Source: Catenulispora acidiphila DSM 44928
GTDB lineage: Bacteria > Actinomycetota > Actinomycetes > Streptomycetales > Catenulisporaceae
Direction of reading: 5' to 3'
Length of the DNA stretch: 64,000 nt
NCBI RefSeq assembly: GCF_000024025.1
Contig: NC_013131.1
Coordinates: 3,410,001 to 3,474,000, forward strand
Shown: positions 1 to 64,000 of the stretch, in pieces
How positions within the stretch are numbered: position 1 is the stretch's first letter
How the letters are laid out: each line of letters begins with the position of its first letter
Notes under the pieces: generated by a model
What the model was told of the DNA's origin: nothing
The model's input: the letters and a program-made list of their open reading frames with translations, nothing else
Database searches by the model: none
Program-made: the position numbers and the translations under genes

Positions 1-555
1 GTCGAGGCGGACTTGGCGCTCCCCGAGACGCCCGAAGAGGTCTTCGCCGCTGTGCGTGAGGCGCTGGGGGATGTCAGGGTGTTGGTGATGGCGCACGCCG
101 AGTCCGTGGACTCCTCGATCCTCGACACCTCTGTCGAAGCTTGGGATCAGCACTTCGCGGTCAACGCGCGAGCCTCATGGCTGCTGGTCCGCGAATATGC
201 CAAGGGCTTTGCCGGACCGCATGGCGCCGGTCGTATCATCGGTCTGACCAGTGGTGCGGTCGTCAACAATCTGCCCTACGGCGCCAGTAAGGGCGCGCTG
301 GACCGGCTCATGAAGGCTGCGGCGGTGGAGCTGCGCGACCTTGGAGTGAGCTCCAACGCCGTCGACCCCGGACCCACCCAGACCGGCTGGATGGACGATA
401 ACCTCGCCACCTACATCAGTGAACACACTCCGTTGGGACGCACAGGCGTCCCCACGGACTGCGCGGAACTGGTCGCGTTCCTGTGTTCCGACCGTGGCGG
501 TTGGATCAACGGTCAGGTAGTGAACAGCGACGGCGGCTTCAACGCGGCGCGTTAG
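1..555 (+). CDS. SDR family NAD(P)-dependent oxidoreductase, 5' truncated
   Basis: The frame is open from the first base of the window, so the N-terminal Rossmann glycine motif lies outside it. The visible part is the C-terminal two-thirds of a classical short-chain dehydrogenase: an N-A-R-A-S helix, the catalytic S...Y-x3-K (LTSGAVVNNLPYGASKGAL), a PG motif after the active site (NAVDPGPTQTGW), and the usual C-terminal INGQVVNSDGGF. The family reduces ketones or oxidises alcohols; the substrate cannot be read from sequence. The gene converges on the acyl-CoA synthetase gene with 12 bases between stop codons. Family is certain, function open. Confidence 0.85.
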   Translation, partial: VEADLALPETPEEVFAAVREALGDVRVLVMAHAESVDSSILDTSVEAWDQHFAVNARASWLLVREYAKGFAGPHGAGRIIGLTSGAVVNNLPYGASKGALDRLMKAAAVELRDLGVSSNAVDPGPTQTGWMDDNLATYISEHTPLGRTGVPTDCAELVAFLCSDRGGWINGQVVNSDGGFNAAR

Positions 556-567
556 AGCGAGCGGTCC

Positions 568-2220
568 TCACCGCAGCCCGAGGATCTCCATCGCCTGCTC
601 CCGCATCTCCACCTTGCGCACCTTGCCGGTGACCGTCATGGGGAACCCGTCCACGATGTGCACGTAGCGCGGGATCTTGTAGTGCGCCAGGCGTCCTTCG
701 CAGAAGGTTCGCACGGCCTCGGGGGTCAGCGGCTGCGCGCCGGGCCGCAGCCGGACCCACGCCATCAGCTCCTCGCCGTACTTCTGGTCGGGGACGCCGA
801 TCACCTGGACGTCCTCCACGTCGGGGTGGGAGTACAGGAACTCCTCCACCTCGCGCGGGTACACGTTCTCCCCGCCGCGGATCACCATGTCCTTGATGCG
901 GCCGACGATGGCGACGTAGCCGTCGGCGTCCATCTGCGCGAGGTCGCCGGTGTGCATCCAGCCGTCGCCGTCGACCGCCTCGGCGGTGCGCTGCGGCTCG
1001 TCCCAGTAGCCGAGCATGACGCTGTAGCCGCGGGTGCACAGCTCGCCGGGCTCGTCGGCGCCGAGCGTGGCGCCCGTGTCGGGGTCGACGATCTTGATCT
1101 CGACGTGCGGGTGGACCCGGCCGACGGTGGCGACGCGGCGCTCCAGGCTGTCGTCGCGGCGGGTCTGCGTGGAGACCGGGGAGGTCTCGGTCATGCCGTA
1201 GGCGATGGTCACGTCCGCCATGCCCATCTCGCCGATGACCCGCTTCATCACCTCGACCGGGCAGGGCGAGCCGGCCATGACGCCGGTGCGCAGGGAGCTG
1301 AGGTCGTAGGTGTCTGGGGTTTTCTCTAGGAGGGCCAACTCTGCGATGAACATGGTGGGAACCCCATAGAGAACCGTGCAGTGTTCCTCAGAGACGGCGC
1401 GCAGTGTGTCGGCGGGGTCGAACAGCGGTCCGGGCAGGACCATGCAGGAGCCGTGGCTGGTGGCTCCGAGGTTGCCCATCACCATGCCGAAGCAGTGGTA
1501 GAGCGGTACCGGGAGGCAGACGCGGTCCTCATGGGTCCAGCCCTGGACTTCGGCGACCATGTAGCCGTTCCCCAGGACGTTGCGATGCGACAGTGTGGCG
1601 CCCTTAGGGAATCCCGTAGTACCCGATGTGTACTGGATGTCCATCGGGTCGTCGGGGTGCAGGCGGCTTTCGCGTTCGGCGAGTGTTGACGCGGGGACCG
1701 TCGCGCCGCGTTCGACGAAGGCGGTCCAGCCGGGCGTGCCGATGAAGACCACGTCGTGCAGGTCCGGGCAGTCCTCGCGGACGGCGCTCACCATCGCGAC
1801 GTAATCGCTGGTCTTCACCTGGGTGGCGGCGAACAGCAGGCTGGTGCCGGACTGCTTGAGGGTGAAGCGGATCTCGTGGTCCCGGTAGGCCGGGTTGAGG
1901 TTCACCAGGATCGCGCCGACCTTCGCGGCCGCGTATTGGACCAGGATCCATTCGGCGCAATTGGGGGACCAGATGCCCACGCGGTCGCCCTTGGCGACGC
2001 CGGCGGCGAGCATTCCGCGCGCCAGATCCGCCGCCGCCGCGTCGAACTGCGCGTAGGTCCAGCGCCGTCCGGTCGCGCATTCGATCAACGCGTCGCGGTC
2101 GGGGTACGCCGCCGCGATCCTTGCCAGGTTCCCGCCGATGGTCTCCTCGGGCAGGGCCGGGGAGTCGGGACCTTTGCGATGGGCCTCATCGTGACGCTCA
2201 GCGCCGCCGTTGCCGCTCAT
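568..2220 (-). CDS. AMP-forming fatty-acyl-CoA synthetase (FadD-like)
   Basis: A 550-residue ANL-superfamily enzyme that activates a carboxylic acid with ATP and joins it to CoA. Visible motifs: the phosphate-binding loop [11 protein letters not shown] at about residues 197-207, the adenine motif YGMTETSP near 345, W-x-HTGD-L near 415, the hinge [20 protein letters not shown] near 440-460, and the catalytic lysine in TVTGKVRK near 535. The loop after ENVYP and the length resemble medium/long-chain fatty-acid ligases. The gene is monocistronic and divergent from a small LuxR-HTH gene. Chain-length preference is not readable. A second FadD-type ligase occurs at 14460-16292. Confidence 0.9.
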
Positions 2221-2527
2221 GCCGTCTCACCTGCTGCTTCTCTAGTGGCCGACGTCAGGATTCGACCCTAGTGGCCCGGCGGACCGGCGTCGATGGGCCG
2301 CGCTGAGAGACGTTCTCAGGGGTACGCGGTAGTCTCCGCGGCTAACGACGGCGCGAAGCGGTTTGGGGCGGCGCGGGACGGTCATGATTCGCCGAGGCGA
2401 TTTCGGCGACGTGTTCCGGCGCCGAGCGGTTCCGTGTCATCGTGGCGGTAAAGCGTCAGGCATGCCGGTCACCCAGGACGGCCGGCTGTGATCGGATGAT
2501 GGAGAGATGTCTGTGATCGGAGGCGTG
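2221..2527. promoter_or_regulatory. Divergent intergenic region with a 6-bp inverted repeat
   Basis: This gap separates the acyl-CoA synthetase start from the LuxR-HTH gene, so both promoters should lie here. The one symmetrical element I see is CTGAGA (2303-2308), five bases, TCTCAG (2314-2319), about 85 bases upstream of the synthetase start. It could be a repressor operator. No clear -35/-10 pair is recognisable. Confidence 0.35.
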
Positions 2528-2956
2528 ATGCGACAGGACAAGGGCTGGCTTCCGGGCCCTGACGCGCGGCCCACCAGGGCGCTGGCGCTGCTGATCACCG
2601 GTTTGACGGACGACGCCGTCGCGCGGCGGCTGGCGGTGAGCCGCCGCACGGTCCAGCGCGCGGTCCGCGACCTGATGGACGCCGCCGGCGCCCGCACCCG
2701 CATGCAGCTCGGCCACCACGCCGCCTGCATCGGCCTGCCGCTCCCCGATCTGCCCCTCGCAGTGGAGCCCCAGGACCAACCCGCCCCGGCCGACCTCCGC
2801 CTGCTCGCCCTCCTACTGCAGGACGCCCGCGTGGACCGCGAACTCGGCGTCAGCCCCCGCAGCGTCGAGCGCGAGGTACGCCGCCTGATGACGCTCGCCG
2901 GGGCGAAGAGCCGGGTGCAGCTTGGGTGGCTCGCCACTCGGTGGGGTTGGTTGTAG
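2528..2956 (+). CDS. Small protein made of two LuxR-type helix-turn-helix units
   Basis: A 142-residue protein with two similar halves, each resembling a LuxR/NarL C-terminal DNA-binding domain: LLITGLTDDAVARRLAVSRR then TVQRAVRDLM, and later ALLLQDARVDRELGVSPRS then VEREVRRLM. Both halves continue with AGA(R/K)(T/S)R(M/V)QLG, so they look like an internal duplication. The second copy has lost the acidic residues that open a normal LuxR HTH. There is no receiver or sensor domain. Start chosen at ATG 2528 because GGAGG (2519-2523) sits 4 bases upstream; an in-frame ATG at 2507 has GGAGAG touching it. A DNA-binding role is inferred, targets unknown. Confidence 0.7.
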   Translation: MRQDKGWLPGPDARPTRALALLITGLTDDAVARRLAVSRRTVQRAVRDLMDAAGARTRMQLGHHAACIGLPLPDLPLAVEPQDQPAPADLRLLALLLQDARVDRELGVSPRSVEREVRRLMTLAGAKSRVQLGWLATRWGWL

Positions 2957-3000
2957 AGGACGGCGCGGCGCGGGGCGATGGTGCGCAGGTGTGCCGGTCG

Positions 3001-3310
3001 CTGGTGCGCGCCGGGAGCGTTGCGGCGGCTGGCGGGCGGCCGCTGGTGGTTGGTGGCGCGGCGGGGTGTAGGGCGCGAGAGTGGATGAGCCGGTGTGCTG
3101 GCGAGCGCCGCGAGCGTTGCGGTGGCTGGCAGCTGGTGGCGCTGCGGGGTGTAGGGCGCGAACGGCCGTGGGTCCGTGCGCTGGTGAGTGCCGCGAGTGT
3201 TGCGGTGGTGGCTGTCAGCGGTCGGTGGCTGGGCGATTGGCGAGCGGCGACTGTCGGCTGGCGGCGCGGCGGGGTCTCGAGGGCGATAGTGCTGGCGAGG
3301 CTGAAATCGG
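3001..3310. repeat. Three degenerate 83-110 bp direct repeats plus a fragment
   Basis: The 400-base gap 2957-3356 between the LuxR-HTH gene and rpe holds imperfect repeats. Copies begin at about 3001, 3098 and 3181 with consensus CTGGTGAGYGCCGCGAGYGT followed by TGCGG, and end with GCGGGGTGTAGGGCGCGA or a variant. A fourth fragment begins near 3291. The strand is strongly G/T-biased. One frame is open through it, but its translation only mirrors the repeats and I do not call a gene. Confidence 0.6.
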
Positions 3311-3356
3311 GGGTCGTGGCGCGGAGCGGGGCGCGGTGATCTGCCAGACTTTGCCT

Positions 3357-4031
3357 ATGAGCTCCGTCCAGATCTCCCCGTCCATCTTGTCGGCCGACTT
3401 TGCGCGCTTGGCTGATGAGGTCGGTGCTGTGCCGTCGGCTGACTGGATTCACGTCGATGTCATGGACAACCACTTCGTGCCGAACCTCACGTTGGGGCTG
3501 CCGGTGGTGGAGGCGCTGGTGAAGGCTTCGCCGCGGCCTTTGGACTGCCATCTGATGATCGCTGATCCGGATCGGTGGGCGCCGGGGTACGCCGAGGTCG
3601 GGGCGGGCAGTGTCACCTTTCATGTGGAGGCGGCGCGTGCGCCGATCCGGCTGGCGCGTTCCCTTCGCTCGGCCGGTGCTCGGGCGGGGATGGCGCTGAA
3701 GCCGGCGACGCCGATCGAGCCGTATGAGGACCTGCTGGGGGAGCTGGACATGGTCCTGCTCATGACGGTCGAGCCGGGGTTCGGCGGGCAGAAGTTCCTG
3801 GATGTGGTGCTGCCCAAGATTCGGCGGACGCGGCAGATGATCAACCGGCACGGCGGGTCGGTGTGGCTGCAGATCGACGGCGGTGTCGCCGCGGACACCA
3901 TCGAGCGCTGTGCCGAGGCCGGAGCCGACGTGTTCGTCGCCGGGTCCGCGGTCTACGGCGCCGAGGACCCGGATCGGGCGATCCAGGCGCTGCGGGCTCA
4001 GGCCGAGGCGGCCGGGGCGCGCCTCGCCTGA
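3357..4031 (+). CDS. rpe: Ribulose-phosphate 3-epimerase
   Basis: A 224-residue TIM-barrel enzyme of the pentose phosphate pathway that interconverts ribulose 5-phosphate and xylulose 5-phosphate. Family motifs are all present: [11 protein letters not shown] at the N-terminus, the metal-binding [28 protein letters not shown] with a catalytic-loop glycine cluster, and QIDGGV followed by FVAGSAVYG for phosphate binding. ATG 3357 begins at the normal family N-terminus ([15 protein letters not shown]); the ribosome-binding site is weak. It converges with the Ser/Thr kinase gene. Ribulose 5-phosphate is also the RibB substrate, so proximity to the rib genes makes metabolic sense. Confidence 0.97.
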
Positions 4032-4058
4032 GGCGGGGGAGTTGGCGGGCTGCGGCTG

Positions 4059-5675
4059 CTATCGCGCCGGAGCCGTGGCCGCTTCGGCGGGCCGGACGAG
4101 GCAGAAGCTGATCGCGTGCTGCGTTTCCACATCGGCCCGGCCCGCGACGTGGAGGCGCTTGCAGATCTCCGGGTCGGCGCGGTCTTCGCGGGCTGTCACC
4201 CGGCGTCCGTCTGCGCTGCCGGCGGCCTTCGGTTGCGTGGTCTTGCCGGTGATGTGGCCGGCGGCGTCCACCTTCACGAAGTCGCCGACCTTGACGCCGG
4301 TCACGGTGAAGGACGCCGCGTGTCCCATCTTCGCGGCCAGGACGCCGCCGACGGTCGCCACCACCAACAGCACCAAGATGACCGCGCGCGCCCGCACCCT
4401 CGCCGGACCCCGGGCAGGCCGAGCCGGCGGCGCAGGGGCATGCGGGCGCTGGACGGTGCCGGTCGAGCGGCGCGGGTCGGTGATCGGCGGCTGACGGCGG
4501 CGGTCGGCGGGCTCCGGCGGTGGGATGCGACGCCGCTGGTCTGTGGTGTGACGTGGGCTGATGCTGTTGCTGCCGCTGGCGGTACTCGCACCTTTACCTG
4601 TGCCCTGCGACGGACGCTTGCCGGCGTCGGTCGGGCGGCGCGGCGAGCCGACCGTCGGCCGCCGCGGCGGGGTCGAGTGCTGCGACGCCGAGTGCTGCGA
4701 TGCACCGGTCGTCCCGCGTCCCGGCGCGCCACCATGCCGGTGCGCTGAGCCTGTATCCGGGCTCGCGGTCGAGGCGGGCGTCGGCGGTTTCGGCGGCTTC
4801 GGCGTTGTCGGTGTTGTCGACGTGGTCGGCGGCGTCGGCGGCATCTCCACCGCGACCTCCCGCGCCGCCAGCAGCCGCCGCCCCTGCGCGATCCCGACCC
4901 GCGCCGCGGGCTCCTTCTCCAGCAGTCCCAAGATCAGCGGCGCCAGTCGCCCGGCGCGCACCGGATCCGGCGCCTCGTCCAGGATCACCGCGGTCAGCGT
5001 CCCGGTCGCGGTCTCGCGGTGGAACGGCGAGAAGCCCTCGACCGCCTGGAACAGCGTGACCCCGAGCGAGAACAGGTCGCTCGCGGGCAGTCCCTCGGTC
5101 CCGCGTGCTCGCTCCGGCGCGATGTACTCCACCGAGCCCAGCAGGTTCCCGGCCGCGGTCAGCGCGGTGTCGGTGTGCCCGATCGCGATGCCGAAGTCGG
5201 TCAGCAGGACCTTGCCGTCGTCGGCGAGCATCACGTTCGCCGGCTTCACGTCGCGGTGCACGATGCCCGCCGCGTGCGCCGCCTCCAGCGCGTCCAGCAG
5301 CGCGGCGGCGACCAGGGCCGCGTGGTCCACGCGCAGGGGTCCGAACTTCTCGACGTGCTCCTGCAGCGAGTGCCCGGCGACCAGCTGCATCACCGTCCAG
5401 GGCACGCCGTCCTCGACCACGACGTCGTGCACGGCCACCACGTTCGGATGGTCGCGCAGCCGTGCGGCGTTGCGCGCCTCGCGCTCGGCCCGGCGCAGGC
5501 GCTCCTCGGCGTCCATGCCGCCGGCCGTCGGCAGCCAGACCTCCTTGACCGCGACGTCGATGCGCAGCGCCTCGTCGCTCGCGCGCCAGACCTGGCCCAT
5601 GCCGCCGGCGCCGAGCCGGGCCAGCAGCCGGTAGCGGCCGCCGATCAACCGGCCGGGCTCCGCGCGTCCCGCCAT
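4059..5675 (-). CDS. Membrane Ser/Thr protein kinase (PknB type)
   Basis: A 538-residue Hanks-type kinase. The kinase domain (about 13-270) has the glycine loop LGAGGMGQVW, the VAIK-like AVKEVW lysine, catalytic loop HRDVKPANVM, DFG as DFGIAI, and APERARG for APE. A Pro/Thr/Ser-rich juxtamembrane stretch (about 280-430) follows, then one transmembrane helix (AVILVLLVVATVGGVLAA) and a roughly 90-residue exterior tail with two cysteines that could form a disulfide. There are no PASTA repeats, so the ligand is unknown. It lies between rpe and the riboflavin operon, an uncommon place for a kinase; no functional link is implied. Confidence 0.92.
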   Translation of the reverse strand: MAGRAEPGRLIGGRYRLLARLGAGGMGQVWRASDEALRIDVAVKEVWLPTAGGMDAEERLRRAEREARNAARLRDHPNVVAVHDVVVEDGVPWTVMQLVAGHSLQEHVEKFGPLRVDHAALVAAALLDALEAAHAAGIVHRDVKPANVMLADDGKVLLTDFGIAIGHTDTALTAAGNLLGSVEYIAPERARGTEGLPASDLFSLGVTLFQAVEGFSPFHRETATGTLTAVILDEAPDPVRAGRLAPLILGLLEKEPAARVGIAQGRRLLAAREVAVEMPPTPPTTSTTPTTPKPPKPPTPASTASPDTGSAHRHGGAPGRGTTGASQHSASQHSTPPRRPTVGSPRRPTDAGKRPSQGTGKGASTASGSNSISPRHTTDQRRRIPPPEPADRRRQPPITDPRRSTGTVQRPHAPAPPARPARGPARVRARAVILVLLVVATVGGVLAAKMGHAASFTVTGVKVGDFVKVDAAGHITGKTTQPKAAGSADGRRVTAREDRADPEICKRLHVAGRADVETQHAISFCLVRPAEAATAPAR

Positions 5676-5958
5676 CTGCGTCCCCCCGCGTCAATGGATC
5701 GGCTCGAATGCTTGCTGCTGGTTCGGATTCTGGGTCTTGGCTTGAGTTCTGGGGCTTGGCTTAGATGTCTTGGCGTGGATACAGATCAGGCTACGTGCTT
5801 ATCCTGGCGCGCCGTCCGGTGTCCAGGAAACGCGGGGCTCCGTAGCTTCCCGGTAAAACTAGAACGTGTTACAGTTCCCGGCGGGAACCAGCGTGACGCG
5901 CGCCACGCTCGCGCGACGCGGGAATGAATCGCGTGGCACACTGGTTCGGAACGACGAA
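5676..5958. other. Intergenic region upstream of the FMN riboswitch
   Basis: This stretch holds the start-side flank of the kinase gene and the likely promoter of the rib operon. It has a TTGG/CTTGG-rich tract near 5725-5775 with imperfect direct repeats (GGCTTGAGTTCTGGGGCTTGG). It also carries GTGGATACAGATCA (5775-5788), the exact reverse complement of a 14-base unit found twice after ribBA. No convincing -35/-10 hexamers stand out. Confidence 0.4.
5775..5788 (-). repeat. Inverted distant copy of the 14-bp element found after ribBA
   Basis: GTGGATACAGATCA is the exact reverse complement of TGATCTGTATCCAC, which occurs twice in tandem at 8306-8333. The copies flank the riboswitch-ribE-ribBA segment in opposite orientation. 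Confidence 0.7.
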
Positions 5959-6094
5959 CGCGTGCTCCGGGGTCGGTGAAATTCCGAACCGGCGGTGACA
6001 GTCCGCGAACCGCTCATTCGCCTCGGCGAACGGGCGGCCGATCCGGTGGAATTCCGGGACCGACGGTTAAAGTCCGGATGGGAGGCTGCACGCG
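5959..6094 (+). promoter_or_regulatory. FMN riboswitch (RFN element) of the rib operon
   Basis: The conserved RFN core is visible: GGTCGGTGAAATTCCGAACC then GGCGGTGACAGTCCGCGAAC, and later GGTGGAATTCCGGGACCGAC then GGTTAAAGTCCGGATGGGAG. Helix P1 closes it: CGCGTGC (5959-5965) pairs with GCACGCG (6088-6094). FMN binding is known to lower expression of riboflavin genes. A 197-base expression platform follows to the ribE start at 6292. Within it CTCCC (6206-6210) could mask the ribE Shine-Dalgarno GGGAG (6281-6285), which suggests translational control. I see no U-tract terminator. The aptamer is certain; the mechanism is inferred. Confidence 0.95.
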
Positions 6095-6291
6095 ACGGGC
6101 GTGCCGCCTCGCTGTGTCCGCACAGCGCCCGGTGCGGACCACGTCCCGTCGCGGCGTTCGCGACGGCTGCCGCCGAGCTGGGCGGAGTGTGCCGTGGCGC
6201 GCCGCCTCCCTTGCCGCACCCCCCTTCCCGGAGTCCGGGTTCGACCGCGTGCCGACCGGCGCGCGGATGAGGCGGATTAGGGGAGCACACC

Positions 6292-6963
6292 GTGTTCACA
6301 GGCATCGTCGAAGAGCTCGGCCGGGTCGTCGCGCTGGAAGCCGACGGCGACTCCGCGCGGCTGCGCGTGGCCGGATCGCTGGTCACCTCGGACGCCGAGC
6401 ACGGCTCCTCGATCGCCGTCAACGGCGTCTGTCTGACCGTCATCGAGTCCGGGGACCAGGCCGCGAAGGCCGGGGAGTTCACCGCGGACGTGATGGCCGA
6501 GACCTTGGACAAGTCCAATCTGGGCGACTTGAAGCCCGGCGATCCTGTGAACCTGGAACGTCCGATGAAGCTCGGCGCGCGTCTGGGCGGACACCTGGTG
6601 CAGGGGCATGTGGACGGTGTCGGCGTCGTCTTGGAGCGCATCCCCGGCGAGCACTGGGAGGTCGTCCGGGTCTCGCTGCCCTCGGCGCTGTCCCGGTATG
6701 TCGTCGACAAGGGTTCGATCACCGTGGACGGCATCTCGCTGACCGTGGTCGAGGCCGCCGCCGACTCCTTCACGGTCAGCCTGATCCCCACCACGCTGGA
6801 GCTGACGACGCTGGGCAGCAAGGGCCCCGGCGCGGCGGTGAACCTGGAGATCGACGTCATCGCGAAGTACACCGAGCGGCTGCTCGGGCTCGACGGCGCC
6901 GCCGCCGGGCAGTCCGAGAGCGGTTCCGCCGCTGACGCCACCTCGAAGGAGGTCACGGCATGA
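6292..6963 (+). CDS. ribE: Riboflavin synthase, alpha chain
   Basis: A 223-residue enzyme that dismutates two 6,7-dimethyl-8-ribityllumazines into riboflavin and a pyrimidinedione. It has the typical two lumazine-binding repeats: [10 protein letters not shown] with NGVCLTV in the first, and [14 protein letters not shown] with VDGISLTVV in the second. The C-terminus carries a short Ser/Gly/Ala tail. GTG start with GGGGAG (6280-6285) six bases upstream; this ribosome-binding site is the probable target of the FMN riboswitch. The stop overlaps the ribBA start (ATGA, 6960-6963). Confidence 0.97.
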
Positions 6964-8297
6964 GCGCCGTGGACACTGAGCACGCCGGGCCCGCCGGGCA
7001 CGCCGCCGAACACACCGAGCACGCCGACCCCATCGTCCTGGACAGCATCGAGCGCGCGCTGAGCGAGCTGGCCGCCGGCCGTCCGATCGTCGTGGTCGAC
7101 GACGAGGACCGGGAGAACGAGGGCGACCTGATCTTCGCCGCCTCGCTGGCCACGCCCGAGGTCGTCGGGTTCACCATCCGCTACTCCTCCGGCGTGATCT
7201 GCGTGCCGCTGCCGGCCGCCGACGCCGACCGGCTCAACCTGCCGCCGATGACCGCGATCAACCAGGACCGCAAGGGCACCGCCTACACCGTCTCGGTCGA
7301 CGCCCGCGAGGGCGTGACCACCGGCATCTCGGCCGCCGACCGGGCCCGCACCATCCGCCTGCTGGCCGACCCGGACACCGCCGCCGACGATCTGACCCGC
7401 CCTGGCCACGTCTTCCCGCTGCGCGCCAAGGACGGCGGCGTGCTGGTCCGCGCCGGCCACACCGAGGCCGCGGTGGACCTGTGCCGGCTGGCCGGGCTGC
7501 CGCTGGCCGCCGGGATCTGCGAGGTGGTCGAGGACGACGGCTCGATGTCGCGGCTGCCGCAGCTGGCGAGGTTCGCCGAGCAGCACGGCCTGGCGCTGAT
7601 CTCCATCGCCGACCTGATCGCCTACCGCCGCCGCACCGAGAAGTCGGTCACCCGCGCCGCCGAGACCCGGCTGCCCACCGCCTTCGGCGACTTCAAGGCC
7701 GTGGGCTACCGCTCCGACGTGGACGGCATCGAGCACGTCGCGCTGGTCAAGGGCGAGATCGGCGAGGGCGAGGACGTGCTGGTCCGGGTCCACTCCGAGT
7801 GCCTGACCGGCGACGTCCTCGGCTCCCGGCGCTGCGACTGCGGTCCGCAGCTGCACGCCGCGCTGCGGGCCGTGGACGTCGAGGGGCGCGGGATCGTGCT
7901 CTACATGCGCGGGCACGAGGGGCGCGGCATCGGCCTGATGCACAAGCTGCGTGCCTACGAGCTGCAGGAGCGCGGGCACGACACGGTCGACGCGAACCTG
8001 GAGCTGGGCCTGCCCGCCGACGCCCGCGACTACGGGACCGGCGCGCAGATCCTGGCCGACCTCGGCGTGCGCTCGATGCGGCTGCTGACCAACAACCCGG
8101 CCAAGCGCTCGGCGCTGGAGGGCTTCGGGCTGCACGTGATCGGACGCGTGCCGCTGCCCGGGAACGTCACCCCCGACAACATCCACTACCTGCGGACCAA
8201 GCGCGACCGGATGGGACACGACCTGCCCGATCTGGAAGGCCTGGACCATCTCGGCGAGGCGGAGGCCGAAGCGCTGGCCGCGGCCATAGTCGGCTGA
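6960..8297 (+). CDS. ribBA: Bifunctional DHBP synthase / GTP cyclohydrolase II
   Basis: A 445-residue fusion that supplies both riboflavin precursors. The N-terminal half (about 25-225) makes 3,4-dihydroxy-2-butanone 4-phosphate from ribulose 5-phosphate; it has [18 protein letters not shown] and [20 protein letters not shown] with HTEAAVDL. The C-terminal half (about 230-430) opens the GTP ring; it has zinc ligands in [15 protein letters not shown] and the [10 protein letters not shown] motif. It follows ribE with translational coupling. The N-terminus has a His/Ala/Glu-rich extension of about 22 residues before the first strand. A separate deaminase/reductase gene (ribD) is not found near it. 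Confidence 0.96.
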
Positions 8298-8305
8298 CAG
8301 ACCTC

Positions 8306-8348
8306 TGATCTGTATCCACTGATCTGTATCCACGGAAAATCTGTACCC
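8306..8348 (+). repeat. Tandem 14-bp element after ribBA
   Basis: TGATCTGTATCCAC occurs twice head-to-tail (8306-8319 and 8320-8333), and a degenerate third copy (AAATCTGTACCC, 8337-8348) follows. A reverse-complement copy lies at 5775-5788. It sits in the 178-base gap between ribBA and ribH, an unusually long gap for an otherwise coupled operon. Its role is unknown: candidates are a protein-binding array or a processing site. Confidence 0.7.
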
Positions 8349-8475
8349 GGGGCACCGGGGTCCGGCGGACCAGCCCTCAGGATCGGGACGCGGCGCGCGC
8401 CCCCGGTCTGGAAGACTTGCCCCGCGCACCGACATCGACGCGGGGCCACGACAACGCACCAAGGAGTGAACACAA

Positions 8476-8961
8476 GTGAGCGGAGCGGGAGCGCCGGCCA
8501 TCAGCATCGAGGGTGGCGCCGACCTCAAGGTCGCGGTGGTGGCCGCGCAGTGGCACACCCAGGTCATGGACGGCCTGGTGGCCGGGGCCGAGAAGGCGCT
8601 CGCGGAGATCGGCGCGGAGCACGACCTGTTCCGCGCGCCGGGCTCCTTCGAGCTGCCGGTGCTGGCCAAGGCGCTGGCCGAGGCGGGTTCGGGCTACGAC
8701 GCGGTGGTGGCCCTCGGCGTCGTCATCCGCGGCGGCACCCCGCACTTCGAGTACGTGTGCGCCGCCGCCACCGACGGGCTGAACCGGGTCGCCCTGGACA
8801 CCGGCACGCCGATCGGCTTCGGCCTGCTCACCTGCGACACCGAGCAGCAGGCGCTGGACCGCGCCGGCCTGCCCGGCTCGCGGGAGGACAAGGGCCGCGA
8901 GGCCGTGGAGGCCGCCGTGGCGACCGCGCTGGTCCTGAAGAAGATCGAGGCGAAGCGGTGA
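8476..8961 (+). CDS. ribH: 6,7-dimethyl-8-ribityllumazine synthase
   Basis: A 161-residue beta subunit that condenses 5-amino-6-ribitylaminouracil with DHBP to form the substrate of RibE. Family signatures: [27 protein letters not shown] (substrate binding), [15 protein letters not shown] with the catalytic histidine region, and [19 protein letters not shown] start at 8476 with AAGGAG (8461-8466). Its stop overlaps the hisE start by four bases (GTGA), coupling riboflavin and histidine genes as in other actinomycetes. The enzyme forms pentamers or icosahedral capsids in known relatives. Confidence 0.96.
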
Positions 8962-9287
8962 ACGCCTCGCCCACAGCCGACGACCCCGTGGAGGTGCCGG
9001 TGGGAACCGCCGTTCCGATCACCGCGAAGAGCTTCGAGACCCTGTTCGGCGAGCTCACCGCCAAGGCCGAACGCGCCGAGGAGGGCTCCCGCACCGTGGA
9101 GCTCCTCGGCCTCGGCGTGCACGCCATCGGCAAGAAGATCGTCGAGGAGGCCGCCGAGGTCTGGATGGCCGCCGAGTACGAGGACGGCGACCGCACCGCC
9201 GAGGAGATCTCGCAGCTCCTGTACCACGTGCAGGTGCTGATGCTGGCGCGCGATCTGAAGCTTGAGGACGTGTACAAGCATCTGTGA
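8958..9287 (+). CDS. hisE: Phosphoribosyl-ATP pyrophosphatase
   Basis: A 109-residue all-alpha NTP pyrophosphohydrolase of the second step of histidine biosynthesis (PR-ATP to PR-AMP). Motifs: [35 protein letters not shown] with the EExxE metal ligands, and [15 protein letters not shown]. The first 20 residues ([15 protein letters not shown]...) are an unusual extra lead; an internal start would shorten it, but GTG 8958 overlaps the ribH stop and is the natural coupled start. In many actinobacteria hisG follows directly; here a 2.7-kb reverse-strand gene intervenes. Confidence 0.94.
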
Positions 9288-9300
9288 GCCGTGGAGTGCG

Positions 9301-9335
9301 AGTCAGGGTCCCGCGATGTTCGCGGGGCCCTGACT
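9301..9335 (+). terminator. Hairpin terminator after hisE
   Basis: Two 15-base arms, AGTCAGGGTCCCGCG (9301-9315) and CGCGGGGCCCTGACT (9321-9335), pair fully with one G-U and a 5-base loop; TGTGTTATT follows. It sits between the convergent hisE and surface-protein genes and could serve both strands. Confidence 0.85.
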
Positions 9336-9350
9336 TGTGTTATTGGGTGA

Positions 9351-12041
9351 TTACTGGATTTTGGCGGAGATCTCGTTCGCGATCGTAGCCTCGACGCCGT
9401 CACTCACCGCCTGGTTACCGCCGAACAGGGTGACACTTCGGAGTGTGCTGTACTCCTCGATGAGCACCCCTCGGACCGCACTGGAGAGCACGGCCGGATC
9501 GGTGATCAGCAACGGCATGCCCGCGTTGGCGGCGTACGCGCCGCCGGTCAGCGCGTCCGGGAAGGCCTTGCCGGAGGCCACGCCGATGGCGAACGTCGTG
9601 TGGCCCGCGATCCGCATCACGGCGTTCGCGACCGCGGCGGCGGTGTCGTAGCGGGTCGCACCGGCCAGGGAGTGGCTGACGGTCCGGCCGGTGGTGGAGA
9701 TCTTCGCGACGGCCCGTTGCGCGGCTCCGCCGACCGGGTCGATGTCCTGATGCGACCGCACGAAGGGCGTGACCGCCGGGTCGAGCGCGTCACCCTTGGA
9801 CAGGATGATCGGTGCGTTCTCCACCGCGCCGAGCGGACCGGCCGCCAGCGCGTCCGGGAAGTCCAGACCGGTGGCGACGATGACGTGTGCCGTGCTGCCG
9901 AAGGCTCCGGCGACCGCCAGCGAGGTCCGGTAGCGGTCGGTGCCCTCGTAGCGGACCACCTGGTATCCGGCCTTGCGCAACGAGTCCTCGATGCCCGGCG
10001 CGATGGCGGAGGCGCCGCCGAGGATGTAGACGGTCTTCGATGTCGAAGGCCCTCCGGTGACCCGGTCTATCTCGGCGCGGGTGGCCGCGTCGAGGCTTCC
10101 CGGGCTGGTCAGGAGGAGCGGTCCGTGGACGTGCGCGGCCAGCGGGACGCCGCTGAGCGCGTCGGGCGCCTGGTCGCCGCGCGCGAGGACGACGGCGGAC
10201 GCGGTACCGGCCTTCCACTGGGCCTGCGAGACCAGGCGGGCCGTCGCGTAGCGGTCGGTGCCGCCGATCCGGTGGACGGTGGTCGGGATCGGAGTGGGCG
10301 GCTGGTACGGAACCGGGAGGGTGACGGTGAACTTCTGGACCACTGGCTGGGCCGTCGGCCAGCCGAGATTGTCGGTCGCGGAGAGGGTGACGGTGTAGGT
10401 ACCGGATGCGGCGTAGGTGTGCCGCAGTGTGTCGGTGGGAACGAGAACGCCGCCGGACGTCCAGGTCACGGTCGGTGTGTGGTCCCCGAAATCGATCGCG
10501 TACGAGCCTAGGTAGGGATCATCCTCGTTCGTAGTTTGGATCAGCGCGGTCACATCGCCGAGCGAGGGTCCGGACTGATCGACCTCCAACGACGGGGAGA
10601 ACACCCGCTTGGCGAGGGTGACGGTGAACGGCGTGGTGAACACTCTCCCGTGCGCATCCGTGACCGTGACAGTGCCGTTGTACGTCTTGTCCGCACCGTA
10701 GGTGTGACTCGGTGCTGTGCCCGCTTCGGGGTACGGCCGAGTGCCGGACTTGGTGCCGTCGCCGAAATCGACGTTGTAGCTGACGATGGGCCACCAGCTG
10801 CCGCCGTCGCCTTGGACGGCGACCGATACCGTCCGATAGTCCGAGGGCGTGCGCCCCGCGGTAGCCGTCACGGTCAGGGTCGGGGTGGCCTGCCGGGCGA
10901 GTTCGACGGCGCCTCGGTCGGCATAAGCGATCGGGCCGGTCCCGGTGTCGGCGACCGCGAGGTCGTCGGTCCGTACCGCGCCGTCGCGGTCGCGGGCGGG
11001 CATGTTCGGCGCCCCGGAGTCGGCGGAGTCGATCGCCGGCGAGCCCGGGGCGAGGTCCCAGCCCGACCGGTGGGCGGATCCGGCGGGCACCTGAATGGCG
11101 AATCCGGGGTCGACGGTCAGGTCGTGCGCGCCGTCGCCGGCCGCGTCGAGCGCCGGACCGTCCGCGAACGTCCGGCCCTGCCACGACACCGCGTCCGTTC
11201 CGGCGGCCGTGGTGAGGATGTTCGCATCGACGGTGGGCGGGGCGGCGGTGGTGTCGACGGTCAGGGCCGTCCCCAGGGTCGCACCGCAGGCGAGGGCGTT
11301 GCTGACGATGTTGTCGGCGATGTCCACGTCTGTGGAGGCGCCGAGGACGGAGATCCCGGCGCCGCAGTTCTCGTCGATGGTGTCCGAGACCACGTCGACG
11401 CCCGTCGAGTCGGCGAGGGCGATCCCGCCGGTGCTGCCGTTCACGATCGTGTCGCTGACCACCACCTGGGACGACTGCTGGACCAGCACCCCGGGGCCGG
11501 GATTGGCCTGGAGGACTCCGTCGGACAGGGTGACCCGGGTGGAGCCGGTCACCGAGATCGCCGGCATGGCCGGGTCCGGCGTGGTCGAGCCGTCCTGTGA
11601 GCGTGCCGCCCCGAAGGAGTTCACCGTGATATCCGTGGACGAGTCGATCCGGAGCGCCTCGCCGGTCTGGTACTGGTACCCCACCCCGTTCAGAGTGACA
11701 TGGTGCCGGCCGACGAGCGAGATACCGTACGCGCCGCCGACGACCCTCGTGCCCCGGCCCTCGATCGTGATGTCGGACTTGGTGATGTCGATGGCGCCGG
11801 ACACGTTCCCGGTGATCATGATTGTCGTCCCGCTGACGACGCTGCTGGAAGCGAGCGCGGCCGGAAGCGTGCAGTACGGCGTCGCTTCGCTTCCCGCGTC
11901 CGGCGCGGTGTCGCTGCACTCGAAGTTGTTGTCGAATACGTAGACGGCGTTCGCGACGGCCGCCCGCGCCGGCAGGTCGGTCACGGCCGTGGCCGTCAGC
12001 GTCGACATCGCGATCGCGGCCACGCGCCTGTACCTGGTCAC
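9351..12041 (-). CDS. Secreted surface protein: beta-helix, two PKD domains, three CWB2 repeats
   Basis: About 896 residues with a Sec signal peptide (VTRYRRVAAIAM... cut near PARA). Residues about 70-290 form a parallel beta-helix of the pectate-lyase/Ig-like repeat type (repeated VT-L/V-x-G, DITVNS, VVVSDTIVNGS). A spacer and two PKD-like domains (NVDFGDGT...HTYGADKTYNGTVTV; AIDFGDHTP...HTYAASGTYTVTLS) follow. The last 300 residues carry three cell-wall-binding type 2 repeats starting IGGTDRYATA, YEGTDRYRTS and LAGATRYDTA. Start GTG 12041 is preferred over GTG 12074 because GGGGG sits just upstream and the signal peptide begins there. A wall-anchored adhesin or polysaccharide-active protein is plausible; no catalytic residues can be assigned. 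It separates hisE from hisG. Confidence 0.88.
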   Translation of the reverse strand: MTRYRRVAAIAMSTLTATAVTDLPARAAVANAVYVFDNNFECSDTAPDAGSEATPYCTLPAALASSSVVSGTTIMITGNVSGAIDITKSDITIEGRGTRVVGGAYGISLVGRHHVTLNGVGYQYQTGEALRIDSSTDITVNSFGAARSQDGSTTPDPAMPAISVTGSTRVTLSDGVLQANPGPGVLVQQSSQVVVSDTIVNGSTGGIALADSTGVDVVSDTIDENCGAGISVLGASTDVDIADNIVSNALACGATLGTALTVDTTAAPPTVDANILTTAAGTDAVSWQGRTFADGPALDAAGDGAHDLTVDPGFAIQVPAGSAHRSGWDLAPGSPAIDSADSGAPNMPARDRDGAVRTDDLAVADTGTGPIAYADRGAVELARQATPTLTVTATAGRTPSDYRTVSVAVQGDGGSWWPIVSYNVDFGDGTKSGTRPYPEAGTAPSHTYGADKTYNGTVTVTDAHGRVFTTPFTVTLAKRVFSPSLEVDQSGPSLGDVTALIQTTNEDDPYLGSYAIDFGDHTPTVTWTSGGVLVPTDTLRHTYAASGTYTVTLSATDNLGWPTAQPVVQKFTVTLPVPYQPPTPIPTTVHRIGGTDRYATARLVSQAQWKAGTASAVVLARGDQAPDALSGVPLAAHVHGPLLLTSPGSLDAATRAEIDRVTGGPSTSKTVYILGGASAIAPGIEDSLRKAGYQVVRYEGTDRYRTSLAVAGAFGSTAHVIVATGLDFPDALAAGPLGAVENAPIILSKGDALDPAVTPFVRSHQDIDPVGGAAQRAVAKISTTGRTVSHSLAGATRYDTAAAVANAVMRIAGHTTFAIGVASGKAFPDALTGGAYAANAGMPLLITDPAVLSSAVRGVLIEEYSTLRSVTLFGGNQAVSDGVEATIANEISAKIQ

Positions 12042-12254
12042 TTCGTGCCCCCACTTATCAGGTTGTGTGATCACGGCGCGCGCCGCTGCGCGATCACATC
12101 AGAGCCGACGCATGGGCGTCAATGGCGTTCGTGGGGCGCGTGAGGCGGCTCGGCGTGTCATCCCACCGAGTGAACAACCCGGCGCCGCGCTCCGACCATG
12201 CTCGATACTGGCCAGTGGAGCACCGTCAACCACCGGTAACCGAAGGGTCACGCC

Positions 12255-13118
12255 ATGCTGCGCATCGCACTGCCGAACAAGGGATCGCTCTCGGAGGCGG
12301 CCACGGCGATGCTGCATGAGGCCGGGTATCGGCAGCGCAAGGATGGCAAGGAGTTGATGGTCGTTGATCCGGCCAACAATGCTGAGCTGTTCTATCTGCG
12401 GCCGCGGGACATCGCGACTTATGTCGGGTCGGGGCGGCTGGATGTCGGGATCACCGGGCGGGACCTGATGTTGGACTCCGGGGCTTCGGCTGAGCCGATC
12501 ATGGATTTGGGGTTCGCGCGGTCGACGTTCCGGTTCGCGGCGTTGCCGGCGACGGTGGAGCAGGTGGCCAAGGAGGCGGGGGTCGCCGGGCTTGCCGGGC
12601 TGCGGATCGCCTCGGCGTATCCGGGGGTGGTGCGCGAGTTCTTGGCCACGGCCGGGGTGTCGGCCGAAGTGGTGAAGTTGGACGGCGCGGTGGAGGTGTC
12701 GATCGCGCTGGGCGTCGCCGATGTGGTGGCCGACGTCGTGGAGACCGGGACCACGCTGCGGCACGCCGGGCTGGAGGTCTTCGGCGAGCCGATCCTGACC
12801 TCCGAGGCGCAGCTGATCCGGCGGATCGGCGCTGAGGAGAGCCCGGCGGTGGAGCAGTTCCTGCGGCGGCTCAAGGGCGTGATCACCGCGCGCGAGTACG
12901 TGCTGATGGATTACGACATCCGGGCCGAGAACGTCGACCGGGCGGTCCAGGTGACTCCCGGTATCGAATCGCCGACGGTGTCCCCGCTGCATGACAAGGG
13001 CTGGGTCGCTGTGCGCTCGATGGTCCAGCGCGGCGAGGCCCAGCGGATGATGGACGAGTTGTGGGATCTGGGTGCGAGGGGAATCCTCGTCACGGATATC
13101 CTCGCGTGTCGAGTTTAG
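12255..13118 (+). CDS. hisG: ATP phosphoribosyltransferase, long form
   Basis: A 287-residue enzyme that joins ATP and PRPP in the first, feedback-regulated step of histidine biosynthesis. It has MLRIALPNKGSLSEAA, the periplasmic-binding-like fold motifs VGSGRLDVGITGRDL, the PRPP loop DVVADVVETGTTLR, and a C-terminal ACT-like domain (about 210-285: ESPTVSPLHDKGWVAVRSMV) that binds histidine in long-form HisG. No HisZ partner is needed. Start ATG 12255 matches the family N-terminus. It is divergent from the surface-protein gene and 24 bases before the PH-domain gene, as in other actinobacteria. Confidence 0.97.
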   Translation: MLRIALPNKGSLSEAATAMLHEAGYRQRKDGKELMVVDPANNAELFYLRPRDIATYVGSGRLDVGITGRDLMLDSGASAEPIMDLGFARSTFRFAALPATVEQVAKEAGVAGLAGLRIASAYPGVVREFLATAGVSAEVVKLDGAVEVSIALGVADVVADVVETGTTLRHAGLEVFGEPILTSEAQLIRRIGAEESPAVEQFLRRLKGVITAREYVLMDYDIRAENVDRAVQVTPGIESPTVSPLHDKGWVAVRSMVQRGEAQRMMDELWDLGARGILVTDILACRV

Positions 13119-13142
13119 TTGTCAGGGTTCGGTGAGCCCGGG

Positions 13143-13688
13143 ATGGAACGGACCAGCGTGCAGGTGACGGACAATCACGATCACGACCGCCAGACCCCCG
13201 GCCCGCTGGACCCCTACAACCTCCCCGTCCCCGAACACGTCCCGCCGCTGCCGGTGACTTTCCGTCCGCAGCGCACGCGCATCGCCGTCGCGGCGGTGTC
13301 GACGGCGCTGATCGTGACGCTGGTCGTGGTGTCCCTGATACTGCCCGACACCGGCTCGACCGCCTGGTCGGTCCCGGAGCGGGTGGGCTTCGCCGCGATC
13401 GGCCCGCTGATCTCGGCCGGGCTGTACCTGCTGGCCCGCCCCAAGATCGTCGCCGACGAGACCGGCCTGACGGTCGTTAACACCGTCCGGACGCAGCATC
13501 TGGAGTGGGCGCAGATCGTCCGGGTGAACCTGCGCCCCGGCGACCCGTGGGTCCTGCTGGATCTGGACGACGGCGAGGTGCTGCCCGCGATGGGGATCCA
13601 GGCTTCGGGCGGGAAGGCATCACGCCGGGCGGCGGGGGAGCTGCGGGCGCTGGTCGACGAGCACACGCGGACCGAGCGGGACGACTGA
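13143..13688 (+). CDS. PH-domain membrane protein downstream of hisG
   Basis: About 181 residues. An N-terminal cytosolic Pro-rich segment is followed by two transmembrane helices (AVAAVSTALIVTLVVVSLIL and GFAAIGPLISAGLYLLA) and a small bacterial PH-like domain (about 110-175: KIVADETGLTVVNTVRTQHL, then EWAQIVRVNLRPGDPWVLLD). Genes of this class commonly sit after hisG in actinobacteria; their job is unknown. ATG 13143 is a conservative start; an in-frame TTG directly after the hisG stop would add 8 residues, and GTGs at 13158 and 13164 are alternatives. It converges with the LysE gene, stop codons six bases apart. Confidence 0.8.
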   Translation: MERTSVQVTDNHDHDRQTPGPLDPYNLPVPEHVPPLPVTFRPQRTRIAVAAVSTALIVTLVVVSLILPDTGSTAWSVPERVGFAAIGPLISAGLYLLARPKIVADETGLTVVNTVRTQHLEWAQIVRVNLRPGDPWVLLDLDDGEVLPAMGIQASGGKASRRAAGELRALVDEHTRTERDD

Positions 13689-13694
13689 CGACCG

Positions 13695-14369
13695 CTAAGC
13701 CGCACCCAGCGAAGCCGTCGCCAGCTTCAGCGCGAACCCCAGGAACAGCGACCCGATCCCGCCGGTCATCGACGCCGCCAGCCGCTTGCGCCGGCGGAAC
13801 GCGGTCGCGAGGCGGTGCCCGGTGAAGATCAGGACGCTCAGATACCCCGCCGAGAACAGCATCACTATCGTCGACAGCAGCGCGAACGCCTCGGTCGGGT
13901 GTGCCGCGTGCGGGCTCACGAACTGGGTCAGGAACGCCAGGTCGAACAGGATCGCCTTCGGGTTCAGCAGGCTGACCACCAGCGCGCGCCGGAACGGGCG
14001 CTCGGCGGCCTCGACCGCCTCGGCCATCGCGGCGGCGTCGGTGTCGGACACCGGTGCGGCGGCGCGCCGGCGCCAAGCCTTCACCGCCGCGCGCAGCATG
14101 CCGAAGCCGAGCCAGGCCAGGTAGCCGGCGCCGAGGAACTTCACCACGTCGAAGGTCGCCGGCGAGCGCTTCAGCATCGACGCCGCGCCGGCGGCGGTCA
14201 GCGTCAGCAGCACAGCGTCGCCGAGGAACACGCCGGACGCGGCGCGGTAGCCGGTGCGGACGCCCTTGCGTGCGCCGACCGTCAGCACGTACAGCGAGTT
14301 CGGACCCGGCAGGAGCACGATCAGCAGCGCGCCGAGCACGAAGGTCGGCAGATCAACAGTCCCGAGCAT
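13695..14369 (-). CDS. LysE/RhtB family amino-acid exporter
   Basis: A 224-residue inner-membrane protein with six hydrophobic segments and the family hallmark LLPGPNSLYVLTVGARKG, giving the conserved GP and a G-x-R-x-G loop. Substrate range in the family covers basic and neutral amino acids (LysE, RhtB, LeuE); the 'PNSLYVLTVGARKG' form is closest to LeuE-type leucine exporters. The loop between TM3 and TM4 is charged and Ala-rich (KAWRRRAAAPVSDTDAAAMA). No LysG-type regulator lies beside it. The family is clear; the specific substrate is a guess. Confidence 0.88.
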   Translation of the reverse strand: MLGTVDLPTFVLGALLIVLLPGPNSLYVLTVGARKGVRTGYRAASGVFLGDAVLLTLTAAGAASMLKRSPATFDVVKFLGAGYLAWLGFGMLRAAVKAWRRRAAAPVSDTDAAAMAEAVEAAERPFRRALVVSLLNPKAILFDLAFLTQFVSPHAAHPTEAFALLSTIVMLFSAGYLSVLIFTGHRLATAFRRRKRLAASMTGGIGSLFLGFALKLATASLGAA

Positions 14370-14459
14370 CCGGTGAGTTTGTCATACCGCACCCCCGAAA
14401 CGCGCACCGGTTTCACCGCTCGACATCGCACCAAACAGCGCGCGCCGGCCAGACCCCGC

Positions 14460-16292
14460 TCACCGCTTGTAGTCGGCGAACGGATCCTGCCCCGGAGCCT
14501 CCCCGCCGTCCTCGGGATGCTCCGCCGCGTGCTCCTCGCGCAGCACGCGCCGCAGCACCTTCCCGATCATGTTGCGGGGCAGGTCGTCGCGGAAGGAGAT
14601 GAGCTTGGGCACCTTGTAGGGCGCCAGGTGCTGGTGCGCGAAGACGTCCAGCTCCTCGGCGGAGGCGGACATCCCCTCGGCGAGCTGGATCACCGCCTTC
14701 ACCGTCTCCCCGCGGTAGGGGTCCGGCACGCCGATCACCGCCGCGTCGTAGACCGCCGGGTGTTCGCGCAGGACGTCCTCGATCTCGGAGGGATAGATGG
14801 AGAAGCCGGAGGCGATGACCACGTCGCGCTTGCGGTCGATCAGGGTCACGTAGCCGTCCGGCGACATCACCCCGATGTCGCCGGTGTACAGCCAGCCGTT
14901 GCGCAGCGTGAGCTTGGTCTCGTCCTCCTGGTTCCAGTAGCCCTGGAACAGCTGAGGTCCGAACACCACCAGCTCCCCGGCCGTGCCGATCGGCAGCACG
15001 CGGTCCTGGCGGAACTCGTCGACGATCTTCACGTGCGTGTTCGGCAGCGGCAGCCCGATCGTGCCGGGCCGGGAGTTGGCGTTCAGCGGGTTGGCCAGCG
15101 TCACCGGGGAGGACTCGGTCATGCCGTAGCCCTCGGCGAGGCGTCCGCCGGTGGCCTTCTGAAAGGCGTCGATGGTGTCCACCGGCAGGCGCATGGCGCC
15201 GGAGATGCAGGTGCGGATGGAGCGCAGATCGTATTTACCGATCTTGGGATGCTCCAGCAGCTTGGAGTAGATCGGCGGCACGCCCGGGAACACCGTGGGC
15301 CGCTCGTGCTTCACCGCGTCCAGCACCAGCTCCGGGTCGAACGTCGGCAGCAGGACCAGCGTCCCGGCCAGCAGCACGCCGGTGACCACGCACAGCATCA
15401 GGCCATAGACGTGGAACAGCGGCAGCACGCACAGCACCGACTCCCGCCCCACCTTGGCGTTCTGGTCCCAGGCCTGCACCTGGTGCGCGTTGGCGACCAG
15501 GTTGCGGTGGGTGAGCATGGCGCCCTTCGGGCGGCCGGTGGTGCCTCCGGTGTACTGGAGCACCGCCAGGTCCAGGGCCGGGTCCACCATCACCTGCTCG
15601 ACCGGGCCAGGCGAGGAATCCATCAGCTCCGTGTACGGCACGGCGCGCGCCCCCGGCGGCAGCGGCGTGATCAGCCGCTCGCGCTTCTCCCGGGCCGCGC
15701 CGAGCGGCAGGTCGAGCAGCCTGCGCTTGAACGAGGGCAGGAAGTCGGCCAGGCAGACCGAGATCACCTGCTCCACCGCGGTCCCCGGCCGCGCGGCGTC
15801 CAGGGTGGCGTAGGCGCCGTCGAAGACGATCGCCACCTTCGCGCCGGAGTCGGTGAGCTGGTGCCGCAATTCGGAGTCGGTATAGAGGGGGTTGCACGCG
15901 ACCATCACCGCGCCGAGGCGGGTGATGGCGAAGAACGCCGTGACCGCCGCCGGGCAGTTCGGCAACACCAGCGCGACCCGATCGCCCTTGCGGACACCGA
16001 GTTCACGCAGCGCCCCGGCGAGCCGGTCGACGTCCTGCCGCAATTGCTTGTAACTGGTCTTGCGGCCGAAGAACACCAAAGCGGTCCGGTCCGGGAAAGT
16101 GTCGGCCGCGTTGTCTAAGAGCCAGGTCACAGGAACGTCGGGAACCGTGATGTCGGTAGGCACGCCTGCTGCGTAGAACCGCAGCCAAGGCCGCTCCGCA
16201 TAGGGATCGGGCATGGCGGTAGACGGTTCGGACTGGCTCACAAGCGGAGTCAAACATGTATCGAGGGGGTTGTCAGTAGGGGCTTTGGACAC
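14460..16292 (-). CDS. Long-chain fatty-acid--CoA ligase (FadD)
   Basis: Up to 610 residues, ANL superfamily. Motifs: QYTGGTTGRPKGAMLTHRN (P-loop), YGMTESSPVT (adenine), GWLYTGDIGVM, DRKRDVVIASGFSIYPSEIE (FACS motif), and the C-terminal lysine in NMIGKVLRR. The FACS motif with GFSIYPSEIE is typical of bacterial FadD for long chains. The first 26 residues after GTG 16292 look non-conserved; ATG 16214 (MPDPYAERPWLRFYA) matches the usual N-terminus and may be the true start. It is a stand-alone gene on the reverse strand next to the LysE exporter. Confidence 0.92.
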   Translation of the reverse strand: MSKAPTDNPLDTCLTPLVSQSEPSTAMPDPYAERPWLRFYAAGVPTDITVPDVPVTWLLDNAADTFPDRTALVFFGRKTSYKQLRQDVDRLAGALRELGVRKGDRVALVLPNCPAAVTAFFAITRLGAVMVACNPLYTDSELRHQLTDSGAKVAIVFDGAYATLDAARPGTAVEQVISVCLADFLPSFKRRLLDLPLGAAREKRERLITPLPPGARAVPYTELMDSSPGPVEQVMVDPALDLAVLQYTGGTTGRPKGAMLTHRNLVANAHQVQAWDQNAKVGRESVLCVLPLFHVYGLMLCVVTGVLLAGTLVLLPTFDPELVLDAVKHERPTVFPGVPPIYSKLLEHPKIGKYDLRSIRTCISGAMRLPVDTIDAFQKATGGRLAEGYGMTESSPVTLANPLNANSRPGTIGLPLPNTHVKIVDEFRQDRVLPIGTAGELVVFGPQLFQGYWNQEDETKLTLRNGWLYTGDIGVMSPDGYVTLIDRKRDVVIASGFSIYPSEIEDVLREHPAVYDAAVIGVPDPYRGETVKAVIQLAEGMSASAEELDVFAHQHLAPYKVPKLISFRDDLPRNMIGKVLRRVLREEHAAEHPEDGGEAPGQDPFADYKR

Positions 16293-16427
16293 AAGATCGC
16301 AAAATCACACGCGCCATTAGGTCAGCGGCGCGTAAGCGTCTCCTTAACGGGCGGTGGTGGGTGGCGGGCGGGGGAAAATGGGTTCGAGTCTTCATGTGGT
16401 GTCCCCATGACCGCTACAGTCCGAAGA

Positions 16428-17447
16428 ATGCGCTACATCATCATCGGCGCCGGCGCGGTCGGCGGCAGCATCGGCGGTCGGCTGGCTGAAGCCGGGCGGG
16501 ACGTGGTCTTGGTCGCTCGCGGCGCGCACTTGGAGGCGTTGCAGCGCGACGGCCTTCGGCTGCTCACCCCGGACAGCGACCTGCGGCTGCCGGTCACCGC
16601 GGTGTCCGGGCCGCGGGAGCTCGGCGAGCTGCGCCGGGACGACGTGCTCATCTTGTGTGTGAAGTCGCAGGACACCGCGAACGTGCTGAACCAGTGGGCC
16701 CTGGCGCCGGTCGCCGGCGGCGGCACGGCGGCGGAGCTGCTGCCGGTGGTCTGCGCGCAGAACGGCGTCGAGAACGAGCGCACCGCGCTGCGCCTGTTCC
16801 AGAACGTGTACGGGCTCTGCGTCTGGCTGCCCTCGGTCCACCTGGAGCCGGGCGTGGTCGCCGCGAACTGCACGCCGCAGTCCGGCATCCTCACCGTCGG
16901 CCGCTACCCCGACGGCATCGACGACGTCATCAAGCAGATCGGCCACGACCTCGCCGAGAGCCGCTTCGACGCGCCGGTCGTCGACGACGTGATGCGCTGG
17001 AAGTACGGCAAGCTGCTGAACAACCTCGACAACGCCTTCGAGGCGGTCAGCGACCTGTCCTCCGACGAGGAACTGGCCGAGCGCCTCATCGAGACCGGGC
17101 GCGAGGAGGGCATACGAGCTCTGAACGCCGCCGGCATTCCCTTCGTCGGCGCCGCCGAGCGCCACGCCGTCCAGGGCGACCGCATGCGCTTCACCGAGAT
17201 CCCCGGCGCCCCGCGCGGCGGCGGCTCCAGCTGGCAGAGCCTGGCCCGCGGCACCGGCTCGATCGAGACGGACTACCTGTCCGGCGAGATCTCGCTGATC
17301 GGGCGCATGCGCGGGATCCCGACCCCGGTCAATGCCCTGATGCAGCGGCTCAGCGCGCGGTTCGCGGCCGAGGGGCGCGCTCCGGGGAGCCTGCCGATCG
17401 AGGAGTTGGCGCAGATGGTGCGCGACGTCCAGGATTCCGCGAACTGA
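16428..17447 (+). CDS. Ketopantoate reductase family protein (ApbA/PanE)
   Basis: About 339 residues. An N-terminal Rossmann NADPH site (MRYIIIGAGAVGGSIGGRLA) with VLVARG for the adenine phosphate, the CVKSQDT segment, the QNGVEN loop, and a helical C-terminal ApbA_C domain with the catalytic-lysine region WKYGKLLNNLDNA. The fold reduces 2-ketopantoate to pantoate, but actinomycetes hold many paralogues of unknown substrate and there are no pantothenate genes nearby. ATG 16428 begins exactly at the Rossmann strand; an in-frame ATG at 16407 would add seven residues. Confidence 0.82.
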   Translation: MRYIIIGAGAVGGSIGGRLAEAGRDVVLVARGAHLEALQRDGLRLLTPDSDLRLPVTAVSGPRELGELRRDDVLILCVKSQDTANVLNQWALAPVAGGGTAAELLPVVCAQNGVENERTALRLFQNVYGLCVWLPSVHLEPGVVAANCTPQSGILTVGRYPDGIDDVIKQIGHDLAESRFDAPVVDDVMRWKYGKLLNNLDNAFEAVSDLSSDEELAERLIETGREEGIRALNAAGIPFVGAAERHAVQGDRMRFTEIPGAPRGGGSSWQSLARGTGSIETDYLSGEISLIGRMRGIPTPVNALMQRLSARFAAEGRAPGSLPIEELAQMVRDVQDSAN

Positions 17448-17521
17448 TCTGACCGGCTGACGCAACCTTTCGCGTCTCCCGTCAATCATGTGTCTCGATC
17501 GACGGGAATCGGGAGGGCGTC

Positions 17522-18055
17522 ATGGACGGGCAAGCGCGGCTGGAGGAGTTCGCCGACTACGCGGCGGCTCGGCAAAGCCACCTGAAACGCACGGCGTTCC
17601 TGCTGTGCGGGGACTGGCACGAGGCGCAGGACCTCACCCAGACCGCGCTGCTCAACCTGTGCAAGGCCTGGCCTCGCGCCAAGCGGGCGGACTCCATCGA
17701 CGCCTATGCGCAGAAGACGCTCATCAACGCCTATCTCGGCGGCCGGCGCAAGCGGATCCGGGAGCGCGAGGTCCACGCCGCGGTCGCGGTGACGGCCACG
17801 CCGTTCGCCCGCGAGGACCAGCCCGACCTGCGGCTGGCGCTGCTGGCCGCGCTGGCGGAGCTGCCGCCGCGCGGCCGGGCCGTGGTGGTCCTGCGGTTCT
17901 GGGCGGACTTCAGCATCGAGGCCACCGCCGCCGCGCTCGAATGCTCGACCGGGAACGTGAAAAGCCACTCCTCGCGCGCCCTGGTCCGCCTGCGGGAGCT
18001 GCTCGGGGATTCCCTCGCCGACTTCGAGTACTCACGGGAGGGCGGACAGCGATGA
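17522..18055 (+). CDS. SigE-family ECF RNA polymerase sigma factor
   Basis: A 177-residue ECF sigma factor with region 2 (SHLKRTAFLLCGDWHEAQDL then TQTALLNLCKAWPRA) and region 4 (LAALAELPPRGRAVVVLRFW followed by ADFSIEATAAALECSTGNVK). The pattern AFLLCGD-x-HEAQDLTQ is the hallmark of the abundant actinobacterial SigE-like group. ATG 17522 has GGGAGGG a few bases upstream. Its stop overlaps the start of the next gene (ATGA), and that gene codes for a one-pass membrane protein, the usual arrangement of sigma factor and membrane partner. The stimulus is unknown. Confidence 0.92.
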   Translation: MDGQARLEEFADYAAARQSHLKRTAFLLCGDWHEAQDLTQTALLNLCKAWPRAKRADSIDAYAQKTLINAYLGGRRKRIREREVHAAVAVTATPFAREDQPDLRLALLAALAELPPRGRAVVVLRFWADFSIEATAAALECSTGNVKSHSSRALVRLRELLGDSLADFEYSREGGQR

Positions 18056-19086
18056 CGAACACCGAAGAGCTTCCGGACCAGACGGCACGCGACCTTTTCA
18101 CGATGATGTTCGACGAGGGCGGGACGGCGGTGCCCTCGGACGATCTGGCGCCCGCCGCGATGGCCGGCTATCGGCGCCACCGGCGGCGGCGCACCGCGCT
18201 GGTCGGAGCGGGCACGACGGCCGCCGTGGTCGGGATCGCGAGCGTCGCGCTGGCCATGGGCGGCGGAACGGATCGGTCGGGGACCGCGCCGGCGGTGACG
18301 GTGAGAACCGACGCGTCCGCGCCGCATACCTCGCCCATGCCGACCGGCGCCGGCCAGATCGTGGACTGTGTGACCAATTTCGTCCCCGAGAGCGGATCGA
18401 CGAAGGAATCGGCCGACTGTCAGCGCGCCGGGCAGCTCTGGCAGGCAGTGTTTCCGGGGGGGAAGGTCAGCGGGGCGCGCGATCCGGGCATCGTGCAGAT
18501 CACACCCGGGTTCCTCGCGCGGGTCAGTGCCCAGAAGGCGGACGCGCCCGCCCTCTACGGACATGCTCAGCCGCAGGTCGTCAAGGATTGGGCGGACGCC
18601 AAGGCCGCCGACGCGAACGCCGGGGACCAGTTCTGGTCGGGCTTCGACATCGCGACCCCTCAGGGGACGATCATGGTCTCCGCGGTATACCCGGGGACGA
18701 GCAGTCGAGCCCAAGCACGCTGCATGGGGGAGAGTCCTTGTGATTCCGTCCCGCTCAGCGACGGCTCCACGGCCGAGGTTTCCGGCGCCGCGGGCGTCCC
18801 CGGCTACCGCGTGGTGGTGCGTTCCCACGGCGGGGACGTCTACAGGTTCACCTTCACCAGCTGGTATGACCCGCGCTACGTCGCGATTCCCTGTTCCGCG
18901 CCGAACGGACAGTGCTTTGCCGACCTCGCCGACGGCTCGATCCTGCCCGGTACCGTTCCCAGTACCAGCGCGCTGATCGGCGAGCCGGTCGTCACGCACG
19001 CCGTGCTGACGGACATCCTGAACCGGCCCGCGTTCGCCGCGCTGGTGCAGGGCTTCTTCGACGGAAAGCTAGGACAGCCCGGCTAA
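18052..19086 (+). CDS. Single-pass membrane protein coupled to the SigE-type sigma factor
   Basis: A 344-residue protein with a roughly 45-residue cytosolic head (TARDLFTMMFDEGGTAVPSD then DLAPAAMAGYRRHRRRRT), one transmembrane helix (LVGAGTTAAVVGIASVALAM), and an exterior domain of about 270 residues with several cysteines (DCVTNFVP, SADCQRAG, ARCMGESPCDS, CSAPNGQCFA) that could form disulfides. By position it is the likely anti-sigma partner, although the head lacks a ZAS zinc motif (HxxxCxxC). Translationally coupled to the sigma gene. Its stop TAA shares bases with the convergent thiolase stop (CTAA, 19083-19086). I do not recognise the exterior domain. Confidence 0.75.
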   Translation: MTNTEELPDQTARDLFTMMFDEGGTAVPSDDLAPAAMAGYRRHRRRRTALVGAGTTAAVVGIASVALAMGGGTDRSGTAPAVTVRTDASAPHTSPMPTGAGQIVDCVTNFVPESGSTKESADCQRAGQLWQAVFPGGKVSGARDPGIVQITPGFLARVSAQKADAPALYGHAQPQVVKDWADAKAADANAGDQFWSGFDIATPQGTIMVSAVYPGTSSRAQARCMGESPCDSVPLSDGSTAEVSGAAGVPGYRVVVRSHGGDVYRFTFTSWYDPRYVAIPCSAPNGQCFADLADGSILPGTVPSTSALIGEPVVTHAVLTDILNRPAFAALVQGFFDGKLGQPG

Positions 19087-20279
19087 GCCCGCCCCACCAC
19101 GATCGCCGACCCGTGCCCGAACAACCCCTGGTTCACCGCGACGCCGACCCGCGCGCCCTCGACCTGCCGGGCGCCGGCGTCGCCGCGCAGCTGCCACGCC
19201 AGTTCGCAGACCTGTGCGATGGCCTGCGCCGGGATCGCCTCGCCGAAGGAGCTCAGGCCGCCGCTCGGGTTGACCGGGACGCGGCCGCCGAGTGCGGTCG
19301 CGCCTTCGTGCAGCAGCTTCTCGGCCTCGCCGGGGGCGCACAGCCCGATTTCCTCATACCAGTCCAACTCCATCGCGGTCGTCAGGTCGTAGACCTCCGC
19401 GAGGTCCACGTCCTCCGGGCCGATCCCGGCGGCCTCGTACGCCGTGTGCGCCAGCGACTCGCGGAACGTGCGCGTCGCCGGCGGCGTGGTCGCCATCGAG
19501 TCCGAGGCCAGATAGGGGAAGTCCGGGACAGTCCTCGGATACGTCGGCGTCACCGCCGAGACGGCGCGGATGCGCACCGCGTCCTTGTTCACGCGGCGCG
19601 CGTAGTCCTCGGAGGTCAGCACGACCGCCGCCGCGCCGTCGCTGGTCGCGCAGATCTGCAGCAGGCGCAGCGGGTCGCTCACCATCGGGGAGTTCAGGAC
19701 CGTCTCGGCGTCCACCTCCGCCCGGAAGCGCGCGTTCGGGTTCAGCGATCCCGCGCGGGCGTTCTTTACCTTCACCGCCGCGAAGTCCGCCTCCGTCGAG
19801 CCGCGCAGGGCCATCCGGCGGCGCGCGTAGAGGCCGAAATACGCCGGGTTCGTCGCGCCGAGCAGGCGGAAGCGCAGCCAGTCCGGGTCGTCGGGGCGGT
19901 CGCCGCCGACCGGGGCGAAGAACCCCTTCGGGGTGGTGTCCGCGCCGACTACCAAGACCACGTCTGCCAAGCCGGCGAGGATGTGCGCGCGGGCGGTGGC
20001 GAGCGCCTGCGCGCCGGTGGCGCATGCCGCGTAGCAGCTCGCGACCGGTGCGCCCTGCCAGCCCAGCGCCTGGGACAGCGCCGAGCCGGCGACGAAGCCG
20101 GGGTAGCCGTTGCGGATCGTCTCGCCGCCGACCACCAGCTGCACGTCGCGCCAGCCGAGGCCGGCGTCGGCCAGCGCGGCGCGCGCTGCGACCGTGCCGT
20201 ATTCGACGAAGGATTTCCCCCACGCGCCCCAGGGGTGCATGCCGACGCCGGCGACGGCGACCGAGTCCAGGCGGCTCAT
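19083..20279 (-). CDS. SCP-x-type thiolase / lipid-transfer protein (Ltp-like)
   Basis: A 398-residue thiolase-fold protein of the SCP-x/Ltp branch. It has SCYAACATGAQAL with the nucleophile-region cysteine, DLAEVYDLTTAMELDWYEEI, NPSGGLSSFGEAIPAQAIAQ and the C-terminal GHGSA. Relatives include Ltp2, a retro-aldolase acting on steroid side-chain CoA esters only in complex with a DUF35 protein, and acyl-CoA thiolases of lipid degradation. The adjacent coupled DUF35 gene supports an Ltp/DUF35 complex. No other steroid genes are visible here, so the substrate stays open; other carrier- or CoA-bound acyl chemistry is possible. Confidence 0.85.
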   Translation of the reverse strand: MSRLDSVAVAGVGMHPWGAWGKSFVEYGTVAARAALADAGLGWRDVQLVVGGETIRNGYPGFVAGSALSQALGWQGAPVASCYAACATGAQALATARAHILAGLADVVLVVGADTTPKGFFAPVGGDRPDDPDWLRFRLLGATNPAYFGLYARRRMALRGSTEADFAAVKVKNARAGSLNPNARFRAEVDAETVLNSPMVSDPLRLLQICATSDGAAAVVLTSEDYARRVNKDAVRIRAVSAVTPTYPRTVPDFPYLASDSMATTPPATRTFRESLAHTAYEAAGIGPEDVDLAEVYDLTTAMELDWYEEIGLCAPGEAEKLLHEGATALGGRVPVNPSGGLSSFGEAIPAQAIAQVCELAWQLRGDAGARQVEGARVGVAVNQGLFGHGSAIVVGRA

Positions 20280-20785
20280 GCGTGCGCCTCCCCGGTATAT
20301 GCGTCGTATGCCGCGACATCCGGGTAAGAGTCCTCAGATGGTCCGGCGGGACGCCAGTTCCAAACCCTTTCCTCAACGCCCGCAGAGGAAAGGAGGGTTC
20401 CGGGGGTCAATTCCATGATCATCCCGACCTGGAGCACCTCGGCGGGGACGTCCGGGGCGACCTGTCCCAGTACGATCATGCGCTCGGCGGCGAGTTCGAC
20501 GGCGGCCAGCGCGTAGGGGGAGAACTCGGTGTCCGGCGGCCGCGGGTACGGCGGCGGGGGAGCGTAGCGGGCGTCGGTGTACGACCACAGGGTCCCGGTC
20601 GTGGACAGCGGGTAAGGGCTCTGATCCAGGCTCTCGCAGCCGGGATCGGGGCAGCCGGGGACGGTCCGCGGGGGGAAGCTCAGGGCGCCGCACGCGGTGC
20701 AGCGGCTGGCGAGCAGGGCGAAGCCGTCCGGACCTTCACGGAACCATCCTTCGGTTCCCGGAGCGGCCGGTATGCCGTCAGTCAT
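20276..20785 (-). CDS. DUF35 zinc-ribbon/OB-fold partner of the thiolase
   Basis: A 169-residue protein with a rubredoxin-like zinc ribbon (CTACGALSFPPRTVPGCPDPGC, read as CxxC and C-x4-C) followed by an OB-fold domain (GTLWSYTDARY...PYALAAVELA...MIVLGQVA...VGMIMELTPGTL). DUF35 proteins bind acyl-CoA and act as obligate partners of SCP-x thiolases or ChsH-type hydratases. Its stop overlaps the thiolase start (ATGA), implying a stoichiometric complex. The upstream side holds a weak AT-rich GGTATATCAGATTA near 20794-20807 that may be promoter sequence. Confidence 0.85.
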   Translation of the reverse strand: MTDGIPAAPGTEGWFREGPDGFALLASRCTACGALSFPPRTVPGCPDPGCESLDQSPYPLSTTGTLWSYTDARYAPPPPYPRPPDTEFSPYALAAVELAAERMIVLGQVAPDVPAEVLQVGMIMELTPGTLLSSAGVEERVWNWRPAGPSEDSYPDVAAYDAYTGEAHA

Positions 20786-20993
20786 GGATCTGACGGTATA
20801 TCAGATTAGCCGCCCCGGGAACGTCAGCCCGCGGTGGATCCGTTCAGTGCCCGGTGTCTTCCACCGAGAAAGAGTCGGTGGGATGGAGCCGGTGAAGTGA
20901 GAAGGTGGCTACTCTCGCGCGGTGTGCGGTGGCGCTGTGCGCCGGCACGCCGTTCGGTGCCGGCCGGGCGGACCCGGTGTCCTGGCGCGGACC

Positions 20994-21575
20994 TCAGTCG
21001 TCGACGCGGCGGCGGCTGCCGCGCTGGTCGTCGAGCCGGCCGAGCACGCCGGGGAGGCGTTCCAGCAGCCCGACGAGCTGGTCGAACTCCTCGTCGGTGT
21101 ACGAGCGGCGCAGCGAGCGGTCCAGGGCCCGCACCCGGCGCTTGGCGGCCTCGTAGGCCTCCTTGCCCCGTGCGGTGACCTCCGCGTCGATGACGCGGCC
21201 GGCCCCCCGGCCGAACTCGCGGGTGATGTAGCCCTTGCGCTCCAGTGCGGCCACCAGCCCGACCATGGCCTGCGGCGTCACCGAGACCGAGCGGGCCAGC
21301 GTCGCCGAGGAGGCGCGGCGCAGGTGGACCAGTGCCTGCAGGACGCCGTACTGGGCCTCGGTGAGGTCGAGTTCGGCGAGCAGGCGTGTCATGTGCCGGG
21401 CGAGTTCACGGTCGCACATGGTGAGCAGCCACGGCAGGTAGCCCGTCGAGGGCCGGTAGCGGACCGGACGATGGCCGCGGCCGGCGAGAGATCCGCCGGT
21501 GGCCGGAACCAGTTCCTGGTCGTCCTCGTCCTCGTGCTCGTGCTCGGCGGTGTGTGCAGATGTTTGTTCTGACAC
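20994..21575 (-). CDS. MarR family transcriptional regulator
   Basis: About 193 residues. The MarR winged helix covers the C-terminal 140: DRELARHMTRLLAELDLTEA, QYGVLQALVHLRRASSATLA (recognition region with SVSVTPQAMVGLVAALERKG) and the wing YITREFGRGAGRVIDAEVTA. An acidic His/Glu/Asp-rich head (HTAEHEHEDEDDQ) of about 45 residues precedes it, unusual for the family. Start GTG 21575 is chosen because GGGGGG lies 10 bases upstream; an ATG at 21695 would add 40 residues with no family similarity. Ligand and targets unknown. It may control the reverse-strand thiolase/DUF35 pair, but nothing proves this. Confidence 0.85.
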   Translation of the reverse strand: MSEQTSAHTAEHEHEDEDDQELVPATGGSLAGRGHRPVRYRPSTGYLPWLLTMCDRELARHMTRLLAELDLTEAQYGVLQALVHLRRASSATLARSVSVTPQAMVGLVAALERKGYITREFGRGAGRVIDAEVTARGKEAYEAAKRRVRALDRSLRRSYTDEEFDQLVGLLERLPGVLGRLDDQRGSRRRVDD

Positions 21576-22282
21576 AGCGGGTGTTCCCCCCTTGCGTGTT
21601 GGTGCCATCCCCACTGCCGCGTTCCCGCCAACGCGGTGACAGCGCTCATGTTGCGTGTCGAGTGGAATGGACTTGTTCAAGCCCATCATATTCACGGAAT
21701 GGGCACTCCGACAGCGGGTCAGCGCTGTAGATCTGTGTACGTAGATTTACGGATGTTGAGTTCAGCCGATTGAGGCTATAAGTGCAGGCACGCCGAGGGC
21801 GCCGCTACCGGCGGGTAGCCGGGCGCGACGCAGCGTGAAACAGGGCCCTGAGGTGCACTCGGACCCGCGCCGGGCTCCATTGCGGGGGGATGCGGAGCCC
21901 GTGAAGGGGGGGTGTTCGGTTGTCTGCGGGGGATGGTGCTGTCTGCAGGTCTAGCTGTTTGCAGGTCTAACGGAGCGCTCCACCCGCGCTGCCGGATCAC
22001 CTGGGGGGAGAGGGAGACAGGGCGCGGGTGGAGCGGTTTCGTACTCGGCGACACCGTGCGGGCTGGTGCGGTGGGTCGGCCGGTCCTGCAACACAGAGGC
22101 TACCGCGCGGACACGCTGGGTGGATGATCATGGCGTACTTCTTGAACCAGACTTTGCCGTTTCTTGGGGAAACCGCTGGAGGCGTGCACCAATGGCCCAG
22201 GCCGGGCCCCTGATCGCCTATCGTTCTGTCCGGCGGGGGCAGGATTGAGAGCAGAAGGCACGCGACTCGTGAGGCGGCGGCG
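21576..22282. other. 707-base intergenic region between marR and the phosphatidyltransferase
   Basis: No gene is supported here; short open frames lack ribosome-binding sites and family similarity. The region holds an AT-richer patch (about 21700-21780: GTAGATCTGTGTACGTAGAT) suited to the marR promoter. It also holds direct repeats GCAGGTCTAGC/GCAGGTCTAAC near 21940-21972 and a perfect 14-bp inverted repeat described separately. The distal half should carry the promoter and leader of the downstream pgsA-type gene. Confidence 0.5.
21976..22035 (+). promoter_or_regulatory. Perfect 14-bp inverted repeat with 32-base loop
   Basis: CGCTCCACCCGCGC (21976-21989) is fully complementary to GCGCGGGTGGAGCG (22022-22035). 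The loop contains GGGGGGAGAGGGAG. There is no T-tract, so an intrinsic terminator is unlikely; a leader-RNA structure or a protein-binding cruciform in front of the conserved Rv1822-1830-like block is more likely. Confidence 0.6.
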
Positions 22283-23251
22283 GTGAACCGAGGCAGGGCG
22301 GGCGGCGAGTACGACGACGGGTACGGCCGTCAGGAGCACGACGCCTACGACGGGTACGGCTACGGGCAGGACCCGCACGGGCAGCACGGCCAGCACGGGC
22401 AGTACGAGGCCGGCTACGGATCCCCGGACGAGGACGCCACGGTCAACGTCACCGACTACCAAGGCGAGTACGACGGCGCCGGCTACGACGACGGCGGCTA
22501 CCGCGAGGGTTATCCCGCCGAGGGTTATCCCACCGACGGCTATCACGCCGACGACGGGTACCAGGGCGAGGGCTACGAGGACGACGAGTACGACGACGGC
22601 GACGGCGGCGCCTACGGCGCCGTGGCCTACGCCGGGGACGAGGAGGACGACCTCCCGGTCTCCAACCGAATCCTGACCATCCCGAACCTGATCAGCCTGG
22701 CCCGGCTGGCCGGCGTGCCGCTGTTCCTCGGCTTGATCCTCTCGCCCTATTACGGCGGTCCGAAGTACGACGTCTGGGCCCTGGTGATCCTGGCGCTGTC
22801 CGGGTTCTCCGACTGGCTGGACGGCAAGCTGGCGCGGCGCTGGAACCAGATGACGAAGTTCGGCGCGATGATCGACCCGCTCGCCGACCGGCTGTACATC
22901 CTGGCCACGCTGGTCGCGCTGACCATGCGGCAGATCATCCCGCTGTGGCTGCCGATCGTGCTGGTCGGTCGCGACGTGCTGATGCTGGTGCTGATCTCAC
23001 CGAAGCTGCGCAAGGCCGGCTACGGCGTCGCGCTGCCGGTGCACTTCCTGGGCAAGGCCGCGACGTTCAACCTGCTCTACGCCTTCCCGCTGCTGCTGCT
23101 CGGGCAGATCAGCGAGAAGCCGAACCACCTGACGGACATCGCGAACATCTTCGGCTGGGCGTTCGTCGGCTGGGGGACCGCGCTGTATCTGTTGGCCGGC
23201 GGCATGTACTTCGTGCAGGCCCGGCAGCTCACGCGCGCCTCCGGGCGGTGA
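22283..23251 (+). CDS. CDP-alcohol phosphatidyltransferase with long disordered N-terminus
   Basis: A 322-residue membrane enzyme. Residues 1-130 are a low-complexity Gly/Tyr/Asp/Glu tract (repeats such as GYPAEGYPTDGYHADDGYQG). The catalytic part (about 130-315) carries the family signature D-G-x2-A-R-x8-G-x3-D-x3-D as DGKLARRWNQMTKFGAMIDP plus LADR, and several transmembrane helices. It transfers a phosphatidyl group from CDP-diacylglycerol to an alcohol such as glycerol 3-phosphate. It holds the place of M. tuberculosis Rv1822 (pgsA2). GTG start 22283 opens the disordered tract; a later start is possible, but the tract has coding-type codon use. Confidence 0.88.
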   Translation: MNRGRAGGEYDDGYGRQEHDAYDGYGYGQDPHGQHGQHGQYEAGYGSPDEDATVNVTDYQGEYDGAGYDDGGYREGYPAEGYPTDGYHADDGYQGEGYEDDEYDDGDGGAYGAVAYAGDEEDDLPVSNRILTIPNLISLARLAGVPLFLGLILSPYYGGPKYDVWALVILALSGFSDWLDGKLARRWNQMTKFGAMIDPLADRLYILATLVALTMRQIIPLWLPIVLVGRDVLMLVLISPKLRKAGYGVALPVHFLGKAATFNLLYAFPLLLLGQISEKPNHLTDIANIFGWAFVGWGTALYLLAGGMYFVQARQLTRASGR

Positions 23252-23280
23252 GGCGCGCGCGCCTTCCCGGACGTGTCAAG

Positions 23281-24159
23281 ATGGCCTCCATGCCCACGCC
23301 GCCCGACGTCCGGAGCACCCCGCGCCGTGACGCCTCGATGTCGCTGCTGACCAGCCTGCTCAACGACACGCTGGACCCCGGGTACGCCGAGACCGCGGCG
23401 CGGCGCAAGGCGGTCGGCGGCGAGGAGGCCGTCGCCAGCCACTGGACGCGGCGTCCCTCGCCCACGGTGCTGTTGGGCGTCGCGGCGGTCGCGCTGGTGC
23501 TCGTCATCGCCGCGATCCAGACCCACCGGCAGGCGCCGGCGGTCGAGCGCGAGCGGAACCAGCTGATCTCCCGGGTGCAGGACGGCGAGCGGAAGAACTC
23601 TGCCGACGAGTCGATGATCTCCACGCTCCGCGGGCAGTTGCAGGCGGCGCAGGCCGAGGCGCTGGGACCGGAGCAGGGCAAGGCGTTCACCGCGCTGTCG
23701 GTGGCGACCGGCGCCGCGCCGGTGACCGGACCGGGCCTGGAGGTCGTGCTCAACGACGCCGCCGGCGCCGACAGCGCGGCCAGCAGCGACCCGCGCCAGA
23801 CCAGCACCAACCAGAGCCGGGTGCTCGACCTGGACTTGCAGAACGCGACGAACGGGCTGTGGGCGGCCGGCGCGGAGGCGATCTCGATCAACGGCCAGCG
23901 GCTCACCGCGCTGTCCGCGATCCGCACCGCCGGCTCGGCGATCATGGTGGACTTCCGGCCGCTGTCGCCGCCGTACACGCTGCAGGCGATCGGCGACCCG
24001 AAGTCGATGGCGGCGAAGTTCGCCGACGGCGCGGACGGCCGGTACCTGTTCGAGCTGAAGTCGCAGTACGGGATCGGATTCACCACGAGCACGAAGAACA
24101 AGCTCAGCCTGCCGGCGGCCACGCAGCTGTCGCTGACCGACGCGGTGCCGGCGCCGTGA
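23281..24159 (+). CDS. DUF881 membrane protein (Rv1823-like)
   Basis: A 292-residue protein: cytosolic head, one transmembrane helix (VLLGVAAVALVLVIAAIQ), a short coiled coil (ERERNQLISRVQDGERKNSA), then the DUF881 domain (GPGLEVVLNDA...NQSRVLDLDLQNATNGLWAA, then GAEAISINGQRLTALSAIR, then PPYTLQAIGDPKSMAAKF). DUF881 proteins occur as pairs around a small basic protein in actinobacteria and Firmicutes; their role, probably at the envelope or division site, is not settled. ATG 23281 or ATG 23290 could be the start. It follows the phosphatidyltransferase by 29 bases. Confidence 0.88.
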   Translation: MASMPTPPDVRSTPRRDASMSLLTSLLNDTLDPGYAETAARRKAVGGEEAVASHWTRRPSPTVLLGVAAVALVLVIAAIQTHRQAPAVERERNQLISRVQDGERKNSADESMISTLRGQLQAAQAEALGPEQGKAFTALSVATGAAPVTGPGLEVVLNDAAGADSAASSDPRQTSTNQSRVLDLDLQNATNGLWAAGAEAISINGQRLTALSAIRTAGSAIMVDFRPLSPPYTLQAIGDPKSMAAKFADGADGRYLFELKSQYGIGFTTSTKNKLSLPAATQLSLTDAVPAP

Positions 24160-24436
24160 GGGGTGCGGCGGTGCGCGACCGTGCGATGCGGGACGCGATG
24201 GCGCGGGGTGCGGCGGTGCCGGGTGCGGCGGTGCGAATGAGTGCCGGTGCCTTGAGCGTCGCCGAGGGTTCGGTACGGTGGGCCCAGCACTTTTCCGCAT
24301 CAGGCCACGAGCGCGTGCTGCGCCTGAGGCGACCACCCCTGACCAACGCCGGGATGGCCGGGGCGATGACCGAAGCCGGGACGAGCGAGACCGGATTGAC
24401 TGAGACCGGGATGACTGAGATGACTTGGAGGGCGTC
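24160..24436. repeat. Gap with short direct repeats before the small basic protein gene
   Basis: The 277 bases hold GGTGCGGCGGTGC in three close copies (about 24164-24235) and short repeats of the type GACCGGGATGACTGAGA/GACCGGATTGACTGAGA near 24390-24422. No gene is supported. The sequence GGTTCGGTACGGTGGGC near 24268-24285 could contain a promoter for the sbp gene. Confidence 0.4.
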
Positions 24437-24769
24437 GTGATCGCGGCGATCGGATTGGTGATCGGCGTGATCGCGGGAGTGGTCTTCCACCCCACCGTGC
24501 CCGAGGGCCTCGCGCCCTATCTGCCGATCGCAGTCGTGGCAGCGCTCGACGCCGTCTTCGGCGGCCTGCGCGCCCTGCTGGACGGGATCTTCGACGACAA
24601 GGTGTTCGTGGTCTCCTTCGTCTCCAACGTCCTGGTGGCCGCCCTCATCGTGTACCTCGGCGACCAGCTCGGCGTCGGTTCCCAGCTGACCACCGGCGTG
24701 GTGGTCGTCCTGGGCATCCGCATCTTCTCCAACGCCGCGGCCATCCGCCGCCACATCTTCCACGCCTGA
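24437..24769 (+). CDS. sbp: Small basic protein, DUF1290 (Rv1824-like)
   Basis: A 110-residue membrane protein with three hydrophobic helices (AAIGLVIGVIAGVVFHPTVP; YLPIAVVAALDAVFGGLRAL; VVSFVSNVLVAALIVYLGDQ) and the conserved tail GIRIFSNAAAIRRHIFHA. Start GTG 24437 is set by GGAGGG (24427-24432) five bases upstream; a TTG at 24425 would overlap that site. It lies between two DUF881 genes as in M. tuberculosis Rv1823-Rv1825 and in Bacillus. The three proteins probably form one membrane complex; the biochemical role is unknown. Confidence 0.9.
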   Translation: MIAAIGLVIGVIAGVVFHPTVPEGLAPYLPIAVVAALDAVFGGLRALLDGIFDDKVFVVSFVSNVLVAALIVYLGDQLGVGSQLTTGVVVVLGIRIFSNAAAIRRHIFHA

Positions 24770-24782
24770 GAAGGAGCGCTGG

Positions 24783-26498
24783 ATGCAGACGCGGCCGGGG
24801 AACGAGCCGGAGCGGGATCCGCAGGAGCCGGAGACGGACTCGGAGGCGGAGACGGGCTCGGAGGCGGAGCCGACTTCGGAATCAGCGGACGGTGCTGAGG
24901 AGAGTGAGCGGGATCCGTTCACGCCCAAGGTGCCGCCGTCCGACGACGACGATGAGGCTGAGGCTGAAGCTGAGGCGCCAGAGCCGGCTGCCGCGGACCT
25001 CACCGAGACCGTGGACATCCGAAGCCTTCCAGAGGAACCGGCTGCCGACGCGGACTTGGCCGCGACGATGGACTTGCGGAGTGTGCAGCAAGAGCCGGCA
25101 AGCAAGCCCGATCGCTCGCACAAGCACCGCGGAGAAAAGGCTGCGGAGTCGCTCAAGCCGCTCCCGGCCGCTGAGGAGCCCGTCGCCGCCGAGAACAACG
25201 ATGAGCCCGCTGGCGAGCCTGAGCAGCCGGAGAAGGCGACCCCGGATGCCGCCAAGACGGTGAATCTTCGGGACCTGCTTCCCGAGAGTGAGACCCCTGA
25301 GGACAAGGCTGCCGATTCCGGCGAAAGCGAGCCCTCGCGCGAGCAGGAGCAGGAGCAGGAGCAGGAGCAGAGCGAATCAGCTGCTGGCGACCCTCCTTCT
25401 CGCAGCACTCCCGACGAGAGCGAGTCTTCCTCCGAGCAGGACCGGAGCGAAGACAGCGAGCCGACCGCCGGCGAACCACCCCTCCGCCGCCGCACTCCCC
25501 CCGAGCCCGGCGAGCACGATCCGGCCGTCCGTCGCCGCACCGGCGAAGGCGAGCCGCCGCGGCGTCGTCCCGCTCCCGGCGGGCAGCCTGCGCGGCGTCC
25601 TGGGGCGGGGCAGGATCCGCGGCGTGGCGGGTATCCGCATCCGGGTGAGGCCGGTGGTCCTCGGCGTCGGCCGGCGCCTGGTCCGCGGCCGGTTGGTGCG
25701 GCTGCCGCGGTGGTCGCGGCTCCGACTGCCGCTCCGGCGGCGTCCGTGCCGGCCAAGACTCCCTCGGCGCCCTCGGTCTCGCTGGGGCGGCGGCGGTTGT
25801 TCACCGCGTTGTGGCCGCCGCGGTTGTCGCGGAACCAGGCGGTGGTCGGTGTGCTGCTGGGGGTGCTCGGGGCGGCGCTGGCCATCCAGGTGCATGCGAC
25901 CAACACCTCTGATGAGATCCTGCGCGGGGCGCGGGCCGACGATCTGGTGAACATCCTTGATGAGGTGACGTCGCGGGGTCAGAGTCTGGATGCCGAGCTG
26001 CGGACTCTGGAGACGCAGAACGCCACGATCCAGGACAGCACCGACAAGGCACAGGCGGCGTTGGCGCAGGCGCAGCAGAAGGCGAAGGATCTGCAGATCC
26101 TGGCCGGGACGGTCAAGGCCAAGGGTCCCGGGATCACCATGACCATCACCGATCCGCAGGGGCAGCTCAAGTCGGCGACGTTGCTCAACGCGCTGGAGGA
26201 GCTTCGCGCCGCCGGTGCCGAGGTGGTGCAGGTGGACAACGTGCGGGTGATCGTGTCCTCGTCCTTCGTCGACGCCGCCGACGGCGGGATCGCGCTGGAC
26301 GGGCACCCGCTGACCCAGCCGTACGTCTACAAGGTGATCGGCGATCCGAACACGATCGGGCCGGCGATGCAGATCCCCGGCGGCGTGGTGGCGACGGTGA
26401 AGTCCTCGCCGGGCGCCAACGCCACGATCGCGCCCGGGCAGGTGCTGGTCGACGCCGTCGTGCCGCCGCCGAATCCGACTTACGCCAAGGCTGGCTGA
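24783..26498 (+). CDS. DUF881 membrane protein with 330-residue acidic, repetitive N-terminus
   Basis: 571 residues. The first 330 are disordered, Glu/Pro/Ser-rich (runs such as EAEAEAEAPEP, SREQEQEQEQEQ), turning Arg/Pro-rich towards the membrane. One transmembrane helix (VVGVLLGVLGAALAIQVHA), a coiled coil (LRTLETQNATIQDSTDKAQA) and a DUF881 domain (GPGITMTITDP...ELRAAGAEVVQVDNVRV...YVYKVIGDPNTIGPAM) follow. ATG 24783 has AAGGAG (24771-24776). It holds the Rv1825 position. The cytosolic tail is several times longer than in usual DUF881 proteins and has two copies of a weak TVDIRSLP/TMDLRSVQ/TVNLRDLL motif that might be a docking peptide. Confidence 0.88.
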   Translation: MQTRPGNEPERDPQEPETDSEAETGSEAEPTSESADGAEESERDPFTPKVPPSDDDDEAEAEAEAPEPAAADLTETVDIRSLPEEPAADADLAATMDLRSVQQEPASKPDRSHKHRGEKAAESLKPLPAAEEPVAAENNDEPAGEPEQPEKATPDAAKTVNLRDLLPESETPEDKAADSGESEPSREQEQEQEQEQSESAAGDPPSRSTPDESESSSEQDRSEDSEPTAGEPPLRRRTPPEPGEHDPAVRRRTGEGEPPRRRPAPGGQPARRPGAGQDPRRGGYPHPGEAGGPRRRPAPGPRPVGAAAAVVAAPTAAPAASVPAKTPSAPSVSLGRRRLFTALWPPRLSRNQAVVGVLLGVLGAALAIQVHATNTSDEILRGARADDLVNILDEVTSRGQSLDAELRTLETQNATIQDSTDKAQAALAQAQQKAKDLQILAGTVKAKGPGITMTITDPQGQLKSATLLNALEELRAAGAEVVQVDNVRVIVSSSFVDAADGGIALDGHPLTQPYVYKVIGDPNTIGPAMQIPGGVVATVKSSPGANATIAPGQVLVDAVVPPPNPTYAKAG

Positions 26499-26668
26499 GG
26501 CCGGGCGGCGCTGGGCGGCTCCAGGCGTCGGGCGGCGCTGCTTCGGCGGCCGTCAGGGCCGGTGCGCCGCGGGCTCGTCCATGGTCCAGAATATGAGCGC
26601 GGGCCCACCGGCCCGTGGCGGCCGCCGCGCCGTCGACACCGTGTGAGGAAAGGGCGGCAAAGAAGCCG

Positions 26669-27049
26669 ATGACCCCCGAAGAGCTGAAGTACACCGCCGA
26701 GCACGAGTGGGTCCGCTCCGGCGACGCCGACAGCGTCCGCGTCGGGATCACCGACTATGCCCAGGGACAGCTGGGCGACATCGTGTTCGTGCAGCTGCCC
26801 GACGTCGGCGCCAAGGTCACCGCAGGCGAGCCGTGCGGGGAGCTGGAGTCCACCAAGAGCGTCAGCGACCTGTTCGCGCCGCTGACCGGCACGGTCACCG
26901 CCGTGAACGCCGAGCTGGACTCCTCCCCGGAACTGATCAACACCGACCCCTACGGCGAGGGCTGGATCTTCGACGTGGAGCCCGACGACGCCTCCGAGGT
27001 CGAGGCGCTGCTCGACGCCAAGGGCTACGAGGCCACCATCGCGGAGTGA
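26669..27049 (+). CDS. gcvH: Glycine cleavage system H protein
   Basis: A 126-residue lipoyl carrier protein that shuttles the aminomethyl group between GcvP, GcvT and dihydrolipoamide dehydrogenase. The lipoylation site is the lysine of GELESTKSVSDLFAP; the N-terminus TPEELKYTAEHEWV and the C-terminus NTDPYGEGWIFDVEP fit the family. ATG 26669 gives the standard start. gcvT and gcvP are not here; gcvH sits inside the DUF881-garA block as in mycobacteria (Rv1826). A strong terminator follows. Confidence 0.97.
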   Translation: MTPEELKYTAEHEWVRSGDADSVRVGITDYAQGQLGDIVFVQLPDVGAKVTAGEPCGELESTKSVSDLFAPLTGTVTAVNAELDSSPELINTDPYGEGWIFDVEPDDASEVEALLDAKGYEATIAE

Positions 27050-27058
27050 ACCTCGCCG

Positions 27059-27107
27059 GACGCCGGGTCCGGGACCGGCACGGCCCGGTCCTGGACCCGG
27101 CGTCTTT
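27059..27107 (+). terminator. Intrinsic terminator after gcvH
   Basis: A 20-bp stem with a single G-U: GACGCCGGGTCCGGGACCGG (27059-27078) pairs with the segment 27085-27104, which ends in GGACCCGGCGTC; the loop is CACGGC and TTT follows. It separates gcvH from garA, so garA needs its own promoter in 27108-27313. Confidence 0.88.
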
Positions 27108-27313
27108 CACCCCCACGGTGTCCCAGCGCTCGCCGATAGCTGATTCGAGCCCTGAGACGACGTAATCTGGGGGGATGGTTGGGACGTCGGTCGTGTGAAG
27201 AGGTGGCATCTCGGCGCGTTCCGGTTGACCTCGACGAGAGGCGCCCCATAAGTTGCGACCAACGCAGGCGGACGCCACAACCGCCACAGTGAATACTCCG
27301 GGAGGCCCACGAC

Positions 27314-27853
27314 ATGCCGTTCTGCACCAGGTGCGGGAACGCCAACCAAGCGGGGAGCCGCTTCTGCTCGCACTGCGGCACCGCATTGGCCGAGTCCCCG
27401 CTTCCGGGTGACCCCTTGGTGCCCGAGGGAGCGGCGGAGCGGACCTCGACGATGTCGCTGGTCAGTGCGGAAGCAGCCGCCGAAGCGGAGGTCGGCGGCG
27501 AGGAGACGGAGCGGGTCGGACTGGGTCCGGCCGACCGCGAGGCGCTGGCCGCGCTCCCGGCCGGCTCGGCGCTGCTGGTGGTGCGGCGCGGGCCGAACGC
27601 CGGCAGCCGGTTCCTGCTGGACGCCGACGTCACCACCGTCGGGCGCAGCCCGGACAGCGACATCTTCCTGGACGACGTCACCGTCTCCCGCCGCCACGCC
27701 GAGTTCGCGCGCAGCGCGCAGGGTTTCCTGGTGCGCGACGTCGGGAGCCTGAACGGCACCTACGTCGACCGCAACCTGATCCAGGAGGCGCTGCTGCGCG
27801 ACGGCGACGAGGTGCAGGTCGGCAAGTACCGCCTGGTGTTCCACAAGGGCTGA
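27314..27853 (+). CDS. garA: Zinc-ribbon FHA protein (GarA/OdhI-like)
   Basis: 179 residues. An N-terminal zinc ribbon (C4-x2-C7 and C18-x2-C21) is followed by a linker with a Thr/Ser cluster (AERTSTMSL, about 41-49) and a C-terminal FHA domain with GRSPDSDIFLDDVTVSRRHA and LNGTYV for phospho-Thr binding. GarA/OdhI controls 2-oxoglutarate metabolism and is phosphorylated near its N-terminus by PknB/PknG-type kinases; here the Thr44/Thr46 cluster is the likely equivalent, though it is not the classical ETTS motif. Position matches Rv1827. The zinc ribbon is absent from mycobacterial GarA. Confidence 0.9.
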   Translation: MPFCTRCGNANQAGSRFCSHCGTALAESPLPGDPLVPEGAAERTSTMSLVSAEAAAEAEVGGEETERVGLGPADREALAALPAGSALLVVRRGPNAGSRFLLDADVTTVGRSPDSDIFLDDVTVSRRHAEFARSAQGFLVRDVGSLNGTYVDRNLIQEALLRDGDEVQVGKYRLVFHKG

Positions 27854-27932
27854 GCCGCCCCGGCCGCGCCCCGCGGCCGAGGCCGGCGACGGTCGGGCCA
27901 GGGGGGCCGGCAGGAGAGGTGAGGAGAGCGGC

Positions 27933-29201
27933 GTGTCCGGCGAGGCGCTCACCATCGGCGAAGTCATCGGCCGGCTGGCCGCGGACTTCCCGGACTTGAC
28001 CGTGTCCAAGATCCGCTACCTGGAGAGCGGCGGGCTGATCAGCCCGGGCCGGACTCCGGCGGGCTATCGGCGCTTCACCGAGGAGGACGTCGAGAAGCTG
28101 CGCTGGGTCCTGGCCGCGCAGCGCGACCAGTACCTGCCGCTGAAGGTGATCCGGCAGCACCTGGCGGCCGACGGCCCTCGGGTCACCGCCGGGGACGCCG
28201 ACGCCATAGTGGCCGCGCTGACCTCCGGCTCCGAGCCGGCCGCCGGGACGGATCCAGCCACCGACACCGCCGCCGCCGCGGTCTCGGGGCGCTCTGAGCG
28301 CTCTGCGCGGTGGGAACGCACCCCGGCTGAGAACGGCGTCCCCGGTGGCGCGGATGCCGCGGAAAGTCCTGCCGGAGCGGAATCCGGTCGGGCGGCAGCA
28401 GCGCCCGACCGTCCGCGGCTGCCTCCGCCGTCCACCCTGACGCCGCCCCTGCCGCCGCTTCCCCATCCCCGGGCCGTCACGGTCGCCGATCCGGAGTTCT
28501 TCGTGGCTGCCCGATCTGATGTCGGCGAGCTCCATCTGAGCCGCGACGGACTGGCGCGGACGGCAGGCGTGTCCGGGTCCTTCCTCGCCGACCTGATCGC
28601 CTACGGCCTGGTGCCGAACGCCGAGGACTACGGCGGCGACGCGGTGATCATCGCGCGCGCCGCCTCGGCGCTGACCGAATACGGGCTCGAACCCAGACAT
28701 CTGCGTCCCCTGCTCACCGGCGCGCGCAACACCGCCGGGCTGCTCGGCACGCTGCTGCCGACCCGGCGCCACGACGGCGTCACCGGCGCCGGACGGCAGG
28801 CGGCGGCGTCCCGGGCGGCCGGCCGGACCGCGGAGGCCTCAGCGGCGGCTGTGAAGCTCTACGGGGCGCTGCTGCGGGCCGAGCTGGCCGGGAGCGGCGG
28901 CGGCGCGGCTGCGGCGGCCCACGGCTCGCACAGCGCCGCGGCCGCGGCCGCGACCGCGGTTTCCGCTTCTTCTGCCGCGGCGGCAGCCCCGACCGCGGCC
29001 GAGACCCCCGTCGCGGCCGCCGTTCCCCCGATCGCCCCGATCGCGCCGATCCCGCAGATCTCAGCCCCCTCGGCGCCGGTCCCGTCCGTCCCGGCGCCTG
29101 CCCCGCCCACCTCCGCCGACGCCTCACCGACCCCGTCCGTCCCGGCATCCCGGGCATCTTCCAGGAACCCCGGCATGCCCGGCGGGCCCGCGTCGCGATA
29201 G
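27933..29201 (+). CDS. ftsR: MerR-family regulator FtsR-like, Ala-rich C-terminus
   Basis: 422 residues. The MerR winged helix is at about 5-80 (LTIGEVIGRLAADFPDLTVS, then KIRYLESGGLISPGRTPAGY, then RRFTEEDVEKLRWVL) and a second conserved helical block at about 185-285 (VADPEFFVAARSDVGELHLS). The Rv1828/FtsR family regulates ftsZ and cell-division genes in Corynebacterium. The remaining 130 residues are Ala/Pro low complexity (AAAAAATAVSASSAAAAAPT), much longer than in mycobacterial homologues (about 250 residues). GTG start with an AGGAGAGG-type site upstream. It is followed almost directly by the bifunctional nuclease gene. Confidence 0.87.
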   Translation: MSGEALTIGEVIGRLAADFPDLTVSKIRYLESGGLISPGRTPAGYRRFTEEDVEKLRWVLAAQRDQYLPLKVIRQHLAADGPRVTAGDADAIVAALTSGSEPAAGTDPATDTAAAAVSGRSERSARWERTPAENGVPGGADAAESPAGAESGRAAAAPDRPRLPPPSTLTPPLPPLPHPRAVTVADPEFFVAARSDVGELHLSRDGLARTAGVSGSFLADLIAYGLVPNAEDYGGDAVIIARAASALTEYGLEPRHLRPLLTGARNTAGLLGTLLPTRRHDGVTGAGRQAAASRAAGRTAEASAAAVKLYGALLRAELAGSGGGAAAAAHGSHSAAAAAATAVSASSAAAAAPTAAETPVAAAVPPIAPIAPIPQISAPSAPVPSVPAPAPPTSADASPTPSVPASRASSRNPGMPGGPASR

Positions 29202-29211
29202 GGTGGACACT

Positions 29212-29682
29212 GTGAACGAACTCGACGTCGTCGGCGTCCGCGTCGAGATGCCGTCCAACCAGACGATCGTCCTGCTGCGCGAGGTGAGCGGCGAGCGGTA
29301 TCTGCCGATCTGGATCGGGGCCAACGAGGCCTCGGCCATCGCGCTGGCCCAGCAGGGCGTCACGCCCCCGCGCCCCTTGACCCACGACCTGTTCCGGGAC
29401 GTGCTCGCCGCCTTCGGCCGGCAGCTCCTGGAGGTCCGCATCACGGCGATGCGCGACATGGTCTTCTACGCCGAACTGGTCTTCGACGGCGGCCTGCAGG
29501 TCAGTGCCCGCCCCTCGGACGCCATCGCGCTCGCGCTGCGCACCGGCGCGACCATCTACGGCGCCGAGGAAGTCCTCGCCGAGAGCAGCATCCTGATTCC
29601 CGACGAGCAGGAGGACGAGGTCGAGGTCGAGCGGTTCCGCGAATTCCTCGATCAGGTCTCCCCGGAGGACTTCGGCGCCTGA
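29212..29682 (+). CDS. Bifunctional nuclease family protein (DUF151, Rv1829-like)
   Basis: A 156-residue protein with the whole BFN/DUF151 domain (NELDVVGVRVEMPSNQTIVL; YLPIWIGANEASAIALAQQG; TPPRPLTHDLFRDVL; ARPSDAIALALRTGATIYGA) and an acidic tail. Plant and Thermotoga relatives have DNase/RNase activity or bind nucleic acids; the bacterial role is poorly known. GTG 29212 starts at the standard MNELDVVGV terminus and has GGTGGA upstream; GTG 29203 is an alternative. Its place between two MerR genes is conserved in actinobacteria. Confidence 0.92.
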   Translation: MNELDVVGVRVEMPSNQTIVLLREVSGERYLPIWIGANEASAIALAQQGVTPPRPLTHDLFRDVLAAFGRQLLEVRITAMRDMVFYAELVFDGGLQVSARPSDAIALALRTGATIYGAEEVLAESSILIPDEQEDEVEVERFREFLDQVSPEDFGA

Positions 29683-30057
29683 GCGGGGTCGGACCCTGCT
29701 CGTGCGGCTGGTGTCGGCTGGTGTCGGCTGGTGTCGGCTCGCGCGGCTCGTCGCGGGGCCGCCGCACCGGCTCGGCGCGCCCGCCGCGAAGGTCGGATAG
29801 TCCGATTCACGAAGACACGCCCAGAGCCCGCCGGGCGATGTCGTTGACCGGTGCCCGGTGCCGCGCATACGGTCGAAGACAGACCGGCCGTGGACGGCCC
29901 GGGCCGGCCGTCGGAGGCCGGAGCGCCGATCGCGGACCGGTGTCGGGGGTTTGCGGAGACTGATCGACGTCAAGGAATCCGGGCGAGGGATCTTTCCCGA
30001 CAGCACGGATCGGCGTGGGTCCCCTCATCGGGGCTCTTCAAGCGGAAGGCCATGCAC
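29683..30057. other. 375-base gap between the BFN and second MerR genes
   Basis: It contains a 10-bp tandem repeat (CGGCTGGTGT x3 plus a partial unit, about 29704-29739) and a GC-rich tract with self-complementary ACCGGCCGTGG/CCCGGGCCGGCCGT near 29890-29920. The promoter of the downstream merR should lie in the right half. No coding region is supported. Confidence 0.45.
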
Positions 30058-30708
30058 ATGACCGGGACGGGCGCTGTGAGCGGGAGCGGGTTCCCGCGCG
30101 CGGTCGGACCGGGCGACCTGCCGGCCTCCGGCGCGCACCGTCCGCCGGGCTCGCAGGCCGGCTACCGCGGGCCGACGGCCTGCGCGGCGGCCGGCATCAC
30201 CTACCGCCAGCTGGACTACTGGGCCCGCACCGCGCTGGTCGAGCCCTCGATCCGGTCCGCCTCGGGCTCGGGGTCGCAGCGGCTGTACAGCTTCCGCGAC
30301 ATCATCGCGCTGAAGATCGTCAAGCGGCTGCTGGACACCGGCGTCTCGCTGCAGAACATCCGGATCGCGGTCGGCTACCTGCGCGCCCGCGGCGAGGCCG
30401 ACCTGGCCGGCGTCACCCTGATGAGCGACGGCGCGAGCGTGTACGAGTGCACGTCCCCGACCGAGGTCTTCGACCTGGTGCAGGGCGGCCAGGGCGTGTT
30501 CGGCATCGCGGTGGACGCGGTCTGCCGCGAGGTCGAGGGGACGCTGAAGCAGTTCCCCGGCGCCGGCGAGGGCGGCGAGATCCCCAGCGGAGCAGCCGCC
30601 GCCGGCCCTGCCGCCGCGAGCACCACCGGCAACGGTTCCGGCGACGAGCCGGGAGCGTCGCAGGACGTGGACGAACTGGCCCGCCGGCGGCGGATAAGAG
30701 CGGTCTGA
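30058..30708 (+). CDS. MerR-family regulator, Rv1830 (ResR) type
   Basis: A 216-residue protein: MerR helix-turn-helix at about 45-110 (ACAAAGITYRQLDYWARTAL; VEPSIRSASGSGSQRLYSFR; DIIALKIVKRLLDTGVSLQN) and a conserved C-terminal block (SDGASVYECTSPTEVFDLVQ; GGQGVFGIAVDAVCREVEG). In M. tuberculosis the orthologue ResR acts on whiB2/whiA and modulates division and drug recovery. Start ATG 30058 is set by GGAAGG (30044-30049); ATG 30052 is too close to that site. The Gly/Ala tail is non-conserved. It closes the Rv1822-1830-like block. Confidence 0.87.
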   Translation: MTGTGAVSGSGFPRAVGPGDLPASGAHRPPGSQAGYRGPTACAAAGITYRQLDYWARTALVEPSIRSASGSGSQRLYSFRDIIALKIVKRLLDTGVSLQNIRIAVGYLRARGEADLAGVTLMSDGASVYECTSPTEVFDLVQGGQGVFGIAVDAVCREVEGTLKQFPGAGEGGEIPSGAAAAGPAAASTTGNGSGDEPGASQDVDELARRRRIRAV

Positions 30709-30711
30709 CAC

Positions 30712-30920
30712 CGCAGCCGCAGCCGCGTCCGCAACTGTGTCCATGTCCGCGCCCGCAACTGCGCCCGCAATCGCAACCGCGCCCGCAACTGCGCCTGAGC
30801 CCGCAACTGTGTCCGCAATCGCAACCGCGTCCGCAACTGTGCCTGCAATCGCGCCCGCAACTGCGCCTGAGCCCGCGACTGTGCTCGCAATCGTGCCCGC
30901 GCCCGCAACCGCGCCCCGCC
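30712..30920 (+). repeat. Minisatellite of 12-18 bp units with a 72-bp higher-order period
   Basis: About 200 bases made of variants of GCCCGCAACTGYGCC and GCAATCGCAACC. The block GCGCCCGCAACTGCGCCTGA recurs exactly at 30779 and 30851, giving a 72-base higher-order period. It is open in two frames (Pro/Gln/Leu/Arg or Ala/Thr/Pro repeats), but no start with a ribosome-binding site opens them. It lies between the ResR-type gene and the YdcF gene. Confidence 0.75.
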
Positions 30921-30938
30921 GCTCCGCGTCTACCTGAC

Positions 30939-31649
30939 GTGACCCGCATCCAGCCGCGCAGGTGGCTGCCCCGGACCCGCAAGAGCCAGCGCCGGCTGTA
31001 CCAGGCGGCGGCGCTCGCGGTGGTGCTCATGTTCGCGCCGGTGACCGCCGTCCACGCCTACGCGTCCCCCTATCAGCGCAGTGCGGCCGCGGTTCCCTAC
31101 GAGCCGGTCGCGATCGTCTTCGGCGCCGGAGCGCCCGGCGGCAGGCCTTCGCCGTACCTGTCCCGCCGCCTGGACGTCGCCCTGGACCTGTACCGGCGCG
31201 GCAAGGTGACGGTCATCCTGGTGACCGGCGACAACTCCCAGCCGGACTACGACGAGCCGTCCGCGATGCGGCAGTACCTGGTGGAGCGCGGAGTGCCGGC
31301 GGCGCGGATCGTGCGGGACTTCGCGGGCTTCGACACCTGGGCCTCCTGCGAGCGCGCCAAGAAGATCTTCGGGGTCGACCACGCCACCCTGGTGACGCAG
31401 GACTTCCACCTGCCCCGCGCGCTGCTGCTGTGCCGCGCCGCCGGCATCGACGCCTACGGCGTCGCCGACACCGGCGAGTCGGCGGCCGGCGAGGACGAGC
31501 TGGTGAACGACTCGGCGCGCGAGGTCCTGGCGGGCATCAAGGCCTGGGGACAGGCGGTGTTCCAGCCGCAGCCGGTGCTCGGCAAGAAGGAGACCAGCGT
31601 GGCGACCGCGCTCGCGGCGGCGAAGGGCGCGCGCAGCTCGCCGGGATGA
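30939..31649 (+). CDS. YdcF/SanA/ElyC family membrane protein (DUF218)
   Basis: About 236 residues. A basic head and one transmembrane/signal helix (LYQAAALAVVLMFAPVTAVH) are followed by a DUF218 domain: VAIVFGAGAPGGRPSPYLSR; RLDVALDLYRRGKVTVILVT; GDNSQPDYDEPSAMRQYLVE; VTQDFHLPRALLLCRAAGID. SanA-like proteins affect envelope permeability and vancomycin tolerance; the chemistry is unknown. GTG 30939 is the first plausible start after the minisatellite; its ribosome-binding site is weak, so the N-terminus is uncertain. Confidence 0.82.
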   Translation: MTRIQPRRWLPRTRKSQRRLYQAAALAVVLMFAPVTAVHAYASPYQRSAAAVPYEPVAIVFGAGAPGGRPSPYLSRRLDVALDLYRRGKVTVILVTGDNSQPDYDEPSAMRQYLVERGVPAARIVRDFAGFDTWASCERAKKIFGVDHATLVTQDFHLPRALLLCRAAGIDAYGVADTGESAAGEDELVNDSAREVLAGIKAWGQAVFQPQPVLGKKETSVATALAAAKGARSSPG

Positions 31650-31706
31650 ACCCGGCGGCGCGCGCCTACGGATGCCGGAGTGCGAAGGTCGGATTAGCGT
31701 CGAGGC

Positions 31707-32069
31707 ATGATGACCGGCACGCACGCGATCCTGTACAGCACCGACGCGGACGCCGATCGGGCCTTCCTGCGGGACGTGCTCGGCTTCCCCCATGTGGACG
31801 CCGGTGGCGGGTGGCTCATCTTCCAGCTGCCGCCGGCCGAGCTCGGGGTGCATCCGGCCGAGGGCGGTGCGCCGTCCAGCGAGCTGTACCTGATGTGCGA
31901 CGACCTGGACGCGACGCTGGCCGTGCTGGCGGCCAAGGGGGTGCACACCGTGGGGGAGCGGTCCGAGGCGCGCTGGGGCGTCCGCGCGTGGATCCCGCTG
32001 CCGAGCGGCGCCACGCTCGGGCTGTACGAGCCGCGGCATCCGGTGGCGCGGGATCTGCTGGGACCGTGA
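31707..32069 (+). CDS. VOC family (glyoxalase/bleomycin-resistance fold) protein
   Basis: A 120-residue vicinal-oxygen-chelate protein: HAILYSTDADADRAFLRDVL, GGGWLIFQLPPAELGVHPAE, ELYLMCDDLDATLAVLAAKG and LPSGATLGLYEPRHP. One His and one Glu of the metal site are present (H at residue 6, E in YEP). Function in the family ranges from dioxygenase to antibiotic binding. A GAGG box at about 31701 precedes two adjacent ATGs (31707, 31710). It converges with the phosphatase gene. Confidence 0.85.
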   Translation: MMTGTHAILYSTDADADRAFLRDVLGFPHVDAGGGWLIFQLPPAELGVHPAEGGAPSSELYLMCDDLDATLAVLAAKGVHTVGERSEARWGVRAWIPLPSGATLGLYEPRHPVARDLLGP

Positions 32070-32097
32070 TCACCGTGAGCACAGTGAGCGTGGCCGC

Positions 32098-32601
32098 TCA
32101 GCCGGCGCTCTTCAGCCCGCGCCGGATCTCCTCCACGATGCCCGGCGCCGCGCGCTCGATCAGGTCCATGACGTGCTCGAAGGCTTCGTCGTCGTCGTAG
32201 TACGGGTCCGGCACGTCCAGGTCGGGGCCCGCCGAGGGATCGAAGGACCGCAGCAGCCTGATTTTGTCCCGGTCCTGGTCGGTGCGGGCCAGGGCCCGCA
32301 GCTCGCGCAGGTGTCCGGCGTCCAGGGCGATGACGAGGTCGTAGTCGTCGAACCAGCCGCGCTGGAACTTGCGGGCGGCGTGGTCGGAGGTGAAGCCGTG
32401 GCGCCGGAGGGCGCGGACGGTGCGGTGGTCGGCCGTGTCCCCGACGTGCCAGCCGCCGGTCCCGGAGCTGTCCACGATCGCGTCCAGGCCCTCGTCCTCG
32501 ACGTACTTGCGCAGCACGTGCTCGGCCATGGGGGAGCGGCAGATGTTGCCGGTGCAGACGAAGGTCACGCGGTACGGGCCGCGGGCGGTGGCGTCGGACA
32601 T
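32098..32601 (-). CDS. Low-molecular-weight protein tyrosine phosphatase
   Basis: A 167-residue enzyme with the signature C-x5-R-S loop near the N-terminus (VTFVCTGNICRSPMAEHVL) and the general-acid DPYY motif (VPDPYYDDDEAFEHVMDLIE). It hydrolyses phosphotyrosine; relatives include M. tuberculosis PtpA and Streptomyces PtpA, which affects secondary metabolism. No tyrosine kinase gene lies nearby. It is oriented like the adjacent SDR gene, with a 42-base gap. Confidence 0.95.
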   Translation of the reverse strand: MSDATARGPYRVTFVCTGNICRSPMAEHVLRKYVEDEGLDAIVDSSGTGGWHVGDTADHRTVRALRRHGFTSDHAARKFQRGWFDDYDLVIALDAGHLRELRALARTDQDRDKIRLLRSFDPSAGPDLDVPDPYYDDDEAFEHVMDLIERAAPGIVEEIRRGLKSAG

Positions 32602-32643
32602 GTGATCGATTCTCCCCGGTTCTGGCGCGGCGATCTACCGAAC

Positions 32644-33399
32644 CTACCGGGGCATCCGCCGCCACACCGCCTGCGGCACCAGCCGCGCCACGAAGTACAT
32701 CGGCCGCAGCGCCCAGGGCACCCACACCCGGATCCGGCGCTTGCGCAGCGCCCCGACCACCGCGTCGGCGACCTGGTCCGGCGTGCTCGACAGCGGCGCC
32801 GGGCTCATGCCCTCGGTCATCCGGCCGACGACGAAGCCGGAGCGGACCAGCAGCAGGTGGACGCCGGTACCGTGCAGCGCGTCGCCGAGGCCGCTGGCGA
32901 AACCGTCCAGACCGGCCTTCGCCGAGCCGTAGACGTAGTTGGCGCGCCGCACGCGCAGACCCGCGACCGAGGAGAAGACCACCAGGTCGCCGCGGCCCTG
33001 GGCCTTGAGCAGGGTGGCCAGCACGGTCAGGATGCTGATCTGGGCCACGTAGTCGGTGTGCACGACCTGCACCGCGTGCGCCGGGTCCCGCTCGGCGCGC
33101 TCCTGGTCGCCGAGGATGCCGAACGCCACGACCACCACGCCGACCGGCCCGGCGTCGGCGAAGACCTTCGTCATCAGCTCCGGGTGCGCGGCGACCTCGT
33201 CGGCGTCGAACTCCACGCGGTGGACGTCCGCCGCCCCGGCCGCCTTCACCCGCGCCGCCTCGGCTTCCAGCGCCTCGCTGCGCCGCGCGGCCAGGACCAC
33301 GGTCCGCCCCGCGGCCAGGCGCTCGGCCACCTTCAGCCCGATCTCGCTGCGGCCGCCGAGCAGCAGCACGGCGCCTTCCGTCATCGCACCCGGTTTCAC
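32644..33399 (-). CDS. SDR oxidoreductase, DprE2-like
   Basis: A 251-residue short-chain dehydrogenase with a GGRSEIG nucleotide loop, an unusual form shared with DprE2 (decaprenylphosphoryl-2-keto-ribose reductase), the AFGILGD segment in place of NNAG, and the catalytic S...Y-x3-K in VFSSVAGLRVRRANYVYGSA then K. The C-terminus VPWALRPMYFVARLVPQAVW is amphipathic as in DprE2. DprE1 is not adjacent, so the arabinan-precursor role is inferred from similarity only. GTG 33399 or ATG 33384 may start translation. Confidence 0.8.
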   Translation of the reverse strand: MKPGAMTEGAVLLLGGRSEIGLKVAERLAAGRTVVLAARRSEALEAEAARVKAAGAADVHRVEFDADEVAAHPELMTKVFADAGPVGVVVVAFGILGDQERAERDPAHAVQVVHTDYVAQISILTVLATLLKAQGRGDLVVFSSVAGLRVRRANYVYGSAKAGLDGFASGLGDALHGTGVHLLLVRSGFVVGRMTEGMSPAPLSSTPDQVADAVVGALRKRRIRVWVPWALRPMYFVARLVPQAVWRRMPR

Positions 33400-33531
33400 G
33401 GTCGCTCAGTCTGCCAGTTTGGAAGGTGAAAAAATTTCCCGGGCCGGTGTCGGATCCGGTCGGCGGTGTTCGTAGGAGAGATGAGAGGCAGCCCGAAGGG
33501 GTGCCGGCGACGGACAAGGAGATGGTTCGCG

Positions 33532-33858
33532 ATGCAGTATCTGGTTTCGGTGCTCTGCGAGGGTCCGGTCACGGCCACGGAAGAAGAGGAGGCGGCGATC
33601 GACGTGTTCAACGACAAGCTGATCGCCGACGGGCACTGGGTCTTCGCCGGCGGGCTCGGCGAGCCGGTCAACGCCACGGTGATCGACCACCGGGGCGGCG
33701 GGGAGCCGATCTTCACCGACGGTCCGTATGTGGAGTCGAAGGAGTTCCTGGTCGGCTTCTGGGTCATCGAGGCCGCTGACCTCGACGTTGCGCTCAAGCT
33801 CGCCGCCGAGGGGTCTCGGGCGTGCAACCGGCGGGTCGAGGTGCGGCCGTTCCTGTGA
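33532..33858 (+). CDS. YCII-domain (DGPF) protein paired with ECF42
   Basis: A 108-residue ferredoxin-like YCII domain protein with MQYLVSVLCEGPVTA, FNDKLIADGHWVFAGGLG and the DGPY variant of the DGPF motif (IFTDGPYVESKEFLVGFWVI). DGPF proteins are almost always encoded beside ECF42 sigma factors, as here. Start ATG 33532 with AGGAG (33517-33521). Its stop shares a base with the sigma start (TGATG at 33856-33860), so the pair is translationally coupled. A role in signalling or small-molecule binding is likely; enzyme activity is not shown. Confidence 0.92.
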   Translation: MQYLVSVLCEGPVTATEEEEAAIDVFNDKLIADGHWVFAGGLGEPVNATVIDHRGGGEPIFTDGPYVESKEFLVGFWVIEAADLDVALKLAAEGSRACNRRVEVRPFL

Positions 33859-35108
33859 TGGGGAAACCGAGCGAGGCCGTCCACGACGGCGTCCACGCCG
33901 CTGTCACCCGCGCCCACCGCGAGGAGTGGGCCCGGGTGGTCGCCACCCTGACCCGGCGCTTCGGCGACCTCGACGTCGCCGAGGAGGCGGCCGCCGAGGC
34001 GTTCGCGGCGGCCGTCGAGCACTGGCGCGCCGAGGGCGTGCCGCCCAACCCCGGCGGCTGGCTGACCACCACCGCGCAGCGCAAGGCCATCGACCGGGTA
34101 CGCCGCGAGGCCAAGCGCGGCGACAAGCAGAAGGAGGCTCAGGTGTTCTTCCACGACGACCCGCCCGAGCCGGTCGGCGCCATCGAGGACGAACGGCTCC
34201 GGCTGGTCTTCACCTGCTGCCACCCGGCACTGGCGATGGAGAGCCGCGTCGCCCTGACCCTGCGCATGCTCGGCGGCCTGACCGTCGCCGAGATCGCCCG
34301 CGCCTTCCTGGTGCAGGAGACCGCGATGGGGCAGCGCATCACCCGCGCGAAGGGCAAGATCAAGGCCGCGCGCATCCCCTACCGCGTCCGGTCGGCCGAA
34401 GACCTGCCGGCCCGCGTCACCGGCGTGCTCTCGGTCCTGTTCCTGGTCTTCAACGAGGGCTACCTGGCCACCGGCGCCGACACCGACCCCGTCCGCCAGG
34501 ACCTCACCGCCGAGGCGATCCGCTTGACCCGCCTGATCCGCACCCTGCTGCCCCGCGACGGCGAGACCGCCGGACTGCTGGCGCTGATGCTCCTCACCGA
34601 GGCCCGCCGCCCCGCCAGAGTCTCGGCGACCGGCGAACTGGTCTCCCTCGACGAGCAGGACCGCGGAGCCTGGGACAGGGCCCTGATCGCCGAGGGGCAC
34701 CAGCTGGTCCGCGAACGCCTGGCCAGCGGCATCGCGCCGGGCCGCTACCAGATCCTCGCGGCGATCAACGCCGTCCACACCTCGGCCCGCGACGCGCGCG
34801 ACACGGACTGGTCGCAGGTCGTCGCCCTCTACGACCAGCTGGTCCGGATCGACCCCTCACCGATCGTCGCCCTGAACCGCGCCATCGCCGTCGCCGAACT
34901 CGACGGCCCGGAGGTTGCCCTGGCGACGATCGACCGCCTCGGCGACCGGCTCGACGGCTACCACGCCTACCACGCGGCGCGCGCCGACCTGCTGCGGCGC
35001 ACTGGCCGCAGCACGGAGTCGCGGACGGCGTACGACAGGGCGATCGAGCTGGCGGGGAACTCCGGGGAGACGGCCTATCTGACGCGGCGGCGGGATCAGT
35101 TGGGGTAG
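33858..35108 (+). CDS. ECF42-group RNA polymerase sigma factor with TPR-like C-terminus
   Basis: A 416-residue protein. The ECF core (about 1-190) has RREEWARVVATLTRRFGDLD-type region 2 and RVALTLRMLGGLTVAEIARA for region 4. The roughly 210-residue C-terminal extension (TGVLSVLFLVFNEGYLATGA; ALMLLTEARRPARVS; SPIVALNRAIAVAELDGPEV) is the helical TPR-like domain that replaces an anti-sigma factor in ECF42. In known cases this extension is needed for activity. It is coupled to the YCII gene and converges with the SigG-like gene (5 bases apart). Confidence 0.93.
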   Translation: MGKPSEAVHDGVHAAVTRAHREEWARVVATLTRRFGDLDVAEEAAAEAFAAAVEHWRAEGVPPNPGGWLTTTAQRKAIDRVRREAKRGDKQKEAQVFFHDDPPEPVGAIEDERLRLVFTCCHPALAMESRVALTLRMLGGLTVAEIARAFLVQETAMGQRITRAKGKIKAARIPYRVRSAEDLPARVTGVLSVLFLVFNEGYLATGADTDPVRQDLTAEAIRLTRLIRTLLPRDGETAGLLALMLLTEARRPARVSATGELVSLDEQDRGAWDRALIAEGHQLVRERLASGIAPGRYQILAAINAVHTSARDARDTDWSQVVALYDQLVRIDPSPIVALNRAIAVAELDGPEVALATIDRLGDRLDGYHAYHAARADLLRRTGRSTESRTAYDRAIELAGNSGETAYLTRRRDQLG

Positions 35109-35113
35109 GTGGA

Positions 35114-36112
35114 TCAGTCCTCGTTCTCCAGCTCCGTCTCCATCGGGAAGCCCGCGACCGCGACCAGTCCCGGCGTCCGGAACGTCGTCACCCGGGCGAC
35201 CTTCCCGCCGCGCAGCGTCAGCACCTGTACCGACTCGGCGGCCAGGAGGCGGTCGTCGTCGCCGGAGTACACCGCGAACGCGGGCTGGCCGTTGGCGCGG
35301 ATCGGGATCATCTTGCGGTATTTGCCGTGCATGCCGAGGCGGAAGGTCAGCAGGCGCCGCAGGAACGGCGCGCCGCGGAACCACATCGGCTGCGGCGGCA
35401 TCTCGTAGACCGCGTCCTCTGTCAGCAGCTTCATCAGGGTGTCGACATCGGCTTCGACGAAGGCCTTCGCCCAGCGGTCCAGGATCTCGCGCTGCTCGGC
35501 CTGCGTGGGCTCGGCGACGTCCTCGACGTCCGGGGCGACCTCCGCGAGCCGGGCGCGGGCCCGCTTCAGCAGGCTGTTGACCGCCGCCACGGTGAGGTCC
35601 AGCAGCGCGGCGACCTCGGCGGAGCGCCAGCCCAGGACGTCACGCAGGATCAGGACCGCGCGCTGGCGGGGCGGCAGGTACTGCAGGGCCGCGACCAGCG
35701 CCAGGCGCAGGCCGGAGCGGGCCGCGACGACCGAGGCCGGGTCGGCGCCGGCCGCGGCGGACACCCCGGTGTCCAGCAGCACGTCCGGGAACGGCTGCAG
35801 CCATGTGATCTCCGGCGGGATCGCGCTCAGATCGCCCTCGGGGTCGGTGTGCGGGGTGCCGATGCCGGCCGGCAGGGGACGCCGCGCGCGGTGCTCCAGC
35901 GCGGTCAGGCAGGCGTTGGTGGCGATGCGGTACAGCCAGGTGCGCAGGGACGCGCGTCCCTCGAAGCCCTCGTAGGAGCGCCAGGCGCGCAGGTAGGTCT
36001 CCTGGACCAGGTCCTCGGCGTCGTGGATGGAGCCGAGCATCCGGTAGCAGTGCGCCAGGATCTCCGGCCGGAAGGGGTCGGCCAGCCGGACGAAGTCGTC
36101 CTCGACCCGCAT
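35114..36112 (-). CDS. ECF sigma factor with SnoaL-like C-terminal domain (SigG/SigX5 type)
   Basis: About 332 residues. Region 2 ([20 protein letters not shown], then [16 protein letters not shown]) and region 4 ([40 protein letters not shown]) are followed by a SnoaL/NTF2-like domain (about 205-330: [40 protein letters not shown]). This layout is that of SigG-like factors whose SnoaL part tunes activity without an anti-sigma protein. Start ATG 36112 is preferred: GGGAG lies four bases upstream. An upstream ATG (36205) would add a Thr/Met repeat coded by a trinucleotide tract. Confidence 0.88.
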
Positions 36113-36144
36113 CTCGCTCCCTGCCGTCGGTGGGTCCGCCTCGG

Positions 36145-36210
36145 GTGTCACGGGTGTCGTGGTCGTCGTCATCGTCATGGTCGTCATGGTCGTCACGATG
36201 GTCATCCGCA
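36145..36210. repeat. GTC/CAT/GGT trinucleotide-type tract between sigG-like and MFS genes
   Basis: The sequence reads GTCGTGGTCGTCGTCATCGT then CATGGTCGTCATGGTCGTCA and is a slippage-prone run in the shared promoter region of two divergent genes. It is open in frame with both neighbours and can mislead start calls on either side. Length change here could alter promoter spacing. Confidence 0.6.
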
Positions 36211-36329
36211 GTCTCCCGGCGCCTCAAGATTGGCACGAACGTGCCCTCGGCGGTACCGACTCGCCCGGACCCGGGAAGTGGGCGGTGGATCGGCGCCCAC
36301 TTCCGCCGGCGGGGCGGGTCAGCACCGAT

Positions 36330-37886
36330 ATGAGTACGACACCGGCTACCGACGCCGACCGAAAGCCGCCGATGACGGCGGCCCAACGCTGGGTCCTGAC
36401 CCTCACTTCGCTGGCCGCCTTCATGATCGCCCTGGACGGCACCATCGTCACCACGGCGCTGACCACTATCCGCAAGTCCCTGAACACCTCCGTCGAGGCG
36501 CTGGAGTGGACCGTCAGCGCCTACATCCTCACCTTCGCCGTGCTGATGCTCACCGGCTCGGCCCTCGGCGACCGCTTCGGCCGCCGCAAGGTCTTCGTCG
36601 GCGGTCTGACCCTGTTCACCGCCGCCTCGGCCGCCTGCGGCCTGTCCTCGACCGTCGCCGAGCTGATCGCGGCGCGCGCCGTCCAGGGCGTCGGCGCCGC
36701 GGTCATCATGCCGCTGGCCATAGCGCAGCTCGGCGCCGCGTTCCCGCCGCAGGAGCGCGGGCGCGCGATGGGCGTCTCGGCCGGCATCATCGGCCTGGCC
36801 ACCGCCGGCGGCCCGTTCGTCGGCGGCGTGGTGGCGCAAGGACTCGCCTGGCAGTGGCTGTTCTGGGTCAACGTCCCGGTCGGGGTGCTGGTCATCGCCG
36901 GCGTCCTGCTGAAGATGTCCGAGACGCACCAGCATCCGGGACAGCCTCAAGGCCCGCGCGCACGTCTGGACCTGGTCGGCGTCCTGCTCACCACCGGCGG
37001 CGTCCTGGGTCTGGTGTGGGCGCTGGTCCGGGGGAACGACGCGGGCTGGCTCTCGCCGGAGACGCTCGGCGCGGCGGCGATCGGCGTCGTGCTGACGGTC
37101 GCGTTCGTGTTCTGGGAACTGCGCGTCCCGGCGCCGATGGTCCCGATGCACTTCTTCACGCACCGAGCCTTCTCAGCGGGCAACGTCGCGAGCTTCACCA
37201 TGACCGGCGCGATGTACGCCCAGCTGTACTTCCTGGCGCAGTACTACCAGACCGTCCTGCACTACGGCCCGTTCGGCGCGGGGGTCCGAATGATGCCGTT
37301 CTCAGCGACGCTCCTGGTCTTCGGCCCACTTTCCGGACGACTGGCGGACCGCCTGGGGGAGCGCCGCCTGGTCTCCACCGGTCTGGCGGTCCAGTCGCTC
37401 GGCCTGGTCGCCATCGCCCTACTCGCCGACCACCACGCCGCCTACCTGGCGATGGTCCCCGCGCTGGTCCTCAGCGGCGCCGGGGTGTCCACCGGCATCC
37501 CGCCGACGCAGAAGGCCGTGGTCAGCGCGGTGCAGCCGCACCAGATCGGCCAGGCCTCAGGCGTGTTCAGCATGCTGCGCCAGTTCGGCGCACTGTTCGG
37601 GACCGCCGTATCGGTCGCGGTCTTCGCCGCCTCCGGCAGCTACGCGAGCGTGCAGCGCTTCACCGACGGATTCACCGCCGCGATCTCGGTCGGCGCGGCG
37701 CTCGCGGCGGTCGGAGCCGTCGCCGCGCTGCTGCTGCCGCGGCTGCGCGGTACGGGTCCTGCGGGTCCTGCTGGTCCTGCTGGTCCTGCGGGCTCTGCGG
37801 GTTCTGCGGGTTCTGCGACAACAGGGTCCTCGGGGACCTCGGGATCCACCGAGCCGTCAGGGCGCGAGCCGATCGCAGCCCGCTGA
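36330..37886 (+). CDS. MFS drug exporter, DHA2 (EmrB/QacA) family
   Basis: A 518-residue, 14-helix transporter. Motif A is GSALGDRFGRRKVFVGG; motif C-like glycine/proline residues occur in TAGGPFVGGVVAQGLAWQWL followed by FWVNVPVG. The family exports lipophilic drugs by proton antiport. The C-terminal 45 residues are a cytosolic GPAGPAGPAGSAGSAGSA-type tail encoded by a repeated GGTCCTGCT tract (about 37755-37820). ATG 36330 matches the family start (MTAAQRWVLTLTSLAAFMIA soon after). No TetR regulator is adjacent; the SigG-like factor is divergent. Confidence 0.92.
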   Translation: MSTTPATDADRKPPMTAAQRWVLTLTSLAAFMIALDGTIVTTALTTIRKSLNTSVEALEWTVSAYILTFAVLMLTGSALGDRFGRRKVFVGGLTLFTAASAACGLSSTVAELIAARAVQGVGAAVIMPLAIAQLGAAFPPQERGRAMGVSAGIIGLATAGGPFVGGVVAQGLAWQWLFWVNVPVGVLVIAGVLLKMSETHQHPGQPQGPRARLDLVGVLLTTGGVLGLVWALVRGNDAGWLSPETLGAAAIGVVLTVAFVFWELRVPAPMVPMHFFTHRAFSAGNVASFTMTGAMYAQLYFLAQYYQTVLHYGPFGAGVRMMPFSATLLVFGPLSGRLADRLGERRLVSTGLAVQSLGLVAIALLADHHAAYLAMVPALVLSGAGVSTGIPPTQKAVVSAVQPHQIGQASGVFSMLRQFGALFGTAVSVAVFAASGSYASVQRFTDGFTAAISVGAALAAVGAVAALLLPRLRGTGPAGPAGPAGPAGSAGSAGSATTGSSGTSGSTEPSGREPIAAR

Positions 37887-37967
37887 GACCTCCGCGGGTG
37901 GCGCAGCCCGGTTGAGCGCCGCACCTTGCGCCGGCGGCCGGCGGTCGTGTCCCTGTGGGAAACAGAA

Positions 37968-38011
37968 AACGGTCGTGGCCGGTCCGAACCCCCGGACCGG
38001 CCACGACCGTT
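37968..38011 (-). terminator. Intrinsic terminator of the reverse-strand T7SS transcript
   Basis: A perfect 19-bp stem (AACGGTCGTGGCCGGTCCG, 37968-37986, with its complement 37993-38011) and a 6-base loop. On the reverse strand it is followed by TTTTCTGTTT, so it ends transcription of the gene at 38073-39101. It also protects against read-through from the convergent MFS gene. Confidence 0.92.
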
Positions 38012-38072
38012 GGGCGAGGCCGCGATACCCGCGCGGGCCGCCCGCACAGGGACAGCTGGGCGAATAGCCCCC

Positions 38073-39101
38073 TTACTGCCCGCCGCCCTGCGCAGCTTGC
38101 GAATAGCCCTCGAACTGGGTCTGTTCGCGGTTGTACCGCGTGGTCAGACCGTTGCCGTAGGCCTGCCACCAGGTCATGGCCTGGCCGTGGACGTGGGTGG
38201 TGGTGTTGCCGTAGACCGTCTGGTCGTAGGTGATGCGCGCGTCGTGGAACGACTGCTGGAACTGGTCCGGTGTCATCTGCTGCAGGGCGGCCATGTTGTC
38301 CGCTGAGACCGAGCCCGCTGATGTCGTCGGGGTGTCGCCGGTGGCCATCGAGTTCAGGATCGCCCGGGTGCCGCCGATGCCGCGCATGTGGGCGCTGGAG
38401 GCGATGGCGGCGCGGATGCCGGGGTCGGTGAAGTCCTGCGCGCCGGCCTGGTCCGCGTGCCGGCTCAGCAGGTCCGCGACGACCGCCTGCTCCTGCGGGC
38501 TGCCCTGGCCGTACTGCTGCCGGGCGGCCATGATCTGGTCGTAGCCGTTGTGGCTGCTCTGGCGGAAGCCGTAGACCTCGTCGACGCCGCCCTGGTTGCC
38601 GTGCGAGCCCTCGGACTGCATCAGCTGCGTCACGAAGCCGTTCGGCAGCGGCTGGTGCGTGCCGGCGGCGGGGGTCGCCGGAGTTGTCGTCGGATGGGCC
38701 GGGGTCGTCGCGGGCGTGGTCGCCGTCGTCCCGGTCGTCTGCGCGGCGGTCTGCGCCGTGGTCCCGCCGGCCAGCGACAGGCTCTTGTAGCTGTCAGCCG
38801 TCTTCTGATCCAGCGCCTCGTAGTCCTTCAGCACGGTGGTGATCGCGCCGGTCAGCGTCTCCACGAAGCTGACGACCTTGCCCAGGCTGCCGACCAGCTG
38901 CGTGTGCAGGCTGTTGTTCGCGCTGCCGACCGCCGAGCCGATGCCGGCGAAGCTCATCGCGTCCAGCACCAGCGTCTCCACGGCGCTGACCGTCGAATTG
39001 GAGCTGCCGGTCATGGACTGGAACTGCGCCAGCGCCGTCTGGACCCCGGGGGCGGAGACGGTGAACGGAGGGAGCGTGCTGCTCCCGATCTGGGTCGACA
39101 T
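38073..39101 (-). CDS. Putative type VII secreted effector: WXG-like head, YxxxD signal, C-terminal domain
   Basis: 342 residues. About 1-110 is a helical WXG100-like head (VQTALAQFQSMTGSSNSTVS, GSLGKVVSFVETLTGAITTV) ending in YEALD (94-98), which fits the YxxxD/E type VII export signal. A Thr/Pro/Ala linker (about 113-150) leads to a C-terminal domain (150-335) with QLMQSEGSHGNQGGVDEVYG, SSAHMRGIGGTRAILNSMA and TWWQAYGNGLTTRYNREQTQ. The early Glu and the W/R/E-rich end recall lysozyme-like glycan hydrolases, but I cannot assign a family. No immunity gene lies beside it, which favours a self-directed wall enzyme over a toxin. First gene before the terminator. Confidence 0.75.
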   Translation of the reverse strand: MSTQIGSSTLPPFTVSAPGVQTALAQFQSMTGSSNSTVSAVETLVLDAMSFAGIGSAVGSANNSLHTQLVGSLGKVVSFVETLTGAITTVLKDYEALDQKTADSYKSLSLAGGTTAQTAAQTTGTTATTPATTPAHPTTTPATPAAGTHQPLPNGFVTQLMQSEGSHGNQGGVDEVYGFRQSSHNGYDQIMAARQQYGQGSPQEQAVVADLLSRHADQAGAQDFTDPGIRAAIASSAHMRGIGGTRAILNSMATGDTPTTSAGSVSADNMAALQQMTPDQFQQSFHDARITYDQTVYGNTTTHVHGQAMTWWQAYGNGLTTRYNREQTQFEGYSQAAQGGGQ

Positions 39102-39198
39102 GATCGCTCCCTCTCAAAGACTACAGAGACACAGAGACAAGGGGACATAAGGACGGTGGACCGGACGGGCCGAGGATCCGCTCCGAGCTGTTACAGAT

Positions 39199-40617
39199 CT
39201 ACAGATCGCCGCCGATGACACCGGGGGAGACCGGGGCGCTGGCGCCCCAGACGTCCTCGGTCTCGACCAGCCACGCCGGGATCCGCCGGTTGGCGTCGCC
39301 GCCCATGCCGGCGCCGGCCATGCCGCTCATCGGCATCATCGGCATCATCCCGCCCCGGCTCGCCGCGGCCGCCGCCGCGCCGGTGGCACCCAGCGCGCCG
39401 CCGCCGAAGCTGTTGGCCGCCGAGGCGGTCTCCGCCGCGGTGAGATTCTGCGCGGCGTCGGCCGCCGCCTTGGCCGCCGACGGATCGGCGCCGCCGAGTC
39501 CGCCGACACCGCCGATCGAGCCGCCGCCCCCGCCCCCGCCCCCGAACTTGCCGGCCAGGTAGCGCCCGCCGAGCACGCCGGCGGCGTCCACGGCGGCGTT
39601 CTTGCCGGCCGCGTCGGACTTGGCGGTGTTCGGGTTCGCGACCGGCGTCAGGCGTCCGGTGATCGGGGTCGTCTGCTGCAGTCCGCCGAGCGGCAGTCCG
39701 CCGTTGTTCGCGCCGCCCAGGCCCGTGCCGGTGCCGCCGCCGAGGCCGGTGGTCGTGCCGATGCCGGTGGCGAACTTCCCGCCGGCCGCCGCCGCGGCCG
39801 CGGCCAGGCCGACCGTGAACATGTCGCCGAACAGCGAGGAGGAGGCTTGGTCCGGCTGGCCGGGTGTGGCCGGCGAGCCGGGGGTCTGGTTGGGGTTCTG
39901 GTTCTGGTTCGGGTTCTGGACCAGGACCGGGACGCCGTTGGCGTCCAGCACGACCGGCGTGGTGTCGGTGCCGAGCCCGGTGCCCGGGCCGGTGCCGTTC
40001 ACCGTCGGCGTGGTGCCGCCGGGGGTCGGGGGGAAGCGGTCCTGCGCGACCACGTAGCTGCCGGCCAGGGTCGTCATCACGGCGACCGCCTGGGCGTGCG
40101 CGGAGTTCGCGGCGTTGACCGCCGACTGCTGCGCCTGCACCGCCGACATCGCCTTGGCCTGGTCGGACTGCATCTGCGCGACCGCCGCCTGGGAGGTGGT
40201 GGCGTCGATCGGCAGCGGCGTGGTGGCCAGCGCCAGCGTGGCCGGCGGGACCACCGGGACGTCGACCGCCGCCGGCATCGCGGCGCGCGCGGCGACCAGC
40301 GAGTCGACCGCGTCGTAGGTCAGGTCGCGCATCCGCAGCGAGGTCTCGGCGACCTTGCGCAGACCGCCGATCAGGTCGGTGACCATGCGCTTGTACTCGT
40401 CGGAGGCGGTGCCCTGCCACTCGCCGTCGAACGAGCGCAGCCGGCCCTCCAGGTTCGAGGCCTGCTCGTGCAGCATCTTGCCGGTGGCGTCCCAGGTCTG
40501 GGCGGTGGTGGTGCCGGTCGCCGGGTCGCTGTCGTAGAGCATCTGCGTCAGCTGGGGCAGCGAGTACTGGGCGAAGTCGGTGACTCCCTCAGACGTCGGA
40601 GACGTAGGCACGGTCAC
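39199..40617 (-). CDS. PPE-like T7SS substrate, Gly/Ala-rich C-terminus
   Basis: About 472 residues. The N-terminal helical domain has WQG at 67-69 (GEWQGTASDEYKRMVTDLIG) and YDAVD (101-105) as the export signal. The middle is Pro/Gly/Asn-rich (QNPNQNQNPNQTPG; GGGGGGGGSIGGVGGLGG) and the end is WLVETEDVWGASAPVSPGVI, a tail typical of PPE-like proteins in actinobacterial ESX loci. Start GTG 40617 overlaps the upstream stop (GTGA) and has GGGAGG; an earlier in-frame ATG gives an Arg-rich, implausible leader. Probably secreted as a pair with the preceding product. Confidence 0.8.
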   Translation of the reverse strand: MTVPTSPTSEGVTDFAQYSLPQLTQMLYDSDPATGTTTAQTWDATGKMLHEQASNLEGRLRSFDGEWQGTASDEYKRMVTDLIGGLRKVAETSLRMRDLTYDAVDSLVAARAAMPAAVDVPVVPPATLALATTPLPIDATTSQAAVAQMQSDQAKAMSAVQAQQSAVNAANSAHAQAVAVMTTLAGSYVVAQDRFPPTPGGTTPTVNGTGPGTGLGTDTTPVVLDANGVPVLVQNPNQNQNPNQTPGSPATPGQPDQASSSLFGDMFTVGLAAAAAAAGGKFATGIGTTTGLGGGTGTGLGGANNGGLPLGGLQQTTPITGRLTPVANPNTAKSDAAGKNAAVDAAGVLGGRYLAGKFGGGGGGGGSIGGVGGLGGADPSAAKAAADAAQNLTAAETASAANSFGGGALGATGAAAAAASRGGMMPMMPMSGMAGAGMGGDANRRIPAWLVETEDVWGASAPVSPGVIGGDL

Positions 40618-41429
40618 GAACCTCCCTGCTGGGAACCTGGCATGGTGGCGGTCCAGGAGGCGTCCTGGCCGGGGACGGCGGAAGCGCCCGGGTCCGGCGG
40701 CGGCGTCCACAACGGCAGCGCGCCGGACTGGTTGTCAGCGCCGGTGTCGAAGGTGACGCTCCCCGAGGTGTTCGCCGGCGGCTGGTGGGACTTGGACTTG
40801 GTGGCGCCGCCCAACAGCGCACCGCCCAGCAGCGCGCCTGCGAGCGGCACCGCGTTCACCGGGGAGGCGAACGGTCCGCTCGTGTTCTGATTCGGGACCC
40901 AGGGACTCGGGGCGGCCTGGGTCGAACCCTGGCTGTTCTGGCCGTACTGGCTGCCCTGGTCGCCCTGGTGGTGCTGGCCGCTGTTCCCGCCGCCGTGGTG
41001 GTGGTGCTGCGTCGGATCGCTGTACTGGCCCTGCTGGCCGGGGTGCTCGTAGTGGCCGTTGTTCTGCCAGGCGCCGGAGTCGGACCCGCCGCCGGAGGTC
41101 GATCCGGGCGGTCCGCCCAGACCCCAGGCGACGTTCTCGTCGGCGTGCTTGTAGCCGTCGGCGACCGTGCCGGTGACGTTCCCGGCGAACGCGATCGCCG
41201 TCTTGACCTGCCCGAGCAGGCTGAACATCTCCTCGACGGCGGCCTGTTCGCCGGCGCCCAGGCTCCAGGCCTCGTGGAAGGCGCCGTACTGCGGCTGCGT
41301 CCCGGACATGGTGGCTAGGTGGTCCATCGGTGCCTGAAGACTCTGGATCTGCGTCGTGAACTCGTCGGCGAAATCGGTCAGAGACTGCAGGTGGATGGAG
41401 AAGGACTGTTCGGGCGAGGGCTCGGACAT
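40614..41429 (-). CDS. T7SS-associated His/Gly/Gln-rich protein with YxxxD signal
   Basis: 271 residues. A helical N-terminal domain (SFSIHLQSLTDFADEFTTQI; EAWSLGAGEQAAVEEMFSLL) ends with YKHAD, the YxxxD pattern. A His/Gln/Gly-rich stretch (DPTQHHHHGGGNSGQHHQGD) and a Pro/Ser tail with a short hydrophobic run (VPLAGALLGGALLGGA) follow. It is translationally coupled to the PPE-like gene, so the two may form a PE/PPE-like heterodimer. No WXG motif is visible. The histidine run could bind metal; this is only inferred from composition. Confidence 0.72.
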   Translation of the reverse strand: MSEPSPEQSFSIHLQSLTDFADEFTTQIQSLQAPMDHLATMSGTQPQYGAFHEAWSLGAGEQAAVEEMFSLLGQVKTAIAFAGNVTGTVADGYKHADENVAWGLGGPPGSTSGGGSDSGAWQNNGHYEHPGQQGQYSDPTQHHHHGGGNSGQHHQGDQGSQYGQNSQGSTQAAPSPWVPNQNTSGPFASPVNAVPLAGALLGGALLGGATKSKSHQPPANTSGSVTFDTGADNQSGALPLWTPPPDPGASAVPGQDASWTATMPGSQQGGS

Positions 41430-41580
41430 CGCTCACAGCTCCTGGTGGATTTTGGTCGGGGCTGGGGTGGCCGCAGCAGGCCGGTGGGACAGCAGAGGCG
41501 GAGCCGTGGGCACGGCCGGCGGCGGGAGGGGGATCCCGCCGGCGGAGTCGGGGGTACGCCGTGCCCGACGGCGGTCCGTA

Positions 41581-41883
41581 TCAGGCGAAGTAGCTCGTGT
41601 TCTGCTGCTCGAGCGCGTACTGCAGGTCGTGGGCCTCGTTGACCTTGGCCGAGAACTGGTTGATGGTGGCGATGATGTCGTTCGTCGCCTGGCGCAGCTT
41701 GGTCTCGGCCTGGTCGGCCGCGACACCGGCGGAGGAGTTGGACTCCACCCACGTCTGCTTCATCGGCTGCAGCGACTGCAGCAGCTCCTCCAGGTAGGAG
41801 GTGAGGGCGGCGGCCTTGGCGGACAGCGAGCCCGCGCTGGACTGCAGCGCGCCGAAATTGACGCTGATCTGGTCGGCGGTCAT
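41581..41883 (-). CDS. WXG100 family protein with WVE turn (EsxA/B-like)
   Basis: Exactly 100 residues with the helix-turn-helix of ESAT-6 proteins (ISVNFGALQSSAGSLSAKAA; LTSYLEELLQSLQPMKQTW; ATNDIIATINQFSAKVNEAH). The turn motif is W45-V-E rather than W-x-G, and the C-terminus has YALEQ rather than YxxxD/E. It lies directly downstream of another WXG100-like gene, the usual heterodimer pairing. Start ATG 41883. One partner of such dimers often lacks the export signal, consistent with this one. Confidence 0.9.
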   Translation of the reverse strand: MTADQISVNFGALQSSAGSLSAKAAALTSYLEELLQSLQPMKQTWVESNSSAGVAADQAETKLRQATNDIIATINQFSAKVNEAHDLQYALEQQNTSYFA

Positions 41884-41925
41884 GTCTTCTCAGATCCCTT
41901 CTTCAGATCGGACGGTGGTGGGTGA

Positions 41926-42276
41926 TCAGACGCCGCCGAGGCGGGACAGCACGGTGTTGCTGTTGCCGGCGCTGCCGGCGAGCTGGCGCAGGGTGTCCGA
42001 CACCTGGCTGTCGCCGGAGCCGTAGTTCTGGAAGCTCTTGTTCACCAGGTCCGACATGACGTCGATCTCGCGCGAGGCGACCGTCATCTGCTCCTGCAGC
42101 TCGGTGTGCAGGTTCCAGAAGGCGATGGCCTGGCTGCCCTGGTACTGGGCCAGCGTCGAGGTCAGGTCGTTCTCCAGGTCGGACATGGTCTTCTTCGCGT
42201 TAGCGGCGCACTCCGTAAAGCCCTGGATCGCCTGCGTCATCGCAGCGGCGTCACTCAGGAAACCGGGACCGGCCAC
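41926..42276 (-). CDS. WXG100-like protein with YQG turn and YxxxD signal
   Basis: About 116 residues with the same fold as its neighbour: FLSDAAAMTQAIQGFTECAA, then the turn Y45-Q-G (TLAQYQGSQAIAFWNLHTEL), a second helix, and YGSGD at 85-89 as the export signal. Start GTG 42276 is fixed by AAGGAGG eight bases upstream. Trp is replaced by Tyr in the turn, but Gly is kept; the partner has Trp without Gly. Both turns fall at residue 45, so together they look like one complementary EsxA/EsxB-type pair. First gene of the esx transcript. Confidence 0.88.
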   Translation of the reverse strand: MAGPGFLSDAAAMTQAIQGFTECAANAKKTMSDLENDLTSTLAQYQGSQAIAFWNLHTELQEQMTVASREIDVMSDLVNKSFQNYGSGDSQVSDTLRQLAGSAGNSNTVLSRLGGV

Positions 42277-42490
42277 GAGGGCCACCTCCTTCTGTCTGGG
42301 AACCCGTGGTTGGGGGTGGCCGGAGCAGGTTCTCCGGCCGATAACCGATACGTTAGGGAATCTGTGCACTACCACCACACGGCACAACTGCCGGTCGAGG
42401 CGACGGCACAAGTACCCACGCGTCGGGCTGGACGTCGTCAGAACACTGATTGGCCGCCGGAATCCCGCCGTTCAGCCCGCTGCTGTTCAC
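42277..42490. promoter_or_regulatory. Gap between eccC and the esx pair
   Basis: 214 bases on the reverse-strand path from eccC to the esx genes. Apart from the ribosome-binding site AAGGAGG near the esx start, I see no clear hairpin with a T-tract. It probably contains the promoter of the esx-PPE-effector transcript. Confidence 0.4.
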
Positions 42491-45400
42491 CTATTTCGCC
42501 GGCGGCGTCCAGGCGACCTGAGCCTGACCGGGAGCCGAGCGGCGGTGCACCAGGACGCCGCGCCCGGGAGGCTGCGGGCCGGCTTTCACGGTACCCAGCA
42601 ACGGTCCTTCGTCCTTGCTCCCGGACATCACCAGACCCGGCGACCCGAGCTCGCGCAGGCGTTGCAGCACCGGCTCGAACAGCCCGCGTCCGGCGCCGCC
42701 GGCACCGCGCGCGACCACCAGGTGCAGCCCGATGTCGCGGGCCTGCGCCAGGTACTCCAGCAGCGGCAGCAGCGGGTTGCGGCCGGGGACGGCGACCAGC
42801 TCGTAGTCGTCGACGAGCACGAACAGGTGCGGGCCCTTCCACCAGCTGCGGTCGCGCAGCTGCTCGGGGCTGACCTCCGGACCGGGCAGCCGGCGGCGCA
42901 TCGCCTCGGCGCAGTTGCCGATCAGGTCGATCGTGGCCGGTTCGGCGGCGGCGTAGCCGAGCAGGTGGTCGCCGGTGACGGCGTCCAGCATCCCGCGCCG
43001 GTAGTCGACGATCGCGATCGCGGCCTGCTCGGGCGTGTAGTCGGCCATGATGCCGGCCGCCAGGGTGCGCAGCAGCCCGCTCTTGCCGCTCTCCACGTCG
43101 CCGAAGGCGATGAAGTGCGGGTCGGCGTCGAAGTCCACGTACACCGGCTGCAGGTCGGCCTCGGACAGCCCGAACGGCACGGCGCGCGGATTGCCGCGCG
43201 GCGTGGGCAGCAGGGCCCTGACTTCCTCCGGGGACACCGCCGCCGGGAGCATCCGGACCTGCGGCGAGGGCTTGCCGGGCCAGGCCGCGGAGATCCGGGC
43301 GACCAGGTCCGCGGTCCCGACGCCGACCGTCTCGGCCGAGGTCCCGCCGTCGATGCGGGGCAGCGTGGCCAGGAAGTGCAGCTTGTCGGGGGTCAAGCCG
43401 CGCCCGGGACGCCCGGCTGGGACGTTCGCCGCCGCCCGGCGGTCCACCAGCGATTCGCCGGGGTCGCCCAGGCGCAGCTCCAGACGCGTGCCGATGATGT
43501 CGCGCATCGCCGGACGCACGGTCATCGCGCGGTTGGTGGTGATCACGACGTGGATGCCGAAACCGAGCCCGCGCTGGGCGATCGCGGTGATCGGCTCCTC
43601 CAGCGCCTCGTAGTCCGCGCGCAGCGTGGTCCAGTCGTCGATGACCAGGAACACGTCGCCGAAGGCCCGGCCGTCCTGGGCGAAGGCGCCCAGCTCCGCG
43701 CGCCGGTTGCGGAAGGCCGCCGCGGAGTCCACCGCGTGCTGGGCGAACAGCTGCTCGCGCTCGGCCAGCAGCGCGGTCAGCTCGCCGACGATGCGGCGCA
43801 CGCGCTCCCCGTCGCGCCGGGTCGCGTACCCGGCGACGTGCGGCAGCCCGGCGATCGAGGACAGCGCGCCGCCGCCGGTGTCCACGACGAAGAACTGGAC
43901 CTCCTCCGGCGTGTGGGTCAGCGCCAGGGAGCTGATCAGGGTCCGGACCATGGTGCTCTTGCCGCTCTGCGGACCGCCGATCACCATCGTGTGGCCCGCC
44001 GAGCCGGACAGGTCCACCCACAACAGGTCGCGGCGCTGCTCGAAGGGCTTGTCCACGAGCGCCAGCGGCACGGTCAGCCGCCCCAGCCCGGCCCAGCCGA
44101 CCGGACACAGCCCGCGCACCGGGTCCGGGCCCAGGTTGGTCAGAATGGCGTCCAGCGACACCGGCTCGTCCAGCGGCGGCAGCCAGATCTGGTGCGCCGC
44201 CGGGCCTTTGCCGATCAGCCGGGCCACCATCGCGTCCATGATGCTCGGCCCGGCGCCGGCCGCCGGGCTCAGCAGCTCGGCGGGATCCGGTTCGGCGGTC
44301 GGCGGCGGGGCGGAGTGGTCGACGACCCGCTCCAGCGTGAACGGCAGGATCCTGCGATGCCCGCCGCCGGAGGAGCCGCGGCTGCGCGCCGGCATGGGAC
44401 CGGAGACGTACGCCGCCTTGAACCGCAGCAGCGTCTCGGTGTCCGTCTTCAGATACGCCGACCCCGGGACCGACGGCAGGTGGTAGGCGTCCGGGACGCC
44501 CAGCACCGCGCGGCTCTCGGCCGCCGAGAACGTCCGCAGACCGACCCGGTACGACAGGTGCGCGTCCAGTCCACGCAGCCGCCCCTCCTCAAGACGCTGC
44601 GAAGCCAGCAGCAGGTGGATCGCCAGCGACCGGCCCAGGCGGCCGATCATCACGAACAGGTCGATCAGCTCCGGCCGGTTGGACAGCAGCTCGCTGAACT
44701 CGTCGATGATGACCAGCAGCGCCGGCAGCGGCTCCAGGTCCGCGCCGCGCTCCCGGGCCCGCTCGTAGTCCCGGACCGAGGCGTAGTTGCCCTTCTCCCG
44801 CAGGAGCTCCTGGCGCCGCAGCACCTCGCCGTTGATGGCGTCGGCCATGCGGTCGACCAGAGTCAGCTCCTCCGACAGGTTGGTGATGACCGCGCAGACG
44901 TGCGGCAGCCCGGCCATGCCGGCGAACGTCGCGCCGCCCTTGAAGTCGACCAGCGCCAGGTTCAGCGTCTCGGAGGAATGTGTGGCCACCAGCCCCGCCA
45001 CCAGCGTGCGCAGCAGCTCGCTCTTGCCCGAGCCGGTCGCGCCGATCACCAGGCCGTGCGGGCCCATCCCGTCCTCGGCCGCCTCCTTCAGGTCCATCTC
45101 CAGCGGCCGGCCCTCCGGGTCCAGCCCGATCGGGATCCGCAGCCGGTCCCGCGCCGAGCGCGGCAGCCAGGTGCGCGCGACGTCCAGCTCCTCCGGGTCG
45201 CCGATGCCCAACAGGTCCGGCAGGCCGAAGTTGGCCGACATCGGGGAGGCCGCGGCCGTCGGCGCGCCCTGATACGCCCCGGCCAGCCGCCGGGCCAGCG
45301 CCTCGGCGGTGGCGGCGTCCATCATGTCGGGGTGGCCGAGGAACTCCAGGTGGCGGTCCTTGCCCTCGCCGACGACCATGCCCATGCGCTCGCCGGTGAC

Positions 45401-46495
45401 GTGCAGCCGGCCCTGGTACGGCCGGGCGATCGGCGCCGGCTCCGGCCCGGCCAGGTCGATGATCGTGACGCCCTGCAGCCCGGAGATCGGCGCCAGCGTG
45501 GTGTCGCCGAAGGTCCGGCCGCCGTCCACGATCACCAGCAGGTGCGGGTTGTCGCTATTGGCTGCGCGCCCGGCGCCGAACGCAGAACGCGTACCCAGGT
45601 CGGCGCCCAGCAGCTCCGACAGCGTGCCCAGGTCGCCGGCGGCGAGCCGCGCCGGACCCACCGCGTCGAAGTTCGCCGGCTGCGCTTGCGCGTGCGGCAG
45701 CCACTTGGCCCAGTCCCAGCTCTGGCGCTGGTTGTCCGCCAGGCACAGCGCGATCTTCAGGTCCTCCGGGGCGTGAAAGGTGGCCAGCTGCCCGATCAGG
45801 GCCCTGACCAACGGCAGGGTCAGCTCGCGCTCGCCGCTGACCGAGACCGAGGCGAACGCCTTCAACGACAGCGCCACCGGCAGGTCCGGGACGGTCATGT
45901 ACGTGCGGATGAACTGCCGCAGCGAAGCCGAGGACACCGGGTCCAGGTCCTCCAGCGGCGCGGTCTGCGGGGCGCGCAGCGGGGTGGCCAGGCGCTGCGG
46001 ACCGCGGCCGACGCGCGCGTGCCCGAAGTCGTCGTCGGTGCGGCGCCGCTCCCAGGCCCGGCCCTGCGCGACCCGCAGCCACAGGTCGTCGGGCTCCGGG
46101 CGGGTGATGGTCAGGGTCGCGCGCTGCGCGGCGGCCACGTCGCGGACCTGTCCGCGCAGAGCGGCGAGGTAGCGGTGGTAATCGCGGCGCTCGTTGTTGA
46201 TCTGTGCTTTTTTCTGCGCGCTGCCTCGGGTGAGCGACATCAGGATCATGCCGATCATGGTGCTGCCGTACAGGGCGCCGAAGACGTACGTCATCGCGCC
46301 GCCCTTGCTGCCCATCGAGTAGAAGGACATGGCGCCCATGCCGAGCATCATCGGCAGCATGAACATCAGCTGGTTGAGTCCCGCGCCCGAGCCCTTGGCC
46401 AGGACCGGCGGCGCCTGCAGCTGGATCTCCCCGTTCGGCGACCCGCCCCGCTGCCGGTCGGCCGCTCTGGGCGGGGTCAGGGTGGTCGGCATCAC
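42491..46495 (-). CDS. eccC: Type VII secretion FtsK/SpoIIIE ATPase EccC
   Basis: A 1334-residue motor of the ESX machine, full length and unsplit (EccCa and EccCb fused). Two transmembrane helices near residues 40-90 (LMFMLPMMLGMGAMSFYSMG; AMTYVFGALYGSTMIGMILM) precede three FtsK-type ATPase domains with P-loops GATGSGKSELL (about 485), GGPQSGKSTMV (about 842) and GDVESGKSGLL (about 1131). Walker B segments are LLVIIDEFSELL, FLVIDDWTTL and LFVLVDDYELV. The last domain binds WXG100 export signals in known systems. It is divergent from the WXG substrate gene at 46679 and upstream of the esx genes. Confidence 0.97.
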   Translation of the reverse strand: MMPTTLTPPRAADRQRGGSPNGEIQLQAPPVLAKGSGAGLNQLMFMLPMMLGMGAMSFYSMGSKGGAMTYVFGALYGSTMIGMILMSLTRGSAQKKAQINNERRDYHRYLAALRGQVRDVAAAQRATLTITRPEPDDLWLRVAQGRAWERRRTDDDFGHARVGRGPQRLATPLRAPQTAPLEDLDPVSSASLRQFIRTYMTVPDLPVALSLKAFASVSVSGERELTLPLVRALIGQLATFHAPEDLKIALCLADNQRQSWDWAKWLPHAQAQPANFDAVGPARLAAGDLGTLSELLGADLGTRSAFGAGRAANSDNPHLLVIVDGGRTFGDTTLAPISGLQGVTIIDLAGPEPAPIARPYQGRLHVTGERMGMVVGEGKDRHLEFLGHPDMMDAATAEALARRLAGAYQGAPTAAASPMSANFGLPDLLGIGDPEELDVARTWLPRSARDRLRIPIGLDPEGRPLEMDLKEAAEDGMGPHGLVIGATGSGKSELLRTLVAGLVATHSSETLNLALVDFKGGATFAGMAGLPHVCAVITNLSEELTLVDRMADAINGEVLRRQELLREKGNYASVRDYERARERGADLEPLPALLVIIDEFSELLSNRPELIDLFVMIGRLGRSLAIHLLLASQRLEEGRLRGLDAHLSYRVGLRTFSAAESRAVLGVPDAYHLPSVPGSAYLKTDTETLLRFKAAYVSGPMPARSRGSSGGGHRRILPFTLERVVDHSAPPPTAEPDPAELLSPAAGAGPSIMDAMVARLIGKGPAAHQIWLPPLDEPVSLDAILTNLGPDPVRGLCPVGWAGLGRLTVPLALVDKPFEQRRDLLWVDLSGSAGHTMVIGGPQSGKSTMVRTLISSLALTHTPEEVQFFVVDTGGGALSSIAGLPHVAGYATRRDGERVRRIVGELTALLAEREQLFAQHAVDSAAAFRNRRAELGAFAQDGRAFGDVFLVIDDWTTLRADYEALEEPITAIAQRGLGFGIHVVITTNRAMTVRPAMRDIIGTRLELRLGDPGESLVDRRAAANVPAGRPGRGLTPDKLHFLATLPRIDGGTSAETVGVGTADLVARISAAWPGKPSPQVRMLPAAVSPEEVRALLPTPRGNPRAVPFGLSEADLQPVYVDFDADPHFIAFGDVESGKSGLLRTLAAGIMADYTPEQAAIAIVDYRRGMLDAVTGDHLLGYAAAEPATIDLIGNCAEAMRRRLPGPEVSPEQLRDRSWWKGPHLFVLVDDYELVAVPGRNPLLPLLEYLAQARDIGLHLVVARGAGGAGRGLFEPVLQRLRELGSPGLVMSGSKDEGPLLGTVKAGPQPPGRGVLVHRRSAPGQAQVAWTPPAK

Positions 46496-46678
46496 CGCTC
46501 AGTCACTCCCGCAATCCTTGTTCGCCTCGATATGCGCGGGCTTAATTTACGGCGCCGGGGACTCCGGACAGGTGGGTACTTTTGCCGTCCACCAGCTCCG
46601 CGCCCCGCTCTAGCCTGAAAACCGATCATCGACGACTCTTGTGACCTCCACCCCCGACACCCAGGCAGGCGGTGCGAC
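46496..46678. promoter_or_regulatory. Divergent promoter region of the two halves of the T7SS locus
   Basis: This 183-base gap separates eccC (reverse) from the WXG-repeat substrate gene (forward). It is locally AT-richer (GGGCTTAATTTACGGCG near 46537-46553), fitting a promoter. No inverted repeat longer than 6 bp stands out. Confidence 0.4.
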
Positions 46679-48028
46679 ATGTTCGTGATACCGAACTCCA
46701 GCGCTATGGACGCCACCGCATACGGCGGCGGCCCCGGCACGTTCGTGGCCCAGATCGCGACCGGCTCCCCGGAGAGCATCGAGGCGCTCGTCGCCCAGCG
46801 GCTCAAGCAGGCCGAGCAGTTCCTGGCGCTGATCAACCAGGCTCGGAGCGCGACGCAGACGCTGAGCAAGGCCTGGGGCGGGAACGCGTCGGAGACCGCG
46901 GTGAAGAAGTTCACGGACACCCTGAACTCCTTCGAGCAGATCGTCAAGGTGATCCAGGCCTCCTCGCAGTTGCTGACCACGTCCAGCACCCTGATCAAGG
47001 CCGCGCAGACCGGCTACACCACGGTGGTCAACGCGGTGAATCCGACGGTCCAGGCGCTGGCCTCGAACTGGTACACCTACTGGGCCGCGGTCTCGCTGTC
47101 GACCTCGGTCAGCGCCACCCTGCGGGCGTTCATCAACGGCATCGAGGCCATGCTCTCCGCGCTCGGCGGCGGGCAGCTGATGCAGGAGGTCACCGAGGTC
47201 ATCAAGATCATCGGCGACATCGAGAAGCTGATCGGCTCCGGCTCGCACGGCAGCTCCGTGCCGCCGGCGGGCACCTTCACCTCTCCGACCACCACCGGCG
47301 CGACCAACCAGCTCAAGGCGCCGCCGCAGGTCGCCAGCACCACCGGCCAGCAGGTGGCCGCCAGCGGGGTCGACCCGACGGCGGCGCAGACGCTGAGCCA
47401 GTACCAGAACACGATGAACAGCGGCATCGGCACGCAGTTCCAGAACGGCGCGCAGACCACCGGCACGCAGATCCCGGGGACGCAGATCCCCGGTACACAG
47501 ATTCCCGGTACACAGATCCCCGGTACACAGACCGGCGCGATGCCCACCGGCGGCGGCGTCCCGTACACCGGCGGGACCACGGTCGGCAACGGCGCGACGA
47601 TCCCGGGCCAGATCCCGACGGCGAACCAGTTCCCGCAGCCGCAGCTCCCGAACCTGAACCAGATCCCGCAGCCGCAGTACCCGACGACCGGCTACCAGAC
47701 CCCGGTCGCCACCCCGACGGACCCGAACAGCGGCTGGACCGCCGTCAACCCGCCGGCCAACTCCGACACCCCGGTCGTGGCGCACCCGGTGACCACCCCG
47801 CCTCCGGTCCAGACGCCGCCGCCGGCTCAGACGCCGCCGGTCGCCTCGACCCCGCCGGCCACGCCGGGCCAGCCCGCCACCCCGGCCGGCGACATCACCG
47901 TCACCACCACCTACGACGGCGTCTCGACCACCGTGACAATGCCGGTCGGAACGCAGACGGATGTCACCCTCGTCGACCCGACGAACGGCAGTCAGGTGCA
48001 CGAGCACATCACCGCCGGCGTTTCTTGA
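46679..48028 (+). CDS. WXG-domain T7SS substrate with GTQIP repeats
   Basis: 449 residues. An N-terminal WXG100-like domain has WGG at 66-68 (SATQTLSKAWGGNASETAVK) and long amphipathic helices to about residue 185. The rest is Thr/Pro/Gln-rich, with five tandem GTQIP repeats (about 262-284), then NQIPQPQYPTTGYQTPV and a Pro-rich run, ending with a small beta-rich segment (GDITVTTTYDGVSTTVTMPV). I see no clear YxxxD. It heads the forward operon with the YbaB/EspL-like gene and eccD, and may be an exported structural component analogous to EspB or a PPE protein. Composition differs clearly from catalytic effectors. Confidence 0.8.
   Translation: MFVIPNSSAMDATAYGGGPGTFVAQIATGSPESIEALVAQRLKQAEQFLALINQARSATQTLSKAWGGNASETAVKKFTDTLNSFEQIVKVIQASSQLLTTSSTLIKAAQTGYTTVVNAVNPTVQALASNWYTYWAAVSLSTSVSATLRAFINGIEAMLSALGGGQLMQEVTEVIKIIGDIEKLIGSGSHGSSVPPAGTFTSPTTTGATNQLKAPPQVASTTGQQVAASGVDPTAAQTLSQYQNTMNSGIGTQFQNGAQTTGTQIPGTQIPGTQIPGTQIPGTQTGAMPTGGGVPYTGGTTVGNGATIPGQIPTANQFPQPQLPNLNQIPQPQYPTTGYQTPVATPTDPNSGWTAVNPPANSDTPVVAHPVTTPPPVQTPPPAQTPPVASTPPATPGQPATPAGDITVTTTYDGVSTTVTMPVGTQTDVTLVDPTNGSQVHEHITAGVS
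47462..47530 (+). repeat. 15-bp tandem repeat inside the T7SS substrate gene
   Basis: Units of GGYACRCAGATYCCC at 47462, 47477, 47492, 47507 and a partial at 47522 encode GTQIP repeats. The last copies are nearly identical, indicating recent slippage; unit number may vary between strains. Confidence 0.85.
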
Positions 48029-48071
48029 GAATGCGTCCCAGGGTCGATTCCGAGACGGGTAGATAATCAGT

Positions 48072-48410
48072 ATGGAAAGCATGGAAAGCATCGACTTCTC
48101 GACGAATGTGAATGCGCTCATGGAGCGGATCCACAATCAGCAGGCGGATATCCAGCGCATTCAGCGCGAGCTGGAGGTGATGGAGGTCGTCGGCGCCAGC
48201 CGGGACGACGAGGTCCGGGTCACCGTCCGCGGCAACGGCCAGGTGGTCGCCGTCGACATCGACGAGTCCGCGCTGCGCGAGAACGACGCGTACGAGCTCG
48301 GCCAGCTGGTCAAGGAGGCGGTCAACGACGGTCTGCGCCGGGTCGCCGAGGCCGGCAGCGCCAAGTTCAAGCCGATGATCGACGCGGCCGAGTCCGCGCC
48401 GGGGATCTGA
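48072..48410 (+). CDS. YbaB/EbfC family protein (EspL-like)
   Basis: A 112-residue protein with an N-terminal coiled-coil helix (NALMERIHNQQADIQRIQRE) and the YbaB fold (VRVTVRGNGQVVAVDIDESA; LGQLVKEAVNDGLRRVAEAG). Generic YbaB proteins bind DNA; ESX loci carry a dedicated version (EspL, Rv3880c in ESX-1), which stabilises substrates such as EspE/EspF/EspH. Position just before eccD supports that role. Start ATG 48072 or ATG 48081 (repeat MESMES). It lies 3 bases before the eccD start. Confidence 0.88.
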   Translation: MESMESIDFSTNVNALMERIHNQQADIQRIQRELEVMEVVGASRDDEVRVTVRGNGQVVAVDIDESALRENDAYELGQLVKEAVNDGLRRVAEAGSAKFKPMIDAAESAPGI

Positions 48411-48412
48411 CC

Positions 48413-49867
48413 GTGGCGGCAAGTCACGGCTCCGGCGCCGGCGCGCTGACGATGGCCTCCTCGGCGTCCGCCGGCGAGGCGTCCGCGCCGAACCGGATGA
48501 CCTGGGCCCGCCGCGCGACCGTGGTCAGCCCGCGGGCCCGGGTCGACGTCGCGCTGCCGGTCCAGAGCACCTTCGCCGAGCTGGTCCCGGAGCTGGTGCG
48601 GCTCTCCGACGCGCAGCGGCACATCGGTCCGGGCCACACCGGCTGGGTCCTGACCCGCCTGGGCGGTGCGCCGATCGCGCCGGAGCTCACCGTCGCCGCC
48701 TCCGGGCTGCGCGACGGCGACGTGCTCTACCTGGTGCCGCGCGAGCGCCAGGGCGCGCCGCTGCTGTTCGACGACGTCGTGGACGCGATCGCCAGCGCCT
48801 CGGAACGCTCCGACGGCGCCTGGCGCCCGAGCACCGCGCACCGGGTCGGCGCCGCGGCCGGCGCGGTGGCGCTGGCCGGCGCCACGATGCTGCTGTTCGC
48901 CCTGCTCTCCGGCAAGGCCGCCGCGCCCGCCGTGCTCGGCGGCGCGCTGATCGCGCTGCTGGCCGCCGGCGGTGTGCTGGCCCGGCTGGCGCACGACCGC
49001 CGGGCCGCGATCGCCTGCGTCGCCGCCGGGCTGCCCGCCGCGGTGATGGCCGGCGTCTCGGCCGCGCCGCCGCACCAGCTGTGGCCGCTGCACGGCGGTT
49101 CGGCGGCCCTCGGGCTCGCCGCGCTGGCCGTCTACGGCGCGGTGGCTATCGTGACGGTCAAGCACTACTCGGCGTGGTTCGGCGCGCTGGCCGGCGCCGC
49201 CGTCCTGGGCGGCGGCACGGCCGCGGTCGTCGGGCTGGCCGACGTCACCGCCGCGCACGCCGGCGTGGTGCTGGCCGTGTTCGCCACGGCGCTGGCCGCC
49301 GGGGCGCCGATCCTGTCGATGCGCCTGGGACGGCTGCCGCTGCCCCGGGTGCCCTCGGACATCACCGCGTTCCGCGAGAACGAGGAGCCGACGCTGGGTC
49401 CTGACGTGCTCGACCAGACGACCACCGCGCAACGGATGCTCACCGGCCTGCTGGCCGCGCTCGGTCTGTCCGCGGTCTCCGGCGCCGTCGCGGCGCTGAA
49501 GGCGCCGGGGACCTGGCCGGTGGTGTTCGTCAGCCTGCTGAGCGTGGTCTGGATGCTGCGCTCGCGCGCCTACACCGACACCGTGCAGCGCGTGCTGCTG
49601 GTCGGCAGCGGCCTGGCCGCGCTGACCTGGCTCGCCGGCTCGCTGGTGGTGCGGCACGAACAGGCGCTGCTGCTGGCCGGGGTCTCGGTCCTGGCGCTGG
49701 CCGGGCTGGGCTGCTTCGTCTACGCCCGGCACGCCGGGCAAGGGCGGCACTCGCCGTACTGGACCCGGTTCATGGACGTCGCGGAGTTCCTCAGCGTGGT
49801 GGCGCTGCTGCCGATCGCCGGGGTCGCGCTCGGGGTGTACCAGCACCTGGGGCACATCAAGCACTGA
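48413..49867 (+). CDS. eccD: Type VII secretion integral membrane protein EccD
   Basis: 484 residues. The N-terminal cytosolic ubiquitin-like (YukD) domain (about 35-120: RVDVALPVQSTFAELVPELV; LTVAASGLRDGDVLYLVPRE) is followed by eleven or so transmembrane helices from about residue 140 to the end, as in EccD subunits that line the ESX membrane pore. GTG start 48413. It is the last gene of the forward transcript, which ends at the terminator 49913-49956. Confidence 0.95.
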   Translation: MAASHGSGAGALTMASSASAGEASAPNRMTWARRATVVSPRARVDVALPVQSTFAELVPELVRLSDAQRHIGPGHTGWVLTRLGGAPIAPELTVAASGLRDGDVLYLVPRERQGAPLLFDDVVDAIASASERSDGAWRPSTAHRVGAAAGAVALAGATMLLFALLSGKAAAPAVLGGALIALLAAGGVLARLAHDRRAAIACVAAGLPAAVMAGVSAAPPHQLWPLHGGSAALGLAALAVYGAVAIVTVKHYSAWFGALAGAAVLGGGTAAVVGLADVTAAHAGVVLAVFATALAAGAPILSMRLGRLPLPRVPSDITAFRENEEPTLGPDVLDQTTTAQRMLTGLLAALGLSAVSGAVAALKAPGTWPVVFVSLLSVVWMLRSRAYTDTVQRVLLVGSGLAALTWLAGSLVVRHEQALLLAGVSVLALAGLGCFVYARHAGQGRHSPYWTRFMDVAEFLSVVALLPIAGVALGVYQHLGHIKH

Positions 49868-49912
49868 CTGACGGGGAGGCGGCCGGGTCATTCGGGCGGT
49901 CCGGCCGCCGAA

Positions 49913-49956
49913 CACGGGCTCCGGCCGGGACGACGATGTCCTGGCCGGAGCCCGTG
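49913..49956 (+). terminator. Intrinsic terminator after eccD
   Basis: A 19-bp stem with one G-U: CACGGGCTCCGGCCGGGAC (49913-49931) with 49938-49956, loop GACGAT. CCTTCTACGTTTTCTGCGTTTTC follows on the forward strand. It lies between the convergent eccD and eccE genes. Confidence 0.88.
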
Positions 49957-50008
49957 CCTTCTACGTTTTCTGCGTTTTCTACGTTCTCTGCGTGCCGCGC
50001 CTCAGTGG

Positions 50009-51382
50009 TCAGTGGTGGAAGGCCAGCGGCATGGTCCGCAGCACGAACTCCTGCTGGCGGCCGTTGGCCCGGATGGCGGGGAACGGCGGCCGCAGGCTCT
50101 CGGCGTCGACCCCTGCGATGCGCAGCGCCGCCTCGCCGCGGATGCGGCCGCGCGCGGTCCGGCTCAGGGTGTACGACGCGCAGGTGAACGCAGCGCCCGG
50201 AGTCCAGCGGCCGAGCAGCGCGGCGGGGTCGAGCGCGCGGTGCGGCTCGTAGCAGATCTGCCGCAGGTTGCCCGCCGACCAGTCGCGCCAGGTCTCCTGC
50301 AGGGTCGGCGGCGCCGGGTCGGCGCCGAGCATCGCGACCATCAGCTCCTGGCCGAGTTCGGCCTGGTCCAGCGCGTCCGCGCCGTAGCCGGCCGCGTCGA
50401 GCCGGGCCACCAGACCCAGGGCGGCGCTGGCCACGGCGCGCGCCGAGCCGAGTTCGCCGCCGCCGCGCGCCAGCGCCGCGTACGGCGCCTGACGCGGGCG
50501 GTAGCGCAGGGCGAGCCAGGTCACGCGCATGGGAGCGAGGTTCTGGGGCTGCGGCTGGGAACCGTTCGACGGCTCCGGTTCCGGGAGATCGGTCACCGCC
50601 GGCAGGGTCACCGTCTCGGACAGGTCCGGCGAGGGCATGGCCGTCAGGCTCTGAGTCTCCGACAGGTCGGGGGACGGCATCGTCTGGAGGCTGACGGTCT
50701 CCGACAGGTCCGGCGAGATCTGCTGTCGGGGCTGTGACGAGCTCTGCGACCGCGGTTCGCGCTGCTGCTGGAGCGGAGCCTCCGGCGGCGCGGCCGTCCA
50801 GACCACCAGCTGCGCGCTGGCCAGCGGGATCGTCGTGCCCGCATACGCCTCCCGCAGCACCTCCATCAGGGCGCCGATCTGCGGTTCACCGCTCGTGCGC
50901 AGCCGGACCGCCGAGACCCAGCCGCCGTCGCTGGCCGCCATCCCGACGCGGTTGCCGGCGCGGTCGACGTACTCGCCCAGGCCCAGGTCGGGCAGCAGTG
51001 CGGCGAGGGGTTCGGCGACGCCGCCGCTGTCGTCGCCGCCCTTGCGGCGCGTGCTCATCCGCCGGTACCGGTAGCGGCCCTGGGCGTCAGCCCACTGCGC
51101 CAAGTGGCGTCCGCGGAAGCGCACCGAGGTCATGCCGACCAGCGCGCCCGCGCCGGCGTAGGCCATGCTCTCGGTCGCGGCGGAATGGCCGTAGCCGGCG
51201 ACCGCGGCCAGCGCGGCGGCCTCCCAGGCGACCGTCTGCCAGCCGCGCACCGGGGCGATCCAGTCCAGCGCCGCCGAGCCGCGGGGAACCGCCGCCGCCT
51301 CGGGAGCCGCCGCCGCGCGCTCGATCGGGATCGGGGCAGAGGGCGCCGGCATCTCGACCGCCGGCGCGGCGTGACTGCTCAT
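50009..51382 (-). CDS. eccE: Type VII secretion protein EccE
   Basis: About 457 residues. Two membrane segments near the start (VAWEAAALAAVAGYGHSAAT; AMAYAGAGALVG-type) precede the EccE domain (GVAEPLAALLPDLGLGEYVD; RTSGEPQIGALMEVLREAYA; RVTWLALRYRPRQAPYAALA). A tandem repeat of SPDLSETVSLQTMP type (three copies, residues about 225-270) interrupts the domain; its DNA is at about 50599-50725 in 42-bp units. ATG 51382 gives a normal start; the upstream in-frame extension from 51508 is Arg-rich and unlikely. Divergent from eccB. Confidence 0.88.
   Translation of the reverse strand: MSSHAAPAVEMPAPSAPIPIERAAAAPEAAAVPRGSAALDWIAPVRGWQTVAWEAAALAAVAGYGHSAATESMAYAGAGALVGMTSVRFRGRHLAQWADAQGRYRYRRMSTRRKGGDDSGGVAEPLAALLPDLGLGEYVDRAGNRVGMAASDGGWVSAVRLRTSGEPQIGALMEVLREAYAGTTIPLASAQLVVWTAAPPEAPLQQQREPRSQSSSQPRQQISPDLSETVSLQTMPSPDLSETQSLTAMPSPDLSETVTLPAVTDLPEPEPSNGSQPQPQNLAPMRVTWLALRYRPRQAPYAALARGGGELGSARAVASAALGLVARLDAAGYGADALDQAELGQELMVAMLGADPAPPTLQETWRDWSAGNLRQICYEPHRALDPAALLGRWTPGAAFTCASYTLSRTARGRIRGEAALRIAGVDAESLRPPFPAIRANGRQQEFVLRTMPLAFHH
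50599..50725 (-). repeat. 42-bp tandem repeat (3 copies) within eccE
   Basis: Three in-frame units encode SPDLSET(V/Q)(S/T)L(Q/T/P)(T/A)MP variants. The repeat sits in a variable loop of EccE rather than at a terminus, so copy number could change without breaking the frame. Confidence 0.8.
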
Positions 51383-51614
51383 CGCGGACACCCTATTTCT
51401 TCGAGCCTTCGGGAGCGGACGACAATGCGCTCGCCGCGCCTTCGGCCACCCCGTCGGGAAATCGACGCGAACCAGCCCCCGCATATGCTTTTGGCGCCCG
51501 CTTATCATACGTATACTGGCTCCGGTTCGTACAGCGCTCCTGCTCTGGGAAAGGGCGGAAAACGCTGCCGGGACCGGTCGATTTTCCGATCACGAGAAAT
51601 GCCGGGGCACGGAA

Positions 51615-53081
51615 GTGTGGACTGAGCGGGACCAGATCCAGGCGTACCAGTTCCTCCGACGGCGGTTGGTGTCCGCGCTGGTCACCTCCGACCCCAACCA
51701 CCCGACCTCGCCGCACCGGCGGCTGGTGATGGGCACGGTCCTGGGCACGGTGGCCACCATGCTCACGGCCGCCGGCTTCGGCATCTCCGGCATGATGGCG
51801 CCCAGCCCGCCCCCGGACTGGCAGCACACCGGGCTGGTGATCCTGGACTCCGACGGCGGCGGCCGCTACGTCCTGGACAACACCGGCGTCCTGCACCCGG
51901 TGACGAACCTGGCCTCGGCCCGCCTGCTCGCCAACGGCGTCAAGACCGTCTCGGTGACCACCAAACTGCTCGGCGGCACCCCCCGCGGCGCCACCCTCGG
52001 CATCGCCAACGCCCCCGACATGCTCCCGGACCCCGCCGGCGTGATCACCGCCCCCGCCCCGGTCGCCTGCTCCCGCGCCACCTCCGACATCCCGAAGCAG
52101 ACCGGCCCGGCCGGCGCCCTCCTGCTGGCGCACACCGGCGACGCCACCGCGAGCCTGGACGGCATGGTCTCCCTGCCCGAAGGCAGAGCCCTGGTGGTCC
52201 AGACCCCGAAGGGCGACCGCTACCTGATCACCGACGGTCTGAAGTACAAGCTCGCCGACAACAACGTGATGACCGCGCTGGGCTACCAGGCCTCCGCGAC
52301 CTTGCCCGTCGCAGCGAGCTGGCTCACCACCCTGCCCTCCGGCCGCGACCTGGCCCTGACGGCCGTCCCCGGCGCCGGCGGCCCGGGCCCGCGCGTCGGC
52401 GCCGTGAAGCGCAAGGTCGGCGAGGTCCTCACGGTCGACAACGCGGTGGCCGGCAAGACCCTGTATTACCTCGTCCTGTCCGGCGGCCTCGAACCGATCC
52501 CGCAGATCCAGGCGGCGCTGATCGTCGCGGACGGCGCCAACGCCGCCGCGTACACCGACGGCCCGCAGCAGCCCCGCCCGGTCTCGGTCTCCGACGCCAC
52601 CGCCGCTCCCTCGGCTCCGGCGGGCGAGGACACCAAGGGCTACCCGGCCGGCGTCCCGGGTCCGGTCACCGGCCTCGGCGCCAGCACGGTGGTCTGCGCG
52701 ACCGGCGACGGCGCGGCGCCGGCGCAGATCGCGGTGGGTGTCGCCGTCCCGCTGCCGCAGGGCGCGCGCACCGTGCCGACGGGAGCGCCGCAGGGCGGCA
52801 CGGTCGCGGACGAGGTCTACCTGCCGCCGGGCACCGCCGCCCTCGCCACGATCCACACGGAACCGACCACGCAGAACAACGGCAGCCAGCAGAACGCGCC
52901 GGTCTACCTGATCACCGATGCGGGGACGAAGTACCCGCTCACCGACGGCACGGCCCGCTCGGCGCTCGGCTACGGCAACGCCGCCCCCGCGGTACTGCCG
53001 ACGACCGCGCTGGCGATGCTGCCGACCGGGCCCGCGCTCGACGAGGCGGACGCGCAGAAGCCGGTGGTGGTCGGGAACTGA
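51615..53081 (+). CDS. eccB: Type VII secretion core protein EccB
   Basis: A 488-residue protein: conserved cytosolic head (MWTERDQIQAYQFLRRRLVS; TSDPNHPTSPHRRLVMGTVL), one transmembrane helix (about 38-60), and the large exterior EccB domain with repeats of the type GLVILDSDGGGRYVL, GDRYLITDGLKYKLADNNVM and VYLITDAGTKYPLTDGTARS. Two cysteines (APVACSRATS; STVVCATGDG) fit the EccB disulfide. GTG 51615 is the standard start. Last recognisable ESX gene before the locus ends. Confidence 0.96.
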   Translation: MWTERDQIQAYQFLRRRLVSALVTSDPNHPTSPHRRLVMGTVLGTVATMLTAAGFGISGMMAPSPPPDWQHTGLVILDSDGGGRYVLDNTGVLHPVTNLASARLLANGVKTVSVTTKLLGGTPRGATLGIANAPDMLPDPAGVITAPAPVACSRATSDIPKQTGPAGALLLAHTGDATASLDGMVSLPEGRALVVQTPKGDRYLITDGLKYKLADNNVMTALGYQASATLPVAASWLTTLPSGRDLALTAVPGAGGPGPRVGAVKRKVGEVLTVDNAVAGKTLYYLVLSGGLEPIPQIQAALIVADGANAAAYTDGPQQPRPVSVSDATAAPSAPAGEDTKGYPAGVPGPVTGLGASTVVCATGDGAAPAQIAVGVAVPLPQGARTVPTGAPQGGTVADEVYLPPGTAALATIHTEPTTQNNGSQQNAPVYLITDAGTKYPLTDGTARSALGYGNAAPAVLPTTALAMLPTGPALDEADAQKPVVVGN

Positions 53082-53095
53082 GATCGGCGGCGGCT

Positions 53096-53947
53096 TTACA
53101 CGCCCCGCAGTGCCGCGAGCACCGAAGGCCAAGCCTGCGCCCCGAGCCGCCGTTCCGAATCCTCACTGCCGCCGTAGTCGAACTCCTCCGAGACCGCGTT
53201 CGCCGGCTCGCCCGGGAACAGCACCCGGTGCCCGGCGTCTCCGTGGCTGATGAGCCGGACCGTGCGGCGCGCGACCCGACGCCGCTCGGCGAGCCGCAGC
53301 GCGTACGTCATCGCCGGCCACATCCGGTCCTCGCCGCCGGCCACCAGCAGCAGTTCCGCCTGCGCCTGCTCGACCGGGATCCCGGCGGCGGCGAGGCGGT
53401 CGGCGAAGGTCTTCTCGCTGAGTTCGTACAGTCCGCGGACCGCCCTCGGGCGCGCCGGCGCCGTGTCCCACCAGCTGTCGTCGTAGGGCACGAAGGGCAG
53501 CGGCTCGCCCTGCCACGTCCACGACGAGCGGTACGGCGTGCGCTCGCCGTCCGGACCCACCCCGACGTTCCCCCACACCAGCGACGTCGGCGCGAGTGCG
53601 ACGACCACATCGACGCGCGGGTCCCGGACCGCCGTCAGCATCGCAGCCTCGGCGCCCTTGGAGTTCCCGACGATTCCGATCCGCTGCGCGCCGCGTTCCT
53701 GCAAAAGATCGATGGCAGCGGTGAACGTCTCCAGCGGGAGCTCCCAGATCCCCTCGCGCTGTCCCGGACCGCCGAACCACCGGATCGCCAGGGCGGACAA
53801 ACCCTCCTCGGCGAGGATGCGGGCCCGGTCGCGCAGAATCCGGCCGCTGGACCCGGCCAGCACCAGGACGCCGAACTCGCTGCCGCCCTCGGGCTCGCAG
53901 AGCACCGCTTCCCACGGCTCCGACATCTCGTGCTCGACGGTGACCAC
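53096..53947 (-). CDS. Alpha/beta hydrolase, acyl-CoA thioester hydrolase/BAAT C-terminal type
   Basis: About 283 residues. The nucleophile elbow is GIVGNSKGAEAAML, with Ser within G-x-S-x-G; an Asp occurs in LLVAGGEDRMWPAMTYALRL and a His in ISHGDAGHRVLFPGEP, completing a catalytic triad. The layout follows the BAAT C-terminal domain (acyl-CoA thioesterases and bile-acid conjugation relatives), but the N-terminal BAAT domain is missing, as in many bacterial dienelactone-hydrolase-like forms. GTG 53947 is chosen for GAGGAGG upstream. Substrate unknown. It converges on eccB. Confidence 0.82.
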   Translation of the reverse strand: MVTVEHEMSEPWEAVLCEPEGGSEFGVLVLAGSSGRILRDRARILAEEGLSALAIRWFGGPGQREGIWELPLETFTAAIDLLQERGAQRIGIVGNSKGAEAAMLTAVRDPRVDVVVALAPTSLVWGNVGVGPDGERTPYRSSWTWQGEPLPFVPYDDSWWDTAPARPRAVRGLYELSEKTFADRLAAAGIPVEQAQAELLLVAGGEDRMWPAMTYALRLAERRRVARRTVRLISHGDAGHRVLFPGEPANAVSEEFDYGGSEDSERRLGAQAWPSVLAALRGV

Positions 53948-54051
53948 GGCGTCCTCCTCAGCCTCGGCTCGCTCAGCGACGGAAAGCCGATGATCAAACC
54001 TTACCGAGTCGCCCCCGACGGAAGTCCAGCCCAACAGAGCACCGAGGCCGC

Positions 54052-54181
54052 GACCCCTCACCCGGACCCCTCACCCGGACCCCTCACCCGGACCCCTCAC
54101 CCGGACCGCTCACCCGGACCCCTCACCCGGACCCCGCACCCGGACCCCTCACCCGGGCGCCTTACCCAGACCCTTATCCCG
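54052..54181. repeat. Ten 13-bp tandem repeats running into the kinase stop codon
   Basis: GACCCCTCACCCG is repeated ten times from 54052 to 54181; units 2-4 and 6 are identical or nearly so, and units 9-10 are degenerate. The last units cover the 3' end of the histidine kinase gene (stop 54174-54176). The array lies between that stop and the hydrolase gene, on the reverse-strand transcript. Confidence 0.88.
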
Positions 54182-55364
54182 GCTCCTCGCCCGCCACGGG
54201 CACCCACAGTGTCACCGACGTGCCGTTGCCCACCCGCGACCCGACGCCCGCCGTCCCGCCGACCTCCGCCATCCGGGCGGCGACCGACTCGCTGAGGCCG
54301 AAGCCCGGCCGGTGCGCCTCCGGGTCGAAGCCGACCCCGAAGTCGCGCACCACCAGCGTCAGCCCGTCCGGCTCGTCCCAGACCCGCACCAGCGCCTCGC
54401 CGACGCCGGAGTGTTTCAGCACATTGCGAAGCGCCTCGCGGGCCGCCGCCAGCACCGCGGCCCGGCGCTGCGGCGTCAGCCCGTCGTCGCCGTCCACGCC
54501 CTCGGCCGCGTCCAGCCGCATCCGCAAGCCCTCGCGCGCCAGCTCCGTGCCGAGCGCGACCAGCCCTTCGACCACGCCCGGCGTCGTGCGCGCCTCGGAG
54601 CGCCGCGACAGTTCCCGCCGCAGCGCGACCGCCTCGGCGTGCGCGATCGCGCGCACCTCCCGCAGCCGCCGCGCCGCGTTCTCCGCGTCGCCCGGCAGCG
54701 TCAGCGCGATCGCCTCAAGGGTCTGCAACACCGTGTCGTGCAGCGACCGCCGCACCCCGGTCCGCAGCCGCTCGGCGTCGCGATGCAGCAGCGCCAGCAC
54801 CCCGGCCGCCATCAGCACCGCGATCAGCAGTACCGCGACGTCGCCGAGGAACACCGGTACGACCACGCCCGATCCGGTCCCGGCGAACATCGCCGACCGC
54901 ACTACCGCGCCGACCGCCACTGCGCCCAGCCCGCCCGCGACTCCTCGCGCCAGGGTCCACAACGCGACGCAGCCCGCGAAGTACTGCCACGACACCTCGG
55001 CCGCACGCGCCGAAGGCGCCGAGACCGTGCTCATCGCGAGGTTCCCGGCGATCGCCAGCGCGCTGTCGGCGCCGAGCACCGTCCGCGTCGGGACGCCGCG
55101 CGCCGCGCCGAGCCACAGGGCGCCTGTCGCCAGGATCAGGGCCGCGCACAGGCCCAGAACCGTCCCGCTTCCGGAGCCGCCGAAACTACCTACGTATACC
55201 AGCGCCGCGGCGGGCAGGACCCCGATCTGGAACGCCAGCGGAAGTGCGACTACGTACTCAGCCCCGTCGTCCAGCCGTTCCCGGACCAGCCATCCCCGGA
55301 CCGGCCGGCCCGGGATCCCCGCACGCCCCGCGAACCGCCCCGCCGCCTGCGCGCCCCTCAGCAC
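54174..55364 (-). CDS. NarL-type sensor histidine kinase
   Basis: A 396-residue kinase with six or so transmembrane helices (about 40-195: VVALPLAFQIGVLPAAALVY; VLGLCAALILATGALWLGAA; VFLGDVAVLLIAVLMAAGVL), a HisKA_3 dimerisation segment with the phospho-His (RRSLHDTVLQTLEAIALTL), and an ATPase domain (REALRNVLKHSG for the N box, DFGVGFDPEAHRPGFGLSES for G boxes). It has no periplasmic sensor domain, so it likely senses through the membrane. Start GTG 55364 overlaps the response regulator stop by 7 bases; both are transcribed together with the regulator first. Confidence 0.92.
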   Translation of the reverse strand: MLRGAQAAGRFAGRAGIPGRPVRGWLVRERLDDGAEYVVALPLAFQIGVLPAAALVYVGSFGGSGSGTVLGLCAALILATGALWLGAARGVPTRTVLGADSALAIAGNLAMSTVSAPSARAAEVSWQYFAGCVALWTLARGVAGGLGAVAVGAVVRSAMFAGTGSGVVVPVFLGDVAVLLIAVLMAAGVLALLHRDAERLRTGVRRSLHDTVLQTLEAIALTLPGDAENAARRLREVRAIAHAEAVALRRELSRRSEARTTPGVVEGLVALGTELAREGLRMRLDAAEGVDGDDGLTPQRRAAVLAAAREALRNVLKHSGVGEALVRVWDEPDGLTLVVRDFGVGFDPEAHRPGFGLSESVAARMAEVGGTAGVGSRVGNGTSVTLWVPVAGEEPG

Positions 55365-56032
55365 GCCGCCGACTCGGCGAGCACGCCGAGCTCGATCGCC
55401 GCCCGCGTCATGTCGGCCCGGCGGCGCGCGCCGATCTTGTCCCGGATCCGGTCCAGGTAGGAACGCACGGTCCGCACGCTGATCCCCATCGCCATCGCGA
55501 TGTCCCGGTCCCGCTCGCCGGCCGCCACCAGCCGCAGGACCTGCTTCTCCTGTCCGGACAGCTCCAGGCGCGGGCCGGCCTGCCGGTTCTGCTCGGTGGT
55601 CAGCACGATCGAGGCCAGCGTGGGGGAGACGTAGCTGTTGCCGGCGGCTATCTCGCGCACCGCGCGCAGGATCTCAGCGCCCTCGGACTCCTTGGACAGG
55701 AAGCCGCGGGCGCCGGCCGAGATCGCGCCGAGCACGTCGGACTTCGCCGCCTCGCCGGAGACCACGAGCACGCGGTTGCCCATGCCGTTGATCTGCAGGA
55801 CTGCCGCCGAGCCCTTGACCCCGGGCAGCGTCAGGTCCAGTACCACGATCCCGTCGCGGCGCGGCCGGCAGGCGACGAATTTGCCCACGCTTCCGGCCAC
55901 GACGTCCACGTCCATGTCCCCGGCCTCCTCGAACAGCCGGGTGAGGGCGTCGCGGTACAGGGGGTGGTCCTCCACGACGCTGACGGGGATACGGGAAGAC
56001 TCCTGCTCGGGGCGGACGCGGGTGGCTTCCAT
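55358..56032 (-). CDS. NarL/FixJ-family response regulator
   Basis: A 224-residue regulator: receiver domain (about 15-135) with acidic pocket SVVEDHP, phospho-Asp in IVVLDLTLPGVKG, and K in GFLSKESEG; LuxR HTH at about 155-220 (GQEKQVLRLVAAGERDRDIA; MAMGISVRTVRSYLDRIRDK). ATG 56032 has GAGAGG upstream and begins at the family's usual N-terminus; upstream frame to 56161 is Pro-rich and untranslated in my view. Forms a two-component system with the overlapping kinase gene. The signal is unknown. Confidence 0.93.
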   Translation of the reverse strand: MEATRVRPEQESSRIPVSVVEDHPLYRDALTRLFEEAGDMDVDVVAGSVGKFVACRPRRDGIVVLDLTLPGVKGSAAVLQINGMGNRVLVVSGEAAKSDVLGAISAGARGFLSKESEGAEILRAVREIAAGNSYVSPTLASIVLTTEQNRQAGPRLELSGQEKQVLRLVAAGERDRDIAMAMGISVRTVRSYLDRIRDKIGARRRADMTRAAIELGVLAESAAC

Positions 56033-56419
56033 GGGGTCGCCTCTCATGTGCTCGGGGACGCGGACCGGGGTGGGACGGACCGCGGGCGGTGGGGGGTCGC
56101 CGCCGGCGTCGGCCCGCTGTGAGGCCCACGCCGACGCCGGCGCAGCACCTAGTGTCACCACCCTTAAACGACGCGTCGTCGGTAAAACTACGTAACCCGC
56201 TACTACCTCTTACATCGAGGCGCTACCTAGCGCGGTACGCGGCGCTACCTACGCGGCGGACCTGCAACGGGCAACCGGCTGGCGTCGTAAGCCGCAAATA
56301 AACAGAATGAAAGGTCTGCGTCACCGGGGCTCGGTACAGTCAAGGCCATACCTGCCGGAAGTAAAAACTCTGTTGTTCCCTCGGAGCGTCAGGGGTCGAC
56401 CGTCTTGGGGGAGGTACGC
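56033..56419. promoter_or_regulatory. Divergent control region of the two-component and LAL genes
   Basis: The 387-base gap includes an AT-richer core with a perfect 12-bp palindrome ACGACGCGTCGT (56168-56179). GCGCTACCTAGCGC (56220-56233, an inverted repeat with a 2-base centre) is followed by GCGCTACCTA again at 56242-56251. The two GCGCTACCTA boxes are 22 bp apart, about two helical turns. A related CGCTACTACCTC lies near 56198. These could bind the NarL regulator or the LAL protein; promoter hexamers are not clear. Confidence 0.55.
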
Positions 56420-59400
56420 GTGCTTGCCATCGGTTCGCCACAAGCCTGGCAGGCCCTGGTCGGGCGGGAAGCCCAGGCCGAGCGGATGGCCGAAGCCGTC
56501 GCGGCGCTGGCCTCGGGCCGGGGCGCCGTGCTGGAGATCGCCGGGGACCCCGGGATGGGCAAGACCCGGCTGCTGGGCCGGCTGGCGCAGCTCGCCTCGG
56601 GCCAGGGCGCCCGCGTGGCCCGGTCCACCGCGTTGCGCGGCAACACCATCGCGCGCCAGCTCTTCCGCGACGCCTGGGCCGACGTGCCGGCTCCGGACGC
56701 CGCCGACGCGGACGACGACGAGGGCTTCCGCCGCGTCCGCTCCGCCCTGTCCGACTGGGCCGCCGACCCGGTCGGGATCGGCGGCGCGGTGATCTTCGAC
56801 GACGTCCACCTCGCCGACGAGGCCTCCACCCGGCTGCTCGCGCGCCTGATCCGCACCCCGGTGCCCGGTCCGCTGCTGATGGCCATCGGGCACTGCCCGC
56901 GGCGCACCGGCTCGCTGCTGCTGGAAGCCCTCGACGACGGCTCCCGCACCGGCACCGTGGTCCGGGTCGAGCTCGGCGCCCTGGACGTCACCGCGGTCAA
57001 CCAGCTGCTGTCCGCCTGGTCCGGCACGCGGGACCTGGACCCCGGCTACCTGGAGCAGATCCGCGCCGCCTCCGACGGCAACCCGCGCTATCTGCGGGTG
57101 CTCAACGCCGCCGGCTGGCGTCCGGAGCTGTGGCCGGACAGCCCCGGCGAGGACACCGGCGCGCTGCTGCGCGAGGGCGCCTCGATGGCCGCCGAGCTGG
57201 ACGCGCTGTCCGCCGCCGAGACGTCGGTGGTCACGGCGGCCGCGGTGCTGGGCGGCTCTTTCCGGCCCGAGGACGTCGCAGTAATCTGTGCCGCTATAAC
57301 ACCTGGTGCCGCTATAACATCGGGCGCCGCCGTCACACCCGGCGCTTCCACGGCCTCCAGCGCCTCCGCGACCCTCGGCCTCGGTCTGGCCGGCATCCTG
57401 GACGCCCTGGACGACCTGGTCCGCGCCGACGTCGTCCGGCACATCGCCCCCGGCGCCCGCTTCGCCTTCCGGCATCCGCTGCTCGGGCACGTCGCCCACG
57501 AGCGCGCGTCGCTGCCCACCCTCCTGGCCGCCCACCAGCGCGCGCTGGACCTGCTCAAGGCGCGCGGCGCGGGCATGGTGGACCTGGCCAAGCACGCCGA
57601 GCACCTGGTCGGCACCGACGCCGCGGCCGCCGCCCCGCTGCTCGCGCGCGGCGCCGGCGAGATCCTGCCCGACGCCCCGGAGACCGCCGTGCGCTGGCTG
57701 CGCCTGGCGTTGCAGACCCCGGTGGGGGAGCGGCCCAGCGCCGAACGCGACGCCCTGATGCTCGAGTGCTGCCGCGCGCTGTCCGCCGCCGGTCGCTTCG
57801 AGGAGGCTCGCGCGCTGGCCCACGACGTCCTGCGCGACGACACCTGGCTGACCGGTCCGCTGCGCCAACGCGCCTACGCGATGCGGATCGCCGCCGAACG
57901 CCAGCTCGGCCGCTACGACGAGGCCTCGGCGGTGGCCAGCGCCGCGATCGAGGCGCTGCCCCGGCCGCTGACCGCCGGCGCCGCCGAGCTCGCCTTCGAA
58001 TACGGCGCGCTGCACCTGTACCGCGGCACGTACGCGCTGGCGCGCCCGGTCGTGCAGGAAGTCGCCGCCGCGGTGAAGGCCGCTTCCGAGGGGACGGCAG
58101 CGGGAGCCGCCGGAGCTGCTGGAGCCACCGGATTCGCGGACGTCGCCGTGGCGCGCGCAGGGTCCCGAACATCCGCCGCGAGCGCCCCCGACGAGGCCGG
58201 ACCGCTCGGCGCATCGCATGACGTTGACACCTATTTGATCGATATACCTTCGGCGCCCGAAGCCCGCGCGGCGGCGGCGGTCCGCGTCCTGGCCGCGTTC
58301 GGCGACGCCTTCCTCGGCGAGACCGCCGACGCGATCCCCGCCCTGGTCGAGAGCGCCCGCCTGGTCGACGGCCTGCCCGACGCCACCGCCGCCCGCAACC
58401 CCGAACTGCTGGCCATGCTCGGCTGCGGCGAGATGTTCATGGAGGGCTACACCGCCGCCGCCCGCCACCTGCGCCGCTGCCTGGCCATCGCCCGCAAGGG
58501 CGGCCCGCAGCAGATGAAACTCAACGTCCTGCTCGGCCTGGCCTTCATCGACCAGCAGACCGGCAACCTGCGCCGCTGCGAGGAGCGCGCCGAGGAGGCC
58601 AGCCGGGTGGCCCGCGCCACCGGCGCCGACGATGGCGTCAGCATGAGCGAGGCGCTGCGCGTCGGCGCCATGATCTGGACCCGCCCGCGCGCCGAGTCCG
58701 CCGCCGTCGTGGCCGCCGCCGAGCAGGCGCTCCGCTCCGCCCGCCCCGGCAACGGCTGGTGGTCCGGCTCGGCGGCGATGCAGCTGGCCGTGGTCCGCAT
58801 GGTCACCGGCGACGCCGCCGGCTGCGTGGACGCGCTGCTGGAAGGCGGCGGCGGCCCGGAGTTGCGCAAGCTCCAGCCCGCCTACCGTCCGATGCTGCTG
58901 TCGATGCTGTCCACCGCCGCCCTGCGCTGCGGCCGCCCGGATCTGGCACGCCAGGCAGCCCAGGATGCCGAGCAGGCAGCGGAGGCCTCGGGTCTGTCCG
59001 TACAACGTGCGTACGTAGTCCGCGCCCAAGCCGCCCTGCGTGCCGCAGAAGGCGACCACGCCACCGCGGCCCAGCTCTTCGAGCAAGCCGCCCTCGGCTT
59101 CCGCCGCGCCAACCGCCCGGTACAGCACGCCTGGACCCTGCTCGCCGGCAGCGCCTCAGCGATGCAGGCTCTGGGTCCGACGGTCGCGGCGACCTGGCTG
59201 GACACCGCCGAGGAAGTCGCACGCGTCCACGGTGCGGCGCGCATCGCAGAAGACGTCGCCGACGTCCGGACGCGGTTGCTCACCGGCGGGGCGGCGCGTC
59301 CGGCGGCGCAGCCCGCCGCGACGGCGCTCGCCGGCGCGGTGGTGGTCGTGACCCCGACCGCGGTCGCCGCCGGTGCGGTCGCACCGGTCGGCGCGGCAGC

Positions 59401-59689
59401 GGCAGCGGCAGTGATGGCGGTGCCGGCGGCCACGGACGGCGCGCCGGTCGACCCGGCGCCGCCCGTCGCGCTCCAGCCGGACGTCCGCGACCTGCTGACC
59501 ACCCGCGAACGCGAGATAGCAGCCCTGGTCGCCACCGGCCGCCGCAGCCGCGCGATCGCCGACGAACTCTTCCTGAGCCATCGCACGGTGGAGACCCACC
59601 TGGCGCGCATCTATCGGAAGTTGAACGTTTCGTCGAGGACCGCGCTGGCGCACCTTCTTCAGGGTACTGATTCCCCAGGACCGGACTGA
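56420..59689 (+). CDS. Large ATP-binding LuxR (LAL/MalT-like) transcriptional regulator
   Basis: 1089 residues. An N-terminal STAND/AAA ATPase (about 15-330) has Walker A GDPGMGKTRLL and Walker B VIFDDVHLADE; a long helical TPR-like middle (about 350-940) follows; the C-terminus is a LuxR HTH (LTTREREIAALVATGRRSRA; IADELFLSHRTVETHLARIY). LAL proteins activate carbohydrate or antibiotic genes after binding a ligand and ATP. Start GTG 56420 is fixed by GGGGGAGG (56407-56414) six bases upstream. It converges on the sugar ABC genes (16 bases), which it may regulate. Confidence 0.92.
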   Translation: MLAIGSPQAWQALVGREAQAERMAEAVAALASGRGAVLEIAGDPGMGKTRLLGRLAQLASGQGARVARSTALRGNTIARQLFRDAWADVPAPDAADADDDEGFRRVRSALSDWAADPVGIGGAVIFDDVHLADEASTRLLARLIRTPVPGPLLMAIGHCPRRTGSLLLEALDDGSRTGTVVRVELGALDVTAVNQLLSAWSGTRDLDPGYLEQIRAASDGNPRYLRVLNAAGWRPELWPDSPGEDTGALLREGASMAAELDALSAAETSVVTAAAVLGGSFRPEDVAVICAAITPGAAITSGAAVTPGASTASSASATLGLGLAGILDALDDLVRADVVRHIAPGARFAFRHPLLGHVAHERASLPTLLAAHQRALDLLKARGAGMVDLAKHAEHLVGTDAAAAAPLLARGAGEILPDAPETAVRWLRLALQTPVGERPSAERDALMLECCRALSAAGRFEEARALAHDVLRDDTWLTGPLRQRAYAMRIAAERQLGRYDEASAVASAAIEALPRPLTAGAAELAFEYGALHLYRGTYALARPVVQEVAAAVKAASEGTAAGAAGAAGATGFADVAVARAGSRTSAASAPDEAGPLGASHDVDTYLIDIPSAPEARAAAAVRVLAAFGDAFLGETADAIPALVESARLVDGLPDATAARNPELLAMLGCGEMFMEGYTAAARHLRRCLAIARKGGPQQMKLNVLLGLAFIDQQTGNLRRCEERAEEASRVARATGADDGVSMSEALRVGAMIWTRPRAESAAVVAAAEQALRSARPGNGWWSGSAAMQLAVVRMVTGDAAGCVDALLEGGGGPELRKLQPAYRPMLLSMLSTAALRCGRPDLARQAAQDAEQAAEASGLSVQRAYVVRAQAALRAAEGDHATAAQLFEQAALGFRRANRPVQHAWTLLAGSASAMQALGPTVAATWLDTAEEVARVHGAARIAEDVADVRTRLLTGGAARPAAQPAATALAGAVVVVTPTAVAAGAVAPVGAAAAAAVMAVPAATDGAPVDPAPPVALQPDVRDLLTTREREIAALVATGRRSRAIADELFLSHRTVETHLARIYRKLNVSSRTALAHLLQGTDSPGPD

Positions 59690-59705
59690 CATCCGGCTCG
59701 AGGTC

Positions 59706-60557
59706 CTACTCCTTCACCCCGCTTCCCAACGCCGCCGACGTGAAGTGCCGCTGCGCGATCAGGAACAGCGCGATCACCGGCACCGCGAGCACGCACGCTC
59801 CGGCCAGGATCACGCCGTAGGGATTCGTCGCGGTGGCGGCGTTCGTCGACACGTACTCCCCGAGCGAGACCGCCAGCGGCTGCATCGAATGCTGCTTCGT
59901 GATCAGGAACGGCCACAGGAACTCGTTCCACGGCCCGATGAACGTGATGACCGACGCGGTCAGGATCGCCGGCTTCGTCAGCGGTGCGGCGACCAGCAGC
60001 AGCGTCCGCACCTCGCCGGCGCCGTCGATGTGCGCGGCGTCGAACAGCTCGTCCGGCAGCGAGACGAAGAACTGCCGGAAGATCAGCACGGCGGTGGCGT
60101 TCACCGCGAACGGCAGGATCATCCCGATGTAGTTGTCCGCCAAGCCGTAGTCGCGGACCACGAGGATGTACAACGGGATCATCATCACCTGGAACGGCAG
60201 CACCAGCACCAGGATCAGCATCCCGGCCACCGCCGGCTTGCCGGGGAAGCGCAGCCGCGCCAGCGCGTAGCCGGCGGGCAGCCCGATCACGATGGTCAGC
60301 ACGACCGTGCCGAGGGTGAAGATCGCCGAGTTCCCCAGCGACGGCAACAGCGAGATCGCCTTGTTGACGTCCCGGTAGTTCTGCAAGCCGATGTTCCCCG
60401 ACCGGGGAATCAGGCCACTGAAAGCACTGTCCGCGTGTAGCTGCAACGAGCCGACGACCATGTAGTACAACGGGAAAATGCTCGCCAGCGCGCCGAGGGT
60501 GACGAAGCCGTAGGTCACCACACGTCGCAGAACCCTGCCGGTGGAGCTGTTCCTCAT
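59706..60557 (-). CDS. Carbohydrate ABC transporter permease (MalG/CUT1 type)
   Basis: A 283-residue inner-membrane permease with six helices and the EAA loop ELFDAAHIDGAGEVRTLLLV. It belongs to the CUT1 family that imports oligosaccharides or sugar alcohols. Its start overlaps the stop of the MalF-type permease by four bases. The importer has no ATPase gene here; in actinomycetes a shared MsiK-type ATPase serves many such systems. Last gene of the operon. Confidence 0.94.
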   Translation of the reverse strand: MRNSSTGRVLRRVVTYGFVTLGALASIFPLYYMVVGSLQLHADSAFSGLIPRSGNIGLQNYRDVNKAISLLPSLGNSAIFTLGTVVLTIVIGLPAGYALARLRFPGKPAVAGMLILVLVLPFQVMMIPLYILVVRDYGLADNYIGMILPFAVNATAVLIFRQFFVSLPDELFDAAHIDGAGEVRTLLLVAAPLTKPAILTASVITFIGPWNEFLWPFLITKQHSMQPLAVSLGEYVSTNAATATNPYGVILAGACVLAVPVIALFLIAQRHFTSAALGSGVKE

Positions 60558-61468
60558 GCTCGTTCCCCCTCTCGCGACTGAGCCAGCCGGCGCGCCCCGG
60601 CTCCGAGCCCGGCGACCAGCAGCACGAACAGCGTCAGCATGATGCCGATCGCCGCGCCGACGCCCGGTTTGCCCTGCTCGACACCGTCCTGGTAGATCAG
60701 CAGCGCCGGCGACATCGTCGCGCCGTTCGGGCCGCCGCCACCGGTGAGCAGGTACGGCTCGGTGAACAGGTTGGCGCCGACGATCAGCGCCAGCGTGGTC
60801 ACCAGGATGGTGATGTTGCGCAGCGCCGGGACCGTGATCGAGCGGAACTGCCGCACCACGCCCGCGCCGTCGATGCTCGCCGCCTCGTAGAGCGAATCAG
60901 GGATCAACAACACCCCGGCGAGGTAGAGCAGGACGTAGAAGCCGAGCTGTTTCCACGTCACCTCCAAGGCGATCACGACCATCGCCAGCTTGGAGTTCAC
61001 GAGCCAGGACGGATTCGGCGCCAGGCCGCCCAGGACGTGGTTGATCAGCCCGCTCTGGCTGAACAGGAAGTACCAGACGCCGATGACGGCGATGCTCGCG
61101 GTGACGTAGGGCACGAAGAAGGCCGAGCGGAAGAACGCCTTCATCCGCGTCAGCTTCGCCAACACCGCGGCCAGCGTCATCCCCAGAATCACGGTCAGCG
61201 GCACGTTGATGACCAGGAACTCGCCGATGTTCAGGAACGAGCGGCGCAGCTGCGGATTCGACCACGCCGCGCGGTAGTTCTTCAGGCCCACGAACGGCTG
61301 CGGCACCGACGCTCCGGGCGCCGCGTACACATAGTCCAACACTGATATCCGGACGCCCTGGATGATCGGCACGGCGTAGACGACGATCAGGTACGCCGCG
61401 TATGGCGCGACCAGCCATAACCCGACGAGCGTCTTGGAGCGCCGACCGCCTCGCTTCGCGCGGGACAT
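60554..61468 (-). CDS. Carbohydrate ABC transporter permease (MalF/CUT1 type)
   Basis: A 304-residue permease with six transmembrane helices, an N-terminal basic tail (SRAKRGGRRSK), and the EAA loop LYEAASIDGAGVVRQFRSIT. It forms a heterodimer with the MalG-type partner encoded directly downstream (4-base overlap). The binding-protein gene lies upstream by 9 bases. Known members lack specificity in the permease; the binding protein decides the sugar. Confidence 0.94.
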   Translation of the reverse strand: MSRAKRGGRRSKTLVGLWLVAPYAAYLIVVYAVPIIQGVRISVLDYVYAAPGASVPQPFVGLKNYRAAWSNPQLRRSFLNIGEFLVINVPLTVILGMTLAAVLAKLTRMKAFFRSAFFVPYVTASIAVIGVWYFLFSQSGLINHVLGGLAPNPSWLVNSKLAMVVIALEVTWKQLGFYVLLYLAGVLLIPDSLYEAASIDGAGVVRQFRSITVPALRNITILVTTLALIVGANLFTEPYLLTGGGGPNGATMSPALLIYQDGVEQGKPGVGAAIGIMLTLFVLLVAGLGAGARRLAQSREGERA

Positions 61469-61477
61469 CGCCGCCGC

Positions 61478-62767
61478 CTACTTGGCGATGTCGGAGGCGA
61501 CGGTACCGGCCGCGTCATGCAACCACTGGCTTGTCGGCTGCTGACCGAAGACCACGGACTTCAGGTAGCCGTTGCGGAAGTCCTGCCACATGGTCACGCC
61601 GTTGGCGACGTTCGGGACCTCGACGGTGCGGGCCGCCTGCTGCGCGAACAGCGTGTATTCGGGGTGCGCGGTGAAGTAGGACGCGTAGGTACTCGGCAGG
61701 TCGCTGCGCAGCGGCATCTGGCCGGTCATACTCAGCAGCGTGCCGTCGTTGTCCTGGTCGGTGGCGAACTTCAGGAAGTCCCAGGCGGTCTGCCGGTTCT
61801 TGCACGCGGTGAACACCGAGACGGTCTTGGAGTCGGCGAAGGTGTGGATCTGGTCGGCCGGCATCCCGGCGGACGTCGGGACCGGTACCGCGCCCCAGTT
61901 CACCTTGCCGGCGTAGGACGCGATGGCCCACGGTCCGACGATCGCCATCGCCGACTTCTTGTCCGCGAACGCGTCGCCGTTGTACTTCTCCTTCGGCGCC
62001 TGGTTCTTGGCGTAGACACCGGACCAGAAGTCCGCGACGGCCTTCCCGGCGGCGTCGTCGAAGGTCGCCTTGCCGTTCGCCACCAGCGGCTGCCCGCCGC
62101 TCTGGGCGATGTAGAGCGGGTAGTAGTCGAACCAGTTCTGGTAGAACTCGTTGGTCGCCGCCGGTGCGATGGCGTACTGCGCGGCGCCGGAGCTGAGGAG
62201 TTTCTGTGCCGCGGCCTCGAAATCGGCGTACGTGGACAGCACCGGATGGTCCGGATCCAGTCCGGCGGCCTTGAACATGTCCTTGTTGTAGAAGATCATG
62301 ACCGGGTTGCTCTTCCACGGCAGCTGGTAGTACTTGCCATCAGTGCTCTTGTACTCGGCCGCGACAGTCGCACCGCTGCGTCCCTCGACGTAGGACACGC
62401 CATCGGCGAAGTCGTTCAAGGGCACCAGTCCGCCCTGCTTCACCCAGCCCGATATCGCCGACGGCGAGCCGTTGAACACCAGGCACGGCGCGTTCCCGGC
62501 GGCGATCGCGGCGGTGATGACCTCCTCGGAGCTGCTGCCCGCGGGGATCTCCTCGCCGGTGACCTGTTGGTCCGGGTGCGCCTTGTTCCACAGGGCGACG
62601 GTGGCTTTGCCCCAGGAGACTTCCTGGGCGTTGTTGGAGTACCAGATCTTGATCGGCCCGCTGCTGAGCTTTCCGCCGCCGGAGCCTCCGGAGCTGCATC
62701 CCGCCAGCGTGAGGGCCGTGCAGGCCAGCGCCGCGACGGCGGCGGTGAACGTGCGCAATCTCGCCAT
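61478..62767 (-). CDS. Sugar ABC transporter substrate-binding lipoprotein
   Basis: A 429-residue extracellular solute-binding protein (family 1). Its signal peptide ends in a lipobox (TALTLAGCSSGGSGGG), so Cys is lipidated and anchors it outside the membrane. The SBP fold is visible in IKIWYSNNAQEVSWGKATVA, LPWKSNPVMIFYNKDMFKAA, KKSAMAIVGPWAIASYAGKV and CKNRQTAWDFLKFATDQDND. ATG 62767 has GGGAGGAT upstream; a GTG/TTG-type earlier start is unlikely. First gene of the importer operon; no glycosidase gene is nearby, so the sugar is unknown. Confidence 0.94.
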   Translation of the reverse strand: MARLRTFTAAVAALACTALTLAGCSSGGSGGGKLSSGPIKIWYSNNAQEVSWGKATVALWNKAHPDQQVTGEEIPAGSSSEEVITAAIAAGNAPCLVFNGSPSAISGWVKQGGLVPLNDFADGVSYVEGRSGATVAAEYKSTDGKYYQLPWKSNPVMIFYNKDMFKAAGLDPDHPVLSTYADFEAAAQKLLSSGAAQYAIAPAATNEFYQNWFDYYPLYIAQSGGQPLVANGKATFDDAAGKAVADFWSGVYAKNQAPKEKYNGDAFADKKSAMAIVGPWAIASYAGKVNWGAVPVPTSAGMPADQIHTFADSKTVSVFTACKNRQTAWDFLKFATDQDNDGTLLSMTGQMPLRSDLPSTYASYFTAHPEYTLFAQQAARTVEVPNVANGVTMWQDFRNGYLKSVVFGQQPTSQWLHDAAGTVASDIAK

Positions 62768-62924
62768 GGCTGATCCTCCCGAATCCGGCGTAAGGGGTTC
62801 CAAAGCCCCTTCCCCGGAGTATGGGAATCAAAGCTCGAAGTCGTGTCCAGTCGGGATTTGCGCACCCCGGCGCGGCGGCGAATTCACTCGCCGCCGCGCC
62901 GCGTGTCCGGCTACTGTGGTGCTC
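62768..62924. promoter_or_regulatory. Control region of the sugar importer with two hairpins
   Basis: AAGGGGTT-CCAA-AGCCCCTT (62792-62811) is an 8-bp inverted repeat with one G-U, 25 bases upstream of the binding-protein start. It could be a repressor operator or a 5'-leader hairpin. A second perfect hairpin, CGCGGCGGCGA (62871-62881) with TCGCCGCCGCG (62888-62898), lies further up, next to the tRNA-like RNA. Confidence 0.5.
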
Positions 62925-63076
62925 GGCGCCCGGTGCGTAGGCAGCGGATACTTCTTGGATCTGAAGGTTGCCGGTTCGAGTCCGGCCCTCCTCCTTCACC
63001 GGAGGCGGTAGCTCAATGGGCAGAGCATCAGACCGGCTATGCCGGGGTCCCCGCAGCCGATTTGATCTCGGGCGCC
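62925..63076 (+). ncRNA. Circularly permuted tRNA-like RNA (or two tRNA halves in reversed order)
   Basis: The 3' half comes first: TCTGA (62960-62964), AGGTT, T-arm GCCGG-TTCGAGT-CCGGC (62970-62986), 3' acceptor CCTCCTC (62987-62993), C73. After TTCACC comes the 5' half: G, acceptor GAGGCGG (63002-63008), TA, D-arm GCTC-AATGGGCA-GAGC (63011-63026), A, TCAGA (63028-63032). Between halves: acceptor 6/7 pairs plus G(-1):C73, anticodon stem 5/5. The anticodon loop is where the permutation opens; flanking TTGG (62955-62958) and CCGG (63033-63036) extend that stem past a bulged A. Outer GGCGCCCG (62925-62932) pairs fully with CGGGCGCC (63069-63076). No anticodon can be assigned. Alternatives: tandem tRNA copies deleted at both ends, or att-site debris. 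The tRNA arms are certain; function is not. Confidence 0.7.
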
Positions 63077-63092
63077 TTATTCGTTCCCTGTT

Positions 63093-63665
63093 TTACTTCA
63101 CCACCTCGTAATCGACGAACACGATGTTCTCGCCGACGCTCCGGGTGCTGATGAGCCGCAGCGGCTTCACGCCGCCGGCCGTCCCGAACAGGCGCGCTCC
63201 CTCGCCGACCACGACCGGGATCACCATGAGCCGGATCTCGTCGACGAGGTCCTGCTCGATCAGCGCGTGGACGAGCTGGAAGCTCGCGTACACCAGCACC
63301 TCGCCGTCGATCTCCTGCTTGATCCGGGCGACCTCGGCGGGCAGGTCGGCGCTGACGACCGTCGCGTTGGACCAGGCGGCGCTCTCCAAGCTGCCGGAGA
63401 CGACGTACTTCGGCATCGCGTTCAGCTTCTCCGCCCACGCGCCGTCCCGCCCCAGCCAGCGCGAGGCGAACCACTCGTCGGTCGTGCGCCCCAGCAGCAA
63501 CGCCTCGCCGGCCAGCGCCTCCGCGGCGAACGCCGCCGCCCACGGCGCCCGGTCCTGTCCCACGACCTGGTCGAACCAGCCGCCGAGGGCGAAGCCCTCC
63601 TTGCCGTCCGGGTCCTGCACGACGCCGTCGAGCGAGGCGTTGGTGCTGACGATGATCTTTCCCAT
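63093..63665 (-). CDS. RibD C-terminal-domain (DHFR-like) reductase family protein
   Basis: A 190-residue DHFR-fold protein: GKIIVSTNASLDGVVQDPDG, ALLLGRTTDEWFASRW, MPKYVVSGSLESAAWSNATV, LVYASFQLVHALIEQDLVDE and RLMVIPVVVGEGARLF. It matches stand-alone RibD_C/YyaP-like reductases, not the bifunctional riboflavin enzyme, as it lacks the deaminase zinc domain and stands far from the rib operon. ATG 63665 has GGGGA upstream. Cofactor is probably NADPH; substrate unknown. Divergent from the ECF gene at the window end. Confidence 0.9.
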   Translation of the reverse strand: MGKIIVSTNASLDGVVQDPDGKEGFALGGWFDQVVGQDRAPWAAAFAAEALAGEALLLGRTTDEWFASRWLGRDGAWAEKLNAMPKYVVSGSLESAAWSNATVVSADLPAEVARIKQEIDGEVLVYASFQLVHALIEQDLVDEIRLMVIPVVVGEGARLFGTAGGVKPLRLISTRSVGENIVFVDYEVVK

Positions 63666-63719
63666 GATCGTTCCCCTCATCACTGCGGTACCCGCCCGCA
63701 CTGCGGTATCTGTCGGCCA

Positions 63720-63791
63720 TGCAGACACCGCGGCGGGCGCCCGATTGGGCGCCCCCGGACCGCCCAATCCGTGCGCCGCGAGGTGTCTGCA
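63720..63791. promoter_or_regulatory. Nested inverted repeats between divergent genes
   Basis: Outer arms TGCAGACACC (63720-63729) and GGTGTCTGCA (63782-63791) pair fully, continuing with GCGGCG/CGCCGC past a 2-base bulge. Inside, GGGCGCCC-GATT-GGGCGCCC (63735-63754) forms an 8-bp hairpin. Alternatively GATTGGGCG (63743-63751) pairs with CGCCCAATC (63761-63769). The two inner folds exclude each other. It lies between the reductase and ECF sigma starts. Confidence 0.75.
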
Positions 63792-63818
63792 CAGAAAATG
63801 GGAACGGAAGGTGTGCTC

Positions 63819-64000
63819 ATGAAGGTAGGCGGAATGAGTGGAATGGCCACCAAAGCGATGACCTTGACGCAACGTGCCAGATCCGGCGACGGCGCGGCGT
63901 TCGACGAGCTCGTCGCCCCCTACCGCCGTGAACTCCAGGTGCACTGCTACCGCATGCTGGGCTCGTTCCAGGACGCCGAGGACGCGCTCCAGGACACGCT
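63819..64000 (+). CDS. ECF RNA polymerase sigma factor, 3' truncated by the window
   Basis: The visible 60 residues cover region 1/2 of an ECF sigma factor: RARSGDGAAFDELVAPYRRE then [20 protein letters not shown] and DT. The motif HCYRMLGS-x-QDAEDALQ is that of SigG/SigX5-like factors with a SnoaL tail, similar to the gene at 35114-36112. Start ATG 63819 has GGAAGG upstream (about 63806); ATGs at 63834 and 63843 are alternatives. The rest lies beyond base 64000. Such factors often sit with DHFR-fold or YCII proteins, as the divergent neighbour here. Confidence 0.9.
   Translation, partial: MKVGGMSGMATKAMTLTQRARSGDGAAFDELVAPYRRELQVHCYRMLGSFQDAEDALQDT

Follow-up and report, generated by a model that had tools for sequence, protein, structure and literature searches.

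The stretch of DNA that we analyzed (the window: 64,000 nucleotides of the Catenulispora acidiphila DSM 44928 genome) carries an element of about 152 nt that we identify, with a probability of roughly 0.88, as a YrlA-type Y RNA, a mimic of tRNA with circularly permuted halves that has Rsr as its partner protein and most likely loads onto it in trans. Direct reading of positions 62925-63076 on the plus strand gives a tRNA 3' half, a 6-nt loop and a tRNA 5' half, in this order, inside an 8-bp outer stem. The kind of RNA appears to be one that is already known; what looks odd here is its location, megabases away from the rsr gene, and an extra hairpin. The initial annotation of this region had recognized the permuted order and offered three explanations for it: a tRNA mimic, a permuted tRNA gene needing end-joining, or the remnant of two tandem tRNAs. 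The first of these is the one that our analysis favors. The accompanying statement that no such case was known in bacteria was mistaken, given that YrlA constitutes an Rfam family (RF02553) and that the structure of a bacterial Y RNA has been solved (6CU1).

The features of the element and of related RNAs are listed in Table 1. The element lies on the plus strand between two minus-strand genes, and is perhaps, as far as the sequence indicates, in its own transcription unit. A sigma-70 scan detected no promoter or sigma-70 consensus upstream of it; a TAC[TCG]GT box was found by eye at the same place in eight of nine genus copies, including the window copy (the exception is L016), and the RNA is predicted to start at 62925. 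Within the acceptor hairpin, the 3' strand (62987-62993) is followed by the loop TTCACC (62995-63000) and the 5' strand (63002-63008), with six of seven pairs formed (the other is C.T) and an additional pair between G63001 and C62994; TA follows the 5' strand, before the D-arm. These acceptor pairs, the complete anticodon stem, the six-base join and the outer helix between 62925-62932 and 63069-63076, with eight of eight pairs, had all been described previously and were confirmed by our reading. What had been overlooked is a Ro-type helix, GGC(A)GCGG/CCGC(A)GCC, which pairs 62940-62947 with 63051-63058, together with the conserved sequence GGTGCG.AGGC...TACTTC; the Ro-type stem is conserved as GGTGCG.AGGC...GCGG.TACTTC on its 5' side and as CCGC.GCC on its 3' side.

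Table 1. Positions of the element's parts, its neighbors and the DUF7873-linked RNAs (window coordinates unless a locus is named; A1 and A2 are the alignments of 8 and 23 sequences described in the text).
Feature	Position	Strand	Basis or remark
Extracellular solute-binding protein gene	ORF 61478-62803	-	neighbor on one side; 61478-62770 scanned
-10-like TACTGT	62912-62917	+	upstream sequences compared by eye
Basal stem 5' strand, GGCGCCCG	62925-62932	+	invariant in the eight A1 copies
Conserved Ro-type segment: GGC(A)GCGG strand (62940-62947) and ATACTTCT	62933-62955	+	identity to the rsr-linked Y RNA, compensatory pairs
Anticodon-stem 3' strand, TCTGA	62960-62964	+	3/5 pairs compensatory in eight copies
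Variable loop, AGGTT	62965-62969	+	direct reading
T-arm, GCCGG-TTCGAGT-CCGGC	62970-62986	+	sequence; loop T51, T52, C53 and A55 invariant in A1
Acceptor hairpin, strand order reversed relative to tRNA	62987-63008	+	89.3% of cells paired, 2 pairs compensatory
D-arm, GCTC...GAGC	63011-63026	+	stem invariant in A1 and A2
Anticodon-stem 5' strand, TCAGA	63028-63032	+	pairs with 62960-62964, 5/5
Extra hairpin, CCGGC-TAT-GCCGG	63033-63045	+	94.9% of cells paired, the window hairpin being one column off so that 2 of its 5 cells (the only unpaired ones) score unpaired; 1 pair compensatory (CG to UA)
Ro-type helix 3' strand, CCGCAGCC	63051-63058	+	A1 and A2 pair counts
Basal stem 3' strand, CGGGCGCC, then TTATTCGTT	63069-63076	+	direct reading, A1 alignment
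RibD C-terminal-domain protein gene	63093-63665	-	neighbor on the other side
DUF7873-linked RNA	L040:7177-7447, L039:5538-5817	-	
DUF7873-linked RNA, further loci	L086-L098, L123-L127, L129, L130		
DUF7873-linked RNA, phages	L119:2239-2648, L120:2239-2746, L121:2239-2772, L122 from ~2236		

The anticodon arm had also been proposed to be extended by a TTGG/CCGG helix. Pairing at these positions is possible in 95.8% of 24 cells, but not one compensatory change was observed and CCGG also fits the extra hairpin, and this extension was set aside. The loop of the extra hairpin is TTCG in the seven aligned relatives as opposed to the 3-nt TAT of the window copy, and none of the other 15 rows of A2 has the hairpin, two same-genus copies (L036 and L037) included. 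ARAGORN found no intact tRNA in the whole window. Elsewhere in the window, a perfect 10-bp inverted repeat (TGCAGACACC/GGTGTCTGCA, 63720-63729 and 63782-63791) sits between the RibD-like gene and an ORF from about 63819 that reads as sigma-factor-like, and an FMN riboswitch scores 94.3 bits at 5958-6095 (+).

We aligned the window copy with seven relatives identified by blastn using MAFFT (alignment A1), excluding L011, whose RNA is identical to that of L010, the copy in G003 and the second copy in G006. The permuted order is conserved throughout A1. When the alignment was compared with the written-down structure, 97.5% of cells paired and seven of 41 pairs were changed on both sides; none of 500 shuffles reached either value, and pairing fell to 32-51% when the partner strand was slid along the alignment. 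RNAalifold, run unaided, returned the same helices and four more pairs. In a second, wider alignment (A2; 23 sequences, 29 pairs counted, with the acceptor and the extra hairpin outside the count), 98.6% of cells paired and 17 pairs were compensatory. A2 excludes L011 and also L020, L026, L028, L029, L031-L035 and L030:1255-1388 (insert or other tRNA type), as well as rows found by the 5' motif that were chance matches or not tRNA-like. The Ro-type helix paired in 100% of its A2 cells, with five of seven pairs compensatory. The basal stem paired in 97.8%, with changes on both sides in seven of eight pairs, although this pairing is partly by construction because the rows outside A1 were chosen by the 5' motif and at least seven of eight basal pairs. 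The initial annotation had named covariation in the acceptor hairpin and the outer helix as the mark of a functional RNA. A covariance model was built from the eight A1 copies (R1) and searched, and covariation is present in both places (two acceptor pairs in A1 and seven of the eight outer pairs in A2).

We also folded single sequences. The minimum-energy fold of the window sequence contains neither T-arm nor D-arm, while being more stable than 198 of 200 shuffles (2/200 as good); the L009 fold has no D-arm and no Ro-type stem (3/200 shuffles as good), and the L031 fold has no T-arm. Because these folds do not show the tRNA-like domain, they were set aside as evidence. As for the genomic setting, seven of the eight loci L009-L016 keep at least one neighbor of the window element, i.e. 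the solute-binding protein or the RibD-like gene, and at L012 neither was found within the available flanks.

What we regard as decisive for a Y RNA, judging from sequence, is the Ro-type stem that the element shares with a short Y RNA linked to rsr. Positions 62929-62958, which contain the Ro-type 5' strand, are 97% identical over 30 nt to C1:362130-362159. This segment falls within a 74-nt short Y RNA (C1:362091-362164, minus strand) that has no tRNA-like domain and lies just upstream of rsr. The rsr gene is the single TROVE match in the genome (10,467,782 bases); its product scores 36.9 bits with TROVE (cut-off 23) over 62 residues and 16 bits with VWA_2, which is under the cut-off of that family, and resembles the solved TROVE-domain proteins 9l5y and 9kop (E 3.5e-28).

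The association with rsr extends to the family as a whole. Among 148 genomes of the class, the R1 RNA was found in 21 and TROVE in 18, all 18 of which are within the 21. In all 17 of the other TROVE genomes, the best R1 match precedes a TROVE match by 329-2704 bases on the same strand (17/17 versus 3/130; Fisher p 1.5e-19). R1 matches without TROVE occur in G024, G154 and G022; that of G024 was rejected as an artefact of tandem tRNA genes, and that of G154 sits behind a DUF7873 gene. In G014, no R1 match is listed near the second TROVE match. The 5' motif gave a similar picture: among the matches listed (148 copies on 120 named contigs), 128 are followed within 3.5 kb, on the same strand, by an rsr-like gene, 11 are within 2 kb of the end of the locus and nine have no rsr-like gene. 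Catenulispora orthologues are among the listed copies without such a gene (L204 from C. pinistramenti and L209 from a Catenulisporales MAG; L208 is C. pinisilvae).

The Rfam score is less telling. RF02553 matches the element over its full length with 36.4 bits (E 1.6e-6 in 401 bases and 1e-5 in the whole genome), which does not reach the gathering score of 69 bits, and an Rfam scan at gathering score reports no YrlA in the window. The gathering score was missed by all 20 actinobacterial loci tested, including those adjacent to rsr (best 56.2), and 17 of the 20 show a sub-threshold match at E up to 0.01. When E values as high as 10 are admitted, RF02553 has matches in 13 of 14 control genomes, none of them above the cut-off. 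The top match in the C. acidiphila genome is not the window element but an RNA behind a DUF7873 gene (37.0 bits). Moreover, tandem tRNA genes are a false-positive trap in searches for YrlA, because the 3' half of one gene followed by the 5' half of its neighbor resembles a permuted tRNA: two intact tandem tRNA genes in G024 (L116:1480-1630, minus strand; Asn by anticodon as read) reach 44.5 bits with RF02553 and 52.8 bits with R1. Given that the RF02553 score alone is weak, the identification rests on the shared stem, the association of R1 with TROVE, the linkage of the motif to rsr and the covariation, all of which are observed directly.

The window copy is not encoded near rsr, the distance between the two being 3.11 Mb. 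In our judgement, linkage to rsr is usual rather than defining for a YrlA-type Y RNA. In the draft relatives, the element copy and the TROVE matches are likewise on different contigs. TROVE matches were obtained in each of the 10 genus genomes searched. A pattern search places the Ro-type motif upstream of 11 of 15 genus TROVE loci; in some the RNA has a tRNA head (L081) and in others it is short. The four matches without an upstream motif by pattern are L072-L075, and R1 adds a weak upstream match at L073 (28.5 bits); the genomes of these four also have a Y-linked TROVE match, so Rsr paralogues are possible. Beside the YrlA copy in G006, L037:1624-1800 (-) contains a Y RNA stem whose long insert does not look like a tRNA on reading. 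A tentative proposal, which we consider possible though somewhat less probable than otherwise, is that the Ro system of Catenulispora has been split: rsr would keep a Y RNA of its own (here bare and short), and the tRNA-mimic Y RNA with its extra hairpin would be made elsewhere under separate control, such that Rsr could be switched between plain and tRNA-headed forms and the tRNA head would be an exchangeable cassette.

Y RNAs of several sorts also occur together. Many relatives of family f2 (Streptomyces where the contigs match) have Y RNA arrays before rsr, in which two tRNA-like Y RNAs are accompanied by a short one (about 75 nt). Based on motif counts and reading, the 148 motif copies among the matches listed comprise 53 of class I, 30 class II-like, 27 short ones and seven without a T-loop; a further 31 among these matches have a T-loop with another D-arm, some of them resembling Glu, Gln or Asp tRNAs by eye. 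Class II-like (Leu/Ser-like) heads are found at L031:1501-1648, L034:1379-1530 (-), L144 and L145, Leu-like heads with an apparent long variable arm are among the types read, and other heads of rsr-linked Y RNAs appear by eye to be Glu-like (L147, L162), Gln-like (L141, L150) or Asp-like (L133, L191). This resemblance to varied tRNA types suggests that the head may repeatedly have been re-founded from different cellular tRNAs. However, assigning the mimics to their nearest tRNA left 66 of 89 ambiguous at a margin of 4, with 20 skipped, so that the head-swap idea is a lead.

If the element were instead a circularly permuted tRNA gene like those of red algae and some archaea, its transcript would be made circular or joined at its ends and then trimmed into a functional tRNA. 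Both halves are complete, their order is permuted and the T- and D-arms are canonical, all of which agrees with such a gene; yet the eight aligned copies have no anticodon loop, the anticodon stem opening into the conserved Ro-type helix and the 8-bp basal stem, the discriminator is not followed directly by CCA, and in eight of eight copies a short loop caps the acceptor. The nearest of the compared tRNAs matches at just 50 of 66 positions. We therefore consider this explanation very unlikely. The comparison with the tRNAs of the genome, which the initial annotation had called for, gave no recent parent among 50 ARAGORN predictions (loci for 30 of 58 tRNA places), the best being tRNA-Phe with those 50 positions; against 56 distinct tRNAs, the nearest to the element was tRNA-Lys, with tRNA-Asn close behind. 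It is hardly credible that the element is what a double deletion left of two tandem tRNA genes. Tandem tRNA genes can mimic a permuted tRNA, as the G024 pair does, but here eight relatives keep the permuted element, seven of them with at least one neighboring gene, and ARAGORN found no tRNA in any of the eight relatives' loci (2.9-3.2 kb) or in the window, so that intact tandem tRNAs at the same site, which had been expected of such a remnant, were seen in none of the eight. No complete tRNA halves were seen beyond the permuted core either. The compensatory changes in seven of the 41 pairs of the permuted fold, and the conservation of the outer stem and the Ro-type helix, neither of which is part of a tRNA, also argue against debris.

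It is also conceivable, if improbable, that the element is a Y RNA by descent that is now independent of Rsr, for instance acting as a free decoy of tRNA nucleases or of enzymes that handle tRNA. The element is unlinked from rsr, which has a short Y RNA of its own, and Salmonella YrlA has been suggested to be a competitive inhibitor of an anticodon nuclease (PMC7790460). Nevertheless, the Ro-type stem has been kept with compensatory changes, its 5' strand is nearly identical to that of the rsr-linked RNA, and TROVE matches are present in every one of the genus genomes searched.

We thus prefer the reading of a YrlA-type Y RNA that partners Rsr, for which the following mechanism is proposed. 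The two ends of the element would form the basal stem, with the conserved Ro-type helix as the binding site of Rsr, a ring protein (bacterial Ro60, with a TROVE domain), and the middle would form a circularly permuted tRNA-like domain, the anticodon stem of which opens into the Ro-binding stem. Loading onto Rsr would most likely occur in trans, given that the mimic is apart from rsr in the genus and that rsr here keeps a short Y RNA upstream. On Rsr, the tRNA-like head may be seen by tRNA enzymes (TruB, Dus) and may tether or gate PNPase for the decay of structured RNA, as described for YrlA. In YrlA, the stem tethers Rsr, and PNPase is bound by the tRNA-like domain, which DusA/TruB modify (PMC8394870). 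Rsr attaches to Yrl RNAs at their lower stem (PMC4726728), and the solved bacterial Y RNA (6CU1) superposes on tRNA as a circular permutation (PMC11472068). Given its homology to YrlA, the element should act likewise, and we infer that it is transcribed, binds Rsr and tethers PNPase.

Outside the window, we observed an RNA that is about 300 nt long, contains two permuted tRNA-like domains in tandem and lies downstream of DUF7873 (PF25283) genes. It occurs in actinobacteria, in phages of Arthrobacter, Gordonia and Rhodococcus and, by eye, in the Pseudanabaena phage Pam2; a search of phages gave matches in 73 records. Two T-loops are present in 23 of the 24 such loci that were read, with one T-loop in L128. 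In an alignment of 22 of 25 loci, three of them from phages (L092, a near-copy, L128 and L122 were excluded), 97.8% of cells paired and 21 of 31 pairs were compensatory, and none of 500 shuffles was as high on either measure. Some copies have, by eye, CCA after the discriminator. An Rfam scan of eight of these loci found no family above its cut-off at the RNA, and sub-threshold YrlA matches in six. Our literature search found no paper on DUF7873; it likewise found none that joins Y RNA with Streptomyces and Ro60, or permuted tRNA with bacterial Y RNA.

In permuted (two-piece) tmRNA (RF04321), the acceptor halves are in reversed order, a feature that the element shares; a search with RF04321 gave nothing at gathering score across the window, or within 62800-63200 when E values as high as 5 were admitted. 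The permuted tRNA genes of red and green algae and some archaea yield a working tRNA with an anticodon. They too place the 3' half before the 5' half, whereas the window element has no anticodon loop. Bacteria do, then, carry inside-out tRNAs, as Y RNAs, and the gene of a tRNA-mimic Y RNA can lie far from rsr; this unlinked arrangement opens a test of Rsr loading in trans with different Y RNAs. The closest known systems are two. With the short rsr-linked Y RNA of the same genome, the element shares the type of basal stem and the Ro-type segment, although the short RNA is less than half as long, is without a tRNA-like domain and is directly upstream of rsr. With YrlA (RF02553; Salmonella 6CU1), it shares the circularly permuted tRNA-like domain, the T-arm, the closed acceptor hairpin, the D-arm and a stem made from the two ends of the RNA, and its relatives sit beside rsr; it differs from YrlA in the 3.1 Mb that separate the window copy from rsr, in the extra hairpin at the junction and in its score of 36.4 against 69 bits.
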